A stretch of DNA of 64,000 bases from Alistipes sp. dk3624 (GTDB taxonomy: Bacteria; Bacteroidota; Bacteroidia; Bacteroidales; Rikenellaceae). A model generated the notes under the pieces. The model saw only the letters and a list, made by a program, of their open reading frames with translations. It was not told where the DNA came from and searched no databases. Numbering within the stretch: the stretch's first letter is position 1; every line of letters begins with the position of its first letter. The position numbers were made by a program, and so were the translations under genes. Shown one piece after another: positions 1 through 64,000 of this stretch. The stretch lies in the NCBI RefSeq assembly GCF_009557455.1, contig NZ_CP045651.1, forward strand, positions 930,001-994,000, in the 5' to 3' direction.

Positions 1-401
1 CCGGCCTGCCGCAGCAGCCGAGGCAGATCGCGGTAAGAGTCCGGCCCGGCCACGATATCGACCAACTGTTCGCGCTCCATCAACTGCTCTTTCATCCGTT
101 CGGCCATGCAGCCGATCACGCCGACGAGCAACGCTTTCTTACGCCGCTTATAAGGCTTGAACTCGCGCAAACGGCCGAGGACGCGCTGCTCGGCATTGTC
201 GCGTACCGAACAGGTATTCACGAGGATCACGTCCGCTTCGTCGATCCGCTCGGTGTAACGGTATCCGTCGCGCTGCAGGATCGACAGCACCACTTCGCTG
301 TCGCTGACATTCATCTGACAGCCGTAGGTTTCGATATACAGTTTACTGCCATCGCCGGACAACGGCCGCAGTTTTTTCAGATTTTCGGCATTGAAATCCA
401 T
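1..401 (-). CDS. miaB: tRNA-2-methylthio-N6-dimethylallyladenosine synthase MiaB (N-terminal part, cut by window edge)
   Basis: Radical-SAM methylthiotransferase that adds the 2-methylthio group to i6A37 of tRNAs reading UNN codons. Only the first 133 or so codons lie in the window. They start at an ATG (399-401, complement) and hold the UPF0004 N-terminal domain, with the opening motif [15 protein letters not shown] and the further cluster cysteines in [10 protein letters not shown] and [10 protein letters not shown]; these three Cys bind the auxiliary [4Fe-4S] cluster in the family. The radical-SAM CxxxCxxC lies outside the window. RimO, the paralogue acting on ribosomal protein S12, is encoded at 32159-33451, but the QMN-type opening is MiaB-like. 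The gene starts 3 nt after the stop of the YitT gene, so the two are probably cotranscribed. Confidence 0.95.
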
Positions 402-404
402 CGT

Positions 405-1319
405 TTACTCTTTTTGCGGGAAAGGCTTGAAACCGTCCCCATAAGTTTCGTCGGCATCGACAATCACGACGAACGCCGTCGGATCGATCTCGTGCACCAT
501 ACTGCGCACCATCGACACCTCGCCGCGGCTCACCACCACGAAAATCACCTCCTTATCCCGCGCGGTGTACAAACCCGACGCCTTCAGGTAAGTGCCTCCG
601 CGTCCCATTCGTTCGAGGATATATTCCCGGATCTGCTCGCGCCGGTCGGAAACGATGAACAGCAGCTTGTCGTAGCTCGCGCCGTCGAGGATATAGTCGA
701 TGACCCGCGACGAGACAAAGATAGTGACTAACGAGTAAAGCGGCAAGCGCCAGTCTCCCAAAACGATCATGCCGAACAGTACGACGCACGAATCGACGAT
801 CAGTATTCCGCGCGAAAAGCGGATGTGCGCGTAGCGCGTCAGTAACTTCGCGATGATGTCGGTGCCTCCCGACGTGGCGTGCGACTTGATGATCAGCCCG
901 GTTCCGGCGCCGATCAGCACGCCGCCGAAGATACACGGCAGGAACATGTCCTGCGACAGATTCATGGCTCCGCCGAACAGCGTTTCGGGACTCTCGCCGA
1001 AAAGCCACGTCATCGCGTTCATCGAAAGGGGGATCAACAGCGCGGAAAAAATCGTTTTCGCCCCGAACGCCCGCCCGAATACCTTCATCCCGACCAGCAG
1101 CAGCGGGATGTCGAGCATCAGGCCGAACGTCCCGACCTGCACCGACGGAAACAGATAGTGCAGCACGATGCCGGCGCCGTACACCCCTCCCGGCACGATG
1201 CGGTACGGGTTCATAAACAACACGAACCCGGCGGACAGCACGACACTGCCGACGAACACGTAAATCCACGAAACGACGGACTGTCTCGCAAGCCATCGGT
1301 CGTATACTTTCGGAATCAT
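405..1319 (-). CDS. YitT family membrane protein (DUF161/DUF2179)
   Basis: Integral inner-membrane protein of 304 residues. It has several hydrophobic helices in the first two thirds (for example WIYVFVGSVVLSAGFVLFM) and a soluble C-terminal DUF2179 domain from about residue 215 (GASYDKLLFIVSDRREQIRE onward) with alternating beta strands. The glycine-rich MNPYRIVPGGVYGAGIVLHY near the N terminus is typical of the YitT family, whose transported substrate is not established. The start chosen is the ATG at 1317-1319, because an AGGAGG sits 6 nt upstream; a longer reading from 1370 would begin upstream of this site and near the -7 element at 1358-1365. It precedes miaB with a 3-nt gap. Family assignment is firm; function is not known. 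Confidence 0.9.
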   Translation of the reverse strand: MIPKVYDRWLARQSVVSWIYVFVGSVVLSAGFVLFMNPYRIVPGGVYGAGIVLHYLFPSVQVGTFGLMLDIPLLLVGMKVFGRAFGAKTIFSALLIPLSMNAMTWLFGESPETLFGGAMNLSQDMFLPCIFGGVLIGAGTGLIIKSHATSGGTDIIAKLLTRYAHIRFSRGILIVDSCVVLFGMIVLGDWRLPLYSLVTIFVSSRVIDYILDGASYDKLLFIVSDRREQIREYILERMGRGGTYLKASGLYTARDKEVIFVVVSRGEVSMVRSMVHEIDPTAFVVIVDADETYGDGFKPFPQKE

Positions 1320-1325
1320 AACATT

Positions 1326-1331
1326 CCTCCT
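1326..1331 (-). promoter_or_regulatory. Shine-Dalgarno site of the YitT gene
   Basis: The complement reads AGGAGG, 6 nt before the ATG at 1319. A perfect Shine-Dalgarno site is unusual in Bacteroidota and decides the start in favour of the 304-residue form. Confidence 0.8.
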
Positions 1332-1357
1332 TTTTCTATTTTCGTTCCAATAAATAA

Positions 1358-1387
1358 CAAAAGTAATCAATTCTGTTAAAAACCAAA
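1358..1387 (-). promoter_or_regulatory. Promoter of the YitT-miaB operon
   Basis: On the complement, TTTG (1384-1387) is followed after 18 nt by TACTTTTG (1358-1365). This matches the Bacteroidota housekeeping consensus TTTG-N19-21-TAnnTTTG within one base of spacing. It lies about 40 nt before the start codon. Confidence 0.75.
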
Positions 1388-1418
1388 CTCCGGATTTCGT
1401 TTATGCGTTTTATTTGCC

Positions 1419-1426
1419 TAATTTTG
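1419..1426 (+). promoter_or_regulatory. -7 element before plsY
   Basis: TAATTTTG fits TAnnTTTG and lies 19 nt before the plsY ATG. No clear TTTG is seen 19-21 nt upstream, only TTTC. Confidence 0.55.
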
Positions 1427-1445
1427 CGGCTTAACGCGAAAAATC

Positions 1446-2078
1446 ATGGTACTCAATATAACCTTAATCGTCATTGCTTATCTGCTGGGATCCATTCCGA
1501 GCGCCGTATGGATCGGCCGCCGCTTTTACGGCATCGATGTCCGCGAACACGGCAGCCATAACGCCGGAGCGACCAACACGCTGCGCGTGCTGGGGCTGCG
1601 GGCGGCGCTTCCTGTCTTCGGGATCGACATGCTGAAAGGATTCGTCGCGGTGATGCTGTCGCACCTGACCGCTTACGAAAACGGCAGCGACGCGATGTTC
1701 GACCTGAAGATCGCGCTGGTGGCGGCAGCCGTGATCGGGCATATCCTGCCGCTGTTCGCCGGGTTTCGCGGCGGCAAGGGCGTCGCCACGCTGGCGGGAG
1801 CGGTGTTGGCCGTCTATCCGTCGGCCGTGTTGTTGTGCCTGCTGATTTTCGGGATCGTCTTCGTAACCACCCACTACGTATCGCTCGGTTCGATCAGCGC
1901 CGGGATCGCGTTCCCGATCTTCGTAATCGGCGTATTCGGCGAACGGTCGGTATCGCTGATCGTATTCAGTTGCGTCATCGCGGTGTTGCTGCTGTATACC
2001 CACCGCAGGAACATCCAGCGGCTGTTCGACCACAGCGAATCGAAGACCTATCTGTTCAAAAAAAAGGACAAAAAATAA
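1446..2078 (+). CDS. plsY: Glycerol-3-phosphate acyltransferase PlsY
   Basis: Membrane enzyme (210 aa) that acylates position 1 of glycerol-3-phosphate using acyl-phosphate, the first step of phospholipid synthesis in bacteria with the PlsX/PlsY route. All family motifs are present: motif 1 GSIPSAVWIGR followed by DVREHGSHNAGATNTLRVLG, motif 2 GHILPLFAGFRGGKGVAT, and the terminal HRRNIQRLF motif. Five hydrophobic helices fit the known topology. Length is normal for the family. It is divergent from the YitT gene, and a -7 element lies 19 nt upstream. No plsX is in the window. Confidence 0.95.
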   Translation: MVLNITLIVIAYLLGSIPSAVWIGRRFYGIDVREHGSHNAGATNTLRVLGLRAALPVFGIDMLKGFVAVMLSHLTAYENGSDAMFDLKIALVAAAVIGHILPLFAGFRGGKGVATLAGAVLAVYPSAVLLCLLIFGIVFVTTHYVSLGSISAGIAFPIFVIGVFGERSVSLIVFSCVIAVLLLYTHRRNIQRLFDHSESKTYLFKKKDKK

Positions 2079-2212
2079 CCGCTTCCCGGAACAACCCGTT
2101 TGCAAAGGAGCCTGAAAAAGAATTTCCCAAAATTCGTTATTTTTAAGAAAACGCATCCTGCCCCCGCCGGCACAGACGATCTTACCCGACGCAGGGCAAA
2201 AACAGATCCGAT

Positions 2213-2557
2213 ATGAAAAAAGTGAAAATAACGGTGCTGAAAACCACCCTGGACGAAGAACTGGCCAAAGAGTACGGGGCCGAAGGACTGACCGCATGCC
2301 CGATGCTGAAACAGGGACAAACGTTTTATGCGGATTACGCCCGCCCCGAAGGATTCTGCGACGAAGCGTGGAAAGCGATCTACCAATACGCGTTCGCCCT
2401 GGCCCACGGAGCGGGAAACGGTCTTTTCTATTACGGCGACTGGATCCGGAAACCGGGAATGGCGATCTGCAGTTGCAACGACGGACTGCGTCCCGTGATT
2501 TTCAAGCTGGAAGCGACCGACGAAGAATCGACGATCGACTACACTCCGGTGCGGTAA
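2213..2557 (+). CDS. TIGR04076 family small protein
   Basis: Small soluble protein of 114 residues with no signal peptide. It resembles the TIGR04076 family, in which a conserved CPMLKQGQ-type segment (here about residues 28-35) is followed by WKAIYQYAFALAHGA and a late ICSCNDGLRPVIFKLE segment. The conserved cysteines (C28, and the CSC near residue 88) could be functional, but no activity is established for the family. It stands alone, 134 nt after plsY, and ends before a bidirectional terminator. A start at a later methionine is unlikely because the N-terminal VKITVLKTTLDEELAKEY segment is part of the family pattern. Confidence 0.75.
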   Translation: MKKVKITVLKTTLDEELAKEYGAEGLTACPMLKQGQTFYADYARPEGFCDEAWKAIYQYAFALAHGAGNGLFYYGDWIRKPGMAICSCNDGLRPVIFKLEATDEESTIDYTPVR

Positions 2558-2690
2558 TTCGGCCCCGGCCGGAAACGCCGGAAGCGGAAAACCGTTCCCG
2601 CGCTTCCGAAACCGGCACTCACTCCGGCACGCCCACGGCGCATACCGGAGTTTGCTCCGCCCGCCGCGACAGGAACGTCGGATACCCATA

Positions 2691-2733
2691 AAAAAACGGA
2701 CGGCAGCCCCGCGAGGCCTGCCGTCCGTTTTTA
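2691..2733. terminator. Bidirectional intrinsic terminator (TIGR04076 gene / serS)
   Basis: A perfect stem of AAAACGGACGGCAG and CTGCCGTCCGTTTT surrounds an 11-nt loop, with A-runs before and T-runs after it. It sits between convergent genes and can serve both strands. Confidence 0.85.
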
Positions 2734-2744
2734 AAACCCGGTCG

Positions 2745-4013
2745 TCAGATCCGGTCGAAACGCGTGTATTGGGCCAACGCCGCCGGGATACGAATATTCT
2801 CCGGAGTCTGGTTGTTCTCCAGCAACGCCGCCAGGATACGCGGCAGAGCCAGCGAACTGCCGTTCAGCGTATGGGCCAACTGCGTTTTCTTATGAGCATC
2901 GCGGTAGCGCAGCTTCAACCGGTTTGCCTGGAACGACTCGAAATTCGATACGGACGACACCTCGAGCCAACGTCCCTGCGCCGCCGAATAGACTTCGAAA
3001 TCATACGTAATCGCCGACGTGAAACTCATGTCGCCGCCGCAAAGTCGCAGAATCCGGTACGGCAGTTCCAGTTTTTGGACAATGCTTTCCACATGCGCGA
3101 TCATCCCGTCCAGCGCCTCGTAAGAGCGGTCGGGATGCGCCAGTTGGACGATCTCCACCTTATCGAACTGGTGCAGCCGGTTCAATCCGCGCACATCCTT
3201 GCCGTAGGAGCCCGCTTCCCGGCGGAAACAGGGCGTATAAGCGGTCATCTTGATCGGAAAATCGGATTCGTCGAGGATTACGTCGCGGTAGATGTTCGTC
3301 ACGGGCACTTCGGCCGTCGGGATCAGGTAGTAATTGTCGAGCGTCACATGGTACATCTGCCCCTCTTTGTCGGGCAACTGCCCGGTACCGAAGCCCGACG
3401 CCTCGTTGACCATCAGCGGCGGCATGATCTCGGTATAACCGGCAGCCGTATTGCAGTCGAGGAAAAACGCGATCAACGCGCGCTGCAGCGCAGCGCCCTT
3501 GCCTTTATAAACGGGAAAACCGGCCCCGGTCAGCTTGACACCCAGTTCGAAATCGATCAGGTCGTATTTGCGGGCCAATTCCCAGTGCGGCAACGCTCCT
3601 TCCGGAAGCGCGGGATTCGTCCCGCCCATACGCACCACCACGTTATCGGCCGCCGTCTTGCCGCGCGGCACGTCCTTGTTCGGGAAATTCGGCAACGTCA
3701 CGATCACGGCGTTCAGCTCTTCGCCTACGGCCCGCAACCGCTCCTCCATGCTCCGCGAGCGTTCCTTCAACTGAACCGTTTTCGCCTTAGCGGCTTCGGC
3801 CTCCTCCTTTTTGCCCTGTTTGAACAGCATACCCACTTCCTTGGCGATGGCATTTTGCTGCGCCAGGCATGCATCCAATTGAGCCTGAATAGATTTACGT
3901 TCATCGTCCAGCGCTTCGATCTTCTCGACGGCCTCTGTGGCATCCACCCCCTTGACGGCCAAACGTTCCAGCGTAAACGCCTTGTCTTCCCTGATTTGCT
4001 TAAGTGTCAGCAT
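2745..4013 (-). CDS. serS: Seryl-tRNA synthetase
   Basis: Class II aminoacyl-tRNA synthetase charging tRNA-Ser (and tRNA-Sec where present), 422 aa, full family length. The N-terminal 100 or so residues form the long antiparallel coiled coil that grips the tRNA variable arm (rich in E/K/A from residue 20 to 105). Class II motif 2 is seen in TPCFRREAGSYGKDVRGLNR, and motif 3 with its arginine in the C-terminal segment NGSSLALPRILAALLENNQ. The serine-site motif around TAEVPVTN is present. It is divergently oriented from the cyclotransferase gene, with back-to-back -7 elements in the 110-nt gap. Confidence 0.97.
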   Translation of the reverse strand: MLTLKQIREDKAFTLERLAVKGVDATEAVEKIEALDDERKSIQAQLDACLAQQNAIAKEVGMLFKQGKKEEAEAAKAKTVQLKERSRSMEERLRAVGEELNAVIVTLPNFPNKDVPRGKTAADNVVVRMGGTNPALPEGALPHWELARKYDLIDFELGVKLTGAGFPVYKGKGAALQRALIAFFLDCNTAAGYTEIMPPLMVNEASGFGTGQLPDKEGQMYHVTLDNYYLIPTAEVPVTNIYRDVILDESDFPIKMTAYTPCFRREAGSYGKDVRGLNRLHQFDKVEIVQLAHPDRSYEALDGMIAHVESIVQKLELPYRILRLCGGDMSFTSAITYDFEVYSAAQGRWLEVSSVSNFESFQANRLKLRYRDAHKKTQLAHTLNGSSLALPRILAALLENNQTPENIRIPAALAQYTRFDRI

Positions 4014-4078
4014 TTGGTTTCGATCTTTTTAAATTTTTGTATACTGCTTTCGTTCGTTTTTACGTAATATCAGTGAGG

Positions 4079-4086
4079 CAAAGATA
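4079..4086 (-). promoter_or_regulatory. -7 element of serS
   Basis: The complement reads TATCTTTG, a match to TAnnTTTG, 66 nt before the serS start. Confidence 0.65.
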
Positions 4087-4097
4087 CTATTTTTTCG

Positions 4098-4105
4098 TAC
4101 CTTTG
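4098..4105 (+). promoter_or_regulatory. -7 element of the cyclotransferase-metH operon
   Basis: TACCTTTG matches TAnnTTTG, 21 nt before the ATG at 4127. It lies only 11 nt from the divergent serS element, so the two polymerase sites overlap. Confidence 0.65.
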
Positions 4106-4126
4106 TAACCTGTGAATTCATAATTT

Positions 4127-5224
4127 ATGGACATCCGGAAAAACATATCGCCGCTGGTCGTACTGCTGTTTTGCCTGTTAAGCGCATGCGTAGGAACCGG
4201 AGGAGCGAAAGCCGACGGCGTTTCTGAAAAGAAACGGGAACAGACGGAAAAGAAAAAAGCCGGCCTGATACGCAGCGTATCGCCGCTGTACGGCACCTAC
4301 GTCACGCAGGGGGAATCGCAGCGGATCGTAGCGGAACTCGGCGCGGAAGTCGATAGCGTCGTTTTGTCGATCGGCGGCAGCCGCGTGACGGCGCTCGACA
4401 CGGCGGGTTACGTGTATGCCACCGACGGGAAACACCCCACCGGACGGATCGTTTACCGAATCACCGCCTACCGCGACGGCGACAGCGACAGCCGCACCGG
4501 CGAATTTACCATCCTGGCCGCAAAAGCGCCCATACTGTACGGACACAAGGTGCTCAGGCAATATCCGCACAACGCCGACTCGTATACGCAGGGCCTGCTG
4601 TGGCACAACGGCTCGCTGTACGAAAGCACCGGCCTCGAGGGACGTTCGTCGGTACGCAGGGTCGAACTCGCCACCGGCAGGCCGGTCGTCACCAAAAAAC
4701 TGGACGACAACCTGTTCGGCGAAGGCCTCGCGCTGCTGGACGGCAAGCTGTACCAACTGACCTGGCAAAACAACAAGGCGTTCGTCTACGATCTGGAAAC
4801 GTTCGACAAAGTCGGCGAATTCGATTACAGCGGCGAAGGCTGGGGACTGACCACCGACGGGAAGCACCTGTATATGAGCGACGGCAGCGAAAAAATTTAT
4901 GTCCTCGACCCGGAAACTTTCCGGCGGATACGCACGATCGAAGTCTATACCGACCAGAGCAAGGTAGCCTACGTCAACGAGATGGAGTGGATCAAAGGCG
5001 AAATCTGGGCCAACGTCTACATGACCGACACCATCATCCGGATCGACCCGCAGACCGGCGCGGTGACCGGAGCGATCGACATGAGCGGACTGCTCTCCGA
5101 AGCGGACGTCACGCCGGCGACCGACGTGCTGAATGGCATCGCCTACGACGCCAGAACGGGCCGGATTTTCGTCACCGGCAAAAACTGGAACAAACTATTC
5201 GAAATTTCGGTCCATCCGAAGTAG
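4127..5224 (+). CDS. Glutaminyl-peptide cyclotransferase, lipoprotein
   Basis: Beta-propeller enzyme of the bacterial/plant glutamine cyclotransferase family (PF05096), which converts N-terminal Gln to pyroglutamate. The 365-residue precursor has a lipoprotein signal peptide ending in LLSAC, so it is probably lipid-anchored in the cell envelope. An Ig-like insert of about 100 residues follows. From about residue 140 come the family signatures HNADSYTQGLLWHNGSLYES and STGLEGRSSVRRVEL, then repeated blades ending in WANVYMTDTIIRIDP and LNGIAYDARTGRIFVTGKNW. It is the first gene of a plus-strand operon, followed after 21 nt by metH. Its biochemical link to methionine synthesis is not obvious. 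Confidence 0.88.
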   Translation: MDIRKNISPLVVLLFCLLSACVGTGGAKADGVSEKKREQTEKKKAGLIRSVSPLYGTYVTQGESQRIVAELGAEVDSVVLSIGGSRVTALDTAGYVYATDGKHPTGRIVYRITAYRDGDSDSRTGEFTILAAKAPILYGHKVLRQYPHNADSYTQGLLWHNGSLYESTGLEGRSSVRRVELATGRPVVTKKLDDNLFGEGLALLDGKLYQLTWQNNKAFVYDLETFDKVGEFDYSGEGWGLTTDGKHLYMSDGSEKIYVLDPETFRRIRTIEVYTDQSKVAYVNEMEWIKGEIWANVYMTDTIIRIDPQTGAVTGAIDMSGLLSEADVTPATDVLNGIAYDARTGRIFVTGKNWNKLFEISVHPK

Positions 5225-5245
5225 GGCCGACTCCACAATTTACGT

Positions 5246-8905
<3,660 letters not shown>

Positions 8906-8933
8906 CGCCATAGCGAAATTAAAAACCTATTTC

Positions 8934-9896
8934 ATGCACATTACCGACATCATACGAAAAGCCGGCGCGGAAGGCAAACCCCGTTTCTCGTTCGAACTGC
9001 TGCCGCCGCTCAAAGGCGACGGAACACAGCGCACGTTCGAAGCGATCGACCCGCTTATGGAATTCTCCCCGATCTTCTGTAGCGTCACCTACCACCGCGA
9101 GGACGTCAAATACGTCGAAAAAGAAAACGGTCTGCTCGAACGGCACACGGTACGCCGGCGGCCGGGGACGGTCGGCATTTCGGCGGCCATCATGCAGCGG
9201 TACGGCCTGACCGTCATCCCGCACCTGATCTGCGGCGGCCAGTCGCGCTACGACATCGAAGACGCCCTGATCGACCTGGACTTCCTGGGAATACAAAACG
9301 TGCTGGCGCTCCGCGGAGACAATCTGAAAGGAGAACACACGTTCCGCAACCACCCGGACGGACACCTGCACGCGTCGGAGCTGGTCGAGCAGATCGAACG
9401 GATGAACCGAGGCGTTTTCATCGACGGCGAGGTCGAACAGTGCCACAACACGAATTTCTGCATCGGCGTGGCCGGTTACCCCGAGAAACACGCCGAAGCC
9501 CCGAACAAAGCCGAAGACCTGCGCCGGCTGAAAGAGAAAGTAGACGCCGGCGCCGCGTACATCATCACGCAGATGAGTTTCGACAGCGCGAAAATCCTGT
9601 CGTTCATCGACGACTGCCGCGCGGCCGGAATCGACGTGCCGATCGTTCCGGGCATCAAGCCGTTCTCGACGAAAGCCCAGCTCACGATGCTGCCTCAGAT
9701 TTTCCATGTCGACCTGCCCGAAGCGTTGGTCGAAACGGTGAAGCGGTGTAACAACAACGCCGAAGTGCGCGAAGCGGGCGTCGAATGGGCCATTGCACAG
9801 GGACGCGAGCTGATCGCGGCCGGAATTCCCGTCCTGCATTTTTACACGATGGGAAAGACCGACAACATGGTCAAGATCGCCCGCGCGTTATTCTAA
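8934..9896 (+). CDS. metF: Methylenetetrahydrofolate reductase
   Basis: FAD enzyme (320 aa) that reduces 5,10-methylene-THF to 5-methyl-THF, the methyl donor for MetH encoded immediately upstream. The N-terminal PRFSFELLPPLKGDG contains the conserved FE of the FEFFPP motif. LALRGD (nucleotide/folate site), FCIGVAGYPEKHAEAP and the late GAAYIITQMSFD are family hallmarks, and the C-terminal IPVLHFYTMGK segment is present. The gene lies 28 nt after metH and 13 nt before the amidohydrolase gene, so all are probably one transcript. Confidence 0.96.
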   Translation: MHITDIIRKAGAEGKPRFSFELLPPLKGDGTQRTFEAIDPLMEFSPIFCSVTYHREDVKYVEKENGLLERHTVRRRPGTVGISAAIMQRYGLTVIPHLICGGQSRYDIEDALIDLDFLGIQNVLALRGDNLKGEHTFRNHPDGHLHASELVEQIERMNRGVFIDGEVEQCHNTNFCIGVAGYPEKHAEAPNKAEDLRRLKEKVDAGAAYIITQMSFDSAKILSFIDDCRAAGIDVPIVPGIKPFSTKAQLTMLPQIFHVDLPEALVETVKRCNNNAEVREAGVEWAIAQGRELIAAGIPVLHFYTMGKTDNMVKIARALF

Positions 9897-9909
9897 AAAC
9901 CGAGAACCT

Positions 9910-11091
9910 ATGGACTACGAATCGATTAAAAAACACGCGAAGGCCGTTTCCGAACAGGTATTGACCGTCCGCAGGACGATCCACTCCCGGCCGGAGCTGT
10001 CGTTCGAAGAGCACGAAACGGCGGATTACATCGCCGCACAGCTTACCGAAGCGGGAATCCTGTTCCGCAGGATCGCCGGAACGGGTATCCTGGCGCGCAT
10101 CGAAGGGCACGGCGACCTGCAACGCTGCGTGGTGCTCAGGGCCGACACGGACGCGCTGCCGATCTGGGAGGAAACCGGACTCGAATGCGCCTCCCGGCAC
10201 GACGGAGTGATGCACGCCTGCGGGCACGACATGCACACCGCCTGCCTGCTCGGCGCGCTGCTCGTGCTGAACCGGCACAAATCGGAGATCGCCGGAACCG
10301 TGTTCGGGCTGTTCCAGCCCGGCGAAGAGGTTTGCCCCGGAGGCGCGTCGATGGTCATGGCAGAAGACCCGTTCCGCGATTACCGGGTGGTCGCATTCGT
10401 CGGGGAGCACGTCGCCCCGGAAATGGCAGTGGGAAACCTCGGTTTCCGCAGCGGAAAGTACATGGCTTCGAGCGACGAATTGTGGATAGAAGTACACGGC
10501 ACCGGCGGCCACGGCGCCCTGCCGCACACGATGACCGATCCGGTCGTAGCCGCCGCCGCGCTGATCACGTCGCTGCAACAGGTGGTCAGCCGCAACAACA
10601 ACGCCACGATCCCGACCGTGCTGTCGATCGGGCGGGTCATCGCCAACGGAGCGACCAACGTCATTCCGCCGGTCGTACAAGTCGCCGGGACGCTGCGCAC
10701 GATGGACGAACGGTGGCGCGCGCAGGCCAAACGGCGCATTCACGAGATCGCCGCCGGAGTCGCCGCGGCCCATTGCGTTACGGCCGAAGTGAAAATCCCG
10801 GAAGGATATCCGTGCGTGGTCAACGATCCGGCGCTGACCGTCCGCGCCCGCAGCATCGCCGCCAAACTCTGGGGCAAGGAGCACGTCGAAGAGCTCGACC
10901 TGCGGATGACCGCCGAAGATTTCGGCACCTACACGGAACGCTACCCCAGCCTCTTTTTCAGGCTCGGCACCGCGCGTAAAAACGGCGAATGCGGCGGCGC
11001 GTTGCACACCGCTACGTTCAACCCGGACGAACAAGCGCTGGATTACGGCGTGGTCACGATGGCCGTATTCGCCCTGGAGTTTCTGCAATAA
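9910..11091 (+). CDS. M20 family amidohydrolase (N-acyl-amino-acid type)
   Basis: Dinuclear metal hydrolase of 393 residues from the M20D/IAA-amino-acid hydrolase group, which cleaves N-acyl or N-acetyl groups from amino acids. The first metal site is in VMHACGHDMHTACLLGA (Cys and His ligands) and the catalytic glutamate in GLFQPGEEVCPGGA. The dimerisation/lid domain is marked by GTGGHGALPHTMTDP, and a late AEDFGTYTERYPSLFFRLG supplies the final ligand region. There is no signal peptide, so it is cytoplasmic. It follows metF by 13 nt. Substrate cannot be told from sequence; hippurate-like or N-acetyl amino acids are the usual ones. Confidence 0.9.
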   Translation: MDYESIKKHAKAVSEQVLTVRRTIHSRPELSFEEHETADYIAAQLTEAGILFRRIAGTGILARIEGHGDLQRCVVLRADTDALPIWEETGLECASRHDGVMHACGHDMHTACLLGALLVLNRHKSEIAGTVFGLFQPGEEVCPGGASMVMAEDPFRDYRVVAFVGEHVAPEMAVGNLGFRSGKYMASSDELWIEVHGTGGHGALPHTMTDPVVAAAALITSLQQVVSRNNNATIPTVLSIGRVIANGATNVIPPVVQVAGTLRTMDERWRAQAKRRIHEIAAGVAAAHCVTAEVKIPEGYPCVVNDPALTVRARSIAAKLWGKEHVEELDLRMTAEDFGTYTERYPSLFFRLGTARKNGECGGALHTATFNPDEQALDYGVVTMAVFALEFLQ

Positions 11092-11116
11092 TCCGCCAAA
11101 TTTATTCGTTGTTAAC

Positions 11117-11147
11117 TTGACTCGTATATAGAATAATTATACATTTG
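11117..11147 (+). promoter_or_regulatory. Promoter of the ferredoxin gene
   Basis: TTG (11117-11119), a 20-nt spacer and TACATTTG (11140-11147) fit the Bacteroidota promoter. The ferredoxin ATG is 29 nt downstream. Confidence 0.7.
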
Positions 11148-11176
11148 CGTCGTGGAACTCTTAAAACAAACAGAAA

Positions 11177-11347
11177 ATGGCTTACAAAATCAGTAAAGAC
11201 ACATGCACCGCTTGCGGTACCTGCATCGACGAATGCCCGGTGGGAGCTATCTCCGCAGGGGATGTCTATGTAATCGATCCCGAGTCCTGCACCGAGTGCG
11301 GTACCTGCGCCGACGTTTGCCCGACCGAATCCATTTCGCTGGAATAA
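11177..11347 (+). CDS. 2x[4Fe-4S] ferredoxin
   Basis: A 56-residue clostridial-type ferredoxin that carries low-potential electrons between oxidoreductases. Two complete cluster motifs are visible, CTACGTCIDECP (residues 10-21) and CTECGTCADVCP (about 38-49), each CxxCxxCxxxCP. Length is typical. It has its own promoter and is followed by a hairpin with a UUCG loop, so it is a monocistronic, probably highly expressed gene. It is just upstream of the radical-SAM gene mqnC, which needs a low-potential reductant, though a specific partnership is only an inference. Confidence 0.95.
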   Translation: MAYKISKDTCTACGTCIDECPVGAISAGDVYVIDPESCTECGTCADVCPTESISLE

Positions 11348-11373
11348 TACGGCCACGCAACGTGGGAAAATAG

Positions 11374-11404
11374 AACCGCTTTCTCTTCGGAGAAGCGGTT
11401 TTCC
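11374..11404 (+). terminator. Intrinsic terminator after the ferredoxin gene
   Basis: AACCGCTT and AAGCGGTT arms, extended by TCTC/GAG, enclose a TTCG tetraloop and are followed by TTTTCC. Confidence 0.75.
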
Positions 11405-11417
11405 TATTTAAAAAACG

Positions 11418-12518
11418 ATGGACAACGAAAAAATATACCGCAAGGCGCTCGCCCTCGAACCGCTGACCGCCGGCGAGGCGATGCGGCTGTACGACACCGC
11501 CCCGACCGGCGAGTTGACGTTACTCGCATGGGAACTGCGCCAAAAGCAGGTTCCGGGCGACGTGGTAACGTGGCAAATCGACCGCAATGTCAACATCACG
11601 AACGTCTGCATTTCGGGTTGTAAATTCTGCAATTTTCACTGCAAGCCGCACCAGACCGAACGGGCCTACGTCACCACGATCGAACAGTATGCCCAAAAAA
11701 TCGAGGAAACCCTCGCGCTGGGCGGCGACCAACTGTTGTTGCAGGGCGGCCTGCACCCGAAACTGGGGATCGATTTTTACGAAAACCTGTTCCGGGAGCT
11801 GAAAACGCGCTATCCGCAGATCCGACTGCATGCGCTCGGCGCGCCCGAAGTATTCCACATCGCCCGGATCAGCGGGCTGGACACGGAAACGACGCTGCGA
11901 CGGCTGGTCGACGCGGGACTCGACTCGCTGCCCGGAGCCGGAGCCGAAATCCTCGACAACGGGGTGCGGCGGACTATCTCGCCCGGCAAGCCGAACGCCG
12001 ACCAATGGCTCGACGTCATGCGCACCGCGCACCGCCTCGGCCTGGCGACCTCGGCAACGATGATGTACGGGCACGTAGAAACGCCGCGGCAACGCATCGA
12101 ACACCTGATCCGAATCCGCGACCTGCAGGCCGAATGTCCGGCCGGAAACTACGGATTCATCGCCTTCATCCCGTGGATCTTCCGCGCGAGCGGAACGCAG
12201 CTCGAACGCGAGGGCGTAAGCGCCCGGTTCGTTCCGCTCGAATACCTACGGATCATCGCGATCAGCCGCATCGTCCTGCACAACATCCGCAATATACAGG
12301 CTTCGTGGCTGACGGTCGGCAAAGCGACCGCGCAAATGGCGCTGCACGGCGGCGCCAACGATATGGGATCGATCATGATCGAAGAAAACGTCGTCTCGTC
12401 GGCCGGCGCGCACAATCGTTTCGACGCGCAGGGTATCCGGCAGGCGATCCGAGAGGCGGGCTTCGTGCCGCGCCTGCGCAACCAGTTATACGAATTCCGG
12501 GACGAACCGTCCGCATAG
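11418..12518 (+). CDS. mqnC: Cyclic dehypoxanthinyl futalosine synthase MqnC
   Basis: Radical-SAM enzyme of the futalosine pathway that cyclises dehypoxanthine futalosine on the way to menaquinone. The 366-residue protein has the cluster motif CISGCKFC (C64, C68, C71), the glycine-rich QLLLQGGLHP, and the segment SLPGAGAEILDNGVRRTISP. The last is characteristic of MqnC rather than of MqnE, which carries an SAEIF-type motif there. TSATMMYGHVETPRQRIEHL and FIAFIPWIF also agree. Its presence says that menaquinone is made by the futalosine route, not the classical MenF-D pathway. No other mqn gene is in the window. Confidence 0.92.
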   Translation: MDNEKIYRKALALEPLTAGEAMRLYDTAPTGELTLLAWELRQKQVPGDVVTWQIDRNVNITNVCISGCKFCNFHCKPHQTERAYVTTIEQYAQKIEETLALGGDQLLLQGGLHPKLGIDFYENLFRELKTRYPQIRLHALGAPEVFHIARISGLDTETTLRRLVDAGLDSLPGAGAEILDNGVRRTISPGKPNADQWLDVMRTAHRLGLATSATMMYGHVETPRQRIEHLIRIRDLQAECPAGNYGFIAFIPWIFRASGTQLEREGVSARFVPLEYLRIIAISRIVLHNIRNIQASWLTVGKATAQMALHGGANDMGSIMIEENVVSSAGAHNRFDAQGIRQAIREAGFVPRLRNQLYEFRDEPSA

Positions 12519-12650
12519 GAACACCCGGAACGGGCCAAGTTATTCTGTACACGGGACTTTTCCGAAACATTCCGACAATCCCGCCGCGATTTAGCACAAT
12601 ATTTGCACGAACCGTTTCCAAACCGTCATTAATCACTAAAACGCAAAACG

Positions 12651-13163
12651 ATGAAACAGGTAAGTGCAGAGGTGCTAAACCTCGATGTTCAGAAACTGAT
12701 CGAAATGCTTAACGCCGCCCTGTGCGAAGAGTGGCTGGCCTACTACCAATATTGGGTAGGCGCGCGCGTCACGGAAGGCCCGATGCGCAGCGAAATCGAA
12801 TCGGAAATGCTCAAGCATGCCGACGAAGAACTGTCGCACGCCGTCAAACTGATCGATCGGATCATCCAGCTCGGCGGCACGCCCGTGCTCAGTCCCGACC
12901 AATGGATGAAAATGGCCCGGTGCAAATACGAAGCGCCGACCGACCCGTACATCGAAACCGTTCTCGAACAGAATCTGCGCGGCGAACGCTGTGCAATCAA
13001 GCGCTACCAGGACATCGCCGACTTTACGAGCGGGATCGACTATACAACCGCCAAAATGGCCGTCGAAATCCTCGAAGACGAACTGGAACACGAGCAAGAC
13101 ATCATCTCGTTCCAGCGCGACATCACTTCGCTGAAAAAGACGCTCGACAAAATGATGAAATAA
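12651..13163 (+). CDS. DpsL-like ferritin-fold protein
   Basis: Ferritin-like four-helix protein of 170 residues. Metal ligands of a di-iron site are visible in CEEWLAYYQYW, HADEELSHAVKLIDR, LRGERCAIKRYQDIA and LEDELEHEQDII. Two cysteines (in MARCKYE and GERCAIKR) lie where the DPS-like bacterioferritin of Bacteroides fragilis (DpsL, or thioferritin) has its conserved pair, and the overall pattern LIEMLN...EEWLAYYQYW...GPMRSEIE fits that group from memory. Such proteins store iron and detoxify peroxide. It is monocistronic, ended by a 15-bp perfect hairpin. A separate classical ferritin is encoded at 31552-32061. Confidence 0.85.
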   Translation: MKQVSAEVLNLDVQKLIEMLNAALCEEWLAYYQYWVGARVTEGPMRSEIESEMLKHADEELSHAVKLIDRIIQLGGTPVLSPDQWMKMARCKYEAPTDPYIETVLEQNLRGERCAIKRYQDIADFTSGIDYTTAKMAVEILEDELEHEQDIISFQRDITSLKKTLDKMMK

Positions 13164-13183
13164 AACAACCCGGTTACGGACAT

Positions 13184-13218
13184 AAGAGGGAATCCCGCTA
13201 TTTGCGGGATTCCCTCTT
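13184..13218 (+). terminator. Intrinsic terminator after the DpsL-like gene
   Basis: A perfect 15-bp stem (AAGAGGGAATCCCGC with its complement) encloses a 5-nt loop. The T-run is short, as is common in this genome. Confidence 0.8.
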
Positions 13219-13256
13219 ATGTTGCCGAAACTGCGGCGCGGCCCGGAAAAATTTCC

Positions 13257-13264
13257 TAAATTTG
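13257..13264 (+). promoter_or_regulatory. -7 element of the Spx/ArsC-like gene
   Basis: TAAATTTG matches TAnnTTTG, 27 nt before the ATG at 13292. Confidence 0.6.
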
Positions 13265-13291
13265 TCCGTACTTCAAAAAAAACGGAACGTC

Positions 13292-13654
13292 ATGAAATAC
13301 CTGTTTCTTCACTATCCAAAGTGCGGCACCTGCATCAAAGCCGCCAAATGGCTGCGGGCGAACGGCATCGACGTCGAAGCGCGCGACATCACGCTGCAAA
13401 ACCCGACCGCGCAGGAACTCTCCGCATGGATTCCCGCCAGCGGACTGCCGATCCGGAAATTCTTCAACACCAGCGGGCTGAAATACAGGGAACTGAACCT
13501 GAAAGAAAAAATGGAAACAGCAACCCGCGAAGAGTTGCTGTCCGTACTCGCCTCCGACGGCAAGCTGGTCAAACGCCCGTTGTTGGTCGCCGCAGACTTC
13601 GTGCTGGTCGGCTTCGACGAAACCGCATGGCGGCAACGGCTGGCGGTACGCTAA
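13292..13654 (+). CDS. ArsC/Spx/MgsR family protein
   Basis: Thioredoxin-fold protein of 120 residues from the ArsC/Spx superfamily. The N-terminal YPKCGTCIKAAKWL gives a CxxC pair (C11, C14), as in Spx and YffB/MgsR-like proteins; glutaredoxin-dependent arsenate reductases carry a single N-terminal Cys. The later IRKFFNTSG (with the conserved FNTSG) and VKRPLLV (KRP) are family motifs. It could be a redox sensor or a reductase, and sequence alone does not decide between them. It converges on ribH with only 15 nt between the stop codons and no visible hairpin. Confidence 0.85.
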   Translation: MKYLFLHYPKCGTCIKAAKWLRANGIDVEARDITLQNPTAQELSAWIPASGLPIRKFFNTSGLKYRELNLKEKMETATREELLSVLASDGKLVKRPLLVAADFVLVGFDETAWRQRLAVR

Positions 13655-13669
13655 AAACCTTCAGGCTGA

Positions 13670-14194
13670 TTAGTTGATCTTCTTTCGGTCGGCTTCGGTC
13701 TCTTCGGGCTCCATCTCTATCTGCAAAGCGATCATCTTGATGACCGCAGCGGCGGCTTCGTCCCCCTTGTTGCCGTACTTTCCACCGGCACGGTCGATGG
13801 CCTGCTGCAAATTCTCAGTCGTCAGCACCCCGAAGGCCACCGGCATGTTCCACGACAGCATCAACTGCGTAACGCCCTGCGTAACGCCCTGGCACACATA
13901 ATCGAAATGCCGCGTCTCGCCCTGGATCACGCAGCCCAGCACGATCACGCCGTCCACATCGGTGTACTCGGCGAAAAACTGCGCTCCGAGGGAAAGTTCG
14001 AACGTCCCGGGGACGCGTTTCACTTCGATATTCTGTTCGTCGCACCCGGCGTTTTTCAACGTACGCACCGCTCCTTCGAGCAACGCGCCGGTGATCTGCT
14101 CGTTCCACTCCGACACCACGATGCCGATCCTCATATCCGCCGCCGAGGGCAGTTCCGTTCCTATTTCCGACAAATTTTTATGAATCGTCGCCAT
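13670..14194 (-). CDS. ribH: 6,7-dimethyl-8-ribityllumazine synthase
   Basis: Penultimate riboflavin enzyme, condensing the ribityl-diaminouracil with dihydroxybutanone phosphate; family members assemble into pentamers or 60-mers. The 174-residue protein shows [16 protein letters not shown] at the substrate site, [34 protein letters not shown] with the catalytic His, and [20 protein letters not shown]. The N-terminal 20 or so residues are an extension without motif. It lies downstream of a TPR-protein gene on the same strand, separated by 78 nt that contain a terminator-like hairpin. No FMN riboswitch is seen. Confidence 0.95.
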
Positions 14195-14216
14195 ATCTTT
14201 TATTTATAGTTTAAGT

Positions 14217-14249
14217 CAAAAAAGGTTGCCGTACAACACAGCAACCTTT
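14217..14249 (-). terminator. Terminator-like hairpin between the TPR gene and ribH
   Basis: AAAGGTTGC (14221-14229) pairs with GCAACCTTT (14241-14249). On the minus strand the stem is followed by a T5 run. It would end most TPR-gene transcripts, leaving ribH on partial read-through or on its own unseen promoter. Confidence 0.65.
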
Positions 14250-14272
14250 CGGTTTATGGATTCCGTAAACGG

Positions 14273-14971
14273 TTACTGCTGCTGAATTCGCCCGATGTAT
14301 TTCTGAATATCGCGGGCCTCCATGCTGGTCGGATAATCGACCTCGACCGCCTCGTACGCCGCGAGCGCCTTGGCATTGTCGCCGAGCTTTTCGTACACTT
14401 CGCCGGCTTTTTTCAGGTAGTAAGGCGCCGTAAGCGGATCGCTGCTCGTGGCGACGGCTTTTTCATACGACTTGGCAGCCTCGGCGTAATCGCCCATCTG
14501 GACATAAACGTCGCCCCGCAGTCCGTAGTTCTGCGCGGCCAGCAAAGCGGACGGCACGTCGTCGGTCGAGCCTTTGTACTGAGTCAGGTAGTCCAGCGCT
14601 TCCTGGTACTGTCCCAGGCGCAGGTAGCAGATTCCGGCGTAATGCCTGGCTACGTTGCCCGTTCCGGTCGAACCGTATTTTTCGATCACCTGCAGGAAAC
14701 CGGCGAAATTACCGTCCCCGTTCAGCGCCAGTTTGAACGAATCCTGGGCGAACTGCTGCTCGGCGGCGAACATCATCGCCGAAGCCTTCTCCATCCGAGG
14801 AACGGCGACCAGGTATTTATATCCGAAGAAACCTCCCACCACGATGATAACGACTCCCAAAGCGGTCAGCAGCGACCGGCTGTTTCGCATGATAAAAGCC
14901 TCGACGCGACCGATCGCCGATGCGATGGCTACCTCGGGATCTTTTTCGGCCTGCGGTTTGTTTTGTACCAT
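14273..14971 (-). CDS. TPR-repeat membrane-anchored protein (YfgM-like)
   Basis: Tetratricopeptide-repeat protein of 232 residues. A cytoplasmic N terminus is followed by one transmembrane helix (about residues 35-55, LLTALGVVIIVVGGFFGYKYL). The TPR units begin around residue 95, including HYAGICYLRLGQYQEALDYL, NYGLRGDVYVQMGDYAEAAKSY and AGEVYEKLGDNAKALAAYEA. The layout of one helix plus periplasmic TPRs resembles E. coli YfgM, an ancillary SecYEG/chaperone factor, and BamD-like scaffolds, but a specific role is not shown. A -7 element lies 40 nt upstream. It precedes ribH. Confidence 0.85.
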   Translation of the reverse strand: MVQNKPQAEKDPEVAIASAIGRVEAFIMRNSRSLLTALGVVIIVVGGFFGYKYLVAVPRMEKASAMMFAAEQQFAQDSFKLALNGDGNFAGFLQVIEKYGSTGTGNVARHYAGICYLRLGQYQEALDYLTQYKGSTDDVPSALLAAQNYGLRGDVYVQMGDYAEAAKSYEKAVATSSDPLTAPYYLKKAGEVYEKLGDNAKALAAYEAVEVDYPTSMEARDIQKYIGRIQQQ

Positions 14972-15010
14972 AATCGATTCAAAAATTAAAATTTACATAC
15001 TTACGAAATG

Positions 15011-15018
15011 CAAAAGTA
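15011..15018 (-). promoter_or_regulatory. -7 element of the TPR-protein gene
   Basis: The complement reads TACTTTTG (TAnnTTTG), 40 nt before the ATG at 14971. Confidence 0.6.
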
Positions 15019-15155
15019 ACCTTTTTTAGGGAAATTAAAACTATTTCAGCATCTTTTTTATCTTTGCCCGCCTCCGGAGCGACGCCCGCAAAATCCTTCC
15101 GTCGGCATCCGGGAAGCAAAAAACCGCGCGCCGCGGAATATTCCCGAAAATTAAG

Positions 15156-15163
15156 TATCTTTG
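15156..15163 (+). promoter_or_regulatory. -7 element of recF
   Basis: TATCTTTG matches TAnnTTTG, 19 nt before the recF ATG. Confidence 0.6.
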
Positions 15164-15182
15164 GGAACGTAAAAACAACCTT

Positions 15183-16283
15183 ATGCACCTCCACAAACTG
15201 TCGCTGATCGACTTCAAGAACATTGCGGAAGCCCATATCGAGCTTTCGCCGCAGATCAACTGTCTGGTAGGCGACAACGGAACCGGCAAAACCAACCTGC
15301 TCGACGCCGTACATTACCTGTCGGTCGGTAAAAGCGGATTCAATTTTGCCGATTCGCAGTGCATACGCCACGGTGCGGACGCATTTTTGATCGACGGCGT
15401 TTACCGGACGTCCGAAGATCGCAGCGAGCACATCGTTTGCTCGTACAAAAAAAATTCTCAGAAAAAGTTGTGCCGCGGCGGGAAGGAGTACGAAAAGCTG
15501 TCCGATCACTTCGGACTGATCCCGCTGGTGATGGTCACCCCGTCGGACACCGCGCTGATCAACGAATCGGGCGAGGAGCGGCGCAGGTACATGAACAGTC
15601 TCATTTCGCAGCTCGACCGGAAATACCTCGCGACATTGGTGCGGTACAACCACCTGCTCGCCGAACGGAACAAACTGCTCAAGGCGCAGCAAACGCCGAA
15701 CTTTTCCGAAATAATGGAAGTGATCGATCTACAGATGGCGGCTCTCGGAACGGATATCAACGCAAGGCGCAAACAACTGATTGACGAACTGGCGCCGCAC
15801 GTAGCGCGATATTACGCCGCACTGTCCGGCGACCGAGAACAAATCAAACTGAAATACCGGTCGGAACTGAACCAACTGCCGTTCGATGAAATCTTGCGCG
15901 ATGCGCAGCCACAAGACCGGGCGAACCAATACACTACGCGCGGCGTGCACCGTGACGACCTACGTATGACCCTCGGCGACTATACGTTGCGCAAATACGG
16001 TTCCCAGGGACAACAGAAGTCGTTTCTCATCGCGCTGAAGTTGGCCCAGTTCGATCTGATAGCCGGCCACAGTCCGGTTCGGCCGATCCTGCTGCTGGAC
16101 GACATCTTCGACAAGCTCGACATGCAGCGCGTCGAACAGTTGATCCGCATCGTGACCAGCGAACGTTTCGGTCAGATCTTCATTACCGACTGCAACAAAG
16201 TCCGGCTCGAAAACGTACTGCACAGCAACGGATGCCGGTACACCCTGTTCAACGTAACCGACGGCGAAATCCGAACGGCATGA
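15183..16283 (+). CDS. recF: DNA replication/repair protein RecF
   Basis: SMC-like ATPase (366 aa) that loads RecA at gapped DNA together with RecO and RecR. Walker A is GDNGTGKTN (about residues 30-38). The ABC signature lies in KYGSQGQQKSFLIALKLAQF, and Walker B is PILLLDDIFDKLD. The N-terminal LHKLSLIDFKNIAEAHIEL is typical. The stop codon overlaps the ATG of the DUF721 gene (ATGA), so the pair is translationally coupled. Confidence 0.96.
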   Translation: MHLHKLSLIDFKNIAEAHIELSPQINCLVGDNGTGKTNLLDAVHYLSVGKSGFNFADSQCIRHGADAFLIDGVYRTSEDRSEHIVCSYKKNSQKKLCRGGKEYEKLSDHFGLIPLVMVTPSDTALINESGEERRRYMNSLISQLDRKYLATLVRYNHLLAERNKLLKAQQTPNFSEIMEVIDLQMAALGTDINARRKQLIDELAPHVARYYAALSGDREQIKLKYRSELNQLPFDEILRDAQPQDRANQYTTRGVHRDDLRMTLGDYTLRKYGSQGQQKSFLIALKLAQFDLIAGHSPVRPILLLDDIFDKLDMQRVEQLIRIVTSERFGQIFITDCNKVRLENVLHSNGCRYTLFNVTDGEIRTA

Positions 16284-16576
16284 GAAGACGCGACCCGATC
16301 CGGATAGGCGATGCGCTGAACGATTTTTTCACGTCCACGCCGACGATCGCCCGCAAAATAGCCGAAGCGCGGATTCCGGACGTGTGGCCGCGCGTGGTCG
16401 GAGACATCGTCGCATCGTATACCGTCCGGCTCGAGATCAAGACGGGCGGACGGTTGTTCGTCTACCTCAGTTCGTCAGTCGTCCGCAACGAGATCTTCAT
16501 GCAGCGCGCGGCGCTCAAAGAGGCGATCAACCGGGCCGTCGGCAGCGACATCCTGACGACGATCATCGTCAAATAG
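16280..16576 (+). CDS. DUF721 (DciA-like) protein
   Basis: Small protein of 98 residues containing the DUF721/DciA domain (WPRVVGDIVASYTVRLEIKT, then a strand-rich RLFVYLSSSVVRNEIFMQRA). DciA is the ancestral helicase loader or operator that interacts with DnaB in bacteria lacking DnaC/DnaI, so a role in replication initiation is plausible here. The start at 16280 is favoured because it overlaps the recF stop as ATGA; the reading frame is open further upstream but runs into recF. Neighbourhood with recF supports a replication job. Confidence 0.85.
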   Translation: MRRRDPIRIGDALNDFFTSTPTIARKIAEARIPDVWPRVVGDIVASYTVRLEIKTGGRLFVYLSSSVVRNEIFMQRAALKEAINRAVGSDILTTIIVK

Positions 16577-16616
16577 CCGCCGCGAAATTCCGCCGCCCCT
16601 TTTCAAAGAAACCGAT

Positions 16617-16648
16617 AAAAAACCGGGAAGCGTTTACACGCTTCCCGG
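16617..16648 (-). terminator. Intrinsic terminator of the FKBP gene
   Basis: CCGGGAAGCG and CGCTTCCCGG form a 10-bp stem with a 6-nt loop. On the minus strand it is followed by T6. It lies between convergent genes. Confidence 0.8.
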
Positions 16649-16671
16649 ATCTCTCTGCTCGGAGCGAAAAA

Positions 16672-17367
16672 TTATTTCGTAGCCGAATCCGCAGGAATCA
16701 CGTCGATCAGATCGACTTCATAGTACAATGCCGAGTTGGCGGGAATCATCTGACCGCGGCCCTGTTTGCCGTAAGCCAGTTCGGACGGCAGCCACAGTTT
16801 GATTTTGCCGCCTTTGCCTACCAACTGCATACCTTCGGCCCAACCCGGGATTACGCCCTTCAACGTAATGTTGGCGGTATCCTTGCTGTCATAGGTATTC
16901 TGCAGATCCTTTCCTTTGCGGTCGGTCATCTTGTAGAGTACGCGTACGGTCGAAGCCGAATCGGGTTTCACGCTCTCGTCACCCATTTCAACGATCTCGT
17001 ACAGCAGGCCCGAAGCGGTCTTCTTCACGTTGCTTCCTTTTTCGGCTTCGGCGATGAATTCCGCGCTGGCGATACTGTCTTTACGGGGTTTAACCACCGT
17101 GTAGTATTCGCGCATAAAGTTATAGGCGGCCTCCTTGCTCATCACGGAAGTATCGCTCTTGGCAACGTCCTGCATCGCTTTTGCGATCACCGCCAGATTC
17201 AGGTTGGCGTCCAACATCGTATCCATGTTCTGGATATAGCTGCCCATATCCAGGCCCATAGCATAGGCCAGCGAATCTTCGGTCGATTTGAGGCTGCCTC
17301 CGCCGGTCGAGGTGCAGGCGCCGAGGAAAAGGGCGGCTACACCGCTTAAAATAACAACTTTTTTCAT
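16672..17367 (-). CDS. FKBP-type peptidyl-prolyl isomerase, lipoprotein
   Basis: Lipid-anchored periplasmic foldase of 231 residues that catalyses proline cis-trans isomerisation. The signal peptide ends in FLGAC (lipobox). An N-terminal FkpA-like helical region (about 30-125, SLAYAMGLDMGSYIQNMD) probably mediates dimerisation and chaperone activity. The C-terminal FKBP domain contains VRVLYKMTDRKGKDLQNTYD, LKGVIPGWAEGMQLVGKGGK, and LPSELAYGKQGRGQMIPANS, and ends with LYYEVDLIDV. The key aromatic and Asp positions of the active site appear present. It is preceded by its own -7 element at 17444-17451. Confidence 0.92.
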   Translation of the reverse strand: MKKVVILSGVAALFLGACTSTGGGSLKSTEDSLAYAMGLDMGSYIQNMDTMLDANLNLAVIAKAMQDVAKSDTSVMSKEAAYNFMREYYTVVKPRKDSIASAEFIAEAEKGSNVKKTASGLLYEIVEMGDESVKPDSASTVRVLYKMTDRKGKDLQNTYDSKDTANITLKGVIPGWAEGMQLVGKGGKIKLWLPSELAYGKQGRGQMIPANSALYYEVDLIDVIPADSATK

Positions 17368-17443
17368 TTTTTTAGAACTATAAATTAATAATCAGAATCG
17401 TCTTCAAAACCGTGCCACGTTTTCAGTAGCCGTATACGAGTCG

Positions 17444-17451
17444 CAAACTTA
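17444..17451 (-). promoter_or_regulatory. -7 element of the FKBP gene
   Basis: The complement reads TAAGTTTG (TAnnTTTG), about 77 nt before the ATG. It lies in the 137-nt gap after nhaA, so the gene is probably transcribed on its own. Confidence 0.55.
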
Positions 17452-17504
17452 AACAAATTCAGCGAATAATGCACCATTTTCGCCGCATTTTCGGGCAAAT
17501 ATTT

Positions 17505-18860
17505 TCAATCTTCCGGATTTTCCTTCCGTTTCACCATCGTGCGGGTAAAAACGAACCCGACGATCACGGCGGCCAGCGACGCCACCAGAATCGCGATTTT
17601 GCCGTTACTCACCGTCGCCGGATCGGCAAAGGCCAGGTTATTGATAAAAATCGACATCGTAAATCCGATCCCGGCCAGGCACGAAACGCCGAAAACCCCG
17701 GCCCAGGTAGCTCCCTGCGGCAATTCTCCCCATTTCAGCCATACGACCAGCCGGCTGAACAGAAATACGCCCAGCGGCTTGCCGACCACCAATCCGAAAA
17801 AGATTCCCATCCCCAGCGGCTCCAACAGCACGCGCAAGTCGCCGAATCCGCTGATCGCGACCCCGGCGTTGGCCAGCGCAAAAACGGGCATAATAAAAAA
17901 GGAGACGACGTGGTGCAGCGCATATTCCAGCCGTTGCGACGGGCTGATCGCATTGGTCGCCACCAAGCGCACCATCTCGATGTCTTCGAGCTGTTTGCGG
18001 TTCGACAGCACCTGCACTCCTTCGCGGTCGTGCCGGCGGAACGAACGCAGGTAATACCGCGTCTTGTAGGAAAAATAACGTTTCGTAAAACGGGGCGTAG
18101 ACGGAATCGTCAGCGCGATCAGCACGCCGGCGATCGTCGCATGAATCCCCGAATACAGAAACAGAATCCACATCACGATACTGAGAATCAGGTAATAGCG
18201 CATCTTGTAAACATTCAGCCGCTTCAGCAGGATCATGAAGACGAACACGACGGCCGCCGCCACGAGCATTCCGACCTGGATGTCGGTCGAATAGAAAACG
18301 GCGATCACCAGGATGCCGCCGAGGTCGTCGACTACGGCCAGCGCCATCAGGAACACCTTCAGCGAAACCGGAACCCGGTTGCCGAGTAGCGACAGGATGC
18401 CGATCGCGAATGCGATGTCGGTTGCCATCGGGATCCCCCACCCCGACAGGAAATCGCCGCTCCGGTTGATCAGCACGTAAATCAGCGCAGGCACCGCCAT
18501 GCCTCCGATCGCCGCCGCCACCGGAAGCGCGGCGCGGCGCACCCCGGAAAGTTGGCCGGCGATGATCTCGCGTTTGATTTCCAAGCCGACATAGAAAAAG
18601 AAAATAACCATCAACCCGTCGTTGATCCACGCTTCGAGCGGCTTGCTGAGCCGGAAATGGTCGAACCCGACGGTCAGATGGCTCTCAAGCAGGTGGTGAT
18701 AGACCCCGGCGGTTTGCGGAATGTTGGCCAGAATCAGGGCCAACACCGCGAACGCGACCAAAATCACGCCGCCCGCCCAGGGGCTATGCATGAAACGGTG
18801 GTGCTTTTCGTGGCGGACAAAAAAATTCCGCTTGCGTCTGAAAGTAACGGCCCTCGTCAT
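17505..18860 (-). CDS. nhaA: Na+/H+ antiporter NhaA
   Basis: Electrogenic Na+/H+ antiporter of the inner membrane, 451 residues and about 12 transmembrane helices. Family signatures include GLEIKREIIAGQLSG, AADIAFA-type motif here as PMATDIAFAIGILSLLG (the conserved Asp pair for ion binding lies in MATDIAFA and ALAVVDDLGGILVIA), and GKPLGVFLFS. The C-terminal ~60 residues extend past the E. coli protein. The ATG at 18858-18860 is preferred over an in-frame TTG at 18905. The agmatinase-family gene lies 84 nt upstream on the same strand; joint action in pH homeostasis is conceivable but unproven. Confidence 0.95.
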   Translation of the reverse strand: MTRAVTFRRKRNFFVRHEKHHRFMHSPWAGGVILVAFAVLALILANIPQTAGVYHHLLESHLTVGFDHFRLSKPLEAWINDGLMVIFFFYVGLEIKREIIAGQLSGVRRAALPVAAAIGGMAVPALIYVLINRSGDFLSGWGIPMATDIAFAIGILSLLGNRVPVSLKVFLMALAVVDDLGGILVIAVFYSTDIQVGMLVAAAVVFVFMILLKRLNVYKMRYYLILSIVMWILFLYSGIHATIAGVLIALTIPSTPRFTKRYFSYKTRYYLRSFRRHDREGVQVLSNRKQLEDIEMVRLVATNAISPSQRLEYALHHVVSFFIMPVFALANAGVAISGFGDLRVLLEPLGMGIFFGLVVGKPLGVFLFSRLVVWLKWGELPQGATWAGVFGVSCLAGIGFTMSIFINNLAFADPATVSNGKIAILVASLAAVIVGFVFTRTMVKRKENPED

Positions 18861-18944
18861 AATCCGTTGTCGAATCGATAAAATAACGCCGCTGCAAAAC
18901 GGCAAAATGTCAGAGCCTTACCGCAAACAGGATACCAAAACCTC

Positions 18945-19985
18945 CTATCTGCCGCCCCGCAACGCAAAATTACACAGTTTATAGAGCATCCGCGCGCCGA
19001 CGTTGGCGTCCCAGTCATCGTCGCCGGCCGGATCGGGAGCCACCTCGCAAAGGTCGAACCCGACCACCTCGCGACCCGAAGCGGTCAGCCGGTCGAGCAG
19101 GTAAACCGCTTCGGCGAAACTCAGTCCGCCCGGAACCGGCGTTCCGGTATGCGGGCAATACTCCGGCGCGAGCCCGTCGATATCGAAACTGACGTACGCC
19201 TTTTCGGGCAGGCAGGCGATGATCCGCTCGCACACGGCATTCCAACTTTCGCCGCCGAACTTCGCGGCGGACAGCGCGTAATCGTCGAACAGGCGGACAC
19301 GCGCATCCGCCGCGGCCAGGCGCGCCTCGTCGTCGCAGAGATCGCGAACGCCCACCTGCACCAGAGCCGACACTCCGGCCGCTTCGTTCAACACATTATA
19401 CATAATGGAAGCGTGCGAATAGGTAAATCCTTCGTAAGCCCGGCGCAGGTCGGCATGAGCGTCGACATGCAGTACGCCGACGCCCGGATTACGCTCGGCC
19501 ACCGCGCGGATCAATCCGAGCGGGACGCTATGATCGCCGCCGACCAGCCCCACTTTTTTACCGGCGTCCAGCCACCGGCAGGCCTCGTCGTACACTTCCG
19601 CATTGAGTTTTGCGGAACCTTCGTTGACCCGCGCGATACGGCGGCGCACCGATTCTCCGGCCGTACCGCCCGATTCCCAGTGTTCGATCACCCGCCGAGC
19701 CTCTTCCCGCAATTTTTTACCGCGCAGTTCCAGCGTATCGCCGACCGGCAGCGTCCCGATTCCCTGCCGCCAACCGTCCGGATTGTGCAGGTCGTACAGA
19801 TCGACCTGCAACGAAGCGTCCAGGATTGCATCGGGACCGCCGGCCGTCCCCTCGCGGTAAGAGGTCGTCACGTCCCACGGAACGGACATCAGCACCAGTC
19901 GAGCCTGCTCCGGCGTAAAAGGAAGTCCGAAATAGCGCCCGTTATTCACGCCCGGAGCGTTCGGATCAAAATCTGTTTTCTCCAC
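18945..19985 (-). CDS. Agmatinase/arginase family ureohydrolase
   Basis: Binuclear-manganese hydrolase of the ureohydrolase family (agmatinase, arginase, formimidoylglutamase). The 346-residue protein has the metal motifs GLVGGDHSVPLG, VLHVDAHADLRRAYEG and SFDIDGLAPEYCPHTGTPVPGG, that is GGDH, DAHxD and DxD. The spacing and the GTPVPGGL segment favour an agmatinase-like enzyme over arginase, but substrate is uncertain. No ATG exists in the N-terminal region. The GTG at 19983-19985 (VEKTDFDPNAPG) is chosen because a -7 element at 20030-20037 puts transcription start near 20023, ruling out the longer frame from 20144. It may be cotranscribed with nhaA. Confidence 0.85.
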   Translation of the reverse strand: MEKTDFDPNAPGVNNGRYFGLPFTPEQARLVLMSVPWDVTTSYREGTAGGPDAILDASLQVDLYDLHNPDGWRQGIGTLPVGDTLELRGKKLREEARRVIEHWESGGTAGESVRRRIARVNEGSAKLNAEVYDEACRWLDAGKKVGLVGGDHSVPLGLIRAVAERNPGVGVLHVDAHADLRRAYEGFTYSHASIMYNVLNEAAGVSALVQVGVRDLCDDEARLAAADARVRLFDDYALSAAKFGGESWNAVCERIIACLPEKAYVSFDIDGLAPEYCPHTGTPVPGGLSFAEAVYLLDRLTASGREVVGFDLCEVAPDPAGDDDWDANVGARMLYKLCNFALRGGR

Positions 19986-20029
19986 GTTTTTCGAAATTAA
20001 GCGGCCCGCAAACGACCGGCCCGCACGGA

Positions 20030-20037
20030 CAAAAATA
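20030..20037 (-). promoter_or_regulatory. -7 element of the agmatinase-family gene
   Basis: The complement reads TATTTTTG (TAnnTTTG), 44 nt before the GTG start, which it helps to fix. Confidence 0.55.
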
Positions 20038-20170
20038 GATAAAAATACCGGATTTCCGGGAAAAGGCTTTTTTCCGAATTTTGAAATCCAACCCGTTACC
20101 GTTTTTCTTCCGACAAAAAGAACGATCCGGACAATATCCGCCAATCCGCCCGCGTTACTAATGTAGATTT

Positions 20171-20209
20171 CCGATTATCGTTGTGAAACGGAGATCGGGT
20201 AGTTTTTTT
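20171..20209 (+). terminator. Hairpin with T7 tract (first of two)
   Basis: CCGAT...CGTT pairs with AACG...ATCGG around a GTGA loop, with a 3x3 internal mismatch. A T7 run follows at 20203-20209. Weaker than the second hairpin. Confidence 0.45.
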
Positions 20210-20232
20210 CATAATCATACATTAAGTTGGGT

Positions 20233-20268
20233 AACCCCCGTCGCAGTAGCTGCGGCGGGGTTTTTTTC
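20233..20268 (+). terminator. Strong intrinsic terminator without an upstream gene
   Basis: CCCCGTCGCAG (20236-20246) pairs with CTGCGGCGGGG (20250-20260) around a TAG loop with one G-U pair. A T7 run follows directly. Confidence 0.85.
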
Positions 20269-20371
20269 ACGATTCGTCCGCCCGATGCCGGATTCCGTCG
20301 CTGCCGGAGCCGGAACAAGCCGTAAAAACAAGCCTTTGCGAAAATCCGGACGGCGATTCCAAAGTTATTGT

Positions 20372-20379
20372 TACATTTG
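20372..20379 (+). promoter_or_regulatory. -7 element of pdxB
   Basis: TACATTTG matches TAnnTTTG, 23 nt before the pdxB ATG. Confidence 0.6.
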
Positions 20380-20402
20380 CCCCGGAAACAATAAGCTGGA
20401 AG

Positions 20403-21443
20403 ATGAACGCAAAACCTTACGTGCTGGCCGACTGCGACATTCCCTTTCTCAAAGGCGTGCTGGAACCCTACGCCCGCGTGCAATATCTCAAAGGCAGCGA
20501 GATTTCGCACTGCGACGCGGCCCGGGCCGACGCTCTGGTCGTGCGGACGCGCACGCACTGCGACGAACGGTTGCTCGGCGGCACGCCGGTCGGATTGATC
20601 GCCACGGCCACAATCGGCCACGACCACATCGATTCGGAATACTGCTCCCGGCACGGCATCGCGATCGCGACCGCCCAGGGATGCAACGCGCGCGGGGTGC
20701 TGCAATACGTCATGGCGGCCCTCGCGGCCCTCGCAGTCCGGGACGAATGGTCGCCCGCAGACAGAACCCTGGGCGTCGTAGGCGTAGGAAACGTTGGGTC
20801 GCTGATCGCCGAATACGGCGAGCTGTTCGGCTTCCGAGTGCTGCGCTGCGACCCGCCGAAGGCCGAACGGAACCCGCAGGACGACTACCTGCCGCTCGGC
20901 GAACTGTTGCCGCAGGCCGACATCGTCACCTGTCACGTTCCGCTGAATCGCACGGGAAACTATCCGACGCTGCGAATGGCTTCGGCCTCCTTTTTCGAAG
21001 CGATCAAACCAGGGGCGATCTTCATCAACACGTCCCGGGGAAAGATCGTCGACGACGAGGCGCTGATCGGCGCGCTGCAAAGCGGACGGCTGTCGCACGC
21101 GGTCGTCGACACCTGGAACAACGAGCCGGATATCCACCCGACGTTGCTAAGCCTGGCCACGTTCGCCACGCCGCACATCGCCGGCTACTCGATCCAGGGA
21201 AAAGCCGCCGGAACGGCGGCGGCCGTACGAGCCGTCAGCGAATTTTTCGGATTCCCCCTGAACGGCTGGTATCCTCCGCAGGTAACCCCGAGCCGGGCCG
21301 ACCCGAACATCACATGGGAACGAATGCGGGAAACCATGCCGCGCTATTTCCAGATCGAAGCCGAGACGCAACGCCTGCGCAGTGCGCCTTCCGCATTCGA
21401 AAACATCCGCAACAACTACGACTACCGCACCGAATTCTTCTAA
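20403..21443 (+). CDS. pdxB: 4-phosphoerythronate dehydrogenase PdxB
   Basis: NAD-dependent 2-hydroxyacid dehydrogenase oxidising 4-phosphoerythronate, the second step of the DXP-dependent pyridoxal phosphate pathway. The 346-residue protein has an N-terminal catalytic part (VLADCDIPFLKGVLEPYA; ATATIGHDHIDSEY), the Rossmann motif GVVGVGNVGSLIAEYGELFG, the catalytic region VDTWNNEP (Glu) and TPHIAGYSIQGKA (His). The C-terminal dimerisation domain is the shorter Bacteroidota type. The opening MNAKPYVLADCDIPF resembles other PdxB, which separates it from general D-lactate or phosphoglycerate dehydrogenases. Transcribed from its own promoter; pyrD follows after 122 nt with further -7 elements. 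Confidence 0.92.
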   Translation: MNAKPYVLADCDIPFLKGVLEPYARVQYLKGSEISHCDAARADALVVRTRTHCDERLLGGTPVGLIATATIGHDHIDSEYCSRHGIAIATAQGCNARGVLQYVMAALAALAVRDEWSPADRTLGVVGVGNVGSLIAEYGELFGFRVLRCDPPKAERNPQDDYLPLGELLPQADIVTCHVPLNRTGNYPTLRMASASFFEAIKPGAIFINTSRGKIVDDEALIGALQSGRLSHAVVDTWNNEPDIHPTLLSLATFATPHIAGYSIQGKAAGTAAAVRAVSEFFGFPLNGWYPPQVTPSRADPNITWERMRETMPRYFQIEAETQRLRSAPSAFENIRNNYDYRTEFF

Positions 21444-21479
21444 ACGATCCGATTCATAATGAAAATGTTGCGGGCGACG

Positions 21480-21539
21480 TACTTTTGTCCGGAATTGCTT
21501 CCGGAATGCCCGTTATTTTAAAAATTATTCCTACTTTTG
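21480..21539 (+). promoter_or_regulatory. Two -7 elements before pyrD
   Basis: TACTTTTG occurs twice (21480-21487 and 21532-21539), both matching TAnnTTTG. The second lies 26 nt before the pyrD ATG. Tandem start sites are possible. Confidence 0.55.
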
Positions 21540-21565
21540 CAGAAATTCTGGCCGCCTGATTAATT

Positions 21566-22645
21566 ATGTATAAGAAAGTCATCCGTCCGATCCTGTTCCT
21601 GATTCCCCCGGAAATCATCCATCGGATCATCGTCACCGCACTGCGCGTGATTCATTACATTCCCGGTTCACGTATGCTGCTGAGAGCCTTCTGCGCCGTC
21701 AGACATCCGTCGTTGGAACGGGAAGTGTTCGGCATCCGGTTCCAAAATCCGGTCGGGATCGCCGCCGGCTTCGACAAGGACGCCGAAGTGTACAAAGAGC
21801 TGCTCTCGCTCGGATTCGGATTCACCGAGATCGGAACGGTCACCCCGAAAGCGCAGCCGGGCAATCCTCGCCCGCGCCTGTTCCGGTTGCCCGAAGACAA
21901 CGCGCTGATCAACCGGATGGGCTTCAACAACCAAGGGATGGAAAACGCCGTCCGCAACCTGCGCCACCGCCGTCCGCACCAGATCATCGGCGGCAACCTC
22001 GGCAAAAACACGCAGACGCGCAACGAAGACGCTCCGGCGGACTACCTGCGTCTGTTTCGCAACCTGTACCAATACGTCGACTATTTCATCATCAACGTCA
22101 GCTGCCCGAACGTCGCGAACCTGACCAGCCTGCAGGACAAGAACAACCTGAACCTGATCCTGCGCGGTTTGATCGACTTCAGGCGCGGACAGAACCAGTA
22201 CCGGCCGATCCTGCTGAAAATATCGCCCGACCTGACCGACGCGCAGATCGACGACATGATCGACGTGCTGGTCGAAACGGGACTCGACGGCATTGTCGCG
22301 ACAAACACGACAACCCGCCGCGACGGACTCGAAACCGATCCGGCCACGGTCGCAGCCATCGGCAACGGCGGACTCAGCGGAGGTCCGCTGACCCGACGGT
22401 CGCTGGAAGTGGTGCGCTACATTCACAAAAAAACCGAAGGTCGCTTCCCGATCATCGGCGTGGGCGGCATCATGACCGAGGACGACGCCGTAGCGATGCT
22501 GAACGCCGGCGCCAGCCTGATCCAGATCTATACCGGCTTTATCTACAACGGTCCGCAATTCGTCAAACGTATCTGCAAGCGACTGAAGCAGGAAGCCGAG
22601 AGCAAGACGAAAACGGAAACCCGATCGGAATCCGGACAACGCTAA
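21566..22645 (+). CDS. pyrD: Dihydroorotate dehydrogenase, class 2 (quinone-linked)
   Basis: FMN enzyme of pyrimidine synthesis that oxidises dihydroorotate to orotate and passes electrons to quinone. The 359-residue protein starts with the class 2 amphipathic membrane-docking helices (VIRPILFLIPPEIIHRIIVT). NPVGIAAGFDKDAEVYKEL and GFGFTEIGTVTPKAQPGNP are class 2 signatures. The catalytic base is the serine in FIINVSCPN, typical of class 2, where class 1 enzymes have Cys. IGVGGIMTEDDAVAMLNAGA binds FMN phosphate. Menaquinone from the futalosine route would be the acceptor. The last 20 residues are charged and of low complexity. Confidence 0.96.
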   Translation: MYKKVIRPILFLIPPEIIHRIIVTALRVIHYIPGSRMLLRAFCAVRHPSLEREVFGIRFQNPVGIAAGFDKDAEVYKELLSLGFGFTEIGTVTPKAQPGNPRPRLFRLPEDNALINRMGFNNQGMENAVRNLRHRRPHQIIGGNLGKNTQTRNEDAPADYLRLFRNLYQYVDYFIINVSCPNVANLTSLQDKNNLNLILRGLIDFRRGQNQYRPILLKISPDLTDAQIDDMIDVLVETGLDGIVATNTTTRRDGLETDPATVAAIGNGGLSGGPLTRRSLEVVRYIHKKTEGRFPIIGVGGIMTEDDAVAMLNAGASLIQIYTGFIYNGPQFVKRICKRLKQEAESKTKTETRSESGQR

Positions 22646-22659
22646 TCCCTACCGTATGC

Positions 22660-22691
22660 GAAACGTTCCGCTCGAAAAGGCGGAACGTTTC
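22660..22691 (+). terminator. Hairpin after pyrD
   Basis: GAAACGTTCCGC and GCGGAACGTTTC form a perfect 12-bp stem with an 8-nt loop, 14 nt after the pyrD stop. The T-run is poor, so termination is likely but not certain. Confidence 0.6.
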
Positions 22692-22907
22692 GATTTACGA
22701 CGAACGTTCCGGAAACCGGTTTCGAAAAAATGCCGGGCGAAAACGGCCGCCGGAAACCCGACGGCGGGCGAAATCCGGGCGGAGCGGAGCCGGGAACGCC
22801 GCCCGACGCTCCTTTACCGCAGCCGGCGACTCCGGAAATTTATCGAAAAAATCAGCCGATCCGCAGTCTCGGCCGCAACGGTCCGAACGAATTTACCGAT
22901 AAAGCCG

Positions 22908-22915
22908 TATCTTTG
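22908..22915 (+). promoter_or_regulatory. -7 element of cinA
   Basis: TATCTTTG matches TAnnTTTG, 111 nt before the cinA ATG. It implies a long leader of about 100 nt that carries the palindrome at 22937-22946. Confidence 0.55.
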
Positions 22916-23026
22916 CCGGACGTTTCGCCGGCGGCGGGAACGTTCCGAACAACGTCCGCCGGAATCGGCCGAACGACTTTAAACCGTATAATCATAAAAA
23001 ATCCCGGATTCGGGATCAGAGAAACG

Positions 23027-24298
23027 ATGCAAGCAGAAATCATTACCATCGGCGACGAAATTCTGATCGGACAGATCGTCGACACCAACTCGGCATGGAT
23101 CGGCGAAAAGCTGAACGCGGCCGGAATCAAAATCCACCGGATCACTTCGGTATCCGACCGAGCCGAACCTATCTCCGAAGCCGTCACGCAAGCGTTGTCG
23201 CACTCCGACATCGTCATCTGCACCGGCGGTCTCGGCCCGACCAAGGACGACATCACCAAACATACGCTGGCCCGGTTGTTCGGCATGAAACTGGTACGCA
23301 ACGAGGCCGTCTACGAGCAGGTGCGCGCGATGACTGCCGTACGGCACATCGACTTCAACGAACTGAATCAGGGCCAGGCCCTCGTGCCGGACGGATGCAC
23401 CGTCCTGCCGAACCGTTGCGGAACGGCTCCGGGCATGTGGTTCGAGCGGGACGGCAAAGTGCTCGTATCGCTGCCGGGCGTCCCGTTCGAAATGAAAACG
23501 CTGATCGGCGAGCAAGTGCTGCCGCGGCTGTACGAACATTTCCGATTCGACGCGATCGTACACAAAACGGCGATCACCTACGGACTGGCCGAATCGATCC
23601 TCGCCGAAACGATCGCCGACTGGGAAAACGCGCTGCCCGCCTACCTGCACCTGGCCTACCTGCCCAGCGCAATGAACATCCGCCTGCGGCTGTCGGCCTA
23701 CGACGTGGACGGACAGCAGGCCGCGGCGGAAATCGACCGGCAATTCGCATTGCTGGACCAAGCGATCCCGTACCGGATCATCGGTTACGGCGACGCTACG
23801 CTCGAAAGCGCCGTCGGCGAGTTGCTGCGCGTCCGCGGCGAAACGGTCGCCGCAGCCGAATCGTGTACGGGCGGCAACATCGCCCACCGCTTTACGGCGC
23901 TGCCCGGAGCGTCGGATTACTTCCGGGGAGGCGTCGTAGCCTATTCGAACGACGTCAAGACGGCCCTGCTCGGCGTGAACGCGGACGACCTGAACCGCTG
24001 CGGAGCGGTCAGCCGACCGGTGGCCGAACAGATGGCGACCGGAGTGCGCAAGGCGACCGGAGCGACTTACGGGATCGCGACGACCGGCATCGCCGGCCCG
24101 ACCGGAGGAACGCCGGACAAACCGGTCGGCACCGTCTGGATGGCCGTCTCAGGCCCCGATGAGACGTATTCGATCCGGATGGTTTTCGGATCGCTGAGGA
24201 GCCAGAACATCGAACGCGCGTCGTCGAACGCGATCAATCTGCTCAGGCTGCGCCTGTGCGGCGCTCCGGGAAACGGACTGTGGACGATCCGGTACTGA
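23027..24298 (+). CDS. cinA: CinA family nicotinamide-nucleotide amidohydrolase
   Basis: Two-domain protein of 423 residues. The N-terminal MoCF-like domain (about 1-170) opens with MQAEIITIGDEILIGQIVDT and contains ICTGGLGPTKDDITKHTLAR; in CinA this domain has ADP-ribose pyrophosphatase activity. The C-terminal domain (about 265-410) carries the PncC deamidase signature AAESCTGGNIAHRFTALPGA and IATTGIAGPTGGTPDKPVGT, converting NMN to NaMN. Together they recycle pyridine nucleotides. The start at ATG 23027 matches the family N terminus; the frame is open 99 codons further upstream, but that part has no family similarity and spans the -7 element. Confidence 0.93.
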   Translation: MQAEIITIGDEILIGQIVDTNSAWIGEKLNAAGIKIHRITSVSDRAEPISEAVTQALSHSDIVICTGGLGPTKDDITKHTLARLFGMKLVRNEAVYEQVRAMTAVRHIDFNELNQGQALVPDGCTVLPNRCGTAPGMWFERDGKVLVSLPGVPFEMKTLIGEQVLPRLYEHFRFDAIVHKTAITYGLAESILAETIADWENALPAYLHLAYLPSAMNIRLRLSAYDVDGQQAAAEIDRQFALLDQAIPYRIIGYGDATLESAVGELLRVRGETVAAAESCTGGNIAHRFTALPGASDYFRGGVVAYSNDVKTALLGVNADDLNRCGAVSRPVAEQMATGVRKATGATYGIATTGIAGPTGGTPDKPVGTVWMAVSGPDETYSIRMVFGSLRSQNIERASSNAINLLRLRLCGAPGNGLWTIRY

Positions 24299-24659
24299 AG
24301 CCGCCCGTAACCGCTTGTGTATTCGGATTATTTCATTGCTGTTGTAGTACTCACGCGTTGAAAGACGTCGTGATATTGTTTCGGCCTGAAAATCGGGAAC
24401 TTTCAAAGGAACGGGGCGATAGGCACGGGCTCACGCCGGGAGTATGCCGTATGTGAAACGGCCGTTTTCCTGCGTGAAATCTTTTGTATCCGGGATCGAT
24501 CTCGACACGGGACGTATCCGTACATTCGTGCATACTTAAAGCGTGAACTGTATGCGCTTATTCGTTCCGGATACCCAGGATCTCAAACCGGATCGGTCAT
24601 GCAGCCTCACGTCTTCCTATGCACTTCACCGGGAGGCGGGTGAAATAAAATCCGGAACA
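24299..24659. other. 361-nt region without a recognised gene
   Basis: Between cinA and a small orphan ORF. Short open frames exist on both strands, but none has a family pattern, a good start context or a promoter match. No tRNA or hairpin terminator was recognised. Confidence 0.6.
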
Positions 24660-24851
24660 ATGAGCCAACCGATCTTTCCGAAACACGGCCCCTGCGCGAC
24701 GCCGATCGCCCAGGACAATCAATTCCTGCACGAACAGACATTCGCCCTGCAACAGGAAACCGCCCGGCTCGACCGGGAGATCCGAAAAATCATGCAACGC
24801 AACGAAGAACTCGAAAAGAGGCGCAAAACAAATGCCGTTGCAATAAAATAG
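24660..24851 (+). CDS. Small coiled-coil protein of unknown function
   Basis: A 63-residue ORF that I do not recognise. The first 20 residues (MSQPIFPKHGPCATPIAQDN) are proline-rich. Residues 25-58 are an uninterrupted charged amphipathic helix (FALQQETARLDREIRKIMQ, then RNEELEKRRKT) with heptad-like spacing of hydrophobics, suggesting a coiled coil. There is no signal peptide. The frame is open upstream to 24543, but that part looks non-coding. It lies between cinA and the convergent hexosaminidase gene. It could be a genuine small protein or a chance ORF. Confidence 0.4.
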   Translation: MSQPIFPKHGPCATPIAQDNQFLHEQTFALQQETARLDREIRKIMQRNEELEKRRKTNAVAIK

Positions 24852-24918
24852 CCTGCGAAACAGCGAAACACATTTAGAATTCCCTTTGCGGAACGCGTAT
24901 GCAAAGCGTAGCCGGATA

Positions 24919-24951
24919 TGAAAACGGCGCGGACGAAATATCCGCGCCGTT
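24919..24951 (-). terminator. Intrinsic terminator of the GH20 gene
   Basis: AACGGCGCGGA and TCCGCGCCGTT form an 11-bp perfect stem with a 7-nt loop. On the minus strand it is followed by a short T-run. Confidence 0.75.
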
Positions 24952-24971
24952 CGAAATTTCCCGCCGGCGTT

Positions 24972-27074
24972 TTATTGCTGCGGCCTGTCGAAACGGAAAC
25001 CGACCTGCTCGCGCGGAAGGTGACTCCCGTCGCGCCCCTGCTGTTGCAGGTCGAGCTGGATACGGTCGTACTGCTGCTCCCATTCCAACAGCATACGGTC
25101 GTAGCGGATCGCCGCCACGTCCCAGTGAATCGGACGGTTTTCGCCGCGCCACAGATCGCGGTGAAAGAGTTTCAGTTCCTTGGTCATGTCCCTCAGCGAT
25201 CCGAGGCGGCTGGCGTACGGCATAATCAGGTCGTACAACGCCGTATTGACCGCATATCCCTTGTCGTCGTCGCGGACGAACGCATCGTACAGGTCGGACA
25301 TCTCGCCGGCCAACAGCGCCTTGTGAAACACGAAATCCATCCGCCGGGCGGCGAACAACAGCGCATCGACCGTCGAACCGTGCAGCGCGACCCGGTCGCG
25401 CGCGCGGCTGAACTGCGTATAAGCATCCTCGCACCACAAGCGCATCTCGCGGCACGCCCCCGTATTTTGCAGGTGATTCTGCAACGCCACGCCGGCTTCG
25501 GTGAACGGCGAAGTGTAAGCCATCTCGAAGTTGACCGCCCCGACGCGGCCGTGCACGTCGGCCAACTTGCAAATTCCGTCGGCGAACGGATGCCCGTCCG
25601 AATTGCGATAGAACGCCCAATCAAACGCATCGCGGTAGCGGTCGAGATCCGACTCGCCGTGCTGCCAGGCGCAGGCGGCGGCGTAAACCACGCCGTACCA
25701 ACCCATATCGAACAAGTCTTCGCCCATATCGTCCCACGAAGTGTTCAGCATCCCCATCGAGCCGTATTTCTGCCCGTCGCGGACGAAATTACGGATATTC
25801 TTCATGTGAGACAGGTAATCCGGGAAAACGCGCCCGCCGTAGAAAGCCGACGGCGCGACGAACGTGGCGAAGTGTTTGTCGGCATACGGCTTCAAGAACG
25901 TCTCGTAGCTATCCCGGGGCAGGTAGTCCCACGCGACAGCGATCACGTTCGACGGCAGCAGATCGAGTTTCTCGGGATGTTCGACGGCGATCTCTCCCCA
26001 AAACAACAACTTTTTATCCTTCAGCGCGGGCAGTGCGGCCACCTTTTTCAGATGTCCCAGGTAAACGTCGGCGTGCGACGACCCGGCCACCGACTCTTTG
26101 CTTTTGCCGCGTCCGAGTTCGAACGTCTCGTCGCAACCGATATGGATGAACTCGGACGTGAACATCGGCACGATCTCGCCCAGGTAGTCGCCGATAAAAT
26201 CGTACGCCCCCGGTTCGGTCGGACTCAGTATCTGGCTGCCGCGCTTTTCGCCGAGGTCGGCGTAACGCTCCTGCCGCAACACATAGTGCAGGTGCCCGAA
26301 GGTCTGTTGCTGCGGGATGATCTCGACATGGTAACGTGCGGCGTAATCGATCAGTTCGGCGATCTCCTCCGGGGTGATCGTGCCGCCGTACGGGTTGATC
26401 GCCGGATGCGACTTCGACTGGTATAGGTTTTCGGCGTAGATGCTGTATCCGTTGATTTTATATTCTGACAAAATGCGCACCTGCTTTTTGGCGTATTCCA
26501 GCGTCGGAATCGGCCCGCGGCTCCAGTCGTCCTGCTGCCAGCGATAACGCATCGCCGGAGCGTCGCGCACGGCGACCGCCCGCACCCGGTATCCGTCGCC
26601 GGACGGATAGACCAGTTGGCGTAGCGTCTGCACGCCATAGAACAGGCCGGCGGCCGTATTGGCCGAAACGATCACGCCCTGCCCGTCGGCCAGCAGCACG
26701 TACCCTTCCGGATTAAAATCCGGAGCGAGTTCCAACCCCGCCTGTTTCAAGCGTTCGTCGGCCTGACGGTTCAGCCCCGGACGCGTCAGCGTCACGGCAC
26801 CCTTAACGCCCGACCGCGACTTTCTTACGACCGTGCGGATATTTTCCAGTTCGTCGGTCAACGTCGCGGCGGCAAAAAAATCTTCCTCGTCGCCGGAACA
26901 CACCCGGACGGTAAGCCGCTCCCCGGGATCGAAATCGCGCTCCCCGACCCGCACCTCGGCCGGATAAGGTATCAACGGCAGTTTTCCGCCTTCGAACGGG
27001 TTGTGTTGCTGCGCGATCGCCCGGCCCGTGCCCAATGCCAACAGCGCCAACAACGGCAAAATGATTCGTTTCAT
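24972..27074 (-). CDS. Beta-N-acetylhexosaminidase (GH20), secreted
   Basis: Exo-acting hexosaminidase removing terminal GlcNAc or GalNAc from glycans. The 700-residue precursor has a Sec signal peptide (LLALLALGTGRAIAQ). A GH20b-type N-terminal domain (about 30-165) leads into the TIM barrel at about residue 175. The barrel opens with AMRYRWQQDDWSRGPIPTLE and carries the catalytic Asp-Glu pair in FIHIGCDETFELGRG, as in substrate-assisted GH20 enzymes. The usual GH20 tryptophans are partly replaced, and the C-terminal 200 residues are an extra helical domain. It could also be assigned to a GH20-related Bacteroidota subgroup. It stands alone between a small ORF and rpmB and may act on mucin-type glycans. 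Confidence 0.88.
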   Translation of the reverse strand: MKRIILPLLALLALGTGRAIAQQHNPFEGGKLPLIPYPAEVRVGERDFDPGERLTVRVCSGDEEDFFAAATLTDELENIRTVVRKSRSGVKGAVTLTRPGLNRQADERLKQAGLELAPDFNPEGYVLLADGQGVIVSANTAAGLFYGVQTLRQLVYPSGDGYRVRAVAVRDAPAMRYRWQQDDWSRGPIPTLEYAKKQVRILSEYKINGYSIYAENLYQSKSHPAINPYGGTITPEEIAELIDYAARYHVEIIPQQQTFGHLHYVLRQERYADLGEKRGSQILSPTEPGAYDFIGDYLGEIVPMFTSEFIHIGCDETFELGRGKSKESVAGSSHADVYLGHLKKVAALPALKDKKLLFWGEIAVEHPEKLDLLPSNVIAVAWDYLPRDSYETFLKPYADKHFATFVAPSAFYGGRVFPDYLSHMKNIRNFVRDGQKYGSMGMLNTSWDDMGEDLFDMGWYGVVYAAACAWQHGESDLDRYRDAFDWAFYRNSDGHPFADGICKLADVHGRVGAVNFEMAYTSPFTEAGVALQNHLQNTGACREMRLWCEDAYTQFSRARDRVALHGSTVDALLFAARRMDFVFHKALLAGEMSDLYDAFVRDDDKGYAVNTALYDLIMPYASRLGSLRDMTKELKLFHRDLWRGENRPIHWDVAAIRYDRMLLEWEQQYDRIQLDLQQQGRDGSHLPREQVGFRFDRPQQ

Positions 27075-27262
27075 GCGTATTTTTTATTTGAATTCGTCAC
27101 ACGAAAATACGCATTTCGGACGACATTCCGTTCCGTCCCGAAAAAATTATTGACCGCCGCCGTCCGAAACGGCGCATCTCCGCATTTCCCGTTATCTTTA
27201 CGGCTTCGTACGAAACGCCCTGTTTTTTTACCGCCGTATTTTTTTATTCGGAGAATATTTCG

Positions 27263-27270
27263 TATTTTTG
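27263..27270 (+). promoter_or_regulatory. -7 element of the rpmB operon
   Basis: TATTTTTG matches TAnnTTTG, 36 nt before the rpmB ATG. Confidence 0.6.
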
Positions 27271-27306
27271 GCGATCCTTTTGGAGTAATGTAAAAAAACG
27301 AATTCT

Positions 27307-27540
27307 ATGAAAATTTGTGAAATCACGGGTAAAACGGCTCAGGTTGGCAACAACGTGTCGCACTCGAACAAAAAAACCAAGAGGCGTTTTAATCCGAATT
27401 TGAAAACGAAACGCTTCTGGAACGAAGAAGAAGGCCGGTGGATCACCCTTAAAGTGACTGCCGCAGGCATGAAAACCATCAACAAGAAAGGTTTGTCCGC
27501 AGCCCTGAAAAGCGCCGCTGCGCCCAAATCGGTCTATTAA
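27307..27540 (+). CDS. rpmB: 50S ribosomal protein L28
   Basis: Ribosomal protein of 77 residues. [20 protein letters not shown], the [16 protein letters not shown] segment and the terminal [15 protein letters not shown] are standard L28. It begins an operon rpmB-rpmG-DUF4295, with gaps of 19 and 10 nt, that is conserved in Bacteroidota. The C terminus is slightly longer than in E. coli. Confidence 0.97.
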
Positions 27541-27559
27541 TTATTAATCGAAGCAGAAA

Positions 27560-27742
27560 ATGGCAAAAAAAGGTAACAGGGTTCAGGTTATCCTTGAGTG
27601 CACGGAACAGAAAGAGAGCGGGCTTCCGGGAATGTCAAGGTATATCACGACCAAAAACAAGAAAAACACGCCCGACAGGATGGAGCGTAAAAAGTATAAC
27701 CCGATCCTGAAACGAGTAACCATCCACCGCGAAATTAAATAA
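27560..27742 (+). CDS. rpmG: 50S ribosomal protein L33
   Basis: Ribosomal protein of 60 residues. [20 protein letters not shown] and the C-terminal [17 protein letters not shown] identify L33. Only one cysteine is present (in LECTEQ), so the two zinc CxxC pairs of the C+ type are missing; this is the zinc-free form, which is expected in Bacteroidota. Confidence 0.96.
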
Positions 27743-27752
27743 GGTTTGAATC

Positions 27753-27908
27753 ATGGCAAAGAAAGTAGTTGCGACGCTGAAGACCGGAGCCGGTAAAGCG
27801 CACACGAAATGTATTAAGATGGTGAAATCCGAAAAGACCGGAGCCTACTCCTTCAAAACCGAAGTAGTGCTGAACGATCAGATCAAAGATTTCTTCGCAA
27901 AAAAATAA
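27753..27908 (+). CDS. DUF4295 ribosome-associated small protein
   Basis: A basic 51-residue protein beginning MAKKVVATLKTGAGKAHTKC and ending in NDQIKDFFAKK. The DUF4295 family is confined to Bacteroidota and nearly always follows rpmG, as here (10-nt gap), so it is probably a lineage-specific ribosomal or ribosome-associated protein. One cysteine is present. The gene ends 18 nt before a strong terminator. Confidence 0.9.
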   Translation: MAKKVVATLKTGAGKAHTKCIKMVKSEKTGAYSFKTEVVLNDQIKDFFAKK

Positions 27909-27926
27909 GCGATTTTCCGTCTTATT

Positions 27927-27967
27927 ACAAAAAGCTTCTTAACTGTAAGGAGCTTTTTGTATTTTTG
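27927..27967 (+). terminator. Terminator of the rpmB operon, overlapping the ftsY -7 element
   Basis: ACAAAAAGCTTCTTA pairs with TAAGGAGCTTTTTGT (15 bp, one G-U) around ACTG. Downstream, TATTTTTG (27960-27967) matches TAnnTTTG and probably drives ftsY, so one site ends one transcript and begins the next. Confidence 0.75.
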
Positions 27968-28025
27968 TAGGGCGCATCCCCCGAGTCTCCCGGGGCCCAT
28001 GCATATCATCAAATAGCGTACGATT

Positions 28026-28985
28026 ATGGGACTGTTCAATATTTTTTCAAAAAAGGAGCATAAAGAAGACCTCGACAAAGGGCTCGAAAAGACGAAAGAA
28101 GGGGTTTTCTCGAAACTGGCGCGGGCCGTGGCCGGCAAGTCGAAAGTCGACGAAGAGGTGCTGGACAACCTCGAAGAGGTGCTGATCACGTCGGATGTCG
28201 GCGTCGACACCACCGTACGGATCATCGAACGGATCGAAAAACGGGTCGCCGAAGACAAATACATGAACACCGCGGAACTGAACCGCATCTTGCGCACCGA
28301 AATCACGGCCCTGCTCGAAGAGAACAAAAGCGCCGGCGAGGAGAACTTCTCCTACGAGAAACGCAACGGTATGCCGTACGTGGTCATGGTGGTCGGCGTC
28401 AACGGGGCCGGCAAAACGACCACGATCGGCAAGTTGGCTTCGAAGCTGAAAAACGACGGTAAAAAAGTCTATATCGGCGCCGCCGACACGTTCCGCGCCG
28501 CCGCGATCGACCAACTGGCCGTCTGGGCCGAACGCGCCGGGGGCACGATGATCCGCCAGGACATGGGTTCCGACCCGGCCTCGGTGGCTTTCGACACGCT
28601 GCGTAGCGCCGTAGCGAACGATGCCGACGTCGTACTGATCGACACGGCGGGACGGCTGCACAACAAAATCGGCCTGATGAACGAGTTGACCAAGATCCGC
28701 AACGTTATGACCAAAGTGATTCCCGACGCGCCGCACGAAGTGATGCTGGTGCTCGACGGATCGACGGGCCAGAACGCCTTCGAACAGGCGAAACAATTCA
28801 CGCAAGCCACGCGCGTCACCGCCCTCGCGATCACCAAACTGGACGGCACGGCCAAAGGCGGCGTAGTGATCGGCATCAGCGACCAGTTCAAAATCCCGGT
28901 GCGCTACATCGGCGTCGGCGAAGGGATCGACCAACTGCAGGTATTCGACCGCAGGGAATTCGTCGACAGCCTGTTCGGGGAATAA
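28026..28985 (+). CDS. ftsY: Signal recognition particle receptor FtsY
   Basis: SRP-GTPase of 319 residues that docks ribosome-SRP complexes at the membrane. The NG domain is complete: G1 loop VVGVNGAGKTTTIGKLASKL, DTFRAAAIDQLAVWAERAGG, G3 DTAGRLHNK, G4 TKLDGTAKGG and the terminal GVGEGIDQLQVFDRREFVDS. The acidic A domain of E. coli FtsY is absent; only about 25 N-terminal residues with a basic, amphipathic stretch (FNIFSKKEHKEDLDKGLEK) precede the N domain, as is usual in this phylum. It faces the convergent GIN-domain gene across a hairpin. Confidence 0.97.
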   Translation: MGLFNIFSKKEHKEDLDKGLEKTKEGVFSKLARAVAGKSKVDEEVLDNLEEVLITSDVGVDTTVRIIERIEKRVAEDKYMNTAELNRILRTEITALLEENKSAGEENFSYEKRNGMPYVVMVVGVNGAGKTTTIGKLASKLKNDGKKVYIGAADTFRAAAIDQLAVWAERAGGTMIRQDMGSDPASVAFDTLRSAVANDADVVLIDTAGRLHNKIGLMNELTKIRNVMTKVIPDAPHEVMLVLDGSTGQNAFEQAKQFTQATRVTALAITKLDGTAKGGVVIGISDQFKIPVRYIGVGEGIDQLQVFDRREFVDSLFGE

Positions 28986-28988
28986 AAA

Positions 28989-29024
28989 CCGCCCGGCGAA
29001 ACCCCAGCGGTTTCGTTCGGGCGG
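28989..29024. terminator. Hairpin between ftsY and the GIN-domain gene
   Basis: CCGCCCGGCGAAACC pairs with GGTTTCGTTCGGGCGG, with one bulge. No clear T-run on the plus strand. Confidence 0.5.
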
Positions 29025-29058
29025 GAAATCCGCGCCGCACCGGCGCAGGAAGCCGATT

Positions 29059-29940
29059 TTAAGGATTTAATTTTCCGAAAGACCCCCGGTCGATCTGGAG
29101 CGTGCCGATCCGCGGATCGCCTTTATACCGCACGGTCGCCGCGCCGGACAGGCTGGAAACGCTCAGGTTCTGAACGGCCCATACTCGCAACCCCGCCGCG
29201 CCGGAACCTCCCAGCGTAACGTCGTTTGCCTTCAGTCCGACCGCTTCCAAATGCGCGCCGCCCGACCCGGAAGCCTTCAGAGCCCCGGTTTCGCCGAAAG
29301 CCGTAATGCGCGCGCCGCCCGACATTCCGATTACGATCTGCTCGCATTTTACGGCCATATCGATATTGGCCCCGCCGCTGGCGTCGATCTTCAGGCTGCC
29401 GGCTGTCAAATTCAAATTGGCGCGGGAGCCTCCCGAAAGTCCGAGAGAAACGTCTTCGAACGTCCCCTTGATATCGTAACCGGCGCCTCCGCTGGTCTGC
29501 GCGCGCAAACGCCCCCCGGAAAAATTCAGCCCGGTCGCCGACGATGCGCCGCTAAGCCCCATGACAAAATCGGAGCCTTCGAAAACTGACGTCGTCGACA
29601 GCCGCGCGGCTCCGGAAAGTTGGAGCCGTTCCAGAGCGGGTATGCTGACGACGGCCCTGACTCCTCCGCGGAAATTGCGGCGCTCTTTTCGATCCAACCG
29701 GTCCGTATTCAGCCTCAACACGAGATCCCCGCCGCTGACCTTAACGTCAAGCGCCTCTTCGATCTCTTTCGGACAAAAAATCTCGACCGCACATTTATTC
29801 GCCCGTACCAACGTAATATCGAAAACGCTCTCCGCCGAAATTCCGGAGAAACCGGACACCTTCACGCGTTTGGTAACCTCCTGCGCGGTCGCGGTCAACG
29901 CACAAACGACGCACAGCACTGAAAACATCATTTTTTTCAT
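29059..29940 (-). CDS. Secreted GIN-domain (DUF2807) protein
   Basis: Secreted protein of 293 residues with a signal peptide (MMFSVLCVVCALTATAQ). The remainder is the DUF2807 'putative auto-transporter adhesin, head GIN' domain: a right-handed solenoid of short strands rich in S-G-A/G turns, such as LQLSGAARLSTTSVFEGSDF, MGLSGASSATGLNFSGGRL and LTAGSLKIDASGGANIDMAV. No ligand or enzyme site is visible. The chosen ATG (29938-29940) gives a clean signal peptide; the frame is open further upstream. It follows the anti-sigma-like gene by 46 nt, so this surface or periplasmic protein is likely controlled by the same sigma factor. A 26-bp segment around the start also occurs at 61627. Confidence 0.85.
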   Translation of the reverse strand: MKKMMFSVLCVVCALTATAQEVTKRVKVSGFSGISAESVFDITLVRANKCAVEIFCPKEIEEALDVKVSGGDLVLRLNTDRLDRKERRNFRGGVRAVVSIPALERLQLSGAARLSTTSVFEGSDFVMGLSGASSATGLNFSGGRLRAQTSGGAGYDIKGTFEDVSLGLSGGSRANLNLTAGSLKIDASGGANIDMAVKCEQIVIGMSGGARITAFGETGALKASGSGGAHLEAVGLKANDVTLGGSGAAGLRVWAVQNLSVSSLSGAATVRYKGDPRIGTLQIDRGSFGKLNP

Positions 29941-29986
29941 AACGCATTTTTTGATTGATGGATAATTCGATCTATTCGTAGGAAAT

Positions 29987-30463
29987 TCATTCGTCCGCAT
30001 CCGATAACTGGGCCCGTAACTGCCTGACGGCTTTCAGTTTCAAATTGAAATATTTTTTCAAGATACGGGCCTTCTTTTCGTCGCCGAGTTCGTCGGGCAG
30101 TTGTTCGTATAACGGAACCGTATCGTTGCTGATGTCGCGGATAATGGTCTTCATTTCGGAGGTATCCTCCCCGCGGCGTTCGCTGACATCGACGATATCG
30201 CGGGTCAGCGCCTCCAGACTCCGGTTGTACAGGTCGATCTCGGCCTGCACCGGATTCTCCCGCAAACCGTCCCGGCACAGCATCGCGCCGAAAAACACGA
30301 CTGCCGCCGCCCCCGCAGCCAATGCCCACCGAACCGCCGGCGAATGCGAACGGCGCCCGATCCGATCGAGCTTTCGCCTGAAACGCGCTTCATGGCCGCC
30401 GTTCAGCGGCCCGTCGTCGAACAACCCGCGGTTGTTCCGTACAAAATCATACAGCTTATCCAT
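29987..30463 (-). CDS. Putative anti-sigma factor
   Basis: Protein of 158 residues with a cytoplasmic N-terminal part (about 45 residues: DKLYDFVRNNRGLFDDGPLN), one transmembrane helix near residues 47-65 (VRWALAAGAAAVVFFGAML) and a charged helical periplasmic domain that may form a coiled coil. The ATG (30461-30463) lies inside the end of the sigma-factor gene, so the two overlap by 8 nt and are translationally coupled. Position, topology and size are those of a small anti-sigma factor, although I see no zinc-anti-sigma HxxxCxxC motif. Function is inferred from context. Confidence 0.65.
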   Translation of the reverse strand: MDKLYDFVRNNRGLFDDGPLNGGHEARFRRKLDRIGRRSHSPAVRWALAAGAAAVVFFGAMLCRDGLRENPVQAEIDLYNRSLEALTRDIVDVSERRGEDTSEMKTIIRDISNDTVPLYEQLPDELGDEKKARILKKYFNLKLKAVRQLRAQLSDADE

Positions 30464-30998
30464 CACGTTGCAATTTTTCCAAAAGTTTACCTTTCGCACG
30501 CGTGTACTGCGACCGGACCGAAGAAGTTTTCAGACCCGTTATTTCGGCGATCTCGGCATAATCGTAGCCTTCGAACAGACACAGGGAGAGAATCAGGCGG
30601 CAACCGTCGGGCAGCTCGTTCAATCCGGCTTTTATCCGGGCGACCCGGACGGCCGCTTCACCGGCGGAATCGTCCAGCAGCTCGCTCCACCCGGATTCGT
30701 CCCGGCTTTTGTCTTCGGCAGGCAACCGGCCGGATTCGGACAGCTCCGACAGAAACGACGCCCGCTTCCGTCGCCGGCGCAAACGGTCGATCGCTCCCCG
30801 GACGCAAGTTTTCACCAGCCAGGCCTCGATCTGGGGCGCCGTCTGAGGACATGAGCGCATCCGCGCGAATTTCAAAAACGCATCCTGCATCGCCTCTTCG
30901 GCCTCCATGGCATCCCCCACGATCCGCAGGGCCGTATGGAACAACCGACGCGAATAACGGTCGTAAAGCGTGTCGATATCGCAGGACGTTCCCTTCAT
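30456..30998 (-). CDS. ECF-type RNA polymerase sigma factor
   Basis: Sigma-70 family protein of 180 residues. Region 2 is seen in LYDRYSRRLFHTALRIVGD through AEEAMQDAFLKFARM (the -10-binding helix). Region 4 is the C-terminal LPDGCRLILSLCLFEGYDYA and IAEITGLKTSSVRSQYTRAK, with the helix-turn-helix that reads the -35. The linker between them is long and acidic. It heads the operon sigma - membrane anti-sigma - GIN-domain protein, a common Bacteroidota arrangement in which the sigma factor autoregulates its operon. A near-consensus -7 element (TAGCTTTTG on the complement of 31078-31086) lies upstream. Confidence 0.92.
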   Translation of the reverse strand: MKGTSCDIDTLYDRYSRRLFHTALRIVGDAMEAEEAMQDAFLKFARMRSCPQTAPQIEAWLVKTCVRGAIDRLRRRRKRASFLSELSESGRLPAEDKSRDESGWSELLDDSAGEAAVRVARIKAGLNELPDGCRLILSLCLFEGYDYAEIAEITGLKTSSVRSQYTRAKGKLLEKLQRDG

Positions 30999-31089
30999 TT
31001 TCAGTGGCTTTTACTATTAAAACGCACGCGGAACCGAAACGCTGCATTTCAGGAATAAAATAACGAAAAACAATAAACAAAAGCTATTT

Positions 31090-31157
31090 TTTCTGCGGCT
31101 CGAACGACGCGCTTCCGAAAAACCGGAAGCCGGGAAGCGTCGGATCGGCCGCAGAAA
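31090..31157. other. Extended inverted repeat upstream of the sigma-factor gene
   Basis: TTTCTGCGGC (31090-31099) pairs with GCCGCAGAAA (31148-31157). Inside, CGACGC-CTTCC and GGGAAGCGTCG pair too, with an alternative inner hairpin GCTTCCG/CGGAAGC. No T-run follows on either strand, so it is not a standard terminator. Confidence 0.6.
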
Positions 31158-31241
31158 CCCGATACCATGAAAATAAAAAACATTTGCTTATTTCATTAAA
31201 TCTATTTAATTTTATAAACCCGCCCTGCTAAAACTCCCGTT

Positions 31242-31423
31242 ATGAAAAAACTGCCAATCTGCCGTTTCGCCAGACTGTTGGCCGCAGGATACCAGGCACA
31301 GGCCGGTTCCGGCACGAAAGAGGCTACAACCAAATCGAAGTGGAAGACGGCAACATTCCGGGAAACAAACTCTATTTCAACGTAAATCTGGCGCTCGATC
31401 CGCTTCGGAAGAAAATGAAATGA
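31242..31423 (+). pseudogene. Remnant of a lipoprotein gene
   Basis: An ATG at 31242 opens a frame whose start (MKKLPICRFARLLAAGYQAQ) looks like a lipoprotein signal peptide with the lipobox Cys replaced by Tyr (LAAGY, one transition from LAAGC). After about 25 residues the coding signal moves to the next frame, where about 34 residues that look like a true C terminus (GYNQIEVEDGNIPGNKLYFN, then VNLALDPLRKKMK) run to a TGA at 31421-31423. A frameshift plus an internal deletion of a secreted-protein gene explains this best. The family cannot be named. Confidence 0.5.
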
Positions 31424-31490
31424 TGCAAGGAGAAACCGCCCCCCCAGAGCATTAACCTTCCGGATAAAAACGCACCCGAACCGTCCCCGC

Positions 31491-31525
31491 AAAAAAATAT
31501 GCCGCCCGTCTGCCGGGCGGCATAT
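31491..31525 (-). terminator. Intrinsic terminator of the ferritin gene
   Basis: ATATGCCGCCCG and CGGGCGGCATAT form a perfect 12-bp stem around a 5-nt loop. On the minus strand a T7 run follows. Confidence 0.85.
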
Positions 31526-31551
31526 CCTCATACCGGAAGCGATCAGTCGGA

Positions 31552-32061
31552 TTATCCGGCGACAGGGCTCGCATAGACCCGGCCGGCCAGTTCCTTGTCC
31601 AGCATAAAGGTTCCCACCTTGTCGTCGCCGACCAGCTTCAGCGCATCGATAATGCCCTGCACGTTCTCCTCTTCCTCGATTTGCTCGTCAACGAACCAAA
31701 CCAACCGGTTCGCCGAAGCGAAATCCTTTTCGGCGGCAGCCAGCTCGCACAGCGCATTGATCCGGGCGGTCACGCTTTTTTCGTGTTTCAGCGTATCTTC
31801 GAAAGCGGCCAGCGGAGAATCCCAGGCGGAAGGCACTTCGGCAATCGGCGCCAGAGCGACCTTTCCGCCGCGTGCGAGGACATGATCCATCAGCATCCGG
31901 GCATGATCCTGTTCCTCGCGGAACTGGATCGAAAACCAGTTGGCCATTCCCTTGAGTCCTTTCCGGGCGAAATCGCAGGACATCGACAAATACAAGTATG
32001 CGGACCAGAATTCCGCATTAATCTGGGCGTTGATCGCCTCTTCCATTTTTTTACTCAGCAT
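31552..32061 (-). CDS. Ferritin
   Basis: Non-haem ferritin of 169 residues that oxidises and stores iron in a 24-mer. Ferroxidase ligands are visible in INAQINAEFWSAYLYLSMS (Glu17 region), FREEQDHARMLMDHVLARGG (E, E and H), and FVDEQIEEEENVQGIIDAL. The overall pattern is FtnA-like, with no haem-binding Met as in bacterioferritin. It is monocistronic, ended by a strong terminator. Its promoter overlaps that of divergent rimO. A DpsL-like protein at 12651 gives the cell a second iron-handling cage. Confidence 0.95.
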   Translation of the reverse strand: MLSKKMEEAINAQINAEFWSAYLYLSMSCDFARKGLKGMANWFSIQFREEQDHARMLMDHVLARGGKVALAPIAEVPSAWDSPLAAFEDTLKHEKSVTARINALCELAAAEKDFASANRLVWFVDEQIEEEENVQGIIDALKLVGDDKVGTFMLDKELAGRVYASPVAG

Positions 32062-32113
32062 AATCTATCGTTTTAAATGTCCGTAAACATTCGGTCAATT
32101 TCATGTCGACATG

Positions 32114-32145
32114 CAAATATAGTGCGGATTTTCCTATTTTTGCAA
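32114..32145 (-). promoter_or_regulatory. Promoter of the ferritin gene
   Basis: On the complement, TTG (32143-32145), a 21-nt spacer and TATATTTG (32114-32121). The rimO -7 element (32135-32142) lies inside this spacer on the other strand. Confidence 0.65.
32135..32142 (+). promoter_or_regulatory. -7 element of rimO
   Basis: TATTTTTG matches TAnnTTTG, 16 nt before the rimO ATG, implying a very short or nearly leaderless 5' end. Confidence 0.55.
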
Positions 32146-32158
32146 GCAAATACGCACT

Positions 32159-33451
32159 ATGAAACGTAAAATCAACGTCATAACGCTCGGTTGTTCGAAA
32201 AACCTCGTCGATTCGGAACACCTGATGGCGCAATTGCAACGCAACGGTTTCGAAATCGTCCACGACTCGAACGAAACGGACGCCAGGATCGTCGTAATCA
32301 ACACCTGCGGATTCATCGGCGACGCCAAAGAGGAGTCCGTCAACACGATCCTCGCATTCGCCGACGCGAAGACCAAAGGCTGTATCGACCACCTGTTCGT
32401 CATGGGCTGCCTGGCCGAACGCTACCGGGAAGAACTGCGGGAAGAGATCCCCGAAGTGGACGAATACTTCGGCGTCAACGACCTGCGCGACATCGTGAAA
32501 ACCGTCGGCGGACGCTACCGCGACGAACTGACCGGGGAGCGGCACCTGACCACGCCGGGCCATTACGCCTACCTGAAAATCTCGGAAGGATGCAACTGGG
32601 GATGCGGTTATTGCGCGATCCCGCTGATCCGCGGACGTCACGTCTCGGTGCCGATGGAAGAGCTGCTTCGCGAAGCGGAGATGCTGGCCGCGCGGGGCGT
32701 CCGGGAACTGATCGTCATCGCGCAGGATACGACCTACTACGGCCTCGACCTGTACGGCGAGCGGCGGCTCGGCGAGTTGCTCCGCAGGCTGTGCCGCATC
32801 GACGGGCTCGAATGGGTACGCCTACACTACGCCTACCCGGCGCAGTTCCCGACGGACGTGATCGACGCGCTGCGCGACGAACCGAAAATGTGCAAATACC
32901 TCGACATCCCGTTTCAGCACATCAGCGACCCGCAACTGAAAAGTATGCGCCGCGGGCTGAACAAGGCGCAGACCTACGAACTGATCGGCGAACTGCGCCG
33001 CCGGATTCCCGGCATCGCGCTGCGGACGACGCTGCTGACCGGCTATCCGGGCGAAAGCGAAGCGGATTTCGACGAACTGCTGGAATTTGTCGAACGGGTG
33101 CGGTTCGAACGGCTCGGAGTCTTCCCGTACTCGGAAGAAGAGGGTACCTATTCGGCCATGCGGCTGCGCGACGACGTACCGGACGAGGTGAAACAACGGC
33201 GGGCCGACGCGATTATGGAACTGCAAAACCGCATTTCGGCCGAAAACAACCGCCGGCGGATCGGCACGCGAGAGCGGATCATCATCGACCGGCGCGAGGG
33301 AGAGTTCCTCGTCGGACGTTCGCAATACGACTCGCCGGAAGTCGATACCGAAATCCTGATCGAAACCGACGAGAATCCGTCGCCGGGAACCTTCCTGGAC
33401 GTAAAAATAACGGAAGCAGGAGATTACGACCTTTACGGAAAATTCGTATAG
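32159..33451 (+). CDS. rimO: Ribosomal protein S12 methylthiotransferase RimO
   Basis: Radical-SAM enzyme (430 aa) that methylthiolates Asp of S12 at the decoding centre. The UPF0004 domain starts with INVITLGCSKNLVDSEHLMA, the SKN version that marks RimO rather than MiaB. Further cluster cysteines are in VVINTCGFIGDAKEES and FVMGCLAERY. The radical-SAM motif is SEGCNWGCGYCAIPLIRG (CxxxCxxC). The TRAM domain closes the protein (EFLVGRSQYDSPEVDTEI). It is complete and monocistronic; divergent from ferritin. Confidence 0.97.
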   Translation: MKRKINVITLGCSKNLVDSEHLMAQLQRNGFEIVHDSNETDARIVVINTCGFIGDAKEESVNTILAFADAKTKGCIDHLFVMGCLAERYREELREEIPEVDEYFGVNDLRDIVKTVGGRYRDELTGERHLTTPGHYAYLKISEGCNWGCGYCAIPLIRGRHVSVPMEELLREAEMLAARGVRELIVIAQDTTYYGLDLYGERRLGELLRRLCRIDGLEWVRLHYAYPAQFPTDVIDALRDEPKMCKYLDIPFQHISDPQLKSMRRGLNKAQTYELIGELRRRIPGIALRTTLLTGYPGESEADFDELLEFVERVRFERLGVFPYSEEEGTYSAMRLRDDVPDEVKQRRADAIMELQNRISAENNRRRIGTRERIIIDRREGEFLVGRSQYDSPEVDTEILIETDENPSPGTFLDVKITEAGDYDLYGKFV

Positions 33452-33470
33452 GGAAGCGCGGAAAATAGAT

Positions 33471-33501
33471 TTTGCATTTTGACAAAAAATAACTACTTTT
33501 G
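33471..33501 (+). promoter_or_regulatory. Promoter of the coiled-coil/zapA operon
   Basis: TTTG (33471-33474), a 19-nt spacer and TACTTTTG (33494-33501) match the consensus exactly. Transcription would start near 33507, so an in-frame GTG at 33503 cannot be the start codon. Confidence 0.75.
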
Positions 33502-33529
33502 AGTGGACGAATCAATTTTGTCTGCAGAA

Positions 33530-33820
33530 ATGGATGACAACAAGGCGATTATCGATTCACTGAAGAAAAAGGTTTCTCGGATCATCGAGGACAACCGGCG
33601 ACTTCGCAGCGAAGTGCGTGAATTGACCGCCGAACGAGACACGGTCATCCTCGAAAAAAGAGCGGCCGAAACGGAAATACGGCAGCTCGGCAGACGAATC
33701 GAAACGCTCGAAACGGCGGCCGGTCTGATGGGAAACCGCGGCGACAGCCGGATAGCAAGGCTCAGAGTCAACAAACTATTGCGGGAAATTGACAAATGCC
33801 TTGCATTGATGAACAAGTAG
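33530..33820 (+). CDS. Coiled-coil protein upstream of zapA (ZapB-like)
   Basis: A 96-residue protein predicted to be almost wholly alpha-helical. Residues 5-65 form a long coiled coil (IDSLKKKVSRIIEDNRRLRS, continuing VRELTAERDTVILEKRAAET) with regular heptads, and the C terminus (KLLREIDKCLALMNK) is a further helix. The ATG at 33530 is chosen because the promoter leaves no room for the upstream GTG. It lies 16 nt before zapA and probably works with it at the division ring, much as ZapB does with ZapA in E. coli, though no sequence homology to ZapB is claimed. Confidence 0.75.
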   Translation: MDDNKAIIDSLKKKVSRIIEDNRRLRSEVRELTAERDTVILEKRAAETEIRQLGRRIETLETAAGLMGNRGDSRIARLRVNKLLREIDKCLALMNK

Positions 33821-33836
33821 CGAAGACGTTATATTG

Positions 33837-34124
33837 ATGGCAGGAACGCGCAGGATATCGGTGAAGTTGGCGGGTAAAGAATACCCGATGACGATCCGGC
33901 AGGCCGAGGAGGAAAAGTACCGGCGTGCGGCACAGGATATCAATGCCCTGATCTCGGTTTACAAAACCCGGTTCGCCGCCGAACCGGAAGATTATCTGGC
34001 CATGGCCGCTTTGCAGGTGGCCGTCGACAAGGTCGGGCTGGAGATGAACCGGGAGATGACGGAAGAGGCACAGCGTTTGCAGAAAATCGAACGAGAGATC
34101 GACGACTACCTGAACAATATTTGA
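33837..34124 (+). CDS. zapA: Cell division protein ZapA
   Basis: FtsZ-associated protein of 95 residues that cross-links FtsZ filaments. The N-terminal globular part (ISVKLAGKEYPMTIRQAEEE, YRRAAQDINALISVYKTRF) is followed by the coiled-coil helix that mediates dimerisation (VDKVGLEMNREMTEEAQRLQ). The ATG at 33837 is used; an in-frame TTG one codon upstream is less likely. It is encoded just before the 6S RNA candidate, the same order as zapA-ssrS in E. coli. Confidence 0.92.
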   Translation: MAGTRRISVKLAGKEYPMTIRQAEEEKYRRAAQDINALISVYKTRFAAEPEDYLAMAALQVAVDKVGLEMNREMTEEAQRLQKIEREIDDYLNNI

Positions 34125-34179
34125 AACGCAAACGACGTCTTAATAACAGACAACAGGTTCTTGGACATATAAGTTAAGG

Positions 34180-34394
34180 AATAAAAACCCGCATGGATTC
34201 CTTTTAAGCTTTGCGAAACTCAACACTATTTACATTGGGGTCAAGCTCAGTATTTCAAAAACAGGCCTTAACCTTCCCCCCGGAAGGTTCTTCATCCGAA
34301 GACGTTGGACGTTTGCGATAAACGGCAGCCCCATACATGACGAGATTGGAGATTCGTCAAACAAGGAAAGAGGAATTTGTGCGGGTCTTTTTTA
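34180..34394 (+). ncRNA. ssrS: 6S RNA (SsrS) candidate
   Basis: The 320-nt gap between zapA and rny folds into one long rod, as 6S RNA does. The closing stem pairs ACCCGCA (34187-34193) with TGCGGGT (34380-34386), and ATTCCTTTT (34197-34205) with AAAGAGGAAT (34367-34376). Further in, TTTGCGAAACTC (34210-34221) pairs with GAGATTCGTCAAA (34349-34361). Imperfect helices and a large bubble follow, and the apex is AACCTTCC/GGAAGGTT (34270-34289). A T-run at 34388-34393 ends it. 6S RNA mimics an open promoter and sequesters the housekeeping RNA polymerase in stationary phase. Synteny with zapA supports the call. Exact ends are uncertain. Confidence 0.75.
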
Positions 34395-34444
34395 TACCCA
34401 AACGTACATTTTGTTTAACATATAAATACATTTAACTAACACCT

Positions 34445-35986
34445 ATGAGCATTGTAATTATAGCAATAATTGCCGTCATCTGTTCCGCCGCAGGCTGCTA
34501 TGCAGGCTATTCGATCACATCGAAAATCGTCCGGAACAAGAAGGCCGCGATTCTGAAAGAGGCCGAATCGGCCGGCGAGATGATCAAAAAGGAGAAGATT
34601 CTCCAGGCCAAGGAAAAATTCATCCAGCTCAAAAGCGAACACGACCGGGCCGTCAACGAGCGCAACCAAAAGCTCTCCCAGAGCGAACAGCGCGCCAAAC
34701 AACTGGAAAACAACCTGACCCAGCAGCAGGACGAGCTGAACAAGAAAATCCGCGAACAGGATTCCGTACGCGAGCGTCTGCAGGCTCAGATCGAGAGCGT
34801 CGAACGCAAGAAGGAAGACCTCGACCGCAAAATCAAGGAACAAAACACCCGTCTCGAACAGATCAGCGGCCTCAGTAGCGACGAAGCCAAGAACATCCTG
34901 ATCGAAAACATGAAAGAGGAGGCCAAGACCGAAGCGATGACCTATGTCAACGAAGTGATGGAAGAGGCCAAGATGAGCGCCAACAAGGAAGCGAAAAAGA
35001 TCGTCGTACAGACGATCCAGCGCGTCGCTACCGAAGCGGCCATCGAAAACTCGGTCACGGTGTTCAACATCGAGAGCGACGAAGTGAAAGGCCGGATCAT
35101 CGGCCGCGAAGGACGGAACATCCGGGCCCTGGAAGCCGCTACCGGCATCGAGATCATCGTCGACGACACGCCGGAAGCGATCATCCTGTCGGGCTTCGAT
35201 CCGGTACGCCGTGAAATCGCGCGTCTGGCGCTGCACCAACTGGTAACGGACGGCCGCATCCATCCGGCACGCATCGAAGAAGTCGTTGCCAAAGTACAGA
35301 AACAGATCGAAGAAGAGATCGTCGAAGCCGGCAAGCGCACCACGATCGACCTGGGCATCCACGGGCTCCATCCCGAACTGATCCGCCTGATCGGTAAGAT
35401 GAAATACCGTTCGTCTTACGGACAAAACCTGCTGCAACACTCGCGCGAAGTGGCCAATCTGTGCGGCATCATGGCCTCGGAACTGGGACTGAACGCCAAG
35501 ATGGCCCGTCGCGCCGGCCTGCTGCACGATATCGGCAAGGTGCCCGACGACGAACCGGAATTGCCGCACGCAATCATCGGCATGAAACTGGCTGAGAAAT
35601 TCAAGGAAAAACCGGAAGTGATCAACGCCATCGGGGCGCACCACGACGAAATGGAAATGAACAACCTGATCTCGCCGATCGTACAGGTCTGCGACGCGAT
35701 CTCCGGAGCCCGTCCGGGAGCCCGCCGCGAAGTGGTCGAATCGTACATCAAGCGGCTGAAGGAGATGGAAGACATGGCCCTCGCCTATCCCGGCGTCATG
35801 AAGACCTACGCGATTCAGGCCGGCCGCGAACTGCGCGTGATCGTCGGCAGCGAGAAGATCACCGACCAGGAGGCCGACAGCCTGTCGCACGACATCGCCA
35901 AGAAGATCCAGGACGAAATGACCTATCCGGGCCAGGTGAAGATCACCGTGATCCGCGAAACCCGCTCGGTCAGCTACGCGAAATAA
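34445..35986 (+). CDS. rny: Ribonuclease Y
   Basis: Membrane-anchored endoribonuclease (513 aa) that starts mRNA decay. It has one N-terminal transmembrane helix ([20 protein letters not shown]), a long coiled coil (about 30-205, [20 protein letters not shown] and onward), a KH RNA-binding domain ([20 protein letters not shown]) and the metal-dependent HD domain with [20 protein letters not shown]. The C-terminal domain ends with [13 protein letters not shown], the normal family terminus. It follows the 6S RNA candidate and ends before a 56-bp perfect palindrome. Confidence 0.97.
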
Positions 35987-36012
35987 GGACAACCGGAACC
36001 GGAGGAATCCGG

Positions 36013-36068
36013 ATTCATAAAAAGACGACGCCCGGAACTGCAGTTCCGGGCGTCGTCTTTTTATGAAT
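36013..36068. terminator. 56-bp perfect palindrome, terminator after rny
   Basis: Two 28-bp arms meet with no loop base (axis between 36040 and 36041, CTG|CAG). The arms contain AAAAAGACGACGCCCGG and its exact complement, ending in T5. It is the longest perfect inverted repeat seen in the window and can act on both strands. Confidence 0.85.
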
Positions 36069-36161
36069 AACACATAAGAGACTGCCAAACAGCATCTTAT
36101 TTTTAAATCGCCGCATTAAAATACGGACATAAACCATTGAAGCACATCAATCCGGCACGTC

Positions 36162-37343
36162 TCAGTAAATCCACTTATAAAATAATAAAACAGGATTACT
36201 GTTCTCCGAGACTTTTAAAGATAATTCATCCAGCAAAGCGGAATCGCAACCTTTTCTCCGACCTATCTTTTTATCAGCCTCGATATTCACCGGACTGAAA
36301 TATGAAATCAGATAACCGGAATTGTCGAAATCCAGATACGGTACGGGCCTCAATAAAACGCCATTCTTATCCCTGGCGCTGTTACCGGTGTACAATATCT
36401 CTCCTTGTTCGTTGGCAATCAGCACATACGGTCGGAAATCATAAGTATATTCGGCTAAATAACCGTTCGGAAATTTATAGAACGCTACCGGAACTTCTGG
36501 TTTTTCACCGCCTAAACCTTTCTGGTAGTTCGAAATCGGGTAATTCTCATCATCCGCCCTCGGTCGTTCGACACCCAAATCAAACACAAGACAGGGCGTT
36601 ATCCGACCGGAGGTATCGGATACCTGGTAAATAGTATCGTTATGCTGAGCGCTCATATAAATTTGCTCTCCATACCGGTAAAAAAACGACTTCCCTTTAT
36701 CGTATTGCGTCGACAATCCGAACATTTGCTTATTGAACGGAACAGCAGATATCCGTGTTTTGCCGAAACTGTCGATACATCTGTAATTAAAATAGTCTTC
36801 CTTTTGCAAAAAGGTGCTCGAACCATTTCCCATATTAAAAGCGATCAGGCCATCACCCAAAAGTTTGAACGCCTTTGCATGTGGGATCATTTCCTTAACA
36901 GAAACGGCTTTATCGTCCATGTCATACGTCAATAACTTTCCCGCATTCTTGTCATACACATGACATACCCAGTCCTTTTCCCTACCGATCTCCATGTCCG
37001 TCATTTGCAAATATTCGTTAGGACCGCGCCCCTGGCGATCCCAACAATGCACCAGCCTACCAGTCGAATCGAAAACGTAAGCTTTATTCTCACTCGCAAC
37101 ACCTATATGTCCGTCCAGAAGTTGCAACTTCTTTATTTTTCCAATCAGGACTTCTTGTTGCGGATCCAAAATGACATAATGCGAAAATTCCAATATACTG
37201 TCTATCAGTTTACCGTCATCATTCCGACCGACGTCAACAGTTATCGTCAACAAATCGGTAGGGTAATCCGGTCGGGATGCCGAACTTACGCAACCGGAAA
37301 ACACAACAGAAAATGCGATTGCAACAAACGAGGTTCGTTTCAT
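36162..37343 (-). CDS. 6-bladed beta-propeller lipoprotein
   Basis: Lipoprotein of 393 residues; the signal peptide ends in VVFSGC. The rest fits the Bacteroidota 6-bladed beta-propeller family (PF17170-like): repeated blades such as KIKKLQLLDGHIGVASENKA, YVFDSTGRLVHCWDRQGRGP (GRGPNEY-type motif), MTDMEIGREKDWVCHVYDKN and ILYTGNSARDKNG. The family is widespread but without a known ligand. Base composition is clearly more AT-rich than the flanking genes, with many A/T-ending codons. It lies 49 nt downstream of an NVEALA gene on the same strand, a pairing often found in Bacteroidota (general knowledge), suggesting that the propeller handles or displays the peptide. Confidence 0.82.
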   Translation of the reverse strand: MKRTSFVAIAFSVVFSGCVSSASRPDYPTDLLTITVDVGRNDDGKLIDSILEFSHYVILDPQQEVLIGKIKKLQLLDGHIGVASENKAYVFDSTGRLVHCWDRQGRGPNEYLQMTDMEIGREKDWVCHVYDKNAGKLLTYDMDDKAVSVKEMIPHAKAFKLLGDGLIAFNMGNGSSTFLQKEDYFNYRCIDSFGKTRISAVPFNKQMFGLSTQYDKGKSFFYRYGEQIYMSAQHNDTIYQVSDTSGRITPCLVFDLGVERPRADDENYPISNYQKGLGGEKPEVPVAFYKFPNGYLAEYTYDFRPYVLIANEQGEILYTGNSARDKNGVLLRPVPYLDFDNSGYLISYFSPVNIEADKKIGRRKGCDSALLDELSLKVSENSNPVLLFYKWIY

Positions 37344-37392
37344 AAACGGAGACTCTTTAAAAAGTTACCATCATATTTATCTAAAATTATTT

Positions 37393-37656
37393 TCATTTCA
37401 TATGATCACAAGAGCAAGCCAGATCGCCCTCCCCAGAACAACTCCTCGAATGGACTTTCACAACCAAACTGTCACTATTAACCACGTCTTCATATACGCA
37501 ACTAACCTCGGCATATCCAGATGACGTTTCATCCCGGGCTAAAGCTTCTACATTTTCAGTCATCACATCAGATACTGCTGTTTGATGTAATTTCTTACTA
37601 ATTCCAGAGAAAACCACCAAAGAAAAAGCACCAATAAAGAAAGTCGATTTTTTCAT
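37393..37656 (-). CDS. NVEALA family secreted peptide (intact copy)
   Basis: An 87-residue peptide with a hydrophobic N terminus (STFFIGAFSLVVFSGI, residues 4-19), a linker, then the family signature ENVEALARDE (residues 34-43). The C-terminal half is the likely mature part, with cysteines C53, C73, C81, C83 and H85 in the pattern C-x19-C-x7-C-x-C-x-H. The ALA at the end of the signature resembles a signal-peptidase or processing site. The function of NVEALA proteins is unknown. It is the only complete member of three tandem copies and precedes the propeller gene. Confidence 0.85.
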   Translation of the reverse strand: MKKSTFFIGAFSLVVFSGISKKLHQTAVSDVMTENVEALARDETSSGYAEVSCVYEDVVNSDSLVVKVHSRSCSGEGDLACSCDHMK

Positions 37657-37700
37657 CTTTAATATTCTTTTAACAAAACGTTAATTTATAAACACTGTAT

Positions 37701-37959
37701 TTATTTTTCATGACTACAAGTACAAGCCTTATCTCCTTCTCCCTCACACATTATCGCATGCGACTGGACAACATCTCCATTTGAATCAGTAACTTCTTCA
37801 TAATAACAAGAAACCTCTGCAAACCCAGACGAAGTTTCGTCTCGAGCAAGAGCCTCCACATTTTCAGAGATCAAATCAGAAACCGCCGTTTGATATGAAT
37901 TGACTTCCCAGGAAGTCCCAAAACGAGAGCCCCTCCAATTAAAAAAATTGTTTTTTCAT
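37701..37959 (-). pseudogene. NVEALA family peptide gene, frameshifted (second copy)
   Basis: The ATG (37957-37959) is followed by a stop after six codons (MKKQFF). The hydrophobic segment TIFLIGGALVLG is in another frame, and the mature region in the third: SYQTAVSDLISENVEALARD, then ETSSGFAEVSC and the tail CEGEGDKACTCSHEK to the TAA at 37701-37703. The Cys/His spacing is identical to that of the intact copy. Two frameshifts in the N-terminal part therefore break an otherwise conserved gene. The mutated site includes runs of A6 and T7, so slippage or a sequencing error is possible. Confidence 0.75.
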
Positions 37960-38029
37960 CCTTCGTGTTTTTTTAATGAATAAAAAATATTTATTTATCA
38001 AACTATAAATATAAATCTTAGCTTTATTT

Positions 38030-38142
38030 CTTTTGCGTATTGTCAAATATGACTAGACAATACCCCATTCAAGTCTATAACCTAAAGAAACATCAGCAAA
38101 TCCTAATATAATTTCACTCCGAGAGTAACTCGCATATTTCCA
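38030..38142 (-). pseudogene. Decayed third NVEALA copy
   Basis: On the complement, DNA-level similarity to the second copy can still be followed. The segment GGATTTGCTGATGTTTCTT parallels GGGTTTGCAGAGGTTTCTT of copy two, preceded by a degraded ENVEALARDE region and followed by a stretch matching GAATGG...TTGTC.AGTC. No open frame remains. Limits are approximate. Confidence 0.55.
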
Positions 38143-38452
38143 AATTTACATGCAAAGGGGATCGCTCAACGTGATTTTTTTTGATTTCTGAAAGGATGCA
38201 AAATATACCAACATAATACAACTTTCTTCATACTATATAGATTTAAATAAAATAAATTTCACATTAAAACACTCCATATATTTGAGCAATATATACTTTT
38301 TTTTTGCGTTATTCCAAATACAAAACAGCATAAAATGAAATAATTATACGGCACAAAGCACATAATCGTCATTTTAAATCATTTTTCTGTATCATCTCTT
38401 AAACTTACAAACAAAGAATTTATCGCTTCTTTCATGAGATTTCCCGTATAAA
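38143..38452. other. AT-rich spacer upstream of the NVEALA array
   Basis: No ORF of note. The DNA is strongly AT-rich, far below the composition of neighbouring genes. On the complement, TATATTTTG (38199-38207) resembles a -7 element with one extra T and may have driven the NVEALA operon. Confidence 0.6.
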
Positions 38453-38486
38453 GAATTGCCCGGAAGCGTCTGCTTCCGGGCAATTC
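38453..38486 (-). terminator. Terminator of rplU-rpmA
   Basis: GAATTGCCCGGAAGC and its exact complement form a 15-bp stem around GTCT, 22 nt after the rpmA stop. Confidence 0.8.
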
Positions 38487-38507
38487 CTATATCCGATCTC
38501 GGATTCC

Positions 38508-38765
38508 CTACGACAGCGGAGTCACCGAAACGTAAGATCTGTCTTTTTCTTTCTTGCGGAAAGAAACCACTCCGTCAACGAGGGCATAAAGCGTATGGTC
38601 TTTGCCAATGCCTACGTTTTCACCCGGATTGTGTACGGTGCCGCGCTGGCGAACCAGAATATTGCCCGCTTTGGCAACCTGTCCTCCGAAAAGTTTTACG
38701 CCCAAGCGTTTGCTTTCGGATTCCCGACCGTTCTTGGAGCTACCGACTCCTTTCTTGTGTGCCAT
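38508..38765 (-). CDS. rpmA: 50S ribosomal protein L27
   Basis: Ribosomal protein of 85 residues at the peptidyl-transferase centre. [40 protein letters not shown] and [20 protein letters not shown] are standard. The N terminus starts directly with MAHKK, without the cleaved extension found in Firmicutes. It follows rplU by 22 nt. Confidence 0.98.
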
Positions 38766-38787
38766 CTCTGTTCTGAGGTTTTAAACG

Positions 38788-39099
38788 TTAAGCTTTAATT
38801 TCATCGATCTGAATCTGGGTCAGGTATTGACGGTGACCGTTCTTTACCCGATAGCCCTTCCTTCTCCGCTTCTTGAAGACGATCACTTTGTCGTCTTTGA
38901 GGTGCTTGAGAATCGTTGCATTCACTGCGGCCCCTTCTACTACAGGTGTGCCGACGTTAACCTGACCGTCATTGTCTGTTAGCAGGACTTTGTCGAAGCT
39001 CATCGAGGAACCTTCATCCCCCTGAAGACGGTGAACATAGAGCTTCCGACCTTTCTCAACTTTAAACTGTTGACCTGCGATTTCTACGATTGCGTACAT
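38788..39099 (-). CDS. rplU: 50S ribosomal protein L21
   Basis: Ribosomal protein of 103 residues. [20 protein letters not shown], the central [20 protein letters not shown] and the terminal [20 protein letters not shown] are family hallmarks. First gene of the rplU-rpmA operon, read from the promoter at 39134-39165. Confidence 0.98.
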
Positions 39100-39133
39100 T
39101 TAGTCACAAATTAGATTTGCATAAATCGGAGAG

Positions 39134-39165
39134 CAAAGATAGCGATGTTTTTCGAATAAAACAAA
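39134..39165 (-). promoter_or_regulatory. Promoter of rplU-rpmA
   Basis: On the complement, TTTG (39162-39165), 20 nt and TATCTTTG (39134-39141): a full consensus match. Confidence 0.75.
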
Positions 39166-39423
39166 ATCCCCGCGCTTTTTCGCCGACGACGGGCGGAATT
39201 TCGCCGGACGGAAAGCGCGGAACGTTCCTTTTCCGGCGCGCATCTATTGGTAAAAAACACGGAATCATTGTTTTTGAAGGGATAAAAAAGTCTTTTCGGG
39301 ATACAAAAACCGCATTTTATTTCGTTAACGCATATGAACGGACATTCTCCACTACCGGAATAAGTTACGGAACGTTCCTTTTGCGGCTGTCCGGACGGCT
39401 CCGCGGAGAAAGCCCCTGAAAAA

Positions 39424-39455
39424 TTTGAGTAAATCGGAATAAAAACGTACCTTAG
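39424..39455 (+). promoter_or_regulatory. Promoter of the DUF4286 gene
   Basis: TTTG (39424-39427), 20 nt and TACCTTAG (39448-39455), one mismatch to TAnnTTTG. Confidence 0.6.
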
Positions 39456-39485
39456 ACAAAATTTTAAAGACAGATTACCGGACTT

Positions 39486-39791
39486 ATGTATATCGTCAAC
39501 ACCTCTTTCATGGTCGATCCGGCGATCCACGACCGCTGGCTGGAATCTTTGCGCAAACACTACCTCCCGCTGCTCGCGGCACAGGGATTCGATAAAATCA
39601 CTTTTACCCGCGTATTGCCGGCGACCGCCGAGGAGCATTTCACCTATTCGCTGCAGGTGGACGTCGGCGACATGCCCCGGTACAAGCGACTGGTCGGGGA
39701 ACTGTTCGAGGAGTATGCCGCAACGGCCCGGGATTTGTTCGGGGACAAACTGATGTGGTTCAATTCCCTGCTGAAAAAAGTGGAATATTAA
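39486..39791 (+). CDS. DUF4286 family protein
   Basis: Small soluble protein of 101 residues beginning MYIVNTSFMVDPAIHDRWLE, with SLQVDVGDMPRYKRLVGELF in the middle. It fits the DUF4286 family found mainly in Bacteroidota, which looks like a ferredoxin-fold dimeric alpha-beta barrel protein (alternating strands and helices). No catalytic residues can be named. It lies 10 nt before the GH31-like gene and may share its transcript. Confidence 0.8.
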   Translation: MYIVNTSFMVDPAIHDRWLESLRKHYLPLLAAQGFDKITFTRVLPATAEEHFTYSLQVDVGDMPRYKRLVGELFEEYAATARDLFGDKLMWFNSLLKKVEY

Positions 39792-39801
39792 CAAAACGGA
39801 T

Positions 39802-41361
39802 ATGTACAAAAAAATAGCAGGACTGGTACTGGCGGCCGCGTTGCTTTGCGAATCGCTGGCCGCGCAGTACAGTACGAAAATCGACGTATTGAAGGGAGAA
39901 CAGTGGTGGGGTGTATTCGTCGGGGGCGAACAGGCGATGCCGCTCAGCGAGCCTTTTCCGCAAACGGACCTTTCCACCTGGGTGAAAAGCAACGTCGCTC
40001 CGCTGCTGATTTCGAGCCGGGGACGCTACATCTGGAGCAAATCGCCCTTTAAGATCGAATATACCGGAACCGAATTCCGGATCGAATCGCCGATCGAAGA
40101 GGTCGAAGCCGTCACCGGGGGTAAAACCCTGCGGGAAGCCTACCTGGTCTGCTGCCATAAGAATTTTCCTCCGGCAGAAAACGCGCCGACTCCGGCGGCG
40201 GAGTTCTTCACGGCCCCGGTGTACGACATGAGCGCGGAAATTCCGTTCTCGGCTACGGCCGACGACATCCGGCAGTATGCACAGAACATTCTCGCCGCAG
40301 GCTATCCGGCCGGAACGCTGGTCGTTCCCGGCGGGTGGCAATCGACGATCGGCAGTTTCACGCCGAACCTCGAAATGTACGGCGATTTTGCAGCCCTCAT
40401 CCGCGAATTGCACGACAAAGGATTCCGGCTCATGCTGACCGTCACGCCATTCGTCAGCGGAGACGGGCCTATTTACCGCGCTTTCCGCAACAGCGGAGCA
40501 TTCGTCAAACTGTCCGACGGACGCACGGCAATGGCCGAATGGATCGGCGGATACAGCGCTTTTTACGACATCACGCGGGAGACCGTGTACGAAATGCTTC
40601 GCCGGCAATTGGGCGTGCTGCACGACAGCCTCAGGGTCGACGGCTTCCTGTTCGACTGCGACGGAGCGCTGCCTTACGCGCGCTTCGCAAATGCCGGGGC
40701 CGCCGAATTTCTGAAAAAATGGAGCGAACTGGGCAACGATTTCCACTCCAGCCAATATACGATCAGCCGGGGCGACGGCTTCGCGCCCTATATCCACGAT
40801 TTACAAACGAAACGTCCGCTGGAATGGGGGCTCTTACAGGAGATGGTATCCAATATCCTTACGGCCAACCTGCTGGGATACCCGTACAGCACGGTGAGCG
40901 CCGATCCGGCCCTGACGTCGGACTCCGTCGCACGGGACCCGAAAGTGCTGCTGCGTTACGTGCAGCTCTCGTCGGTATTGCCGGTCGCCGCGCTCGACAT
41001 CGCCCCGTGGCGGATCACCGATCCGGCGGTCGCCGCGCAGTGCAAGGCGGCGTTTACCGCCCGCGAGAGAATCGGCGAATATTACCGACAGTTGATTCAG
41101 GAGAGCGCCCGCACGGCCGAACCCATCGTACGCCACATGGAATACGAATTTCCGCGTAACGGATTCACCGACTGCAACGACCAGTTCATGATCGGGTCGA
41201 AATACCTCGTGGCCCCGCTGCTCGGCGAGTCCGACAGCCGGACGGTACGATTCCCGCGCGGAGTGTGGATCAGCCGCAAAGGGGAACGCTTCAAAGGGCC
41301 GCTGGTAACCACCGTAACCGTCGCCGACGGAGAAATTCCGATCTTCGAATCCTCCAAATAA
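39802..41361 (+). CDS. GH31-like glycoside hydrolase, secreted
   Basis: Secreted TIM-barrel glycosidase of 519 residues with a signal peptide (LVLAAALLCESLAAQ). The barrel shows a GH31 pattern of the MYORG-like branch: VVPGGWQSTIGSFTPNLEMY, GDFAALIRELHDKGFRLMLT, the putative nucleophile strand DGFLFDCDGA, and the late FMIGSKYLVAPLLGES typical of GH31 C-terminal barrels. The usual acid/base segment (R-x-x-D/H-x-G-D) is not evident, so activity and substrate are uncertain. It is shorter than most GH31 enzymes and lacks the extra C-terminal beta domain. It follows DUF4286 by 10 nt; cysQ follows after 45 nt. Confidence 0.75.
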   Translation: MYKKIAGLVLAAALLCESLAAQYSTKIDVLKGEQWWGVFVGGEQAMPLSEPFPQTDLSTWVKSNVAPLLISSRGRYIWSKSPFKIEYTGTEFRIESPIEEVEAVTGGKTLREAYLVCCHKNFPPAENAPTPAAEFFTAPVYDMSAEIPFSATADDIRQYAQNILAAGYPAGTLVVPGGWQSTIGSFTPNLEMYGDFAALIRELHDKGFRLMLTVTPFVSGDGPIYRAFRNSGAFVKLSDGRTAMAEWIGGYSAFYDITRETVYEMLRRQLGVLHDSLRVDGFLFDCDGALPYARFANAGAAEFLKKWSELGNDFHSSQYTISRGDGFAPYIHDLQTKRPLEWGLLQEMVSNILTANLLGYPYSTVSADPALTSDSVARDPKVLLRYVQLSSVLPVAALDIAPWRITDPAVAAQCKAAFTARERIGEYYRQLIQESARTAEPIVRHMEYEFPRNGFTDCNDQFMIGSKYLVAPLLGESDSRTVRFPRGVWISRKGERFKGPLVTTVTVADGEIPIFESSK

Positions 41362-41406
41362 TATGCGAACCTAATCTGAAACCGAACGCCATAAAACCGA
41401 ACAGCC

Positions 41407-42246
41407 ATGCTGAACAAAGAACAAACCGACTTCCTGCTGGTAAATGCCTATAATGCCGCGATCCGCGCCGGGGCGCGCATCATCGACATCTATACCGGGG
41501 ACGCCGATTTCGCCGTGGATATCAAAAGCGACCACACCCCGATCACGATAGCCGACCGGGATGCGCACGAACTGATCAAGAAATACCTGAGCCAGACCCG
41601 CGTCCCGCTATTGAGCGAAGAGGGGCGCGACCTGCTGTACGAAGAGCGGCGCAACTGGGATCTGTTTTGGATGGTCGACCCGCTGGACGGCACCAAGGAA
41701 TTTCTGAAAGGCAACGGAGAATTCACCGTCAACATCGCGCTGATGCACAACAACGAACCGTACATCGGGGTGATCTACGTTCCGTATATCCATAAAATTT
41801 ACTTCGCGCTGAAAGGAGCCGGATGCTACCTGAAAACCGACGTAGAGCCCGACCACGAAGCGTTGTTCGACCTGCCGCAAATCTGGAGCGATACGACCCG
41901 GCTGCCGCTGTGCGACAAAGCCAACGAACCGATCCGCATCGCCGTAAGCCGTTCGCACAATACCGACGAAACGTTCGAACACATCGCCCGGATCAAAGCG
42001 GGTCATCCGGCGGCCGAGATCGTCGAGCAGGGCAGTTCGTTCAAATTCTGCCTGCTGGCCGAAGGTACCGTCGAAATTTACGTCCGCACGTCGAACACCT
42101 ACGAATGGGATACGGCCGCCGGAGAGATCATTCTCAGCGAAGCGGGCGGGGTCGTCGAACCGTTCGACGGGGGCGCGGGATTGCAATACAACAAGATCTC
42201 GCTGCACAATCCGCATTTCGTATGCCGCAGCAAATATTTCAGGTAA
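41407..42246 (+). CDS. cysQ: 3'(2'),5'-bisphosphate nucleotidase CysQ
   Basis: Metal-dependent phosphatase (279 aa) that removes the 3'-phosphate from PAP/PAPS formed in sulfate activation. Inositol-monophosphatase family motifs are present: LLSEEGRDL (E of motif GEE), MVDPLDGTKEFLKGNGEFTV (DPLDGT), and WDTAAGEIILSEAGGVV (WDxAA). The KEF after DGT is the CysQ-type signature. There are no sulfate assimilation genes beside it. The preceding gene is 45 nt away. Confidence 0.93.
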   Translation: MLNKEQTDFLLVNAYNAAIRAGARIIDIYTGDADFAVDIKSDHTPITIADRDAHELIKKYLSQTRVPLLSEEGRDLLYEERRNWDLFWMVDPLDGTKEFLKGNGEFTVNIALMHNNEPYIGVIYVPYIHKIYFALKGAGCYLKTDVEPDHEALFDLPQIWSDTTRLPLCDKANEPIRIAVSRSHNTDETFEHIARIKAGHPAAEIVEQGSSFKFCLLAEGTVEIYVRTSNTYEWDTAAGEIILSEAGGVVEPFDGGAGLQYNKISLHNPHFVCRSKYFR

Positions 42247-42266
42247 TCTTCCGGAATTTTAGACCG

Positions 42267-42303
42267 GGAACGTTCCGTTTCGGCCGAACTTTTAGTACCT
42301 TTG
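42267..42303 (+). promoter_or_regulatory. Promoter region of mgsA with a GGAACGTTCC palindrome
   Basis: TACCTTTG (42296-42303) matches TAnnTTTG. The 10-bp palindrome GGAACGTTCC (42267-42276) lies 19 nt before it, where the -33 region would be, a position suited to an operator. Confidence 0.5.
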
Positions 42304-42323
42304 CGCCGTAATGTATTATTATA

Positions 42324-42803
42324 ATGGTTATGGAAAACAGAAAGAGCGTGGCCCTGGTCGCTCATGACAACATGAAGCGCGACCTGGCCGAATGGGTGGA
42401 CTGGAACTGGGAGGTTTTGCTGAAACATCATCTGATCTGCACCGGAACGACCGGGAAAATGGTCGAACGGACGTTGCGCGACCGGCGCGGCAAAGAGTTC
42501 GATGAGGAAGCGGTCGATATCGTACTGCTGAAATCGGGTCCGCTGGGCGGCGATCAGCAGTTGGGCGCGATGATTGCCGAAGGCAAGGTCGAAGCGGTGA
42601 TCTTCTTCTGGGATCCGATGCAGGCCCAGCCCCACGACGTGGACGTAAAAGCGCTGCTGCGTCTGGCGACGCTGTACAACGTGCCCACGGCGATCAACCG
42701 TTCGACGGCCGATTTCCTGATCTCGTCGCCGCTGTTCGGCAGCAACTACTGCCCGGTGGTGAAAGATTACAAAAGTTATATCGAACGGACGCTGAATCAA
42801 TAG
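42324..42803 (+). CDS. mgsA: Methylglyoxal synthase
   Basis: Converts dihydroxyacetone phosphate to methylglyoxal and phosphate, a bypass that relieves phosphosugar stress. The 159-residue protein has SVALVAHDNMKRDLAEWVDW (with catalytic Asp/His), HLICTGTTGKMVERTL, LKSGPLGGDQQLGAMIAEGK and FFWDPMQAQPHDVDVKALLR. A second ATG six bases downstream is an equally good start. It has its own promoter and hairpin terminator. FucO, encoded at 48021, could take lactaldehyde derived from methylglyoxal to 1,2-propanediol. Confidence 0.96.
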   Translation: MVMENRKSVALVAHDNMKRDLAEWVDWNWEVLLKHHLICTGTTGKMVERTLRDRRGKEFDEEAVDIVLLKSGPLGGDQQLGAMIAEGKVEAVIFFWDPMQAQPHDVDVKALLRLATLYNVPTAINRSTADFLISSPLFGSNYCPVVKDYKSYIERTLNQ

Positions 42804-42825
42804 TTCGGCGTTTCGACCACATACT

Positions 42826-42865
42826 GCGAACGACGACATTCCTGCTGCAGGTTGTCGTCGTTCGC
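42826..42865 (+). terminator. Hairpin after mgsA
   Basis: GCGAACGACGACA and TGTCGTCGTTCGC form a perfect 13-bp stem; the loop itself holds CCTG/CAGG. No T-run follows. Confidence 0.6.
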
Positions 42866-42904
42866 CGATCATGACAAACCTAAACCAACACGCATAACCC
42901 GACC

Positions 42905-45142
42905 ATGAAAAAATTGTTACTGTCGCTTACCTTGCTGTGCGCTTCGCTGGCATACGGACAACGCGACCCGAAAATGGACGCATTCATCGACGACCTGATG
43001 AGCAAAATGACCCTCGACGAAAAACTGGGGCAGTTGAACCTCGCTTCCGGGGGCGTTCCGGGCGTCGTAGGCGCCGCCGTAGGCCAGGACGAAGCGATCC
43101 GCAAAGGATATCTCAGCGCAACCGGCGGCATGGACCCCGCCGCGACGCAAAAAGCGCAGGAGATCGCCGTCAAGGAGTCGCGGCTCGGCATTCCGCTGCT
43201 GATCGGTCTCGACGTGATCCACGGCTATAAAACCGTATTTCCGATCCCGCTGGCCATCTCGTGCAGTTGGAATCCGGAACTGATCCGAAAAAGCGCTCGG
43301 ATCGCTGCCGAAGAGGCTTCGGCTTTCGGCATCAACTGGTTCTACTCGCCGATGGTCGATATCGCCCGCGACGCCCGTTGGGGCCGAATCGCCGAAGGTT
43401 CCGGCGAAGATCCGTGGTGGGGGTCGGAAATAGCCAAGGCGATGGTAAAAGGATACCAGGGCGACGACCTGTCGGCGCCGAACACCGTGATGGCCTGCGT
43501 CAAGCACTACGCGCTGTACGGCGCATCGGAAGCCGGACGGGATTATAACACGGTGGACATGAGCCGCGTAGCAATGTACAATTATTACCTGCCGCCGTAC
43601 AAGGCGGCAGCCGAAGCCGGCGCAGGCAGCTTCATGTCGTCGTTCAACGTCGTAGACGGAATTCCGGCGACCGGCAACCGCTGGCTGCTGACCGACGTAT
43701 TGCGCGACCAATGGAAATTCGACGGGTTCGTGGTTTCGGACGCCGGATCGGTCGGCGAAATGACCGCCCACGGCATGGGAGACCTACAGCAGGTCGCGGC
43801 GCTGGCGCTGAAAGCCGGGCTCGACATGGACATGGGCGCGAACGCTTTTATCTGGACGCTGAAAAAATCGCTCGACGAAGGGAAGGTAACCCGGCAGGAG
43901 ATCGACCAGGCGTGCCGCCGCATCCTCGAAGCCAAATACAAACTGGGACTGTTCGACAACCCGTACCAGTACACCGATCCCGAACGCCAGAAAAAGGCCC
44001 TGTCGCCCGAATATTTGCAAACGGCGCGCGAACTGGCCGGAGAGTCGATCGTGCTGCTGAAAAACGACCGGCAAATCCTGCCGCTGCAAAAAACCGGCAA
44101 GATCGCCGTGATCGGCCCGATGGGCAACACGCGCGGCGAACTGTTCGGCACCTGGGTCATGCTGCGCGAAGAAGCCCCGGCACGCAGCATTTTCGAAGCC
44201 GTCAAAGAGGTCGTCGGCGACCGGGCCGAAGTGGTCTATGCACAGGGATCGAACCTGACCGAGGAACCGATGCTGCTGGCTCAGACCGGGAAAAACACGA
44301 CGCCGACCGAAACGTTGATCGAACAGGCGCTCGAAACGGCCAAAGACGCCGACGTGATCGTCGCCACGGTCGGCGAACCGAGCGGCTGGTCGGGCGAAGC
44401 GCGCTCGCGCTCGGACATCGGACTTCCGGAATGCCAGAAAGCGTTGCTCAAAGCGCTGCACGATACAGGTAAACCGGTCGTCGTGGCGATCATGAGCGGA
44501 CGCCCGCTGACCCTGTCGTGGGAGAACGAACGGTTCGACGCGATTCTCGAAGCCTGGCACGGCGGAACGATGGCCGGCTACGCGCTGGCCGACGTACTGT
44601 TCGGCGACCGCGTACCGTCGGGCAAACTGACCGCGACCTTCCCGCAGAGCGTAGGCCAACTCCCGCTGTACTACAACTCGCTGAATACCGGACGGCCGTA
44701 CCGCGCCGACTTCTGGGCGACGACCAAATACCTCGACATTACGAACGATCCGGTCTATCCGTTCGGATACGGGCTGAGCTACACGACGTTCGATTACAGC
44801 GACATCCAGCTCGACCGGGCGGTCGCTTCGGGCGGCAGCGGGACGATAAACGCCACGGTCAAAGTAACCAACACCGGCACCCGCACAGGCGACGAAATCG
44901 TCCAGCTCTACATCGGCGATCCGGTGGCCAGCATCTCGCGACCGGTCAGGGAACTGAAAAACTTCCGCCGGATCACGCTGAAACCCGGCGAAACGCAGGG
45001 CGTAACGTTCCGCATCACAACTGCCGACTTGAAATTCTACAACAGCGAACTGGAGCACGTCTGGGAACCCGGAGAGTTCAACGTCTGCATCGGTCCGAAC
45101 TCCCGCGACGTCAAGACGGCCAAAATAAACTGGACAAAATAA
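42905..45142 (+). CDS. bglX: Beta-glucosidase BglX (GH3), secreted
   Basis: Periplasmic GH3 beta-glucosidase of 745 residues with a signal peptide (LLLSLTLLCASLAYG). The N-terminal barrel contains GIPLLIGLDVIHGYKTVFPI, KHYALYGASEAGRDYNTVDM, and the nucleophile aspartate in FDGFVVSDAGSVGEM (SDA instead of the more usual SDW). The second alpha-beta domain holds ESIVLLKNDRQILPLQKTGK and the acid/base region near VGEPSGWSGEARSRSDIGLP. The C-terminal fibronectin-III-like domain starts near residue 630 and ends in FNVCIGPNSRDVK. Domain order matches E. coli BglX. The Nudix gene follows after 11 nt. Confidence 0.94.
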   Translation: MKKLLLSLTLLCASLAYGQRDPKMDAFIDDLMSKMTLDEKLGQLNLASGGVPGVVGAAVGQDEAIRKGYLSATGGMDPAATQKAQEIAVKESRLGIPLLIGLDVIHGYKTVFPIPLAISCSWNPELIRKSARIAAEEASAFGINWFYSPMVDIARDARWGRIAEGSGEDPWWGSEIAKAMVKGYQGDDLSAPNTVMACVKHYALYGASEAGRDYNTVDMSRVAMYNYYLPPYKAAAEAGAGSFMSSFNVVDGIPATGNRWLLTDVLRDQWKFDGFVVSDAGSVGEMTAHGMGDLQQVAALALKAGLDMDMGANAFIWTLKKSLDEGKVTRQEIDQACRRILEAKYKLGLFDNPYQYTDPERQKKALSPEYLQTARELAGESIVLLKNDRQILPLQKTGKIAVIGPMGNTRGELFGTWVMLREEAPARSIFEAVKEVVGDRAEVVYAQGSNLTEEPMLLAQTGKNTTPTETLIEQALETAKDADVIVATVGEPSGWSGEARSRSDIGLPECQKALLKALHDTGKPVVVAIMSGRPLTLSWENERFDAILEAWHGGTMAGYALADVLFGDRVPSGKLTATFPQSVGQLPLYYNSLNTGRPYRADFWATTKYLDITNDPVYPFGYGLSYTTFDYSDIQLDRAVASGGSGTINATVKVTNTGTRTGDEIVQLYIGDPVASISRPVRELKNFRRITLKPGETQGVTFRITTADLKFYNSELEHVWEPGEFNVCIGPNSRDVKTAKINWTK

Positions 45143-45153
45143 CCCTTCCCCGA

Positions 45154-45750
45154 ATGGATCTGCGCAAAGACATCCGGCGTTTACAAAAACGCTATTTCAG
45201 GCATTTTCCCGAAGAAAAAGCCGAAACCGGGCCGTTCACGGAATTCGTCGCCCGGTTCGACGGGGAATCGCTGTACGACCGCAAAAACTTAGCCGGCCAT
45301 ATCACCGCCGGCGGCGTGATCGTCAGTCGGGCGAGCCACCGGGTACTGCTGCTCAAACACCGCCAACTCGGCAAATGGTTGCAACCCGGCGGACACGTCG
45401 AAGCGGCGGACGACTCGGTGCTGGACGCCGCCTACCGCGAGATTGCCGAAGAGACGGGCATCCGCAGCGAACAACTGACGCCGCTGACGTTTCCGGGCGA
45501 AACGGCGCTGCCGCTGGACATGGACTCGCACTACATCCCCGCTTGCGCTGCGAAAAACGAAGCGGAACACACGCACCACGACATGCGGTTCGTCTTCCTG
45601 TTCGACGGCGACGACGACCGGGTGATGATCGACCGGAACGAATCCGACGCTTTCCGCTGGGTCTCTCTCGACGAACTGGCCGCCATTCCCGACTTCCGCG
45701 ACCTGGCGCCGCGAATCGAAACGCTGCTCGGCGAAGCGGATGCAAAATAA
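45154..45750 (+). CDS. Nudix hydrolase
   Basis: Pyrophosphohydrolase of 198 residues. The Nudix box reads GGHVEAADDSVLDAAYREIA followed by EETGI; it keeps the essential REIAEETGI but carries Asp where the consensus has the first Glu and one residue more between G and that position, as in other GGHVE-type members. The long N-terminal region (DLRKDIRRLQKRYFRHFPEE) is helical. The substrate is not predictable. ATG 45154 is taken as start although the frame is open far into bglX. It lies 11 nt after bglX, presumably cotranscribed. Confidence 0.88.
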   Translation: MDLRKDIRRLQKRYFRHFPEEKAETGPFTEFVARFDGESLYDRKNLAGHITAGGVIVSRASHRVLLLKHRQLGKWLQPGGHVEAADDSVLDAAYREIAEETGIRSEQLTPLTFPGETALPLDMDSHYIPACAAKNEAEHTHHDMRFVFLFDGDDDRVMIDRNESDAFRWVSLDELAAIPDFRDLAPRIETLLGEADAK

Positions 45751-45788
45751 CCGGCGACGGCCGAGAGAAAGACGATTTCATAACAAAA

Positions 45789-45824
45789 ACGAAAGGAGGC
45801 GGTTCGCAAACCGCCTCCTTTCGT
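45789..45824. terminator. Bidirectional terminator between the Nudix gene and gcvT
   Basis: ACGAAAGGAGGCGGTT and AACCGCCTCCTTTCGT form a perfect 16-bp stem around CGCA. Confidence 0.8.
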
Positions 45825-45836
45825 CTGATATCCGCA

Positions 45837-46952
45837 CTACTCCGCTTCCCGTCGTTTCAAGAAAGGCATCTTCACGACCCGGGCCCGAACGGGCTTATTG
45901 CGGATCACCACGTCGATATCCGTACCCGGAGCGGCAAAAGCGCTCTGCACGTACCCCATGCCGATCCCTTTTTTCAGCGTCGGCGACATCGTTCCGGAAG
46001 TCACCGCCCCGATCGTCCGCCCGTCCGGAGCCGCAAGCGCGTAACCGTGCCGGGGAATCCCCCGTTCGGTCAGTTCGAAACCGACCAGACGCCGTTCCGT
46101 CCCCTCCTTTTTCTGGACTTCGAACAGCGGCCGGTCGATGAAGTCGTTGCCGTCGACCGGCTTCGTAATCCAGCCGAGACCGGCCTCGACCGGCGAAGTC
46201 GTATCGTCGATGTCGTTCCCGTAAAGGCAGAAACCCATCTCCAGGCGCAGCGTATCGCGGGCACCGAGACCGATATTCTGCAAACCGTACTCCGCGCCCG
46301 CACGCCACAAAGCATCCCACAACCGGGGAGCGTCCTTCGCCGCCACATAAATTTCACACCCTCCGGCGCCGGTATAGCCCGTCGCGGAAAGAATCGCATT
46401 CCCGATGCCGGCCACCTCGGTCTTTACGAACGTATAATATTCGAGATTCTCGACCCGTTCCGGACACAACCGCTGCACGATCCGCATCGCCAGCGGCCCC
46501 TGCACGGCAAGCTGCGCGATCTCGTCCGAAGCGTCGTAAAGCTCCCTCCCGGGCCGCATTTCGAATTTTTCGCCCTGTGCGACCAGGTGCGACCAGTCTT
46601 TGCCGACGTTCGACGCGTTGACCACCAACAGAAATGTCCCGGCGTCGATCCGGTAAATCAGAATGTCGTCCACGATTCCCCCGCGACCGTTCGGCAGACA
46701 GGAATACTGTACCTTCCCGTCACGCAGCGCGCGGATGTCGTTCGTCGTAACGTATTGCAGGAATTCCGCGGCACGGGGCCCTTTGACCCAGATCTCCCCC
46801 ATATGGCTCACATCGAAAACGCCGGCCCGTTCACGCACGGCCGCATGTTCGTCGTTGATTCCGGTGAATTCGATCGGCATGCGGTAGCCGGCGAATTCGG
46901 CCATCCGGGCGCCATTCTCAACATGATAGCGGGTAAAAGGAGTGGTTTTCAT
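45837..46952 (-). CDS. gcvT: Glycine cleavage system aminomethyltransferase (T protein)
   Basis: Releases ammonia from the aminomethyl group on H-protein lipoate and gives 5,10-methylene-THF. The 371-residue protein has GARMAEFAGYRMPIEFTGIN, the family motif GVFDVSHMGEIWVKGPRAAE, ATGYTGAGGCEIYVAAKDAP, GARDTLRLEMGFCLYGNDID and the terminal GTMSPTLKKGIGMGYVQ. No gcvP or gcvH is adjacent. The methylene-THF it makes is the substrate of MetF encoded at 8934. It converges with the Nudix gene. Confidence 0.96.
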   Translation of the reverse strand: MKTTPFTRYHVENGARMAEFAGYRMPIEFTGINDEHAAVRERAGVFDVSHMGEIWVKGPRAAEFLQYVTTNDIRALRDGKVQYSCLPNGRGGIVDDILIYRIDAGTFLLVVNASNVGKDWSHLVAQGEKFEMRPGRELYDASDEIAQLAVQGPLAMRIVQRLCPERVENLEYYTFVKTEVAGIGNAILSATGYTGAGGCEIYVAAKDAPRLWDALWRAGAEYGLQNIGLGARDTLRLEMGFCLYGNDIDDTTSPVEAGLGWITKPVDGNDFIDRPLFEVQKKEGTERRLVGFELTERGIPRHGYALAAPDGRTIGAVTSGTMSPTLKKGIGMGYVQSAFAAPGTDIDVVIRNKPVRARVVKMPFLKRREAE

Positions 46953-47032
46953 AGATCGGTTGCATTTTTTTTGCGAAAATACGCCAATTTATCCTAATTT
47001 TATACCGGATTTCTAAATTCGACGGAAAACGT

Positions 47033-47818
47033 ATGCTGCTGAAAGTCGCGATCATCGTTCTGATCATCTACATCATCGTCGTGACCCGCTCGCGGATCCG
47101 GCTGCCGAACTCCGCGTTGCAGGCGACGGTCGACGTGTTGCAGGCCGCCACGCTGAAAGACGAGCACGTGATGCAGATGGCCCGCAAATACATCGACTAC
47201 GCCGACGCGCAAAATGCGTTGCTGCCGGTAGACGATCCCTACGCCGAACGCCTCGATCGGCTGACGTCGCGCTACGTAGCCGTCAACGGCGTTCCGCTGA
47301 ATTTCCGCGTCTACAAAACCGCGCAGATCAACGCCTTCGCAACGGCCGACGGCAGTATCCGCATTTTTTCCGGACTGATGGATCTGATGAACGACGACGA
47401 ACTGATGGCGATCGTCGGCCACGAAATGGGACATATCCGCAACAGCGACACGCTGAGCGCGATGCGCAAGGCCTACCTGACTTCGGCGGCCCGGAATGCG
47501 CTGGGCGCTACGGGCGGCGTGATCGGTTCGCTGAGCGGTTCGCAGTGGGGATCGCTGGCCGAGAAGCTGGCCGGATCGCAATTCTCGCAGGGACAAGAGT
47601 ACGCGGCCGACGATTTCAGTTTCGGTTTTTTGCAGCGCAACGGCTACGACCCGTATGCGATGGCCAGCGCCCTCGAAAAAATCCACCGCACCTCGCAGCG
47701 GAAAGACGGACAGGCCGACGCGATCCTGCAATTATTTTCGACGCACCCCGACAGCTTCAGCCGCGCCGCCCGGATGCGGGCAAAAGCCGATGCGGCAAAA
47801 GCCCTGCCTGCCGCCTGA
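47033..47818 (+). CDS. M48 family metalloprotease, membrane-anchored
   Basis: Zinc protease of 261 residues related to HtpX/Oma1/BepA. An N-terminal helix (LLKVAIIVLIIYIIVV) anchors it without a cleavable site. The zinc motif HEMGH lies in MAIVGHEMGHIRNSDT, and the third ligand Glu in SQGQEYAADDFSFGFLQRNG. The C-terminal STHPDSFSRAARMRA is the conserved THP segment. Such enzymes degrade misfolded envelope proteins. It stands alone between gcvT (divergent) and a short ORF before fucO. Confidence 0.9.
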   Translation: MLLKVAIIVLIIYIIVVTRSRIRLPNSALQATVDVLQAATLKDEHVMQMARKYIDYADAQNALLPVDDPYAERLDRLTSRYVAVNGVPLNFRVYKTAQINAFATADGSIRIFSGLMDLMNDDELMAIVGHEMGHIRNSDTLSAMRKAYLTSAARNALGATGGVIGSLSGSQWGSLAEKLAGSQFSQGQEYAADDFSFGFLQRNGYDPYAMASALEKIHRTSQRKDGQADAILQLFSTHPDSFSRAARMRAKADAAKALPAA

Positions 47819-47865
47819 GAATCGCCCCGAGCGAAAAAACATTTCATTAATTGGCTTTTTTATCG

Positions 47866-47873
47866 TACCTTTG
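47866..47873 (+). promoter_or_regulatory. -7 element upstream of fucO
   Basis: TACCTTTG matches TAnnTTTG. A transcript would start near 47880, 21 nt before a 32-codon ORF and 141 nt before fucO. Confidence 0.6.
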
Positions 47874-47900
47874 CGGCGCAAAAAGAGGCCGGACAGCCTT

Positions 47901-47999
47901 ATGCCGAACCCTTTCATTCCGAACGGTTTGCCGATTACAGACTACCGCCGCGAACGGGCGACCCCGGACGATCCGGCCAATTTCGACGATTGTTTTTAA
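47901..47999 (+). CDS. Small ORF in the fucO leader
   Basis: A 32-codon ORF (MPNPFIPNGLPITDYRRERA, then TPDDPANFDDCF) starting with ATG soon after the predicted transcription start and ending 21 nt before fucO. It is hydrophilic, with no signal peptide, and proline- and Asp-rich. It might be a small protein or a regulatory leader peptide; it may also be chance. No similarity is recognised. Confidence 0.35.
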   Translation: MPNPFIPNGLPITDYRRERATPDDPANFDDCF

Positions 48000-48020
48000 T
48001 TTTTTTTAATATAAATCGCT

Positions 48021-49175
48021 ATGGCTTATAGAATGATTCTCAACGAGACCTCCTATTTCGGAGCAGGCTCGAGAAAAGTAATCGCAGAAGAGGTCGCAAA
48101 ACGCGGCTACAAAAAAGCGTTGGTCGTAACCGACAAAGACCTGGTGAAATTCGGCGTGGCCGCACAGGTGACCGACGTACTGAAAGCCGCCGGCATTCCG
48201 TTCGAAATGTTCGACGAAGTGAAACCGAACCCGACCGTAAAGAACGTGAAAAACGGGATCGCGGCATTCAAAGCCGCCGGCGCCGACTTTATCGTAGCTA
48301 TCGGGGGCGGTTCGTCGATGGACACTTCGAAAGCGGTCGGAATCATCATCAACAACCCGGAATTCGCGGACGTGACTTCGCTGGAAGGCGTCGCCAATAC
48401 GAAAAAGAAATCGGTTCCGGTAATCGCGCTGCCCACCACCGCAGGCACCGCCGCCGAAGTGACGATCAACTACGTCATCACCGACGAAGAAAACGTGAAG
48501 AAAATGGTCTGCGTAGACCCGAACGACATCCCGACGCTGGCGATCATCGACCCCGAACTGATGCTGTCGATGCCGCGCGGACTGACCGCCGCGACCGGTA
48601 TGGACGCGCTGACCCATGCGATCGAGGGACTGATCACGCTCGGCGCCTGGGAAATGAGCGACATGTTCGAGATCAAAGCGATCGAAATGATCGCCAAATG
48701 GCTGCCCAAAGCCGTCGAGAATCCGTCCGACATCGAAGCCCGCGACGGCATGGCTACCGCGCAGTACATCGCCGGCATGGCCTTCTCGAACGTCGGCCTC
48801 GGCCTGGTGCACGGCATGGCGCACCCGCTGGGAGCTTACTACGACATTCCGCACGGCGTGGCCAACGCGCTGCTGCTGCCGTTCGTGATGGAGTACAACA
48901 AGGAAGCCGCCAAAGCCAAATACCGCACGATCGCCGAAGCGATGGGCGTCGACACCTCCGCCATGGATGACGACCAGGCCGCACAAGCTGCCGTAGACGC
49001 AGTGAAAGCGCTGGCCGTCAAAGTACGCATCCCGCAGCACCTCAGCGAACTGGGCGTACCCGAAAGCGGTCTTCCGACGCTGGCTCAGGCTGCTTTCAAC
49101 GACGTCTGCACGCCGGGCAACCCGCGCAAGGCCGTAGTCGAAGAGATCCTCGAAGTGTACAAAAAAGCGTTTTAG
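48021..49175 (+). CDS. fucO: Lactaldehyde reductase FucO (iron-containing alcohol dehydrogenase)
   Basis: Group III Fe2+-dependent, NAD(H)-linked dehydrogenase of 384 residues interconverting lactaldehyde and 1,2-propanediol. The sequence follows E. coli FucO closely by memory: MAYRMILNETSYFGAGS, GYKKALVVTDKDLVKFGVAA, IAIGGGSSxD-type GGGSSMDTSKAVGIIINNPE, PTTAGTAAEVTINYVITDEE and HGMAHPLGAYYDIPHGVANA with the metal-binding histidines. No other fucose or rhamnose gene is near, so it may serve methylglyoxal disposal with MgsA or general deoxy-sugar use. A terminator follows. Confidence 0.93.
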   Translation: MAYRMILNETSYFGAGSRKVIAEEVAKRGYKKALVVTDKDLVKFGVAAQVTDVLKAAGIPFEMFDEVKPNPTVKNVKNGIAAFKAAGADFIVAIGGGSSMDTSKAVGIIINNPEFADVTSLEGVANTKKKSVPVIALPTTAGTAAEVTINYVITDEENVKKMVCVDPNDIPTLAIIDPELMLSMPRGLTAATGMDALTHAIEGLITLGAWEMSDMFEIKAIEMIAKWLPKAVENPSDIEARDGMATAQYIAGMAFSNVGLGLVHGMAHPLGAYYDIPHGVANALLLPFVMEYNKEAAKAKYRTIAEAMGVDTSAMDDDQAAQAAVDAVKALAVKVRIPQHLSELGVPESGLPTLAQAAFNDVCTPGNPRKAVVEEILEVYKKAF

Positions 49176-49199
49176 CTTTTTCACGGCATAATTAAACCC

Positions 49200-49235
49200 G
49201 AAAGCGCTCCGTTTCGTAAGAGACGGGGCGCTTTC
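49200..49235 (+). terminator. Terminator of fucO
   Basis: GAAAGCGCTCCGT pairs with ACGGGGCGCTTTC, one G-U, 8-10 nt loop. Confidence 0.7.
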
Positions 49236-49273
49236 ATCTTGTTGCCGGCAAGCGCTATCCCGCCGGAAATTGT

Positions 49274-49281
49274 TATATTTG
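49274..49281 (+). promoter_or_regulatory. -7 element of the AsmA-like gene
   Basis: TATATTTG matches TAnnTTTG, 17 nt before the ATG at 49299. It rules out the upstream in-frame start at 49239. Confidence 0.55.
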
Positions 49282-49298
49282 CAACGTGCAACGCAAAC

Positions 49299-52200
49299 AT
49301 GGAAAAGAAACCGATGGAACCGCAGCGTAAAGCCCTCGAAAAAGGCCCGGAAACGGGCCGCAAAGCGAAAAAAAGCGTACCGCGCCGATTGATCAAACTG
49401 TTCGCCGTACTGACCGGTTCGCTGTTGCTGCTCATCGCGCTGTTGCTCGGAGCCGTAGCGCTGATCCTGACCCCGTCGCGGTTAACGCCGCTGGTGAACG
49501 AATACAGCAGTCGCTATCTGGACGCGCAGGTACGGTTCGACACCGTCACGCTATCCGTATTCGAGAACTTCCCGAACGTCAGCGTCAAACTTTCCGGCGG
49601 CGAGATCATTTCGCACGCTTTCGCCGGATTGCCCGACTCGCTGAGAACCCGGATTCCGGCGGCGGCCGACACGCTGCTGAAATTCGACGAATTTTCGGTT
49701 TCGCTGAACCTGCCGCAACTGCTGGCCTCGCGCATTTCGATCCGCCGGATCGCCCTGACGCGGCCGAGAGTCTATGCCTACGTCTCCCCGTGGGGCAAAG
49801 CCAACTGGGAAATCTTCGCAGCGGACACGACGGCCGGCGACTCCACGGAGCAGGGCGGCGACCTATACCTGAACATCGCCGGCCTGGACATTCGCGACAG
49901 CGGACGAATCGTGTACGACAGCAAGCCCGACAAGCTGTACGCTACGGTCGACCTGGAGCACCTGCGGCTTAAAAACACGTTCCGCCACGACTACAAAATC
50001 GACCTGAGCTCCGTGAACAGCGTCCGGCTCGATACGCTGGACGCCTGCGGCAGCCTGCCGGTCGCCCTGAAAGGCGGTTTCACGTTCAATCCGAAACATC
50101 CCGAAACGATCGCGCTCGATAAACTGAACCTGCAACTGGGAGACATCCCGATAGGATTCGACGGCCGCGTGTCGATCGCCCGGGACAGCATCGTTTCCGA
50201 ACTGCAGTGCACGATCCGGCCGCTGGCGCTCGAACGGGCGATCACCCTCGTTCCGCCGCAACTGATGCCGACGCTCCGGGCATTCGACACCAACCTCGCC
50301 TTCGACCTGCATACCCGGATCGACGGCAGCTACCGGTTCAGCGACGGACGCCTGCCACGGATCGACCTCGACGTCACGACCAACGACGGATACCTCTCCT
50401 ACAAAAACGCGAAGGCGCGGATTGACCGGTTCGGGATCGACGCTTCGCTGCGTTACGATCCGCAACGGCCGGACTCGACCGGCGCGGTATTCCGCAAACT
50501 GGACATCGCCGGATCGGGTATCCGGCTGCACGGCAGCGGATCGGTGTGGAACGCGATGCGCGATCCGTCCGTACGGATGAAACTGACCGGAGCCGTCTAC
50601 CTGGACACGCTGTCGATCCTGTTCCCGTCGAAACAGGACATCGCCGTACGCGGACGGCTCGGACTGAATACCGACGCTTCGTTCCGGATCAGTCAGCTTC
50701 AGATCGGAAAGATCGGCAAAACACGGGTAGAGGGCACCATTACGCTCGACAGCCTACTGGTCGATATCCCCCGCGATACGATTTTCATGATGGTCGGCGG
50801 CGGGATGATCCATTTCGGGTCGGACCGCAACCGGCAAGACTCGCTGATCGGGAAAGACGCCGAGATGCTGCACACGACCGTCAAAGCCGACACGTTAAAC
50901 CTCCGCATGAAACGGCAGTGGGTGCTGCTCGGATCGGCCGTATCGGCGTCGGCCCACAGCGCAGCATCGACGCTGAGCGGCGACACGACCGTCGTACATC
51001 CGCTGAACGGCCGCGTTGAGGCGCGTATGCTCGCGATGGCGGCATTCGACTCCACCTGGATTCGTCTGGACGGTATGCAAAGCAATTTCAGCATTGTTCC
51101 TTCTGAAAAAAATCCGGCGGTGCCGCTGCTTCAATTAGGATTCGACGCCCGGGCGATGCAGGCGAAAAGCGCCGTCAACCGCTACGATCTGCAAAACGGG
51201 CATGTCGATTTCCGAGCGACGCTGGTTCCGAACCGAATGGACTCGACCCGGCGGCGGCAACTGCTCGATTCGCTGCAACAGGCCTATCCGTCCGTCGCGC
51301 GCGATTCGCTGTTCGCGTACCACCGTTCCCGAACGCAGATGCGAAGCCGTTCGCGCAAAGACGACTTTTCGGACTCCGACCTCGATCTGTCGCTCGACAA
51401 AAGCGCGGCGGAGATGTTGCGCCGATGGGATGCCAGCGGATCGGTAAAAGCCGCTTCGGGACGGCTGCTGACCCCCTACTTTCCACTGACCAACACGCTG
51501 CAAAACGTCGATATTGCCTTTACGACCGATGCCGTCAAACTGAAAAACACACAGATTCAATCCGGACAGTCGTCGCTCGAACTGACCGGCGAAATCTCGA
51601 ACCTGCGCCGCGTATTACTCGGACGGGGACAGTTGAAGATCAAAATGAACATCGAATCGGATACGCTGAACTTCAACGAACTGATCCATGCCGCGACCGT
51701 CGGCGCACAATACGAAAACGCTTCGGAAACCTACCAGAGATCGGTCGCCGAAGCCGAGAACAGCGAACAATTGCAACAGGTGATCGCCGAACAAAGCGGC
51801 GTGGACGACACCACCGCAGCGAGTCCGCTGATCGTGATCCCGTCGAATGTCGATGCGCAGATCGACCTGTGCACGCACTACGGCATCTATACGAATCTGC
51901 GCCTGAACTCGCTGGCAGCCGAACTGATCGCCCGCGACCGCTGCCTCCAGATCAAAGACCTGAAAGCCGAAACCGACGCAGGCAGCATGAACCTGACGGC
52001 ACTGTACGCGACCCGCAGCCGGGACGACATCATCACCGGATTCGACTTGGAACTGACCCAGATGAAAGTCGACCGGCTGATCAGCTTGATTCCGGAAGTC
52101 GACTCGATGCTGCCGATGCTGCGGTCGTTCGAAGGCGTCGTGGACTGCCAGATCGCGGCGACCGCGGCCGTCGACACGATGATGAACATCGACCTGTCGA

Positions 52201-52940
52201 CGCTGAACGCCGCATGCAGCATCCACGGCGAGAACATGGTGCTGCTCGACGGCGAGACCTTTACCGAGATCGCCAAAATGATGCACTTCAAGAACAAGCA
52301 ACGCAACTTGATCGACCGCATTTCGGTCAATATGCTGGTGCGCGATAACCAGATCGAGCTGTTCCCGTTCATCATCGAGATGGACCGCTACAAAGCCGCC
52401 GTCAGCGGCGTGCAGAAACTCGACATGAGTTTCAACTACCATATATCGGTGCTCAAATCACCGATCCCGTTCCGCCTCGGCGTCAATATTTTCGGCACGC
52501 TCGACAAATTCAAATTCCGGCTGGGCCGGGCGCGCTACCGCAGCGAGAATATCCCGTCGTACGTCGGACTGATCGACACGACGCGCGTCAACCTGCGGCA
52601 TACGATCACCGACATCTTCCACAAGGGAATCGAAGCCGCATCGCTCAGCGGGATGAAGATCACGCCGGCCGCCGATTCGCTGACCGTAAATACCGACAGC
52701 GAAGCGCTGTCGAAGGCGGACAGTCTCGAATTGCAACGCCAGGGCATCCTACCGGGAATCGATTCCTCGGAAAACGGAACCGACAGCACGGCTGTTCGAC
52801 AAAAACCGGACACGGCCGTTTCGGAAACGACACCGCCGACGATAACTCCCGCCGAAACGAAAACGCCCGGACGGAAAGAACAGCGCGCCCTACTGAGACA
52901 ACAAAAGCGGGAACGCAAAAAAGCGAAAACAAACAATTAA
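49299..52940 (+). CDS. AsmA-like/translocation-type large envelope protein
   Basis: Protein of 1213 residues in the AsmA/TamB/YhdP-like group. A cytoplasmic basic N terminus is followed by one transmembrane helix (about residues 32-60, LLLLIALLLGAVALIL), then NEYSSRYLDAQVRFDTVTLS and FENFPNVSVKLSGGEI, the AsmA N-terminal pattern. The long periplasmic part is beta-rich with repeated strands (DLEHLRLKNTF, LDIAGSGIRLHGSG) as in bridge-like lipid transporters. The last 150 residues are disordered and rich in Ser/Glu/Lys. AsmA-like proteins are thought to move phospholipids to the outer membrane. It precedes the thioredoxin-like lipoprotein gene by 12 nt. Confidence 0.85.
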   Translation: MEKKPMEPQRKALEKGPETGRKAKKSVPRRLIKLFAVLTGSLLLLIALLLGAVALILTPSRLTPLVNEYSSRYLDAQVRFDTVTLSVFENFPNVSVKLSGGEIISHAFAGLPDSLRTRIPAAADTLLKFDEFSVSLNLPQLLASRISIRRIALTRPRVYAYVSPWGKANWEIFAADTTAGDSTEQGGDLYLNIAGLDIRDSGRIVYDSKPDKLYATVDLEHLRLKNTFRHDYKIDLSSVNSVRLDTLDACGSLPVALKGGFTFNPKHPETIALDKLNLQLGDIPIGFDGRVSIARDSIVSELQCTIRPLALERAITLVPPQLMPTLRAFDTNLAFDLHTRIDGSYRFSDGRLPRIDLDVTTNDGYLSYKNAKARIDRFGIDASLRYDPQRPDSTGAVFRKLDIAGSGIRLHGSGSVWNAMRDPSVRMKLTGAVYLDTLSILFPSKQDIAVRGRLGLNTDASFRISQLQIGKIGKTRVEGTITLDSLLVDIPRDTIFMMVGGGMIHFGSDRNRQDSLIGKDAEMLHTTVKADTLNLRMKRQWVLLGSAVSASAHSAASTLSGDTTVVHPLNGRVEARMLAMAAFDSTWIRLDGMQSNFSIVPSEKNPAVPLLQLGFDARAMQAKSAVNRYDLQNGHVDFRATLVPNRMDSTRRRQLLDSLQQAYPSVARDSLFAYHRSRTQMRSRSRKDDFSDSDLDLSLDKSAAEMLRRWDASGSVKAASGRLLTPYFPLTNTLQNVDIAFTTDAVKLKNTQIQSGQSSLELTGEISNLRRVLLGRGQLKIKMNIESDTLNFNELIHAATVGAQYENASETYQRSVAEAENSEQLQQVIAEQSGVDDTTAASPLIVIPSNVDAQIDLCTHYGIYTNLRLNSLAAELIARDRCLQIKDLKAETDAGSMNLTALYATRSRDDIITGFDLELTQMKVDRLISLIPEVDSMLPMLRSFEGVVDCQIAATAAVDTMMNIDLSTLNAACSIHGENMVLLDGETFTEIAKMMHFKNKQRNLIDRISVNMLVRDNQIELFPFIIEMDRYKAAVSGVQKLDMSFNYHISVLKSPIPFRLGVNIFGTLDKFKFRLGRARYRSENIPSYVGLIDTTRVNLRHTITDIFHKGIEAASLSGMKITPAADSLTVNTDSEALSKADSLELQRQGILPGIDSSENGTDSTAVRQKPDTAVSETTPPTITPAETKTPGRKEQRALLRQQKRERKKAKTNN

Positions 52941-52952
52941 AAAAACGACGAT

Positions 52953-53873
52953 ATGGCAAAAATTTTCTGCTTACTCGCCTTGTGCTGCCTGGCAGGAGCG
53001 TGCGGCTCCGGAAACGAAAAAAAACAGGCTACGGCATCCAAAAATTTCCAAATGATCGAAGTTCCCAGTATCCTGGACAACCCGGACGACCGGGCTGCAT
53101 ACATCGGCAAAAATTATTGGCGGAATTTCGATTTCACGGATACCTCGCTGATCGGCAAACCGGAAATAACGGAACAGGCTTTTGCCGATTACGTCCACAT
53201 CATCGAACACATGAACGCCGAAACCGCCGCCGCATCGGTCAAAACCACGCTGTCGAAAGCGGAAGCGGATACGGCGATGTACGCCCATTTTTTAGCCCTA
53301 TTCGAGAAATACCTCTATGATCCGAACTCCCCGATGCGCAACGAAACGCTCTATATCACCGTTCTACGGGTTGCTATCGGCTCTCCGAAAACGTCCGAAG
53401 CGGAAAAGACACGTATGCGTTACCGCCTCGACCTGGCTCAGCGGAACCGTCCGGAAATGCCTGCGACTGATTTCACCTACACGCTGGCTTCAGGAAAGAC
53501 CGGCACGCTGTACGACATCGACGCCGAATACCTGATCCTGTTCTTCAACAATCCCGGCTGCCATGCGTGCCAAGAGACGATCGACCAGATCAACGGTTCG
53601 GAAACGGTTCGTAAAATGATCGGGGACAAACGGCTGAAAGTGCTGTCGGTGTATCCGGATGAAGACATGAAAGCATGGAAAGAATACTTTCCGACGCTTC
53701 CGACGCATTGGCTGAACGGCTACGACGCTTCGCAGCAGATCAAGAACGAAGAACTGTACGACCTGCGCGCCATCCCGACCCTTTACCTGATCGACCGGAA
53801 AAAGTTCGTCATTCTGAAAGACGCTCCGTTCGGAGAAATCGAACATTACCTGACACAAAAAGCCGAAAAGTAG
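52953..53873 (+). CDS. Thioredoxin-fold lipoprotein (DUF5106-like)
   Basis: Lipoprotein of 306 residues; the signal peptide ends in LAGAC. An N-terminal helical domain (about 30-165, DRAAYIGKNYWRNFDFTDTS) resembles DUF5106. The C-terminal thioredoxin fold has the CxxC motif CHAC in LFFNNPGCHACQETI and the cis-proline loop LRAIPTLYLID. It is a candidate periplasmic thiol oxidoreductase like the TlpA/ResA group. It follows the AsmA-like gene by 12 nt and converges with the transporter gene. Confidence 0.82.
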   Translation: MAKIFCLLALCCLAGACGSGNEKKQATASKNFQMIEVPSILDNPDDRAAYIGKNYWRNFDFTDTSLIGKPEITEQAFADYVHIIEHMNAETAAASVKTTLSKAEADTAMYAHFLALFEKYLYDPNSPMRNETLYITVLRVAIGSPKTSEAEKTRMRYRLDLAQRNRPEMPATDFTYTLASGKTGTLYDIDAEYLILFFNNPGCHACQETIDQINGSETVRKMIGDKRLKVLSVYPDEDMKAWKEYFPTLPTHWLNGYDASQQIKNEELYDLRAIPTLYLIDRKKFVILKDAPFGEIEHYLTQKAEK

Positions 53874-53928
53874 TTACACTTTCCGGCTCCGGATATTTTT
53901 CTTCTTCAAACCATGCCGAAAACGGCGG

Positions 53929-55617
53929 TCAGGACACGCATAGAATCAATAACTGGGCCGTCAGGATACGCAGGAACATAGTCAGCGGGTAAACGGTCGC
54001 ATACCCCACCGACGGCATATCGTTGCCGGCCACGCCGTTCGAGTAGGCCAACGCAGGAGGATCGGTCATCGCCCCGGCAGACACGCCCATCAGCGTATAA
54101 TAATTGACCTTAAGCACCTTCCGGGCAATGATCCCGACGATCAGCAACGGCAGTACCGTGATGATGAAGCCGTAACCGATCCAATGATAGCCCTCCTCGT
54201 ACAGCACCGTGTGGACGAATCCTTCGCCGGCCCCCAGACCGACGCAGGCGAGAAACAGCGCGATCCCGATCTCGCGCAGCATCAGGTTGGCGCTCATCGT
54301 CGTATAGGTCACCAGCTTATAGTGCGGCCCGAAACGGCTGATCAGAATCGAAACGACCAGCGGACCTCCCGCCAGCCCCAATTTGACCGGCTGCGGAATG
54401 CCGGGAAACATGATCGGCACGCTACCGAGCACGACCCCGAGGAAAATCCCGACGAAAATCGGAATCAGATTCGGTTCGTTCAGCCGCCGCATCGAGTTGC
54501 CGAGTATTTTCGAAACGGCATTGATCGCCGACTCGCTGCCCACAACGGTCAGCCGGTCGCCCATCTGAAGCTGCAAATTATGGTTCGGGATCAGATCGAC
54601 GCCGGCCCGGTTTACCCGCGTCACATTGACGCCGTAACCGCTACGCAGCCGCAGGGCGCCGATATACTGCCCGTTGAGTTTCGATTTCGTAATCATGATG
54701 CGCCGCGAAATCAACTGGTTGTCGAGACGTTCCCACTCGTCTTTGTCCATATCGAGTTTCTCACCGACGAAATCGGTAATCAATCCCATATCGTCGGTCG
54801 TGGTCACGATCAGCGCCTTATCGCCGACCGACAGCGGAGTCTGCGAACCCGCGATGTCGATACGTCCGTCCGGATGCAGTACGCGGGAAATAACGAACTG
54901 TCTGTTTATAAGTCGCTTGATCTGCAAAACGGTCTTTCCGTCCAGAAACGGATTCTTCACTTCGACCGAAATACGCACGGCTTCGTGCGCACCGCCCTGT
55001 TTGACCGTATAAGCCTTGTCTTCCTCTTCGAAACGGATCCTGAAAATCCAGCGGATGAAGATCATCGACAGGATGATCCCGAGCACGCCGAGCGGATAAG
55101 CCACAGCATACCCCATCGCGATATCCGGGGAGTCGATCCCGGTCATGTCGCTGTATGCCTGCTGAGCGGCTCCCAGACCGGGCGTATTGGTCACGGCGCC
55201 GGAAAGAATCCCGACCATCGTCGTAATCGGCAGACCGGTAATCAAATAAATCACGTAGGTAATTACGACTCCCAGCAGCACGATCCCGGTAGCCATCAGG
55301 TTCAACTGGACGCCTCCCTTCTTAAACGAGGAAAAGAAACTAGGCCCCACCTGCAGCCCGATCGAATAGACGAACAGGATCAATCCGAATTCTTTCAGGA
55401 AGTGTAACAGGTGCTCGTTGAGCTGCATCCCGAAATGGCTGAACGTGATCCCGACGAACAGAATCCACGTAACGCCGAGCCGCACCCCGGCAATCTTGAT
55501 CTTGCCCAACGCAACGCCGAGCGAAATCACCACGGCGAGAATCAACACCGAATGAGCGACCCCGCCTCCCCAGAACGCATCGTTCCCGAAAAACAAATTG
55601 CGAAAAAATTCCTCCAT
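53929..55617 (-). CDS. AspT/YidE/YbjL-type transporter with TrkA-C domains
   Basis: Membrane protein of 562 residues built from two homologous transmembrane halves (the aspartate-alanine exchanger duplication) flanking two cytoplasmic TrkA-C domains (about 200-365, VRISVEVKNPFLDGKTVLQI and YGVNVTRVNRAGVDLIPNHN). Half 1 carries GLQVGPSFFSSFKKGG and GAVTNTPGLGAAQQAYSDM; half 2 carries GAMTDPPALAYSNGVAGNDM, the paired GxxTxTPxL motifs. Substrates of the family include aspartate/alanine, but most members are uncharacterised. It is monocistronic, with only a weak -7 match upstream (complement of 55696-55703). Confidence 0.88.
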   Translation of the reverse strand: MEEFFRNLFFGNDAFWGGGVAHSVLILAVVISLGVALGKIKIAGVRLGVTWILFVGITFSHFGMQLNEHLLHFLKEFGLILFVYSIGLQVGPSFFSSFKKGGVQLNLMATGIVLLGVVITYVIYLITGLPITTMVGILSGAVTNTPGLGAAQQAYSDMTGIDSPDIAMGYAVAYPLGVLGIILSMIFIRWIFRIRFEEEDKAYTVKQGGAHEAVRISVEVKNPFLDGKTVLQIKRLINRQFVISRVLHPDGRIDIAGSQTPLSVGDKALIVTTTDDMGLITDFVGEKLDMDKDEWERLDNQLISRRIMITKSKLNGQYIGALRLRSGYGVNVTRVNRAGVDLIPNHNLQLQMGDRLTVVGSESAINAVSKILGNSMRRLNEPNLIPIFVGIFLGVVLGSVPIMFPGIPQPVKLGLAGGPLVVSILISRFGPHYKLVTYTTMSANLMLREIGIALFLACVGLGAGEGFVHTVLYEEGYHWIGYGFIITVLPLLIVGIIARKVLKVNYYTLMGVSAGAMTDPPALAYSNGVAGNDMPSVGYATVYPLTMFLRILTAQLLILCVS

Positions 55618-56005
55618 ACCGTCTGTCTGCTACGACCCGAGCATCCCTCCGCAAATTTCGAAAACGCGCCCGGAATCTGAATTTCATTTCGGGTGCGAAG
55701 TTAATTAAAATATCCGGCATTTCCCGATGCGAAAAAACAGGAAAAAACCTTTTTTTTAAAATTATTAAGAAACTTTTTCGCACCCGCCCCATCCGTACCG
55801 CCCGAAAATGCGAGGCCGCCAGATCGTCCCGCGCCTGTAAAAACACCGATAAAAATCCGGAATCCATTTCTGCGGTTGTAAAAAACATTCCGCAATGCGG
55901 AAAAATAAGACGGTTTTATCTTCCTAAAATCAATTAATTTAGTTTATTTTGTAAAAAATTAGGAAAGTTTTCTTCGGAATCGCACCCCAAAATTCAATAA
56001 CTCAA
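55618..56005. other. 388-nt intergenic region between divergent genes
   Basis: No gene is supported. It is AT-rich in its right half. A TTATTTTG stretch near 55944-55951 is one base off a TAnnTTTG element for the glycosidase gene. No hairpin with a T-run was seen. Confidence 0.6.
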
Positions 56006-59000
56006 ATGAAAATGAAAAAATCGATTTTACCCGTATTGCTCGCTGTCGCACTTGCAACGGCTGCCTGTACGTCCAACACGAAACGACAGACGGCTACCCT
56101 GAGCGACGATTCGCTGTACACGACTTTCCGGGATCCCGGCCACGAATGGCGGGGCAAACCGTTCTGGTCGTGGAACGGACGGCTCGAAAAAGACGAACTG
56201 ATCCGCCAGCTTCATATTTTCAAAGAGATGGGTATGGGAGGCGCCTTTCTGCACTCCCGCGTCGGACTGAAGACCGAATACCTCGGGCAAGAGTGGTTCG
56301 ACCTGACCAACGCCGTGGCCGACGAAGCTGAAAAAATCGGCATGGAAGCGTTTCTGTACGACGAAGACCGCTGGCCTTCGGGCAGCGCCGGCGGCATGGT
56401 CACCGAGAATCCGGCCTACCGGATGAATTTCGTGACGCTCTACACGATGCCCGCCGAGGAATTCAAGTGGGACAACGATTCGATCGTCTCGGCATTCGTA
56501 TGCAAGCTCGACGGGATCGACTACTCGGAACTGGAACGGCTGACCCCCGAATCCGACATGACCCGATACGCCGGGAAAACCGTCCTGAAATTCCAGCACG
56601 AAACGGAAAAATGCTCCGACGGCTACAACGGGACCACTTACCTCGACCCGATGAACCGAGAAGCCACCGACCGCTATATCTACCTGACGCACGATCAGTA
56701 TGAAAAACACTGCGGCGCCCGGCTCGGCGGCAACATCCAGGGGATCTTCACCGACGAACCGCACCGCGGCGGATTGTTCACCTCGCACGAAAGCAAAACC
56801 GACGGAGTGACCAGCGGCATCCACCACATTCCGTGGACGCCGAAACTGCCGAAAGAGTACAAAAAGGCATACGGAGAAGACCTGACCGCCGAACTGCCGA
56901 AAATTTTCCTGCGCGAAAACGGCGAACGGGTCAACGATGCCAAATGGCAATACTGCGACCTGGTACAAACGCTGTTCTTGAAAAACTTCGCCCAACCGCA
57001 ATACGATTGGTGTACGAAACACAACATGATCTATACCGGCCATGTGCTGCACGAAAACAGTTTCTCGAACCAGGTGACCATGCAGGGTTCGCTGATGCGT
57101 TTCTACGAATACCAGCACAACCCGGGCGTCGACATGCTGACCGAGCACGACAACTCCTACTGGGTGGTCAAACAGCTCTCTTCCGCCGCCCGCCAGTTGG
57201 ACAAAAAATGGCTGCTGTCGGAACTGTACGGCTGCACCGGCTGGCAGTTCAACTTTGCGAACCACAAGGCCGTCGGCGACTGGCAGGCGCTGTTCGGCAT
57301 CAACGTGCGCTGTCACCACCTGTCGTGGTACACGATGGAAGGCGAGGCCAAACGGGACTACCCGGCCAGCATCTTCTACCAATCCCCCTGGTGGAAAGAA
57401 TATAAGTACGTCGAAGACTACTTCTCGCGGCTGGGCGTGATGCTGAACCAGGGCGCTCCGGTATGCGATCTGCTGATCGTCAACCCGATCGAAAGCGTAA
57501 CGAGCCAAGTGAGCGTCAAATCGTTCAACGGCTTGGGCGCATCGGCCCCTGAAATCGTCTCGATGGAGCAGAAATACGCAGACCTATTCCACTGGCTCGC
57601 CGGCGAACGCATCGACTTCGACTACGGCGACGAGGAGATGATGGGACGCCTCAGCAGCGTGGGTAAGGACGCCGAAGGCAATCCCGTTTTCAACGTGGGA
57701 CACGCCTCCTACCGCACCGTATTGGTAGGAAACATGGAAACGATGCGCGAAACGACCCTGAAAGCGCTTCAGAAATTCGAGGAGGCCGGCGGCAAAGTGA
57801 TTTTCGCCGGCGAAGCGCCTAAATTCGTCAATGCCGTAGCGTCGGAAGCCCCGGCGCAACTGGCCGCGCAAAGCATCCGGATCGATTATGCGCAAAAACC
57901 GATCGTAGAGACCGTGAAAAGCCTGATCCGCCCCATAGTACAGGTGACCGATGCGTCGGGTAACGACATGAAAAACGTCTTCGGTCAGGTGCGTCAGGAC
58001 GGCGACCGCTACTACGTCGTGCTGATGAGCATGGACCGCGGCCGGAAGTTCGATTCGGTAACCGTAACGTTGCCGTTCGCCGGCGAAGTGACGCTGTGGG
58101 ATTGCAAAACGGGCGACGTATGGAAACAGCCGACCGTAAGCTCCGGAGCCGAAGGATCGAAAATACTCACTTCGTTCGAACCCAACGAGGAGAAAGTTTA
58201 CACGATCTCGGCCGCATCGCCGGCATTCGCCCGGCAGATGCCGGTAATTACCGAAAAATCGCGGATATCCCTGCCCGACACGTACGATTACACGCTGAAC
58301 GAACCGAATATCTGCGTACTGGACGTAGCCACTTGGCAGATCGACGAACAGCCGGCGCAACCGCTGACCGAAATCATGAAAATCGATCAAGCGGTACGCA
58401 AGCATTTCGACTTGCGTCCCCGTGGCGGAGAGATGGTACAGCCCTGGTATGCGGAAAAAACGGACGGAGTCAACTACCAAAAACCGCTCGGCGTACTGAA
58501 AATGCAGTTCCCGTTCGACGTAGCGGTCATGCCTTCCGACACCCTCTTCCTGTGTCTGGAAACGCCCGACCGCTTTACCGCCGTAATCAACGGTCGGAAG
58601 CTTTCGATGGAACAATCCGCGGGCTGGTTCATCGACAACAGCATCCGTAAATTCGCCGTCCCGACAAACTACCTCCAGCAGGGCCGGAATACGGTCGAAC
58701 TAATCGCTAATTTCAGCCGCAACCTCGACCTCGAAGCGCTGTACCTGATCGGCGATTTCGGCGTCGAATTGAAAGGCATTCAGCGGACGCTGACCAAACT
58801 GCCGGCCAAATTGAAAGTGGGCGATATCGCGACGCAGGGACTTCCGTTCTACTCGGGAGCCGTTTGCTACCAGATCGGCAACCTGCCGAAACCCGCCGCC
58901 GGCGAACGCATCATGCTGCAAATGCCGGGCTTCGACGGCGGTTGCATCGAACTGAACAATGACTATGCGCACCAGATCTGCGGATGGGCTCCATACCAAA

Positions 59001-59224
59001 TGGACGTAACCCAGGTGGCCGAAAAAGGCGATGTAGCGCAATTGAACGTGGTGCTTACGCGCCGCAACACATTCGGCCCGCTGCACGCGCTGCCGGCACG
59101 TGCAGGAGCTTACGGCCCGTGGAACTGGCGTACCGAAGGCGGTTCGTTCACAATGGATCAGTACACCCTGCTGCCGGCCGGCCTGACGCAACAGCCGACG
59201 CTCGTCATCGACGACGTGAAATAG
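56006..59224 (+). CDS. GH106-like glycoside hydrolase, lipoprotein
   Basis: Large lipoprotein of 1072 residues (lipobox LATAAC). Its N-terminal barrel region resembles the GH106 alpha-L-rhamnosidase family: GKPFWSWNGRLEKDELIRQL, FKEMGMGGAFLHSRVGLKTE, EAFLYDEDRWPSGSAGGMVT and later TGHVLHENSFSNQVTMQGSL. Acidic residues suited to catalysis are present (DEDRWP), but which two act is not clear. The C-terminal quarter is a beta-sandwich (galactose-binding-like: NLDLEALYLIGDFGVELKGI). The length is normal for GH106. A rhamnose- or related deoxysugar-containing glycan is the likely substrate. A glycerophosphodiesterase gene follows after 85 nt. Confidence 0.8.
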   Translation: MKMKKSILPVLLAVALATAACTSNTKRQTATLSDDSLYTTFRDPGHEWRGKPFWSWNGRLEKDELIRQLHIFKEMGMGGAFLHSRVGLKTEYLGQEWFDLTNAVADEAEKIGMEAFLYDEDRWPSGSAGGMVTENPAYRMNFVTLYTMPAEEFKWDNDSIVSAFVCKLDGIDYSELERLTPESDMTRYAGKTVLKFQHETEKCSDGYNGTTYLDPMNREATDRYIYLTHDQYEKHCGARLGGNIQGIFTDEPHRGGLFTSHESKTDGVTSGIHHIPWTPKLPKEYKKAYGEDLTAELPKIFLRENGERVNDAKWQYCDLVQTLFLKNFAQPQYDWCTKHNMIYTGHVLHENSFSNQVTMQGSLMRFYEYQHNPGVDMLTEHDNSYWVVKQLSSAARQLDKKWLLSELYGCTGWQFNFANHKAVGDWQALFGINVRCHHLSWYTMEGEAKRDYPASIFYQSPWWKEYKYVEDYFSRLGVMLNQGAPVCDLLIVNPIESVTSQVSVKSFNGLGASAPEIVSMEQKYADLFHWLAGERIDFDYGDEEMMGRLSSVGKDAEGNPVFNVGHASYRTVLVGNMETMRETTLKALQKFEEAGGKVIFAGEAPKFVNAVASEAPAQLAAQSIRIDYAQKPIVETVKSLIRPIVQVTDASGNDMKNVFGQVRQDGDRYYVVLMSMDRGRKFDSVTVTLPFAGEVTLWDCKTGDVWKQPTVSSGAEGSKILTSFEPNEEKVYTISAASPAFARQMPVITEKSRISLPDTYDYTLNEPNICVLDVATWQIDEQPAQPLTEIMKIDQAVRKHFDLRPRGGEMVQPWYAEKTDGVNYQKPLGVLKMQFPFDVAVMPSDTLFLCLETPDRFTAVINGRKLSMEQSAGWFIDNSIRKFAVPTNYLQQGRNTVELIANFSRNLDLEALYLIGDFGVELKGIQRTLTKLPAKLKVGDIATQGLPFYSGAVCYQIGNLPKPAAGERIMLQMPGFDGGCIELNNDYAHQICGWAPYQMDVTQVAEKGDVAQLNVVLTRRNTFGPLHALPARAGAYGPWNWRTEGGSFTMDQYTLLPAGLTQQPTLVIDDVK

Positions 59225-59250
59225 GCGAACCGGATCGAAAATACGGCAAA

Positions 59251-59272
59251 GGGGCGGGAGCATTCCTGCCCC
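59251..59272 (+). terminator. Hairpin between the GH106-like and GDPD genes
   Basis: GGGGCGGGA and TCCTGCCCC form a 9-bp stem with one G-U and a GCAT loop. There is no real T-run, so read-through is likely. Confidence 0.45.
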
Positions 59273-59309
59273 TCTGCTTTCGAAAAACGAACCATCAAAA
59301 ACCACGGTA

Positions 59310-60200
59310 ATGAAACGAATAATCGGAATCATCGCATGGACGGCAACGGCTGTGTTGCTGCTCACGGCGCGCGGAGCATCCGCACAGAAAAAACGGCTGC
59401 ATACCGTCCCATGCAGAAACTACGCCCAGGTCGAAGCGTACTTCCGCTATACGCCCGGATGCGGCACGATCGTCAGCGGACACCGCGGCGGCATGGCGCC
59501 GGGATACCCGGAAAACTGCATCGAAACGTTCGAAAATACGCTGAGCCATATGCCGTCGTTCTTCGAGATCGACCCGCAGATGACCCGAGACAGCGTGATC
59601 GTGCTGATGCACGACCCGACGATCGACCGCACGACGACCGGCAAAGGAAAAGTATCGGACTATACCTACGAAGAACTGCAACGGTTCAACCTCGTAGACC
59701 GCCAGGGCACGGTGACCCCGTATAAAATACCGCGCGTCAGCGACGTGATCCGTTGGAGCCGCGGTAAAACGATCCTGAACTTCGATAAAAAAGAGGTTCC
59801 CCGCGACGTGCTGATCCGGCTCGTCAACGAACTGAAAGCCAAAAACGTCATTTACACGGTACACTCGGCCGACGACGCGCGCACCTGCTACGGACTCGAT
59901 CCGGACGCGCACTTCTCGGCCTGGATCGGCGACATGCGGCAATTCCGCGAATACGAAGCCACCGGGATTCCTTGGTCGCGGTTCATCGCCTACGTGGTCA
60001 GCGGTACGATGAAACCCGAACAGCGGGAACTGTACGACGCGCTGCACGCAAAGGGCGTCCGGTGCATGATCTCGGTAGCCCCGACGGTCGACCGGCTGCC
60101 GGAAGCGGAAAAACGGAAAGAGGGATACCGGACGGAGATCGCCAAAAATCCGGATATCATCGAAACCGATTATCCGCTCGAACTGATCGGACTGTACTGA
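59310..60200 (+). CDS. Glycerophosphodiester phosphodiesterase family protein, secreted
   Basis: GDPD-family enzyme of 296 residues with a signal peptide (WTATAVLLLTARGASA). The barrel has SGHRGGMAPGYPENCIETFE (HRG and Glu ligands), EIDPQMTRDSVIVLMHDPTI (E-x-D and the catalytic HD) and DRTTTGKGKVSDYTYEELQR. It hydrolyses glycerophosphodiesters to glycerol-3-phosphate and an alcohol, or may act on teichoic-like or inositol-linked substrates. Bacteroidota GDPDs of this kind often sit beside glycosidases. It ends before a strong terminator. Confidence 0.92.
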   Translation: MKRIIGIIAWTATAVLLLTARGASAQKKRLHTVPCRNYAQVEAYFRYTPGCGTIVSGHRGGMAPGYPENCIETFENTLSHMPSFFEIDPQMTRDSVIVLMHDPTIDRTTTGKGKVSDYTYEELQRFNLVDRQGTVTPYKIPRVSDVIRWSRGKTILNFDKKEVPRDVLIRLVNELKAKNVIYTVHSADDARTCYGLDPDAHFSAWIGDMRQFREYEATGIPWSRFIAYVVSGTMKPEQRELYDALHAKGVRCMISVAPTVDRLPEAEKRKEGYRTEIAKNPDIIETDYPLELIGLY

Positions 60201-60239
60201 TCCGGAGACGCCTCGGACAAACGTCGTCCCGCTACCGAA

Positions 60240-60283
60240 AATAAAAACCGCCCGGATTCGCGCGAATCCGGGCGGTTTTTATT
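60240..60283. terminator. Bidirectional terminator between GDPD and the BACON lipoprotein gene
   Basis: Arms of 21 bp (AAAAACCGCCCGGATTCG and complement, with flanking A/T) around a CG centre, with A-run and T-run. Confidence 0.88.
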
Positions 60284-60298
60284 GAATACGACGGCGCG

Positions 60299-61627
60299 TT
60301 ATTTCGCTTCGTCCTTGATGCAACGCACAGCCTGTCCGCCGAATATCGGACCGTACATTACCTGTGCACGTTGGTAAGTCGCATTATTGGTCAGCAACAT
60401 GCTATACGATTGGGCCGTCGTCGCACCGGTCTTATCGTTCAGCTTGAACTGATAACCGGTCGAACCCATAAAGTACCCGAGCGAATTGTAATCGAGATCC
60501 TTAGCATTGCTGGCATATTTTCCTTCGGCCTGATCGGTCGTCTTGTTGATCGCGCCGGACAGTACGACGTCGAAACCCGCACCGTTCAGATCGGCCAGCG
60601 GGGCTCCTTTCTGCTCAGCCACATAATACTTACCGGGAGCGATTCCTTCCGCTTCGTTGCCGGCTCCCGCAAGGGCGTCCAGCTCCGCTTTGGTCGGAAT
60701 ATGCCACCCTTCCGGGCAAATACCCTGCTTGCCTTCCTGCTGATTCCAGTTCGAGGCGGTTATCTCGCTTACGCCGAACGCCGTAGCATAGTCGTACAGG
60801 TAACCCATTTTTTCAACGGACGCAGCGTCGGTAGCCGGTTCTCCGAGGAATCCCGGATACCAAACCCCGTTGCCGTCGGCGGGATCGGACGAAGGAGTCT
60901 TTCCGGCAGGCAGGTAGCGCAGATTCTCGGCCATCCACCAGCGGTCGTCGGCCAGCTTAACGATCTTGTAGGTAACGCCGCCGTATTCGAGCGACGGCAC
61001 TCCCTGCGTAATCGTGTACGTAGCCTCCATCGCCTCCATCAACGGCGAGAATTTCGTCGATACGGTAAGCTCGTAAACGAGGGTTTCCTCGGATTCGTTC
61101 GCTCCGATCTTCAGCGTAAAGGTATGATCGCCCTTGCCGCTATCGCCCAGGTCGGCGCCTTCGAACGAACCCGCTACTCCGGTAACTTCCCATTCGGTAT
61201 TACAAACCAGCTTGGCCTTGAACTCGCCGCCGTCCATCGAAGCGGTCGTATCGGCCGGAACGAATGCGATCGAAATCTTATCCTGTTTTACCGTCAGCAC
61301 GGCCGTAAGCGCGCTCGAAGCGGCTTTGACCGTAATATTTCCGGTTACGTCGTCGCCGGTTTTCGGGGAAACGAAAAACGACAGCGTGGCATTGCCTTTG
61401 CCCGACTCCATATTCAGCGAACTGATATTCGAACTTTTGGAGGTCACCGTCCATGCGACGTTAGATTCCAATTCGGCCGTATAGGTACCTCCGGCGGGAT
61501 CGGCGATCACTTCCGCCTCCTTGAACTTGAGCACGGGATCGACCGGATCGTCGTTCTTGTCGTCGCTACAGGCGACGAACAGCAAAGGCAGCGCAAAGGC
61601 GGCCCATAAATAGATCATTTTTTTCAT
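60299..61627 (-). CDS. BACON/FISUMP-domain lipoprotein
   Basis: Surface lipoprotein of 442 residues; the signal peptide ends in LLFVAC. Two BACON-like Ig domains follow (about 30-110, GGTYTAELESNVAWTVTSKS; 115-210, GGEFKAKLVCNTEWEVTGVA), modules seen in glycan-binding and host-adhesion proteins of Bacteroidota. From about residue 240 comes a Fibrobacter-major-paralogue (FISUMP, TIGR02145) domain: VKLADDRWWMAENLRYLPAG, MGYLYDYATAFG, GICPEGWHIPTKAELDALAG. ATG 61627 is used for the signal peptide; the frame is open upstream. It follows the DUF6850 gene by 62 nt. The role is probably binding at the cell surface. Confidence 0.85.
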   Translation of the reverse strand: MKKMIYLWAAFALPLLFVACSDDKNDDPVDPVLKFKEAEVIADPAGGTYTAELESNVAWTVTSKSSNISSLNMESGKGNATLSFFVSPKTGDDVTGNITVKAASSALTAVLTVKQDKISIAFVPADTTASMDGGEFKAKLVCNTEWEVTGVAGSFEGADLGDSGKGDHTFTLKIGANESEETLVYELTVSTKFSPLMEAMEATYTITQGVPSLEYGGVTYKIVKLADDRWWMAENLRYLPAGKTPSSDPADGNGVWYPGFLGEPATDAASVEKMGYLYDYATAFGVSEITASNWNQQEGKQGICPEGWHIPTKAELDALAGAGNEAEGIAPGKYYVAEQKGAPLADLNGAGFDVVLSGAINKTTDQAEGKYASNAKDLDYNSLGYFMGSTGYQFKLNDKTGATTAQSYSMLLTNNATYQRAQVMYGPIFGGQAVRCIKDEAK

Positions 61628-61689
61628 AACGCATTTTTTTAGTAAAACATTCATACAATCTCTTCTACTTCTTCTATCGTTCTTTCCGC

Positions 61690-63411
61690 TCAGAACTGGC
61701 AACCGATCGCCAGCGCGAAAACGCTGCGGTTCCGGCCGGCTACCCAATCCAACTTACCGGCATGAACGCCACTCCATCCCAGATCCCCGTACACGGGCAG
61801 GGCGATCCGGCCCACCGGATGCGTATAGCGCACTCCGAGCGACAGTTCCCCCCGGGTCGCTGCAAGGTATTCGTATTCGTAATTTCGGTACTCCTCGTTG
61901 CCCGCCGCATAGACTCCGGGCTCCATATCCGGCACCGAAGAGGCCGTCTGCCCCTCCCCGAGCCGGCTGCCGCCGCCCGTATGGCATGCCAGCTCGACGC
62001 TGCACTTCAGCCACCCGCGTCCGACCCTGAAATTGCGGTCGGCACCGATATGCACCCGTACATTCTCGACATACTGCGAACGGGTGTACGGAAAAACCAG
62101 CGAGCCGATCCCGCTGCGATTGTAGTAGTCCGCACCGGCACGCAGGCTCATCACCGGATTGTAACGGTCGGCCTTCCAGTCGAACTCGTACTCCAGACCG
62201 GCATTGACCGCACGCTGGCGGTAAATCTGCCGACTGCCGTAGATAACGGTCTGCACCACCCCGCCGATATTTTCGCTGCGCAGGACATTTTCATTGTTCT
62301 TCAGGTTGACGTATCGGAAGTTTCCCCGGATCAGATGGACGTTCCGACGATGCGCGACACTCATTACGCCGCGGTATTCCAGTACATCCGATCCGCTGTG
62401 CGTCCAGATCGTCCCCTTCTCCCCCGTCTCGCCCTTACGGTACCGGTAGGTGAACTCGTTGAAAAAACGGAATCCCCTGCTCCGGAAAGCGATCTGTAGC
62501 GCAGCGCCCTGCTCGGAATCCTTCATCGGCAGACCCGAGATCCCCGGTTCGTTCAGATGCATACCGTTGCCCGTCCACAGACCCTTCTCGCCGAACCACA
62601 CGCCTTTGTTGAAAAACATATCGTAATTCTCGCCGGTCGTCCCGATTTGCTCGCACAGCACCCGCTCGGTATTTTTGCGGTACAGGTAATTGGCCCCCAG
62701 TTCCACCGCAGCGAAACGATACACAAATCCTGCCGAAAGATTCAGATCCATCATCGTATTGCTGTGGCGCAAATCCTTGCGTTTGGCGTAGTTGTCGGCT
62801 TCATAATCGATTCTCAAGCCGCCGGTCAGTTTCTTGGTCAGCAAAAAGCCTACCCCGCCGGACAGGATATACTGCTCCCGCGTCTTCGTCCCGGGCGTAA
62901 ACTCCACCAGATCGAACGGCCGGTCGCCGGGATTCAGCAGAATCGACCCGGACATATGCTGGCCCCGAAAATAGCGGTACTGCATTTTCCCGTAGAATGA
63001 AACTTTCTCGAAACGCCTGAACGACTCGGTCTTAAGCCCGAAATCATAGCTGTCGTCGGATTCCCAGTAATTGATAAAACGACCGTTCTGTTTACCGAAA
63101 TAAGCCTCGGCATAAGAGACACCCGGAACCGGAACCGCGCCGTGAAGCCCCGCCGCATTGTACGACGTGAGCCACCCGTCGCTGCGCGCAATGTAATCGA
63201 AATCGTACAACGGTTTCTCCTTCCTTTCCGCCTGAACGGACGGCCTGAATTTCGGTGATTTTTCACGGCATTTCCGGGTGTCGGACACCGGACATTCCGT
63301 TCCACGCCCCCGATGCCTTTTTTGGGCGGATGCCGTAAAACCCACCGCCGTCACCGCCAGCGTCACCGATAAAACCGCTATGTATCTTCGTATCCGTATC
63401 ATAACTTTCAT
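61690..63411 (-). CDS. DUF6850 family outer-membrane beta-barrel protein
   Basis: Protein of 573 residues with a signal peptide (LSVTLAVTAVGFTASAQ). The mature part is made of alternating amphipathic strands with aromatic girdles (RFEKVSFYGKMQYRYFRGQH, RGFRFFNEFTYRYRKGETGE) and ends in a terminal aromatic residue (FALAIGCQF), as outer-membrane barrels do. It resembles the DUF6850 family that sits beside DUF4876 proteins. The ATG at 63409-63411 gives the best signal peptide, although a GTG at 63432 overlaps the upstream stop (GTGA) and could couple translation. No transport substrate is known. Confidence 0.75.
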   Translation of the reverse strand: MKVMIRIRRYIAVLSVTLAVTAVGFTASAQKRHRGRGTECPVSDTRKCREKSPKFRPSVQAERKEKPLYDFDYIARSDGWLTSYNAAGLHGAVPVPGVSYAEAYFGKQNGRFINYWESDDSYDFGLKTESFRRFEKVSFYGKMQYRYFRGQHMSGSILLNPGDRPFDLVEFTPGTKTREQYILSGGVGFLLTKKLTGGLRIDYEADNYAKRKDLRHSNTMMDLNLSAGFVYRFAAVELGANYLYRKNTERVLCEQIGTTGENYDMFFNKGVWFGEKGLWTGNGMHLNEPGISGLPMKDSEQGAALQIAFRSRGFRFFNEFTYRYRKGETGEKGTIWTHSGSDVLEYRGVMSVAHRRNVHLIRGNFRYVNLKNNENVLRSENIGGVVQTVIYGSRQIYRQRAVNAGLEYEFDWKADRYNPVMSLRAGADYYNRSGIGSLVFPYTRSQYVENVRVHIGADRNFRVGRGWLKCSVELACHTGGGSRLGEGQTASSVPDMEPGVYAAGNEEYRNYEYEYLAATRGELSLGVRYTHPVGRIALPVYGDLGWSGVHAGKLDWVAGRNRSVFALAIGCQF

Positions 63412-63428
63412 TTTTTCAAGGCGCTCCG

Positions 63429-64000
63429 TCACCGGACGCCCGTATGGAGCGACTGGACGCTGCGCTCGTGGAAATCCTGCGTCGAATTGTTGGTATCCTG
63501 ATAAACGACCCTACCGCCCGCCTTCAGCGTAGCCTCGGCGTCGATCCCGCTCGGATCGTTCCCGTAGGCGTACCCGTACACCACCGGATTGCCCTCGATC
63601 GCGAGCGTGGCCTCGGCATCGACGTTGCGGTACAGGGTCCGCCCGAGGAAATTCTCAGTCAGCGTTACGTAACCGGCGTCGATCGCAGGCGCCAGCCGTT
63701 TCGCATTTCCGGTCGAGCTGCCCGAAAAGACCTCCATGCCGTCCATGATCCATTCGTTCGGCACTTTGATGCAGCGGGTTCCCGGATAACCGGGCTTCAA
63801 CACCTCGTTGGCCGCGTCGTTCATATACTCTCTGGCGGTGCCGGCTTCTGCGGGCACCTTGAAAAACAGCGTCGTCGGCGAATCGACCGAAATCGTATAA
63901 GCCTTCGCCGTTCCGGTCTTCCGAAGCACCTGCATGTAACGGTCAGTGCGCACTTTATCCCCCGGAGTGGGATGGTAAGTCGTGTTGGTATAGTACGTAT
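63429..64000 (-). CDS. DUF4876 domain protein (C-terminal part, cut by window edge)
   Basis: The last 189 or so residues of a secreted Bacteroidota protein; the gene continues beyond the window. The visible part shows TTYHPTPGDKVRTDRYMQVL, VPNEWIMDGMEVFSGSSTGN, a repeated D-A-E-A-T-L element (NVDAEATLAIEGNPVVYGYA; GIDAEATLKAGGRVVYQDTN) and NSTQDFHERSVQSL near its end, which I recognise as DUF4876-like. It overlaps or abuts the DUF6850 gene. In other Bacteroidota a TonB-dependent receptor usually lies upstream; that would be outside the window. Confidence 0.7.
   Translation of the reverse strand, partial: TYYTNTTYHPTPGDKVRTDRYMQVLRKTGTAKAYTISVDSPTTLFFKVPAEAGTAREYMNDAANEVLKPGYPGTRCIKVPNEWIMDGMEVFSGSSTGNAKRLAPAIDAGYVTLTENFLGRTLYRNVDAEATLAIEGNPVVYGYAYGNDPSGIDAEATLKAGGRVVYQDTNNSTQDFHERSVQSLHTGVR

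Follow-up and report, generated by a model that had tools for sequence, protein, structure and literature searches.

The gap between zapA and rny in an Alistipes-like Bacteroidales genome of 3.02 Mb almost certainly encodes a 6S RNA, a widespread regulatory RNA of bacteria by which RNA polymerase is parked when cells grow slowly. The stretch in question, positions 34180 to 34394, belongs to a 64,000-nucleotide piece of DNA that was analyzed as a whole and is called the window here. Comparison shows the kinship of the RNA to known 6S families, its 6S shape, and the conserved order of a zapB-like gene, zapA, 6S, and rny (Table 1). From the sequence patterns described below, the RNA is probably cotranscribed with zapB and zapA under boxA/Nus antitermination. 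The best matches of the RNase Y encoded by rny were found in Alistipes and other Rikenellaceae (among the best 80 of 376 related stretches), and 26 of the 41 genomes covered by a DNA search, its own included, contain the stretch.

Table 1. Predicted features of the zapB-zapA-6S-rny region, in positions of the window
Feature	Positions	Strand	Basis and remarks
Bacteroidota-type promoter, TTG-N19-TACTTTTG	33472-33501	+	Pattern script; proposed promoter of the zapB-zapA-6S transcript, just before the zapB-like gene
zapB-like small coiled-coil gene	33530-33820	+	ORF starting at ATG 33530; the ORF list gives GTG 33503
zapA	33837-34124	+	Pfam PF05164, 53.6 bits against a cut-off of 23.8, E 2.8e-14
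boxA-like element, GTTCTTGGACATA	34157-34169	+	One base off the GTTCTTT core
6S RNA	34187-34392	+	RF01685, 26.9 bits; models R1 and R2; covariation; approximate predicted ends, set by the model match
Closing stem, 5' arm (helix 1)	34187-34205	+	Pairs with 34368-34386; 84.8% of cells paired; both-side change in 11/19 pairs
Inner closing helix, 5' arm (helix 3)	34214-34221	+	Pairs with 34349-34356; 98.7% paired; both-side change in 3/7
Central bubble, 5' strand	34222-34235	+	Expected pRNA template (pRNA role inferred)
Terminal stem base, 5' arm (helix 6)	34236-34241	+	Pairs with 34328-34333; 89.4% paired; both-side change in 4/6
Central bubble, 3' strand	34334-34348	+	Weak pairs in helices 4 and 5
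Closing stem, 3' arm, and U-run	34368-34393	+	Would double as intrinsic terminator; sequence and U-run in alignments
rny (RNase Y)	34445-35986	+	PF12072 (N-terminal), 128.8 bits, plus KH and HD domains

At the curated gathering thresholds of Rfam, no match was obtained anywhere in the window. The best match at relaxed thresholds was 6S-Flavo (RF01685), whose gathering threshold is 85 bits, and when the whole genome was searched with this model at an E value of ≤10, the gap was the sole matching place. A sequence-only reading of this DNA had named the gap a 6S candidate and offered a match to the canonical 6S model, RF00013, as a check. The candidate was borne out by the subthreshold RF01685 match, the covarying fold, and the links to RF01693 and RF00013 given below. 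The check itself failed: RF00013 matched nothing in the window, either at its gathering threshold or at an E value of ≤10. We read this miss as divergence of the model, a property of the model and not of the molecule, because the model R2 matches the same gap in distant Bacteroidota, including one locus (L314) that passes RF00013. Weak matches of StyR-143, ceN109, and sR47 in the window, all under cut-off, were taken as chance.

The links to curated families were obtained with two models. R1, built from 22 relatives, matched in 91 of 119 Bacteroidales genomes, and RF01685 matched in 17 of 148 Bacteroidota genomes. R2 comprised 61 sequences, the RNA of the window and relatives, including 16 of the 17 RF01685 loci, and matched in 149 of 296 genomes of the phylum. 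One R2 locus (L324) was identified by Rfam as RF01693, "Bacteroidales-1 6S-Bacteroidales RNA suggested," with 184.4 bits, over the cut-off. Another, L314, which lies in a zapA-rny gap, was identified as RF00013 with 47.1 bits against a cut-off of 46.4. The other 18 of the 20 R2 loci scanned at Rfam cut-offs gave no 6S-family match; among them was L320, which has a sub-cut-off RF01685 match despite this silence. At relaxed thresholds, RF00013 coincided with the R2 match in 7 of the 16 loci tested, namely L314 and six under the cut-off. These overlapping models join the RNA of the window, 6S-Flavo, Bacteroidales-1, and canonical 6S. Homology to curated 6S families holds through R2 and not at Rfam cut-offs in the window. 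When RF00013 was run over 199 relatives, a single match was obtained, in G390, a Bacteroidales draft genome that is 85% complete. This locus (L217, G390:C182) carries a canonical RF00013 6S RNA of 69.9 bits with a zapA-like ORF just before it and no rny match in the stretch examined, and it may be a contaminant or a transfer. Rfam 15 divides Bacteroidota 6S, seemingly one family, into RF00013, RF01685, and RF01693, and the branch of the window passes none of them.

The rod-like fold described in the sequence-only reading was recovered in full, with a long closing stem, an internal bubble, apical hairpins, and a terminal U-run. The folding energy of positions 34180 to 34394 was -66.8 kcal/mol, compared with -49.4 ± 4.2 kcal/mol for 200 dinucleotide shuffles (z = -4.15), and no shuffle was as good. 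The RNAalifold consensus fold contained few pairs (31 on alignment A1 and 11 on A2), so pair counts were made with a single-sequence fold mapped to a MAFFT alignment of 22 relatives. In this alignment, 78.2% of cells were paired, and 41 of 68 pairs changed on both sides. The covariation score was 0.210, compared with at most 0.137 when the partners were slid, a comparison that favors the fold because it was taken from one of the 22 sequences; the score was reached by 0 of 500 shuffles. In helix 3, CGAAACUC pairs with GGAGAUUCG, and in helix 6 the 5' arm is UGGGGU with its partner. Helices 4 and 5, predicted between helices 3 and 6, kept their pairs in only 53 to 66% of cells, so this region is read as an open central bubble of about 14 and 15 nt. 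Inspection by eye for likeness of the bubble to the Bacteroidota -7 box gave nothing crisp. Closing stem, central bubble, and terminal stem together form the 6S architecture, which is supported by covariation.

The order zapA-6S-rny is widespread in Bacteroidota, as shown for the sampled loci. In Bacteroidales, zapA was found upstream on the same strand in 84 of 89 loci, within 91 nt in 83 of them, and rny followed in 83 of the 84 linked loci. The exception is L157, where the contig ends first; its zapA is 585 nt away and its 6S has its own -7 box, and it was counted as linked. Both neighbors were present at 16 of 17 RF01685 loci. Among 40 R2 loci, hand-picked for family spread from the 149 genomes with matches, zapA was found in 33 and rny in 30; for those from other classes of the phylum, the counts were 31/31 and 28/31. 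A profile built from the zapB-like gene found a relative immediately ahead of zapA in 122 of the 130 zapA-linked loci that had enough sequence. Pfam gave no ZapB match for this ORF, which is called zapB-like by position and look only. Upstream of the zapB-zapA-6S unit, positions 31552 to 33451 hold a ferritin-like gene on the minus strand and, on the plus strand, a radical SAM gene of the MiaB/RimO type with UPF0004 and TRAM domains.

The Bacteroidales tally contains 89 loci, though R1 matched in 91 genomes. G079 stands outside it, with zapA, the boxA core, a promoter at -673, and rny all present, and would give 85/90 linked. Also uncounted were two weak partial matches of G078 (25.8 and 25.7 bits), with rny in the stretch of one, no zapA found, and no boxA at either, and L216, a weak second match of G077 without zapA and without rny.

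The synteny claimed for the gap was thus confirmed in Bacteroidota (zapA in 84/89, 16/17, and 31/31 loci), and the statement that E. coli ssrS lies directly after zapA proved correct, the order there being zapA-ssrS-fau (NC_000913.3). The wider claim of an order shared by distant phyla stood for Bacteroidota, E. coli, and beta- and gamma-proteobacteria, for which the available parts of PMC7641849 give the order ZapB-ZapA-SsrS. As a universal rule it did not stand, given 12 loci with 6S elsewhere and the alpha-proteobacteria, where ssrS is not flanked by the ZapA and EVE genes according to the same parts of that paper. The available portion of PMC9788540 notes the order zapA-6S-ygfA, and that of PMC2245857 found no synteny for Sinorhizobium meliloti 6S. 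That zapA precedes 6S is already known in part of the proteobacteria; the present work adds how often it does so in Bacteroidota, where rny flanks 6S on the opposite side.

The promoter of the 6S transcript was sought with the pattern TTG-N17-23-TAnnTTTG, which we take to be the Bacteroidota -33/-7 consensus. In 52 of 82 linked Bacteroidales loci, a match was found 600 to 700 nt upstream of 6S, before the zapB-like gene, compared with 0 to 3 matches in each of the other 100-nt bins up to 1,500 nt. The promoter was nearer than 590 nt in eight loci, and in 26 the pattern was absent from the first 760 nt. Each of the 16 linked 6S-Flavo loci has a promoter, lying 662 to 697 nt ahead of the model start. 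With a spacing of N18-22, the pattern matched four times on the plus strand of the whole window. Of 132 linked loci, only two (L157 and L177) have a -7 box no more than 60 nt from 6S.

In most Bacteroidales, GTTCTTT and then an A-rich stretch immediately precede 6S, as seen from base counts for 65 loci. Within the 100 nt preceding 6S, 67 of 84 linked Bacteroidales loci contain the core GYTCTTT, compared with 34 of 1,636 windows drawn at random from the same loci. When one mismatch was allowed, a 9-mer was present in 72 of 84 (58 of 1,636 random windows), and in 7 of 84 even the loose pattern was absent. The core was found in 10 of 16 linked 6S-Flavo loci and in only 8 of 32 linked loci of a more diverse set. 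Thus, the element is most marked in Bacteroidales and in genomes of the Flavobacteriales type; elsewhere it is weak or different.

The same core, GTTCTTTG, was present in 12 of 12 16S leaders from nine genomes, including both rRNA operons of the window genome (16S matches were obtained in 10 of 30 genomes, and the fragments of G095 were left out). All 12 had a -7 box upstream of the core, and three had another between the core and 16S. The two leaders of the window genome (L218 and L219) carry repeated -7 boxes and multiple boxA-like copies, which suggests tandem rRNA promoters. RNase P genes of 29 genomes served as a control: one has the core, and 19 have a -7 box no more than 60 nt away. In gamma-proteobacteria, boxA is given as GYTCTTTAANA in the available parts of PMC5725501, whose boxA survey, in those parts, does not consider noncoding RNAs. 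Based on this consensus and the shared core in 16S leaders, the motif before 6S is read as a putative boxA antitermination element. The window genome also has nusB. A boxA-like motif just before 6S is put forward as new here; boxA, "6S RNA," and antitermination were not found together in any of the papers listed by a search of open-access literature.

The 12 loci where 6S is not beside zapA served as a natural experiment. Nine of them have a -7 box no more than 60 nt from 6S, compared with 2 of 132 linked loci (Fisher's exact test, P = 2e-10), and the exact boxA core was present in 0 of 12, compared with 85 of 132 (P = 1e-5). These tests ignore shared ancestry, and the relocations may be few events, so both P values overstate the evidence. 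L320, which shares a genome with L154, was dropped from this tally; L326 comes from the same genome as L156, which is absent from it. The relocated L202 has a one-mismatch boxA between promoter and RNA, and L212 matches boxA only by the looser pattern. No -7 box was found within 60 nt of 6S at L323, L326, and L327; L326 and L327 belong to family f116 and L323 to f119, and none has a recognizable -7 box. In general, a place outside the operon goes with an own promoter.

RNase Y served as the query for 10 of the 12 genomes with relocated 6S. Each of the 10 keeps zapB, zapA, and rny side by side in order, with 82 to 210 nt from the zapA stop to the rny match, and the gap contains neither boxA nor a -7 box; the single loose boxA match of L341 lies inside zapA. 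In these genomes, boxA is thus missing from the gaps that lack 6S, and its presence follows that of 6S and not that of zapA or rny. R2 found no full-length 6S in these gaps. In L335 (1413-1468, 16.3 bits) and L339 (1405-1450, 11.3 bits), a gap hairpin of 46 to 56 nt with a T-run matches only the ends of R2, as if the closing stem of 6S had been retained as a terminator.

These data bear on what the gap encodes and on how it is expressed. It is hardly credible that the gap holds no 6S and instead belongs to zapA as a structured 3' UTR or terminator, or to rny as a leader. The silence of Rfam at gathering thresholds, the intergenic position, and the terminator-like stem at the end would fit such an element, but the models overlap three 6S families, homologues sit elsewhere in other genomes with promoters of their own, and the covarying stems surround an open bubble. 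An ordinary promoter directly at 6S, with GTTCTTT as a promoter part or activator site instead of boxA, is unlikely. Although the motif sits near the start of the RNA, as expected of promoter parts, its distance from the RNA varies from -15 to -78, and a nearby -7 box is rare at linked loci. Moreover, a complete promoter lies upstream of the one-mismatch motif wherever close promoters accompany it (L138, L171, and the relocated L202), and in 16S leaders the motif is downstream of a -7 box in every case, though the three noted above also have one between motif and 16S.

It is very unlikely that boxA serves zapA or rny, through read-through into rny or rny autoregulation, with 6S as a bystander. 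The presence of rny downstream (83 of 84 linked Bacteroidales loci) would agree with this, but zapA and rny stand together around a gap without boxA in all 10 searched genomes with relocated 6S, and the closing stem of 6S with its U-run would stop read-through. A reading of another kind, to which we give slightly less than an even chance, is that the operon is only historical: 6S would be tethered by a shared promoter and terminator, and division would have no functional tie to growth-phase control. 6S lies elsewhere in the 12 relocated loci while the other genes remain in the 10 genomes searched, and gene order alone does not show coupling. However, the order has been kept across the phylum and, according to the available parts of PMC7641849, in beta- and gamma-proteobacteria, which is long for a neutral arrangement.

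If 6S is cotranscribed as proposed, RNA polymerase would start at the promoter before the zapB-like gene and transcribe zapB and zapA, followed by boxA, which comes directly behind the zapA stop. On the RNA, boxA would then be bound by NusB and S10 (NusE), which would load the complex used for rRNA antitermination and so shield the untranslated, structured 6S stretch from Rho. E. coli ssrS reportedly undergoes Rho-dependent termination, so antitermination would be useful. The closing stem and U-run would end the transcript, and a nuclease would free the mature RNA. By analogy with the 6S family, 6S would bind the holoenzyme of the primary sigma factor as an open-promoter mimic and be released by pRNA synthesis. 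In Bacteroides thetaiotaomicron, 6S with pRNAs is described in the available parts of PMC7366714.

That 6S neighbors zapA is on record for proteobacteria, and in the available parts of the literature searched no experimental explanation of it was found. Division and growth-phase control may be functionally coupled, and cotranscription would be a plausible physical basis for this. Our tentative proposal, held with rather less than even confidence, is that in Bacteroidales and Flavobacteriales 6S is the product of an operon and is made with a boxA/Nus antitermination complex of the rRNA type. The rRNA machinery and the ZapB/ZapA promoter would then make the RNA that parks RNA polymerase, in a direct regulatory loop linking ribosome synthesis, division, and transcription capacity. 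The Bacteroidota data lead to a testable statement, that the supply of 6S relies on boxA as well as on the promoter of division genes, and this phylum offers relatives with and without the zapA-boxA-6S arrangement. Should boxA act for 6S, the reach of Nus-factor antitermination would include a regulatory RNA.

Among known systems, 6S-Flavo (RF01685) lies between zapA and rny like the RNA of the window at 16 of 17 loci and has the same conserved ACUCAACACUA and GGAG core, whereas the RNA of the window scores far below the RF01685 gathering threshold and its apical part is longer. The likeness to Bacteroidales-1 (RF01693), the type to which B. thetaiotaomicron 6S is supposed to belong, runs through the relocated homologue L324, found by R2, which lies outside the zapA operon with its own promoter and no boxA core. 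Canonical 6S/SsrS (RF00013) has the closing stem, central bubble, and terminal stem in common with the window RNA, and in E. coli it also directly follows zapA. However, ssrS is followed by fau in E. coli and 6S by rny in the window, and by eye the 100 nt ahead of ssrS show no GYTCTTT. In E. coli, ssrS is transcribed from promoters of its own. With the rRNA boxA leader, the putative element shares the core found in the 16S leaders of these genomes, whereas here it precedes a regulatory RNA and sits behind two protein genes.
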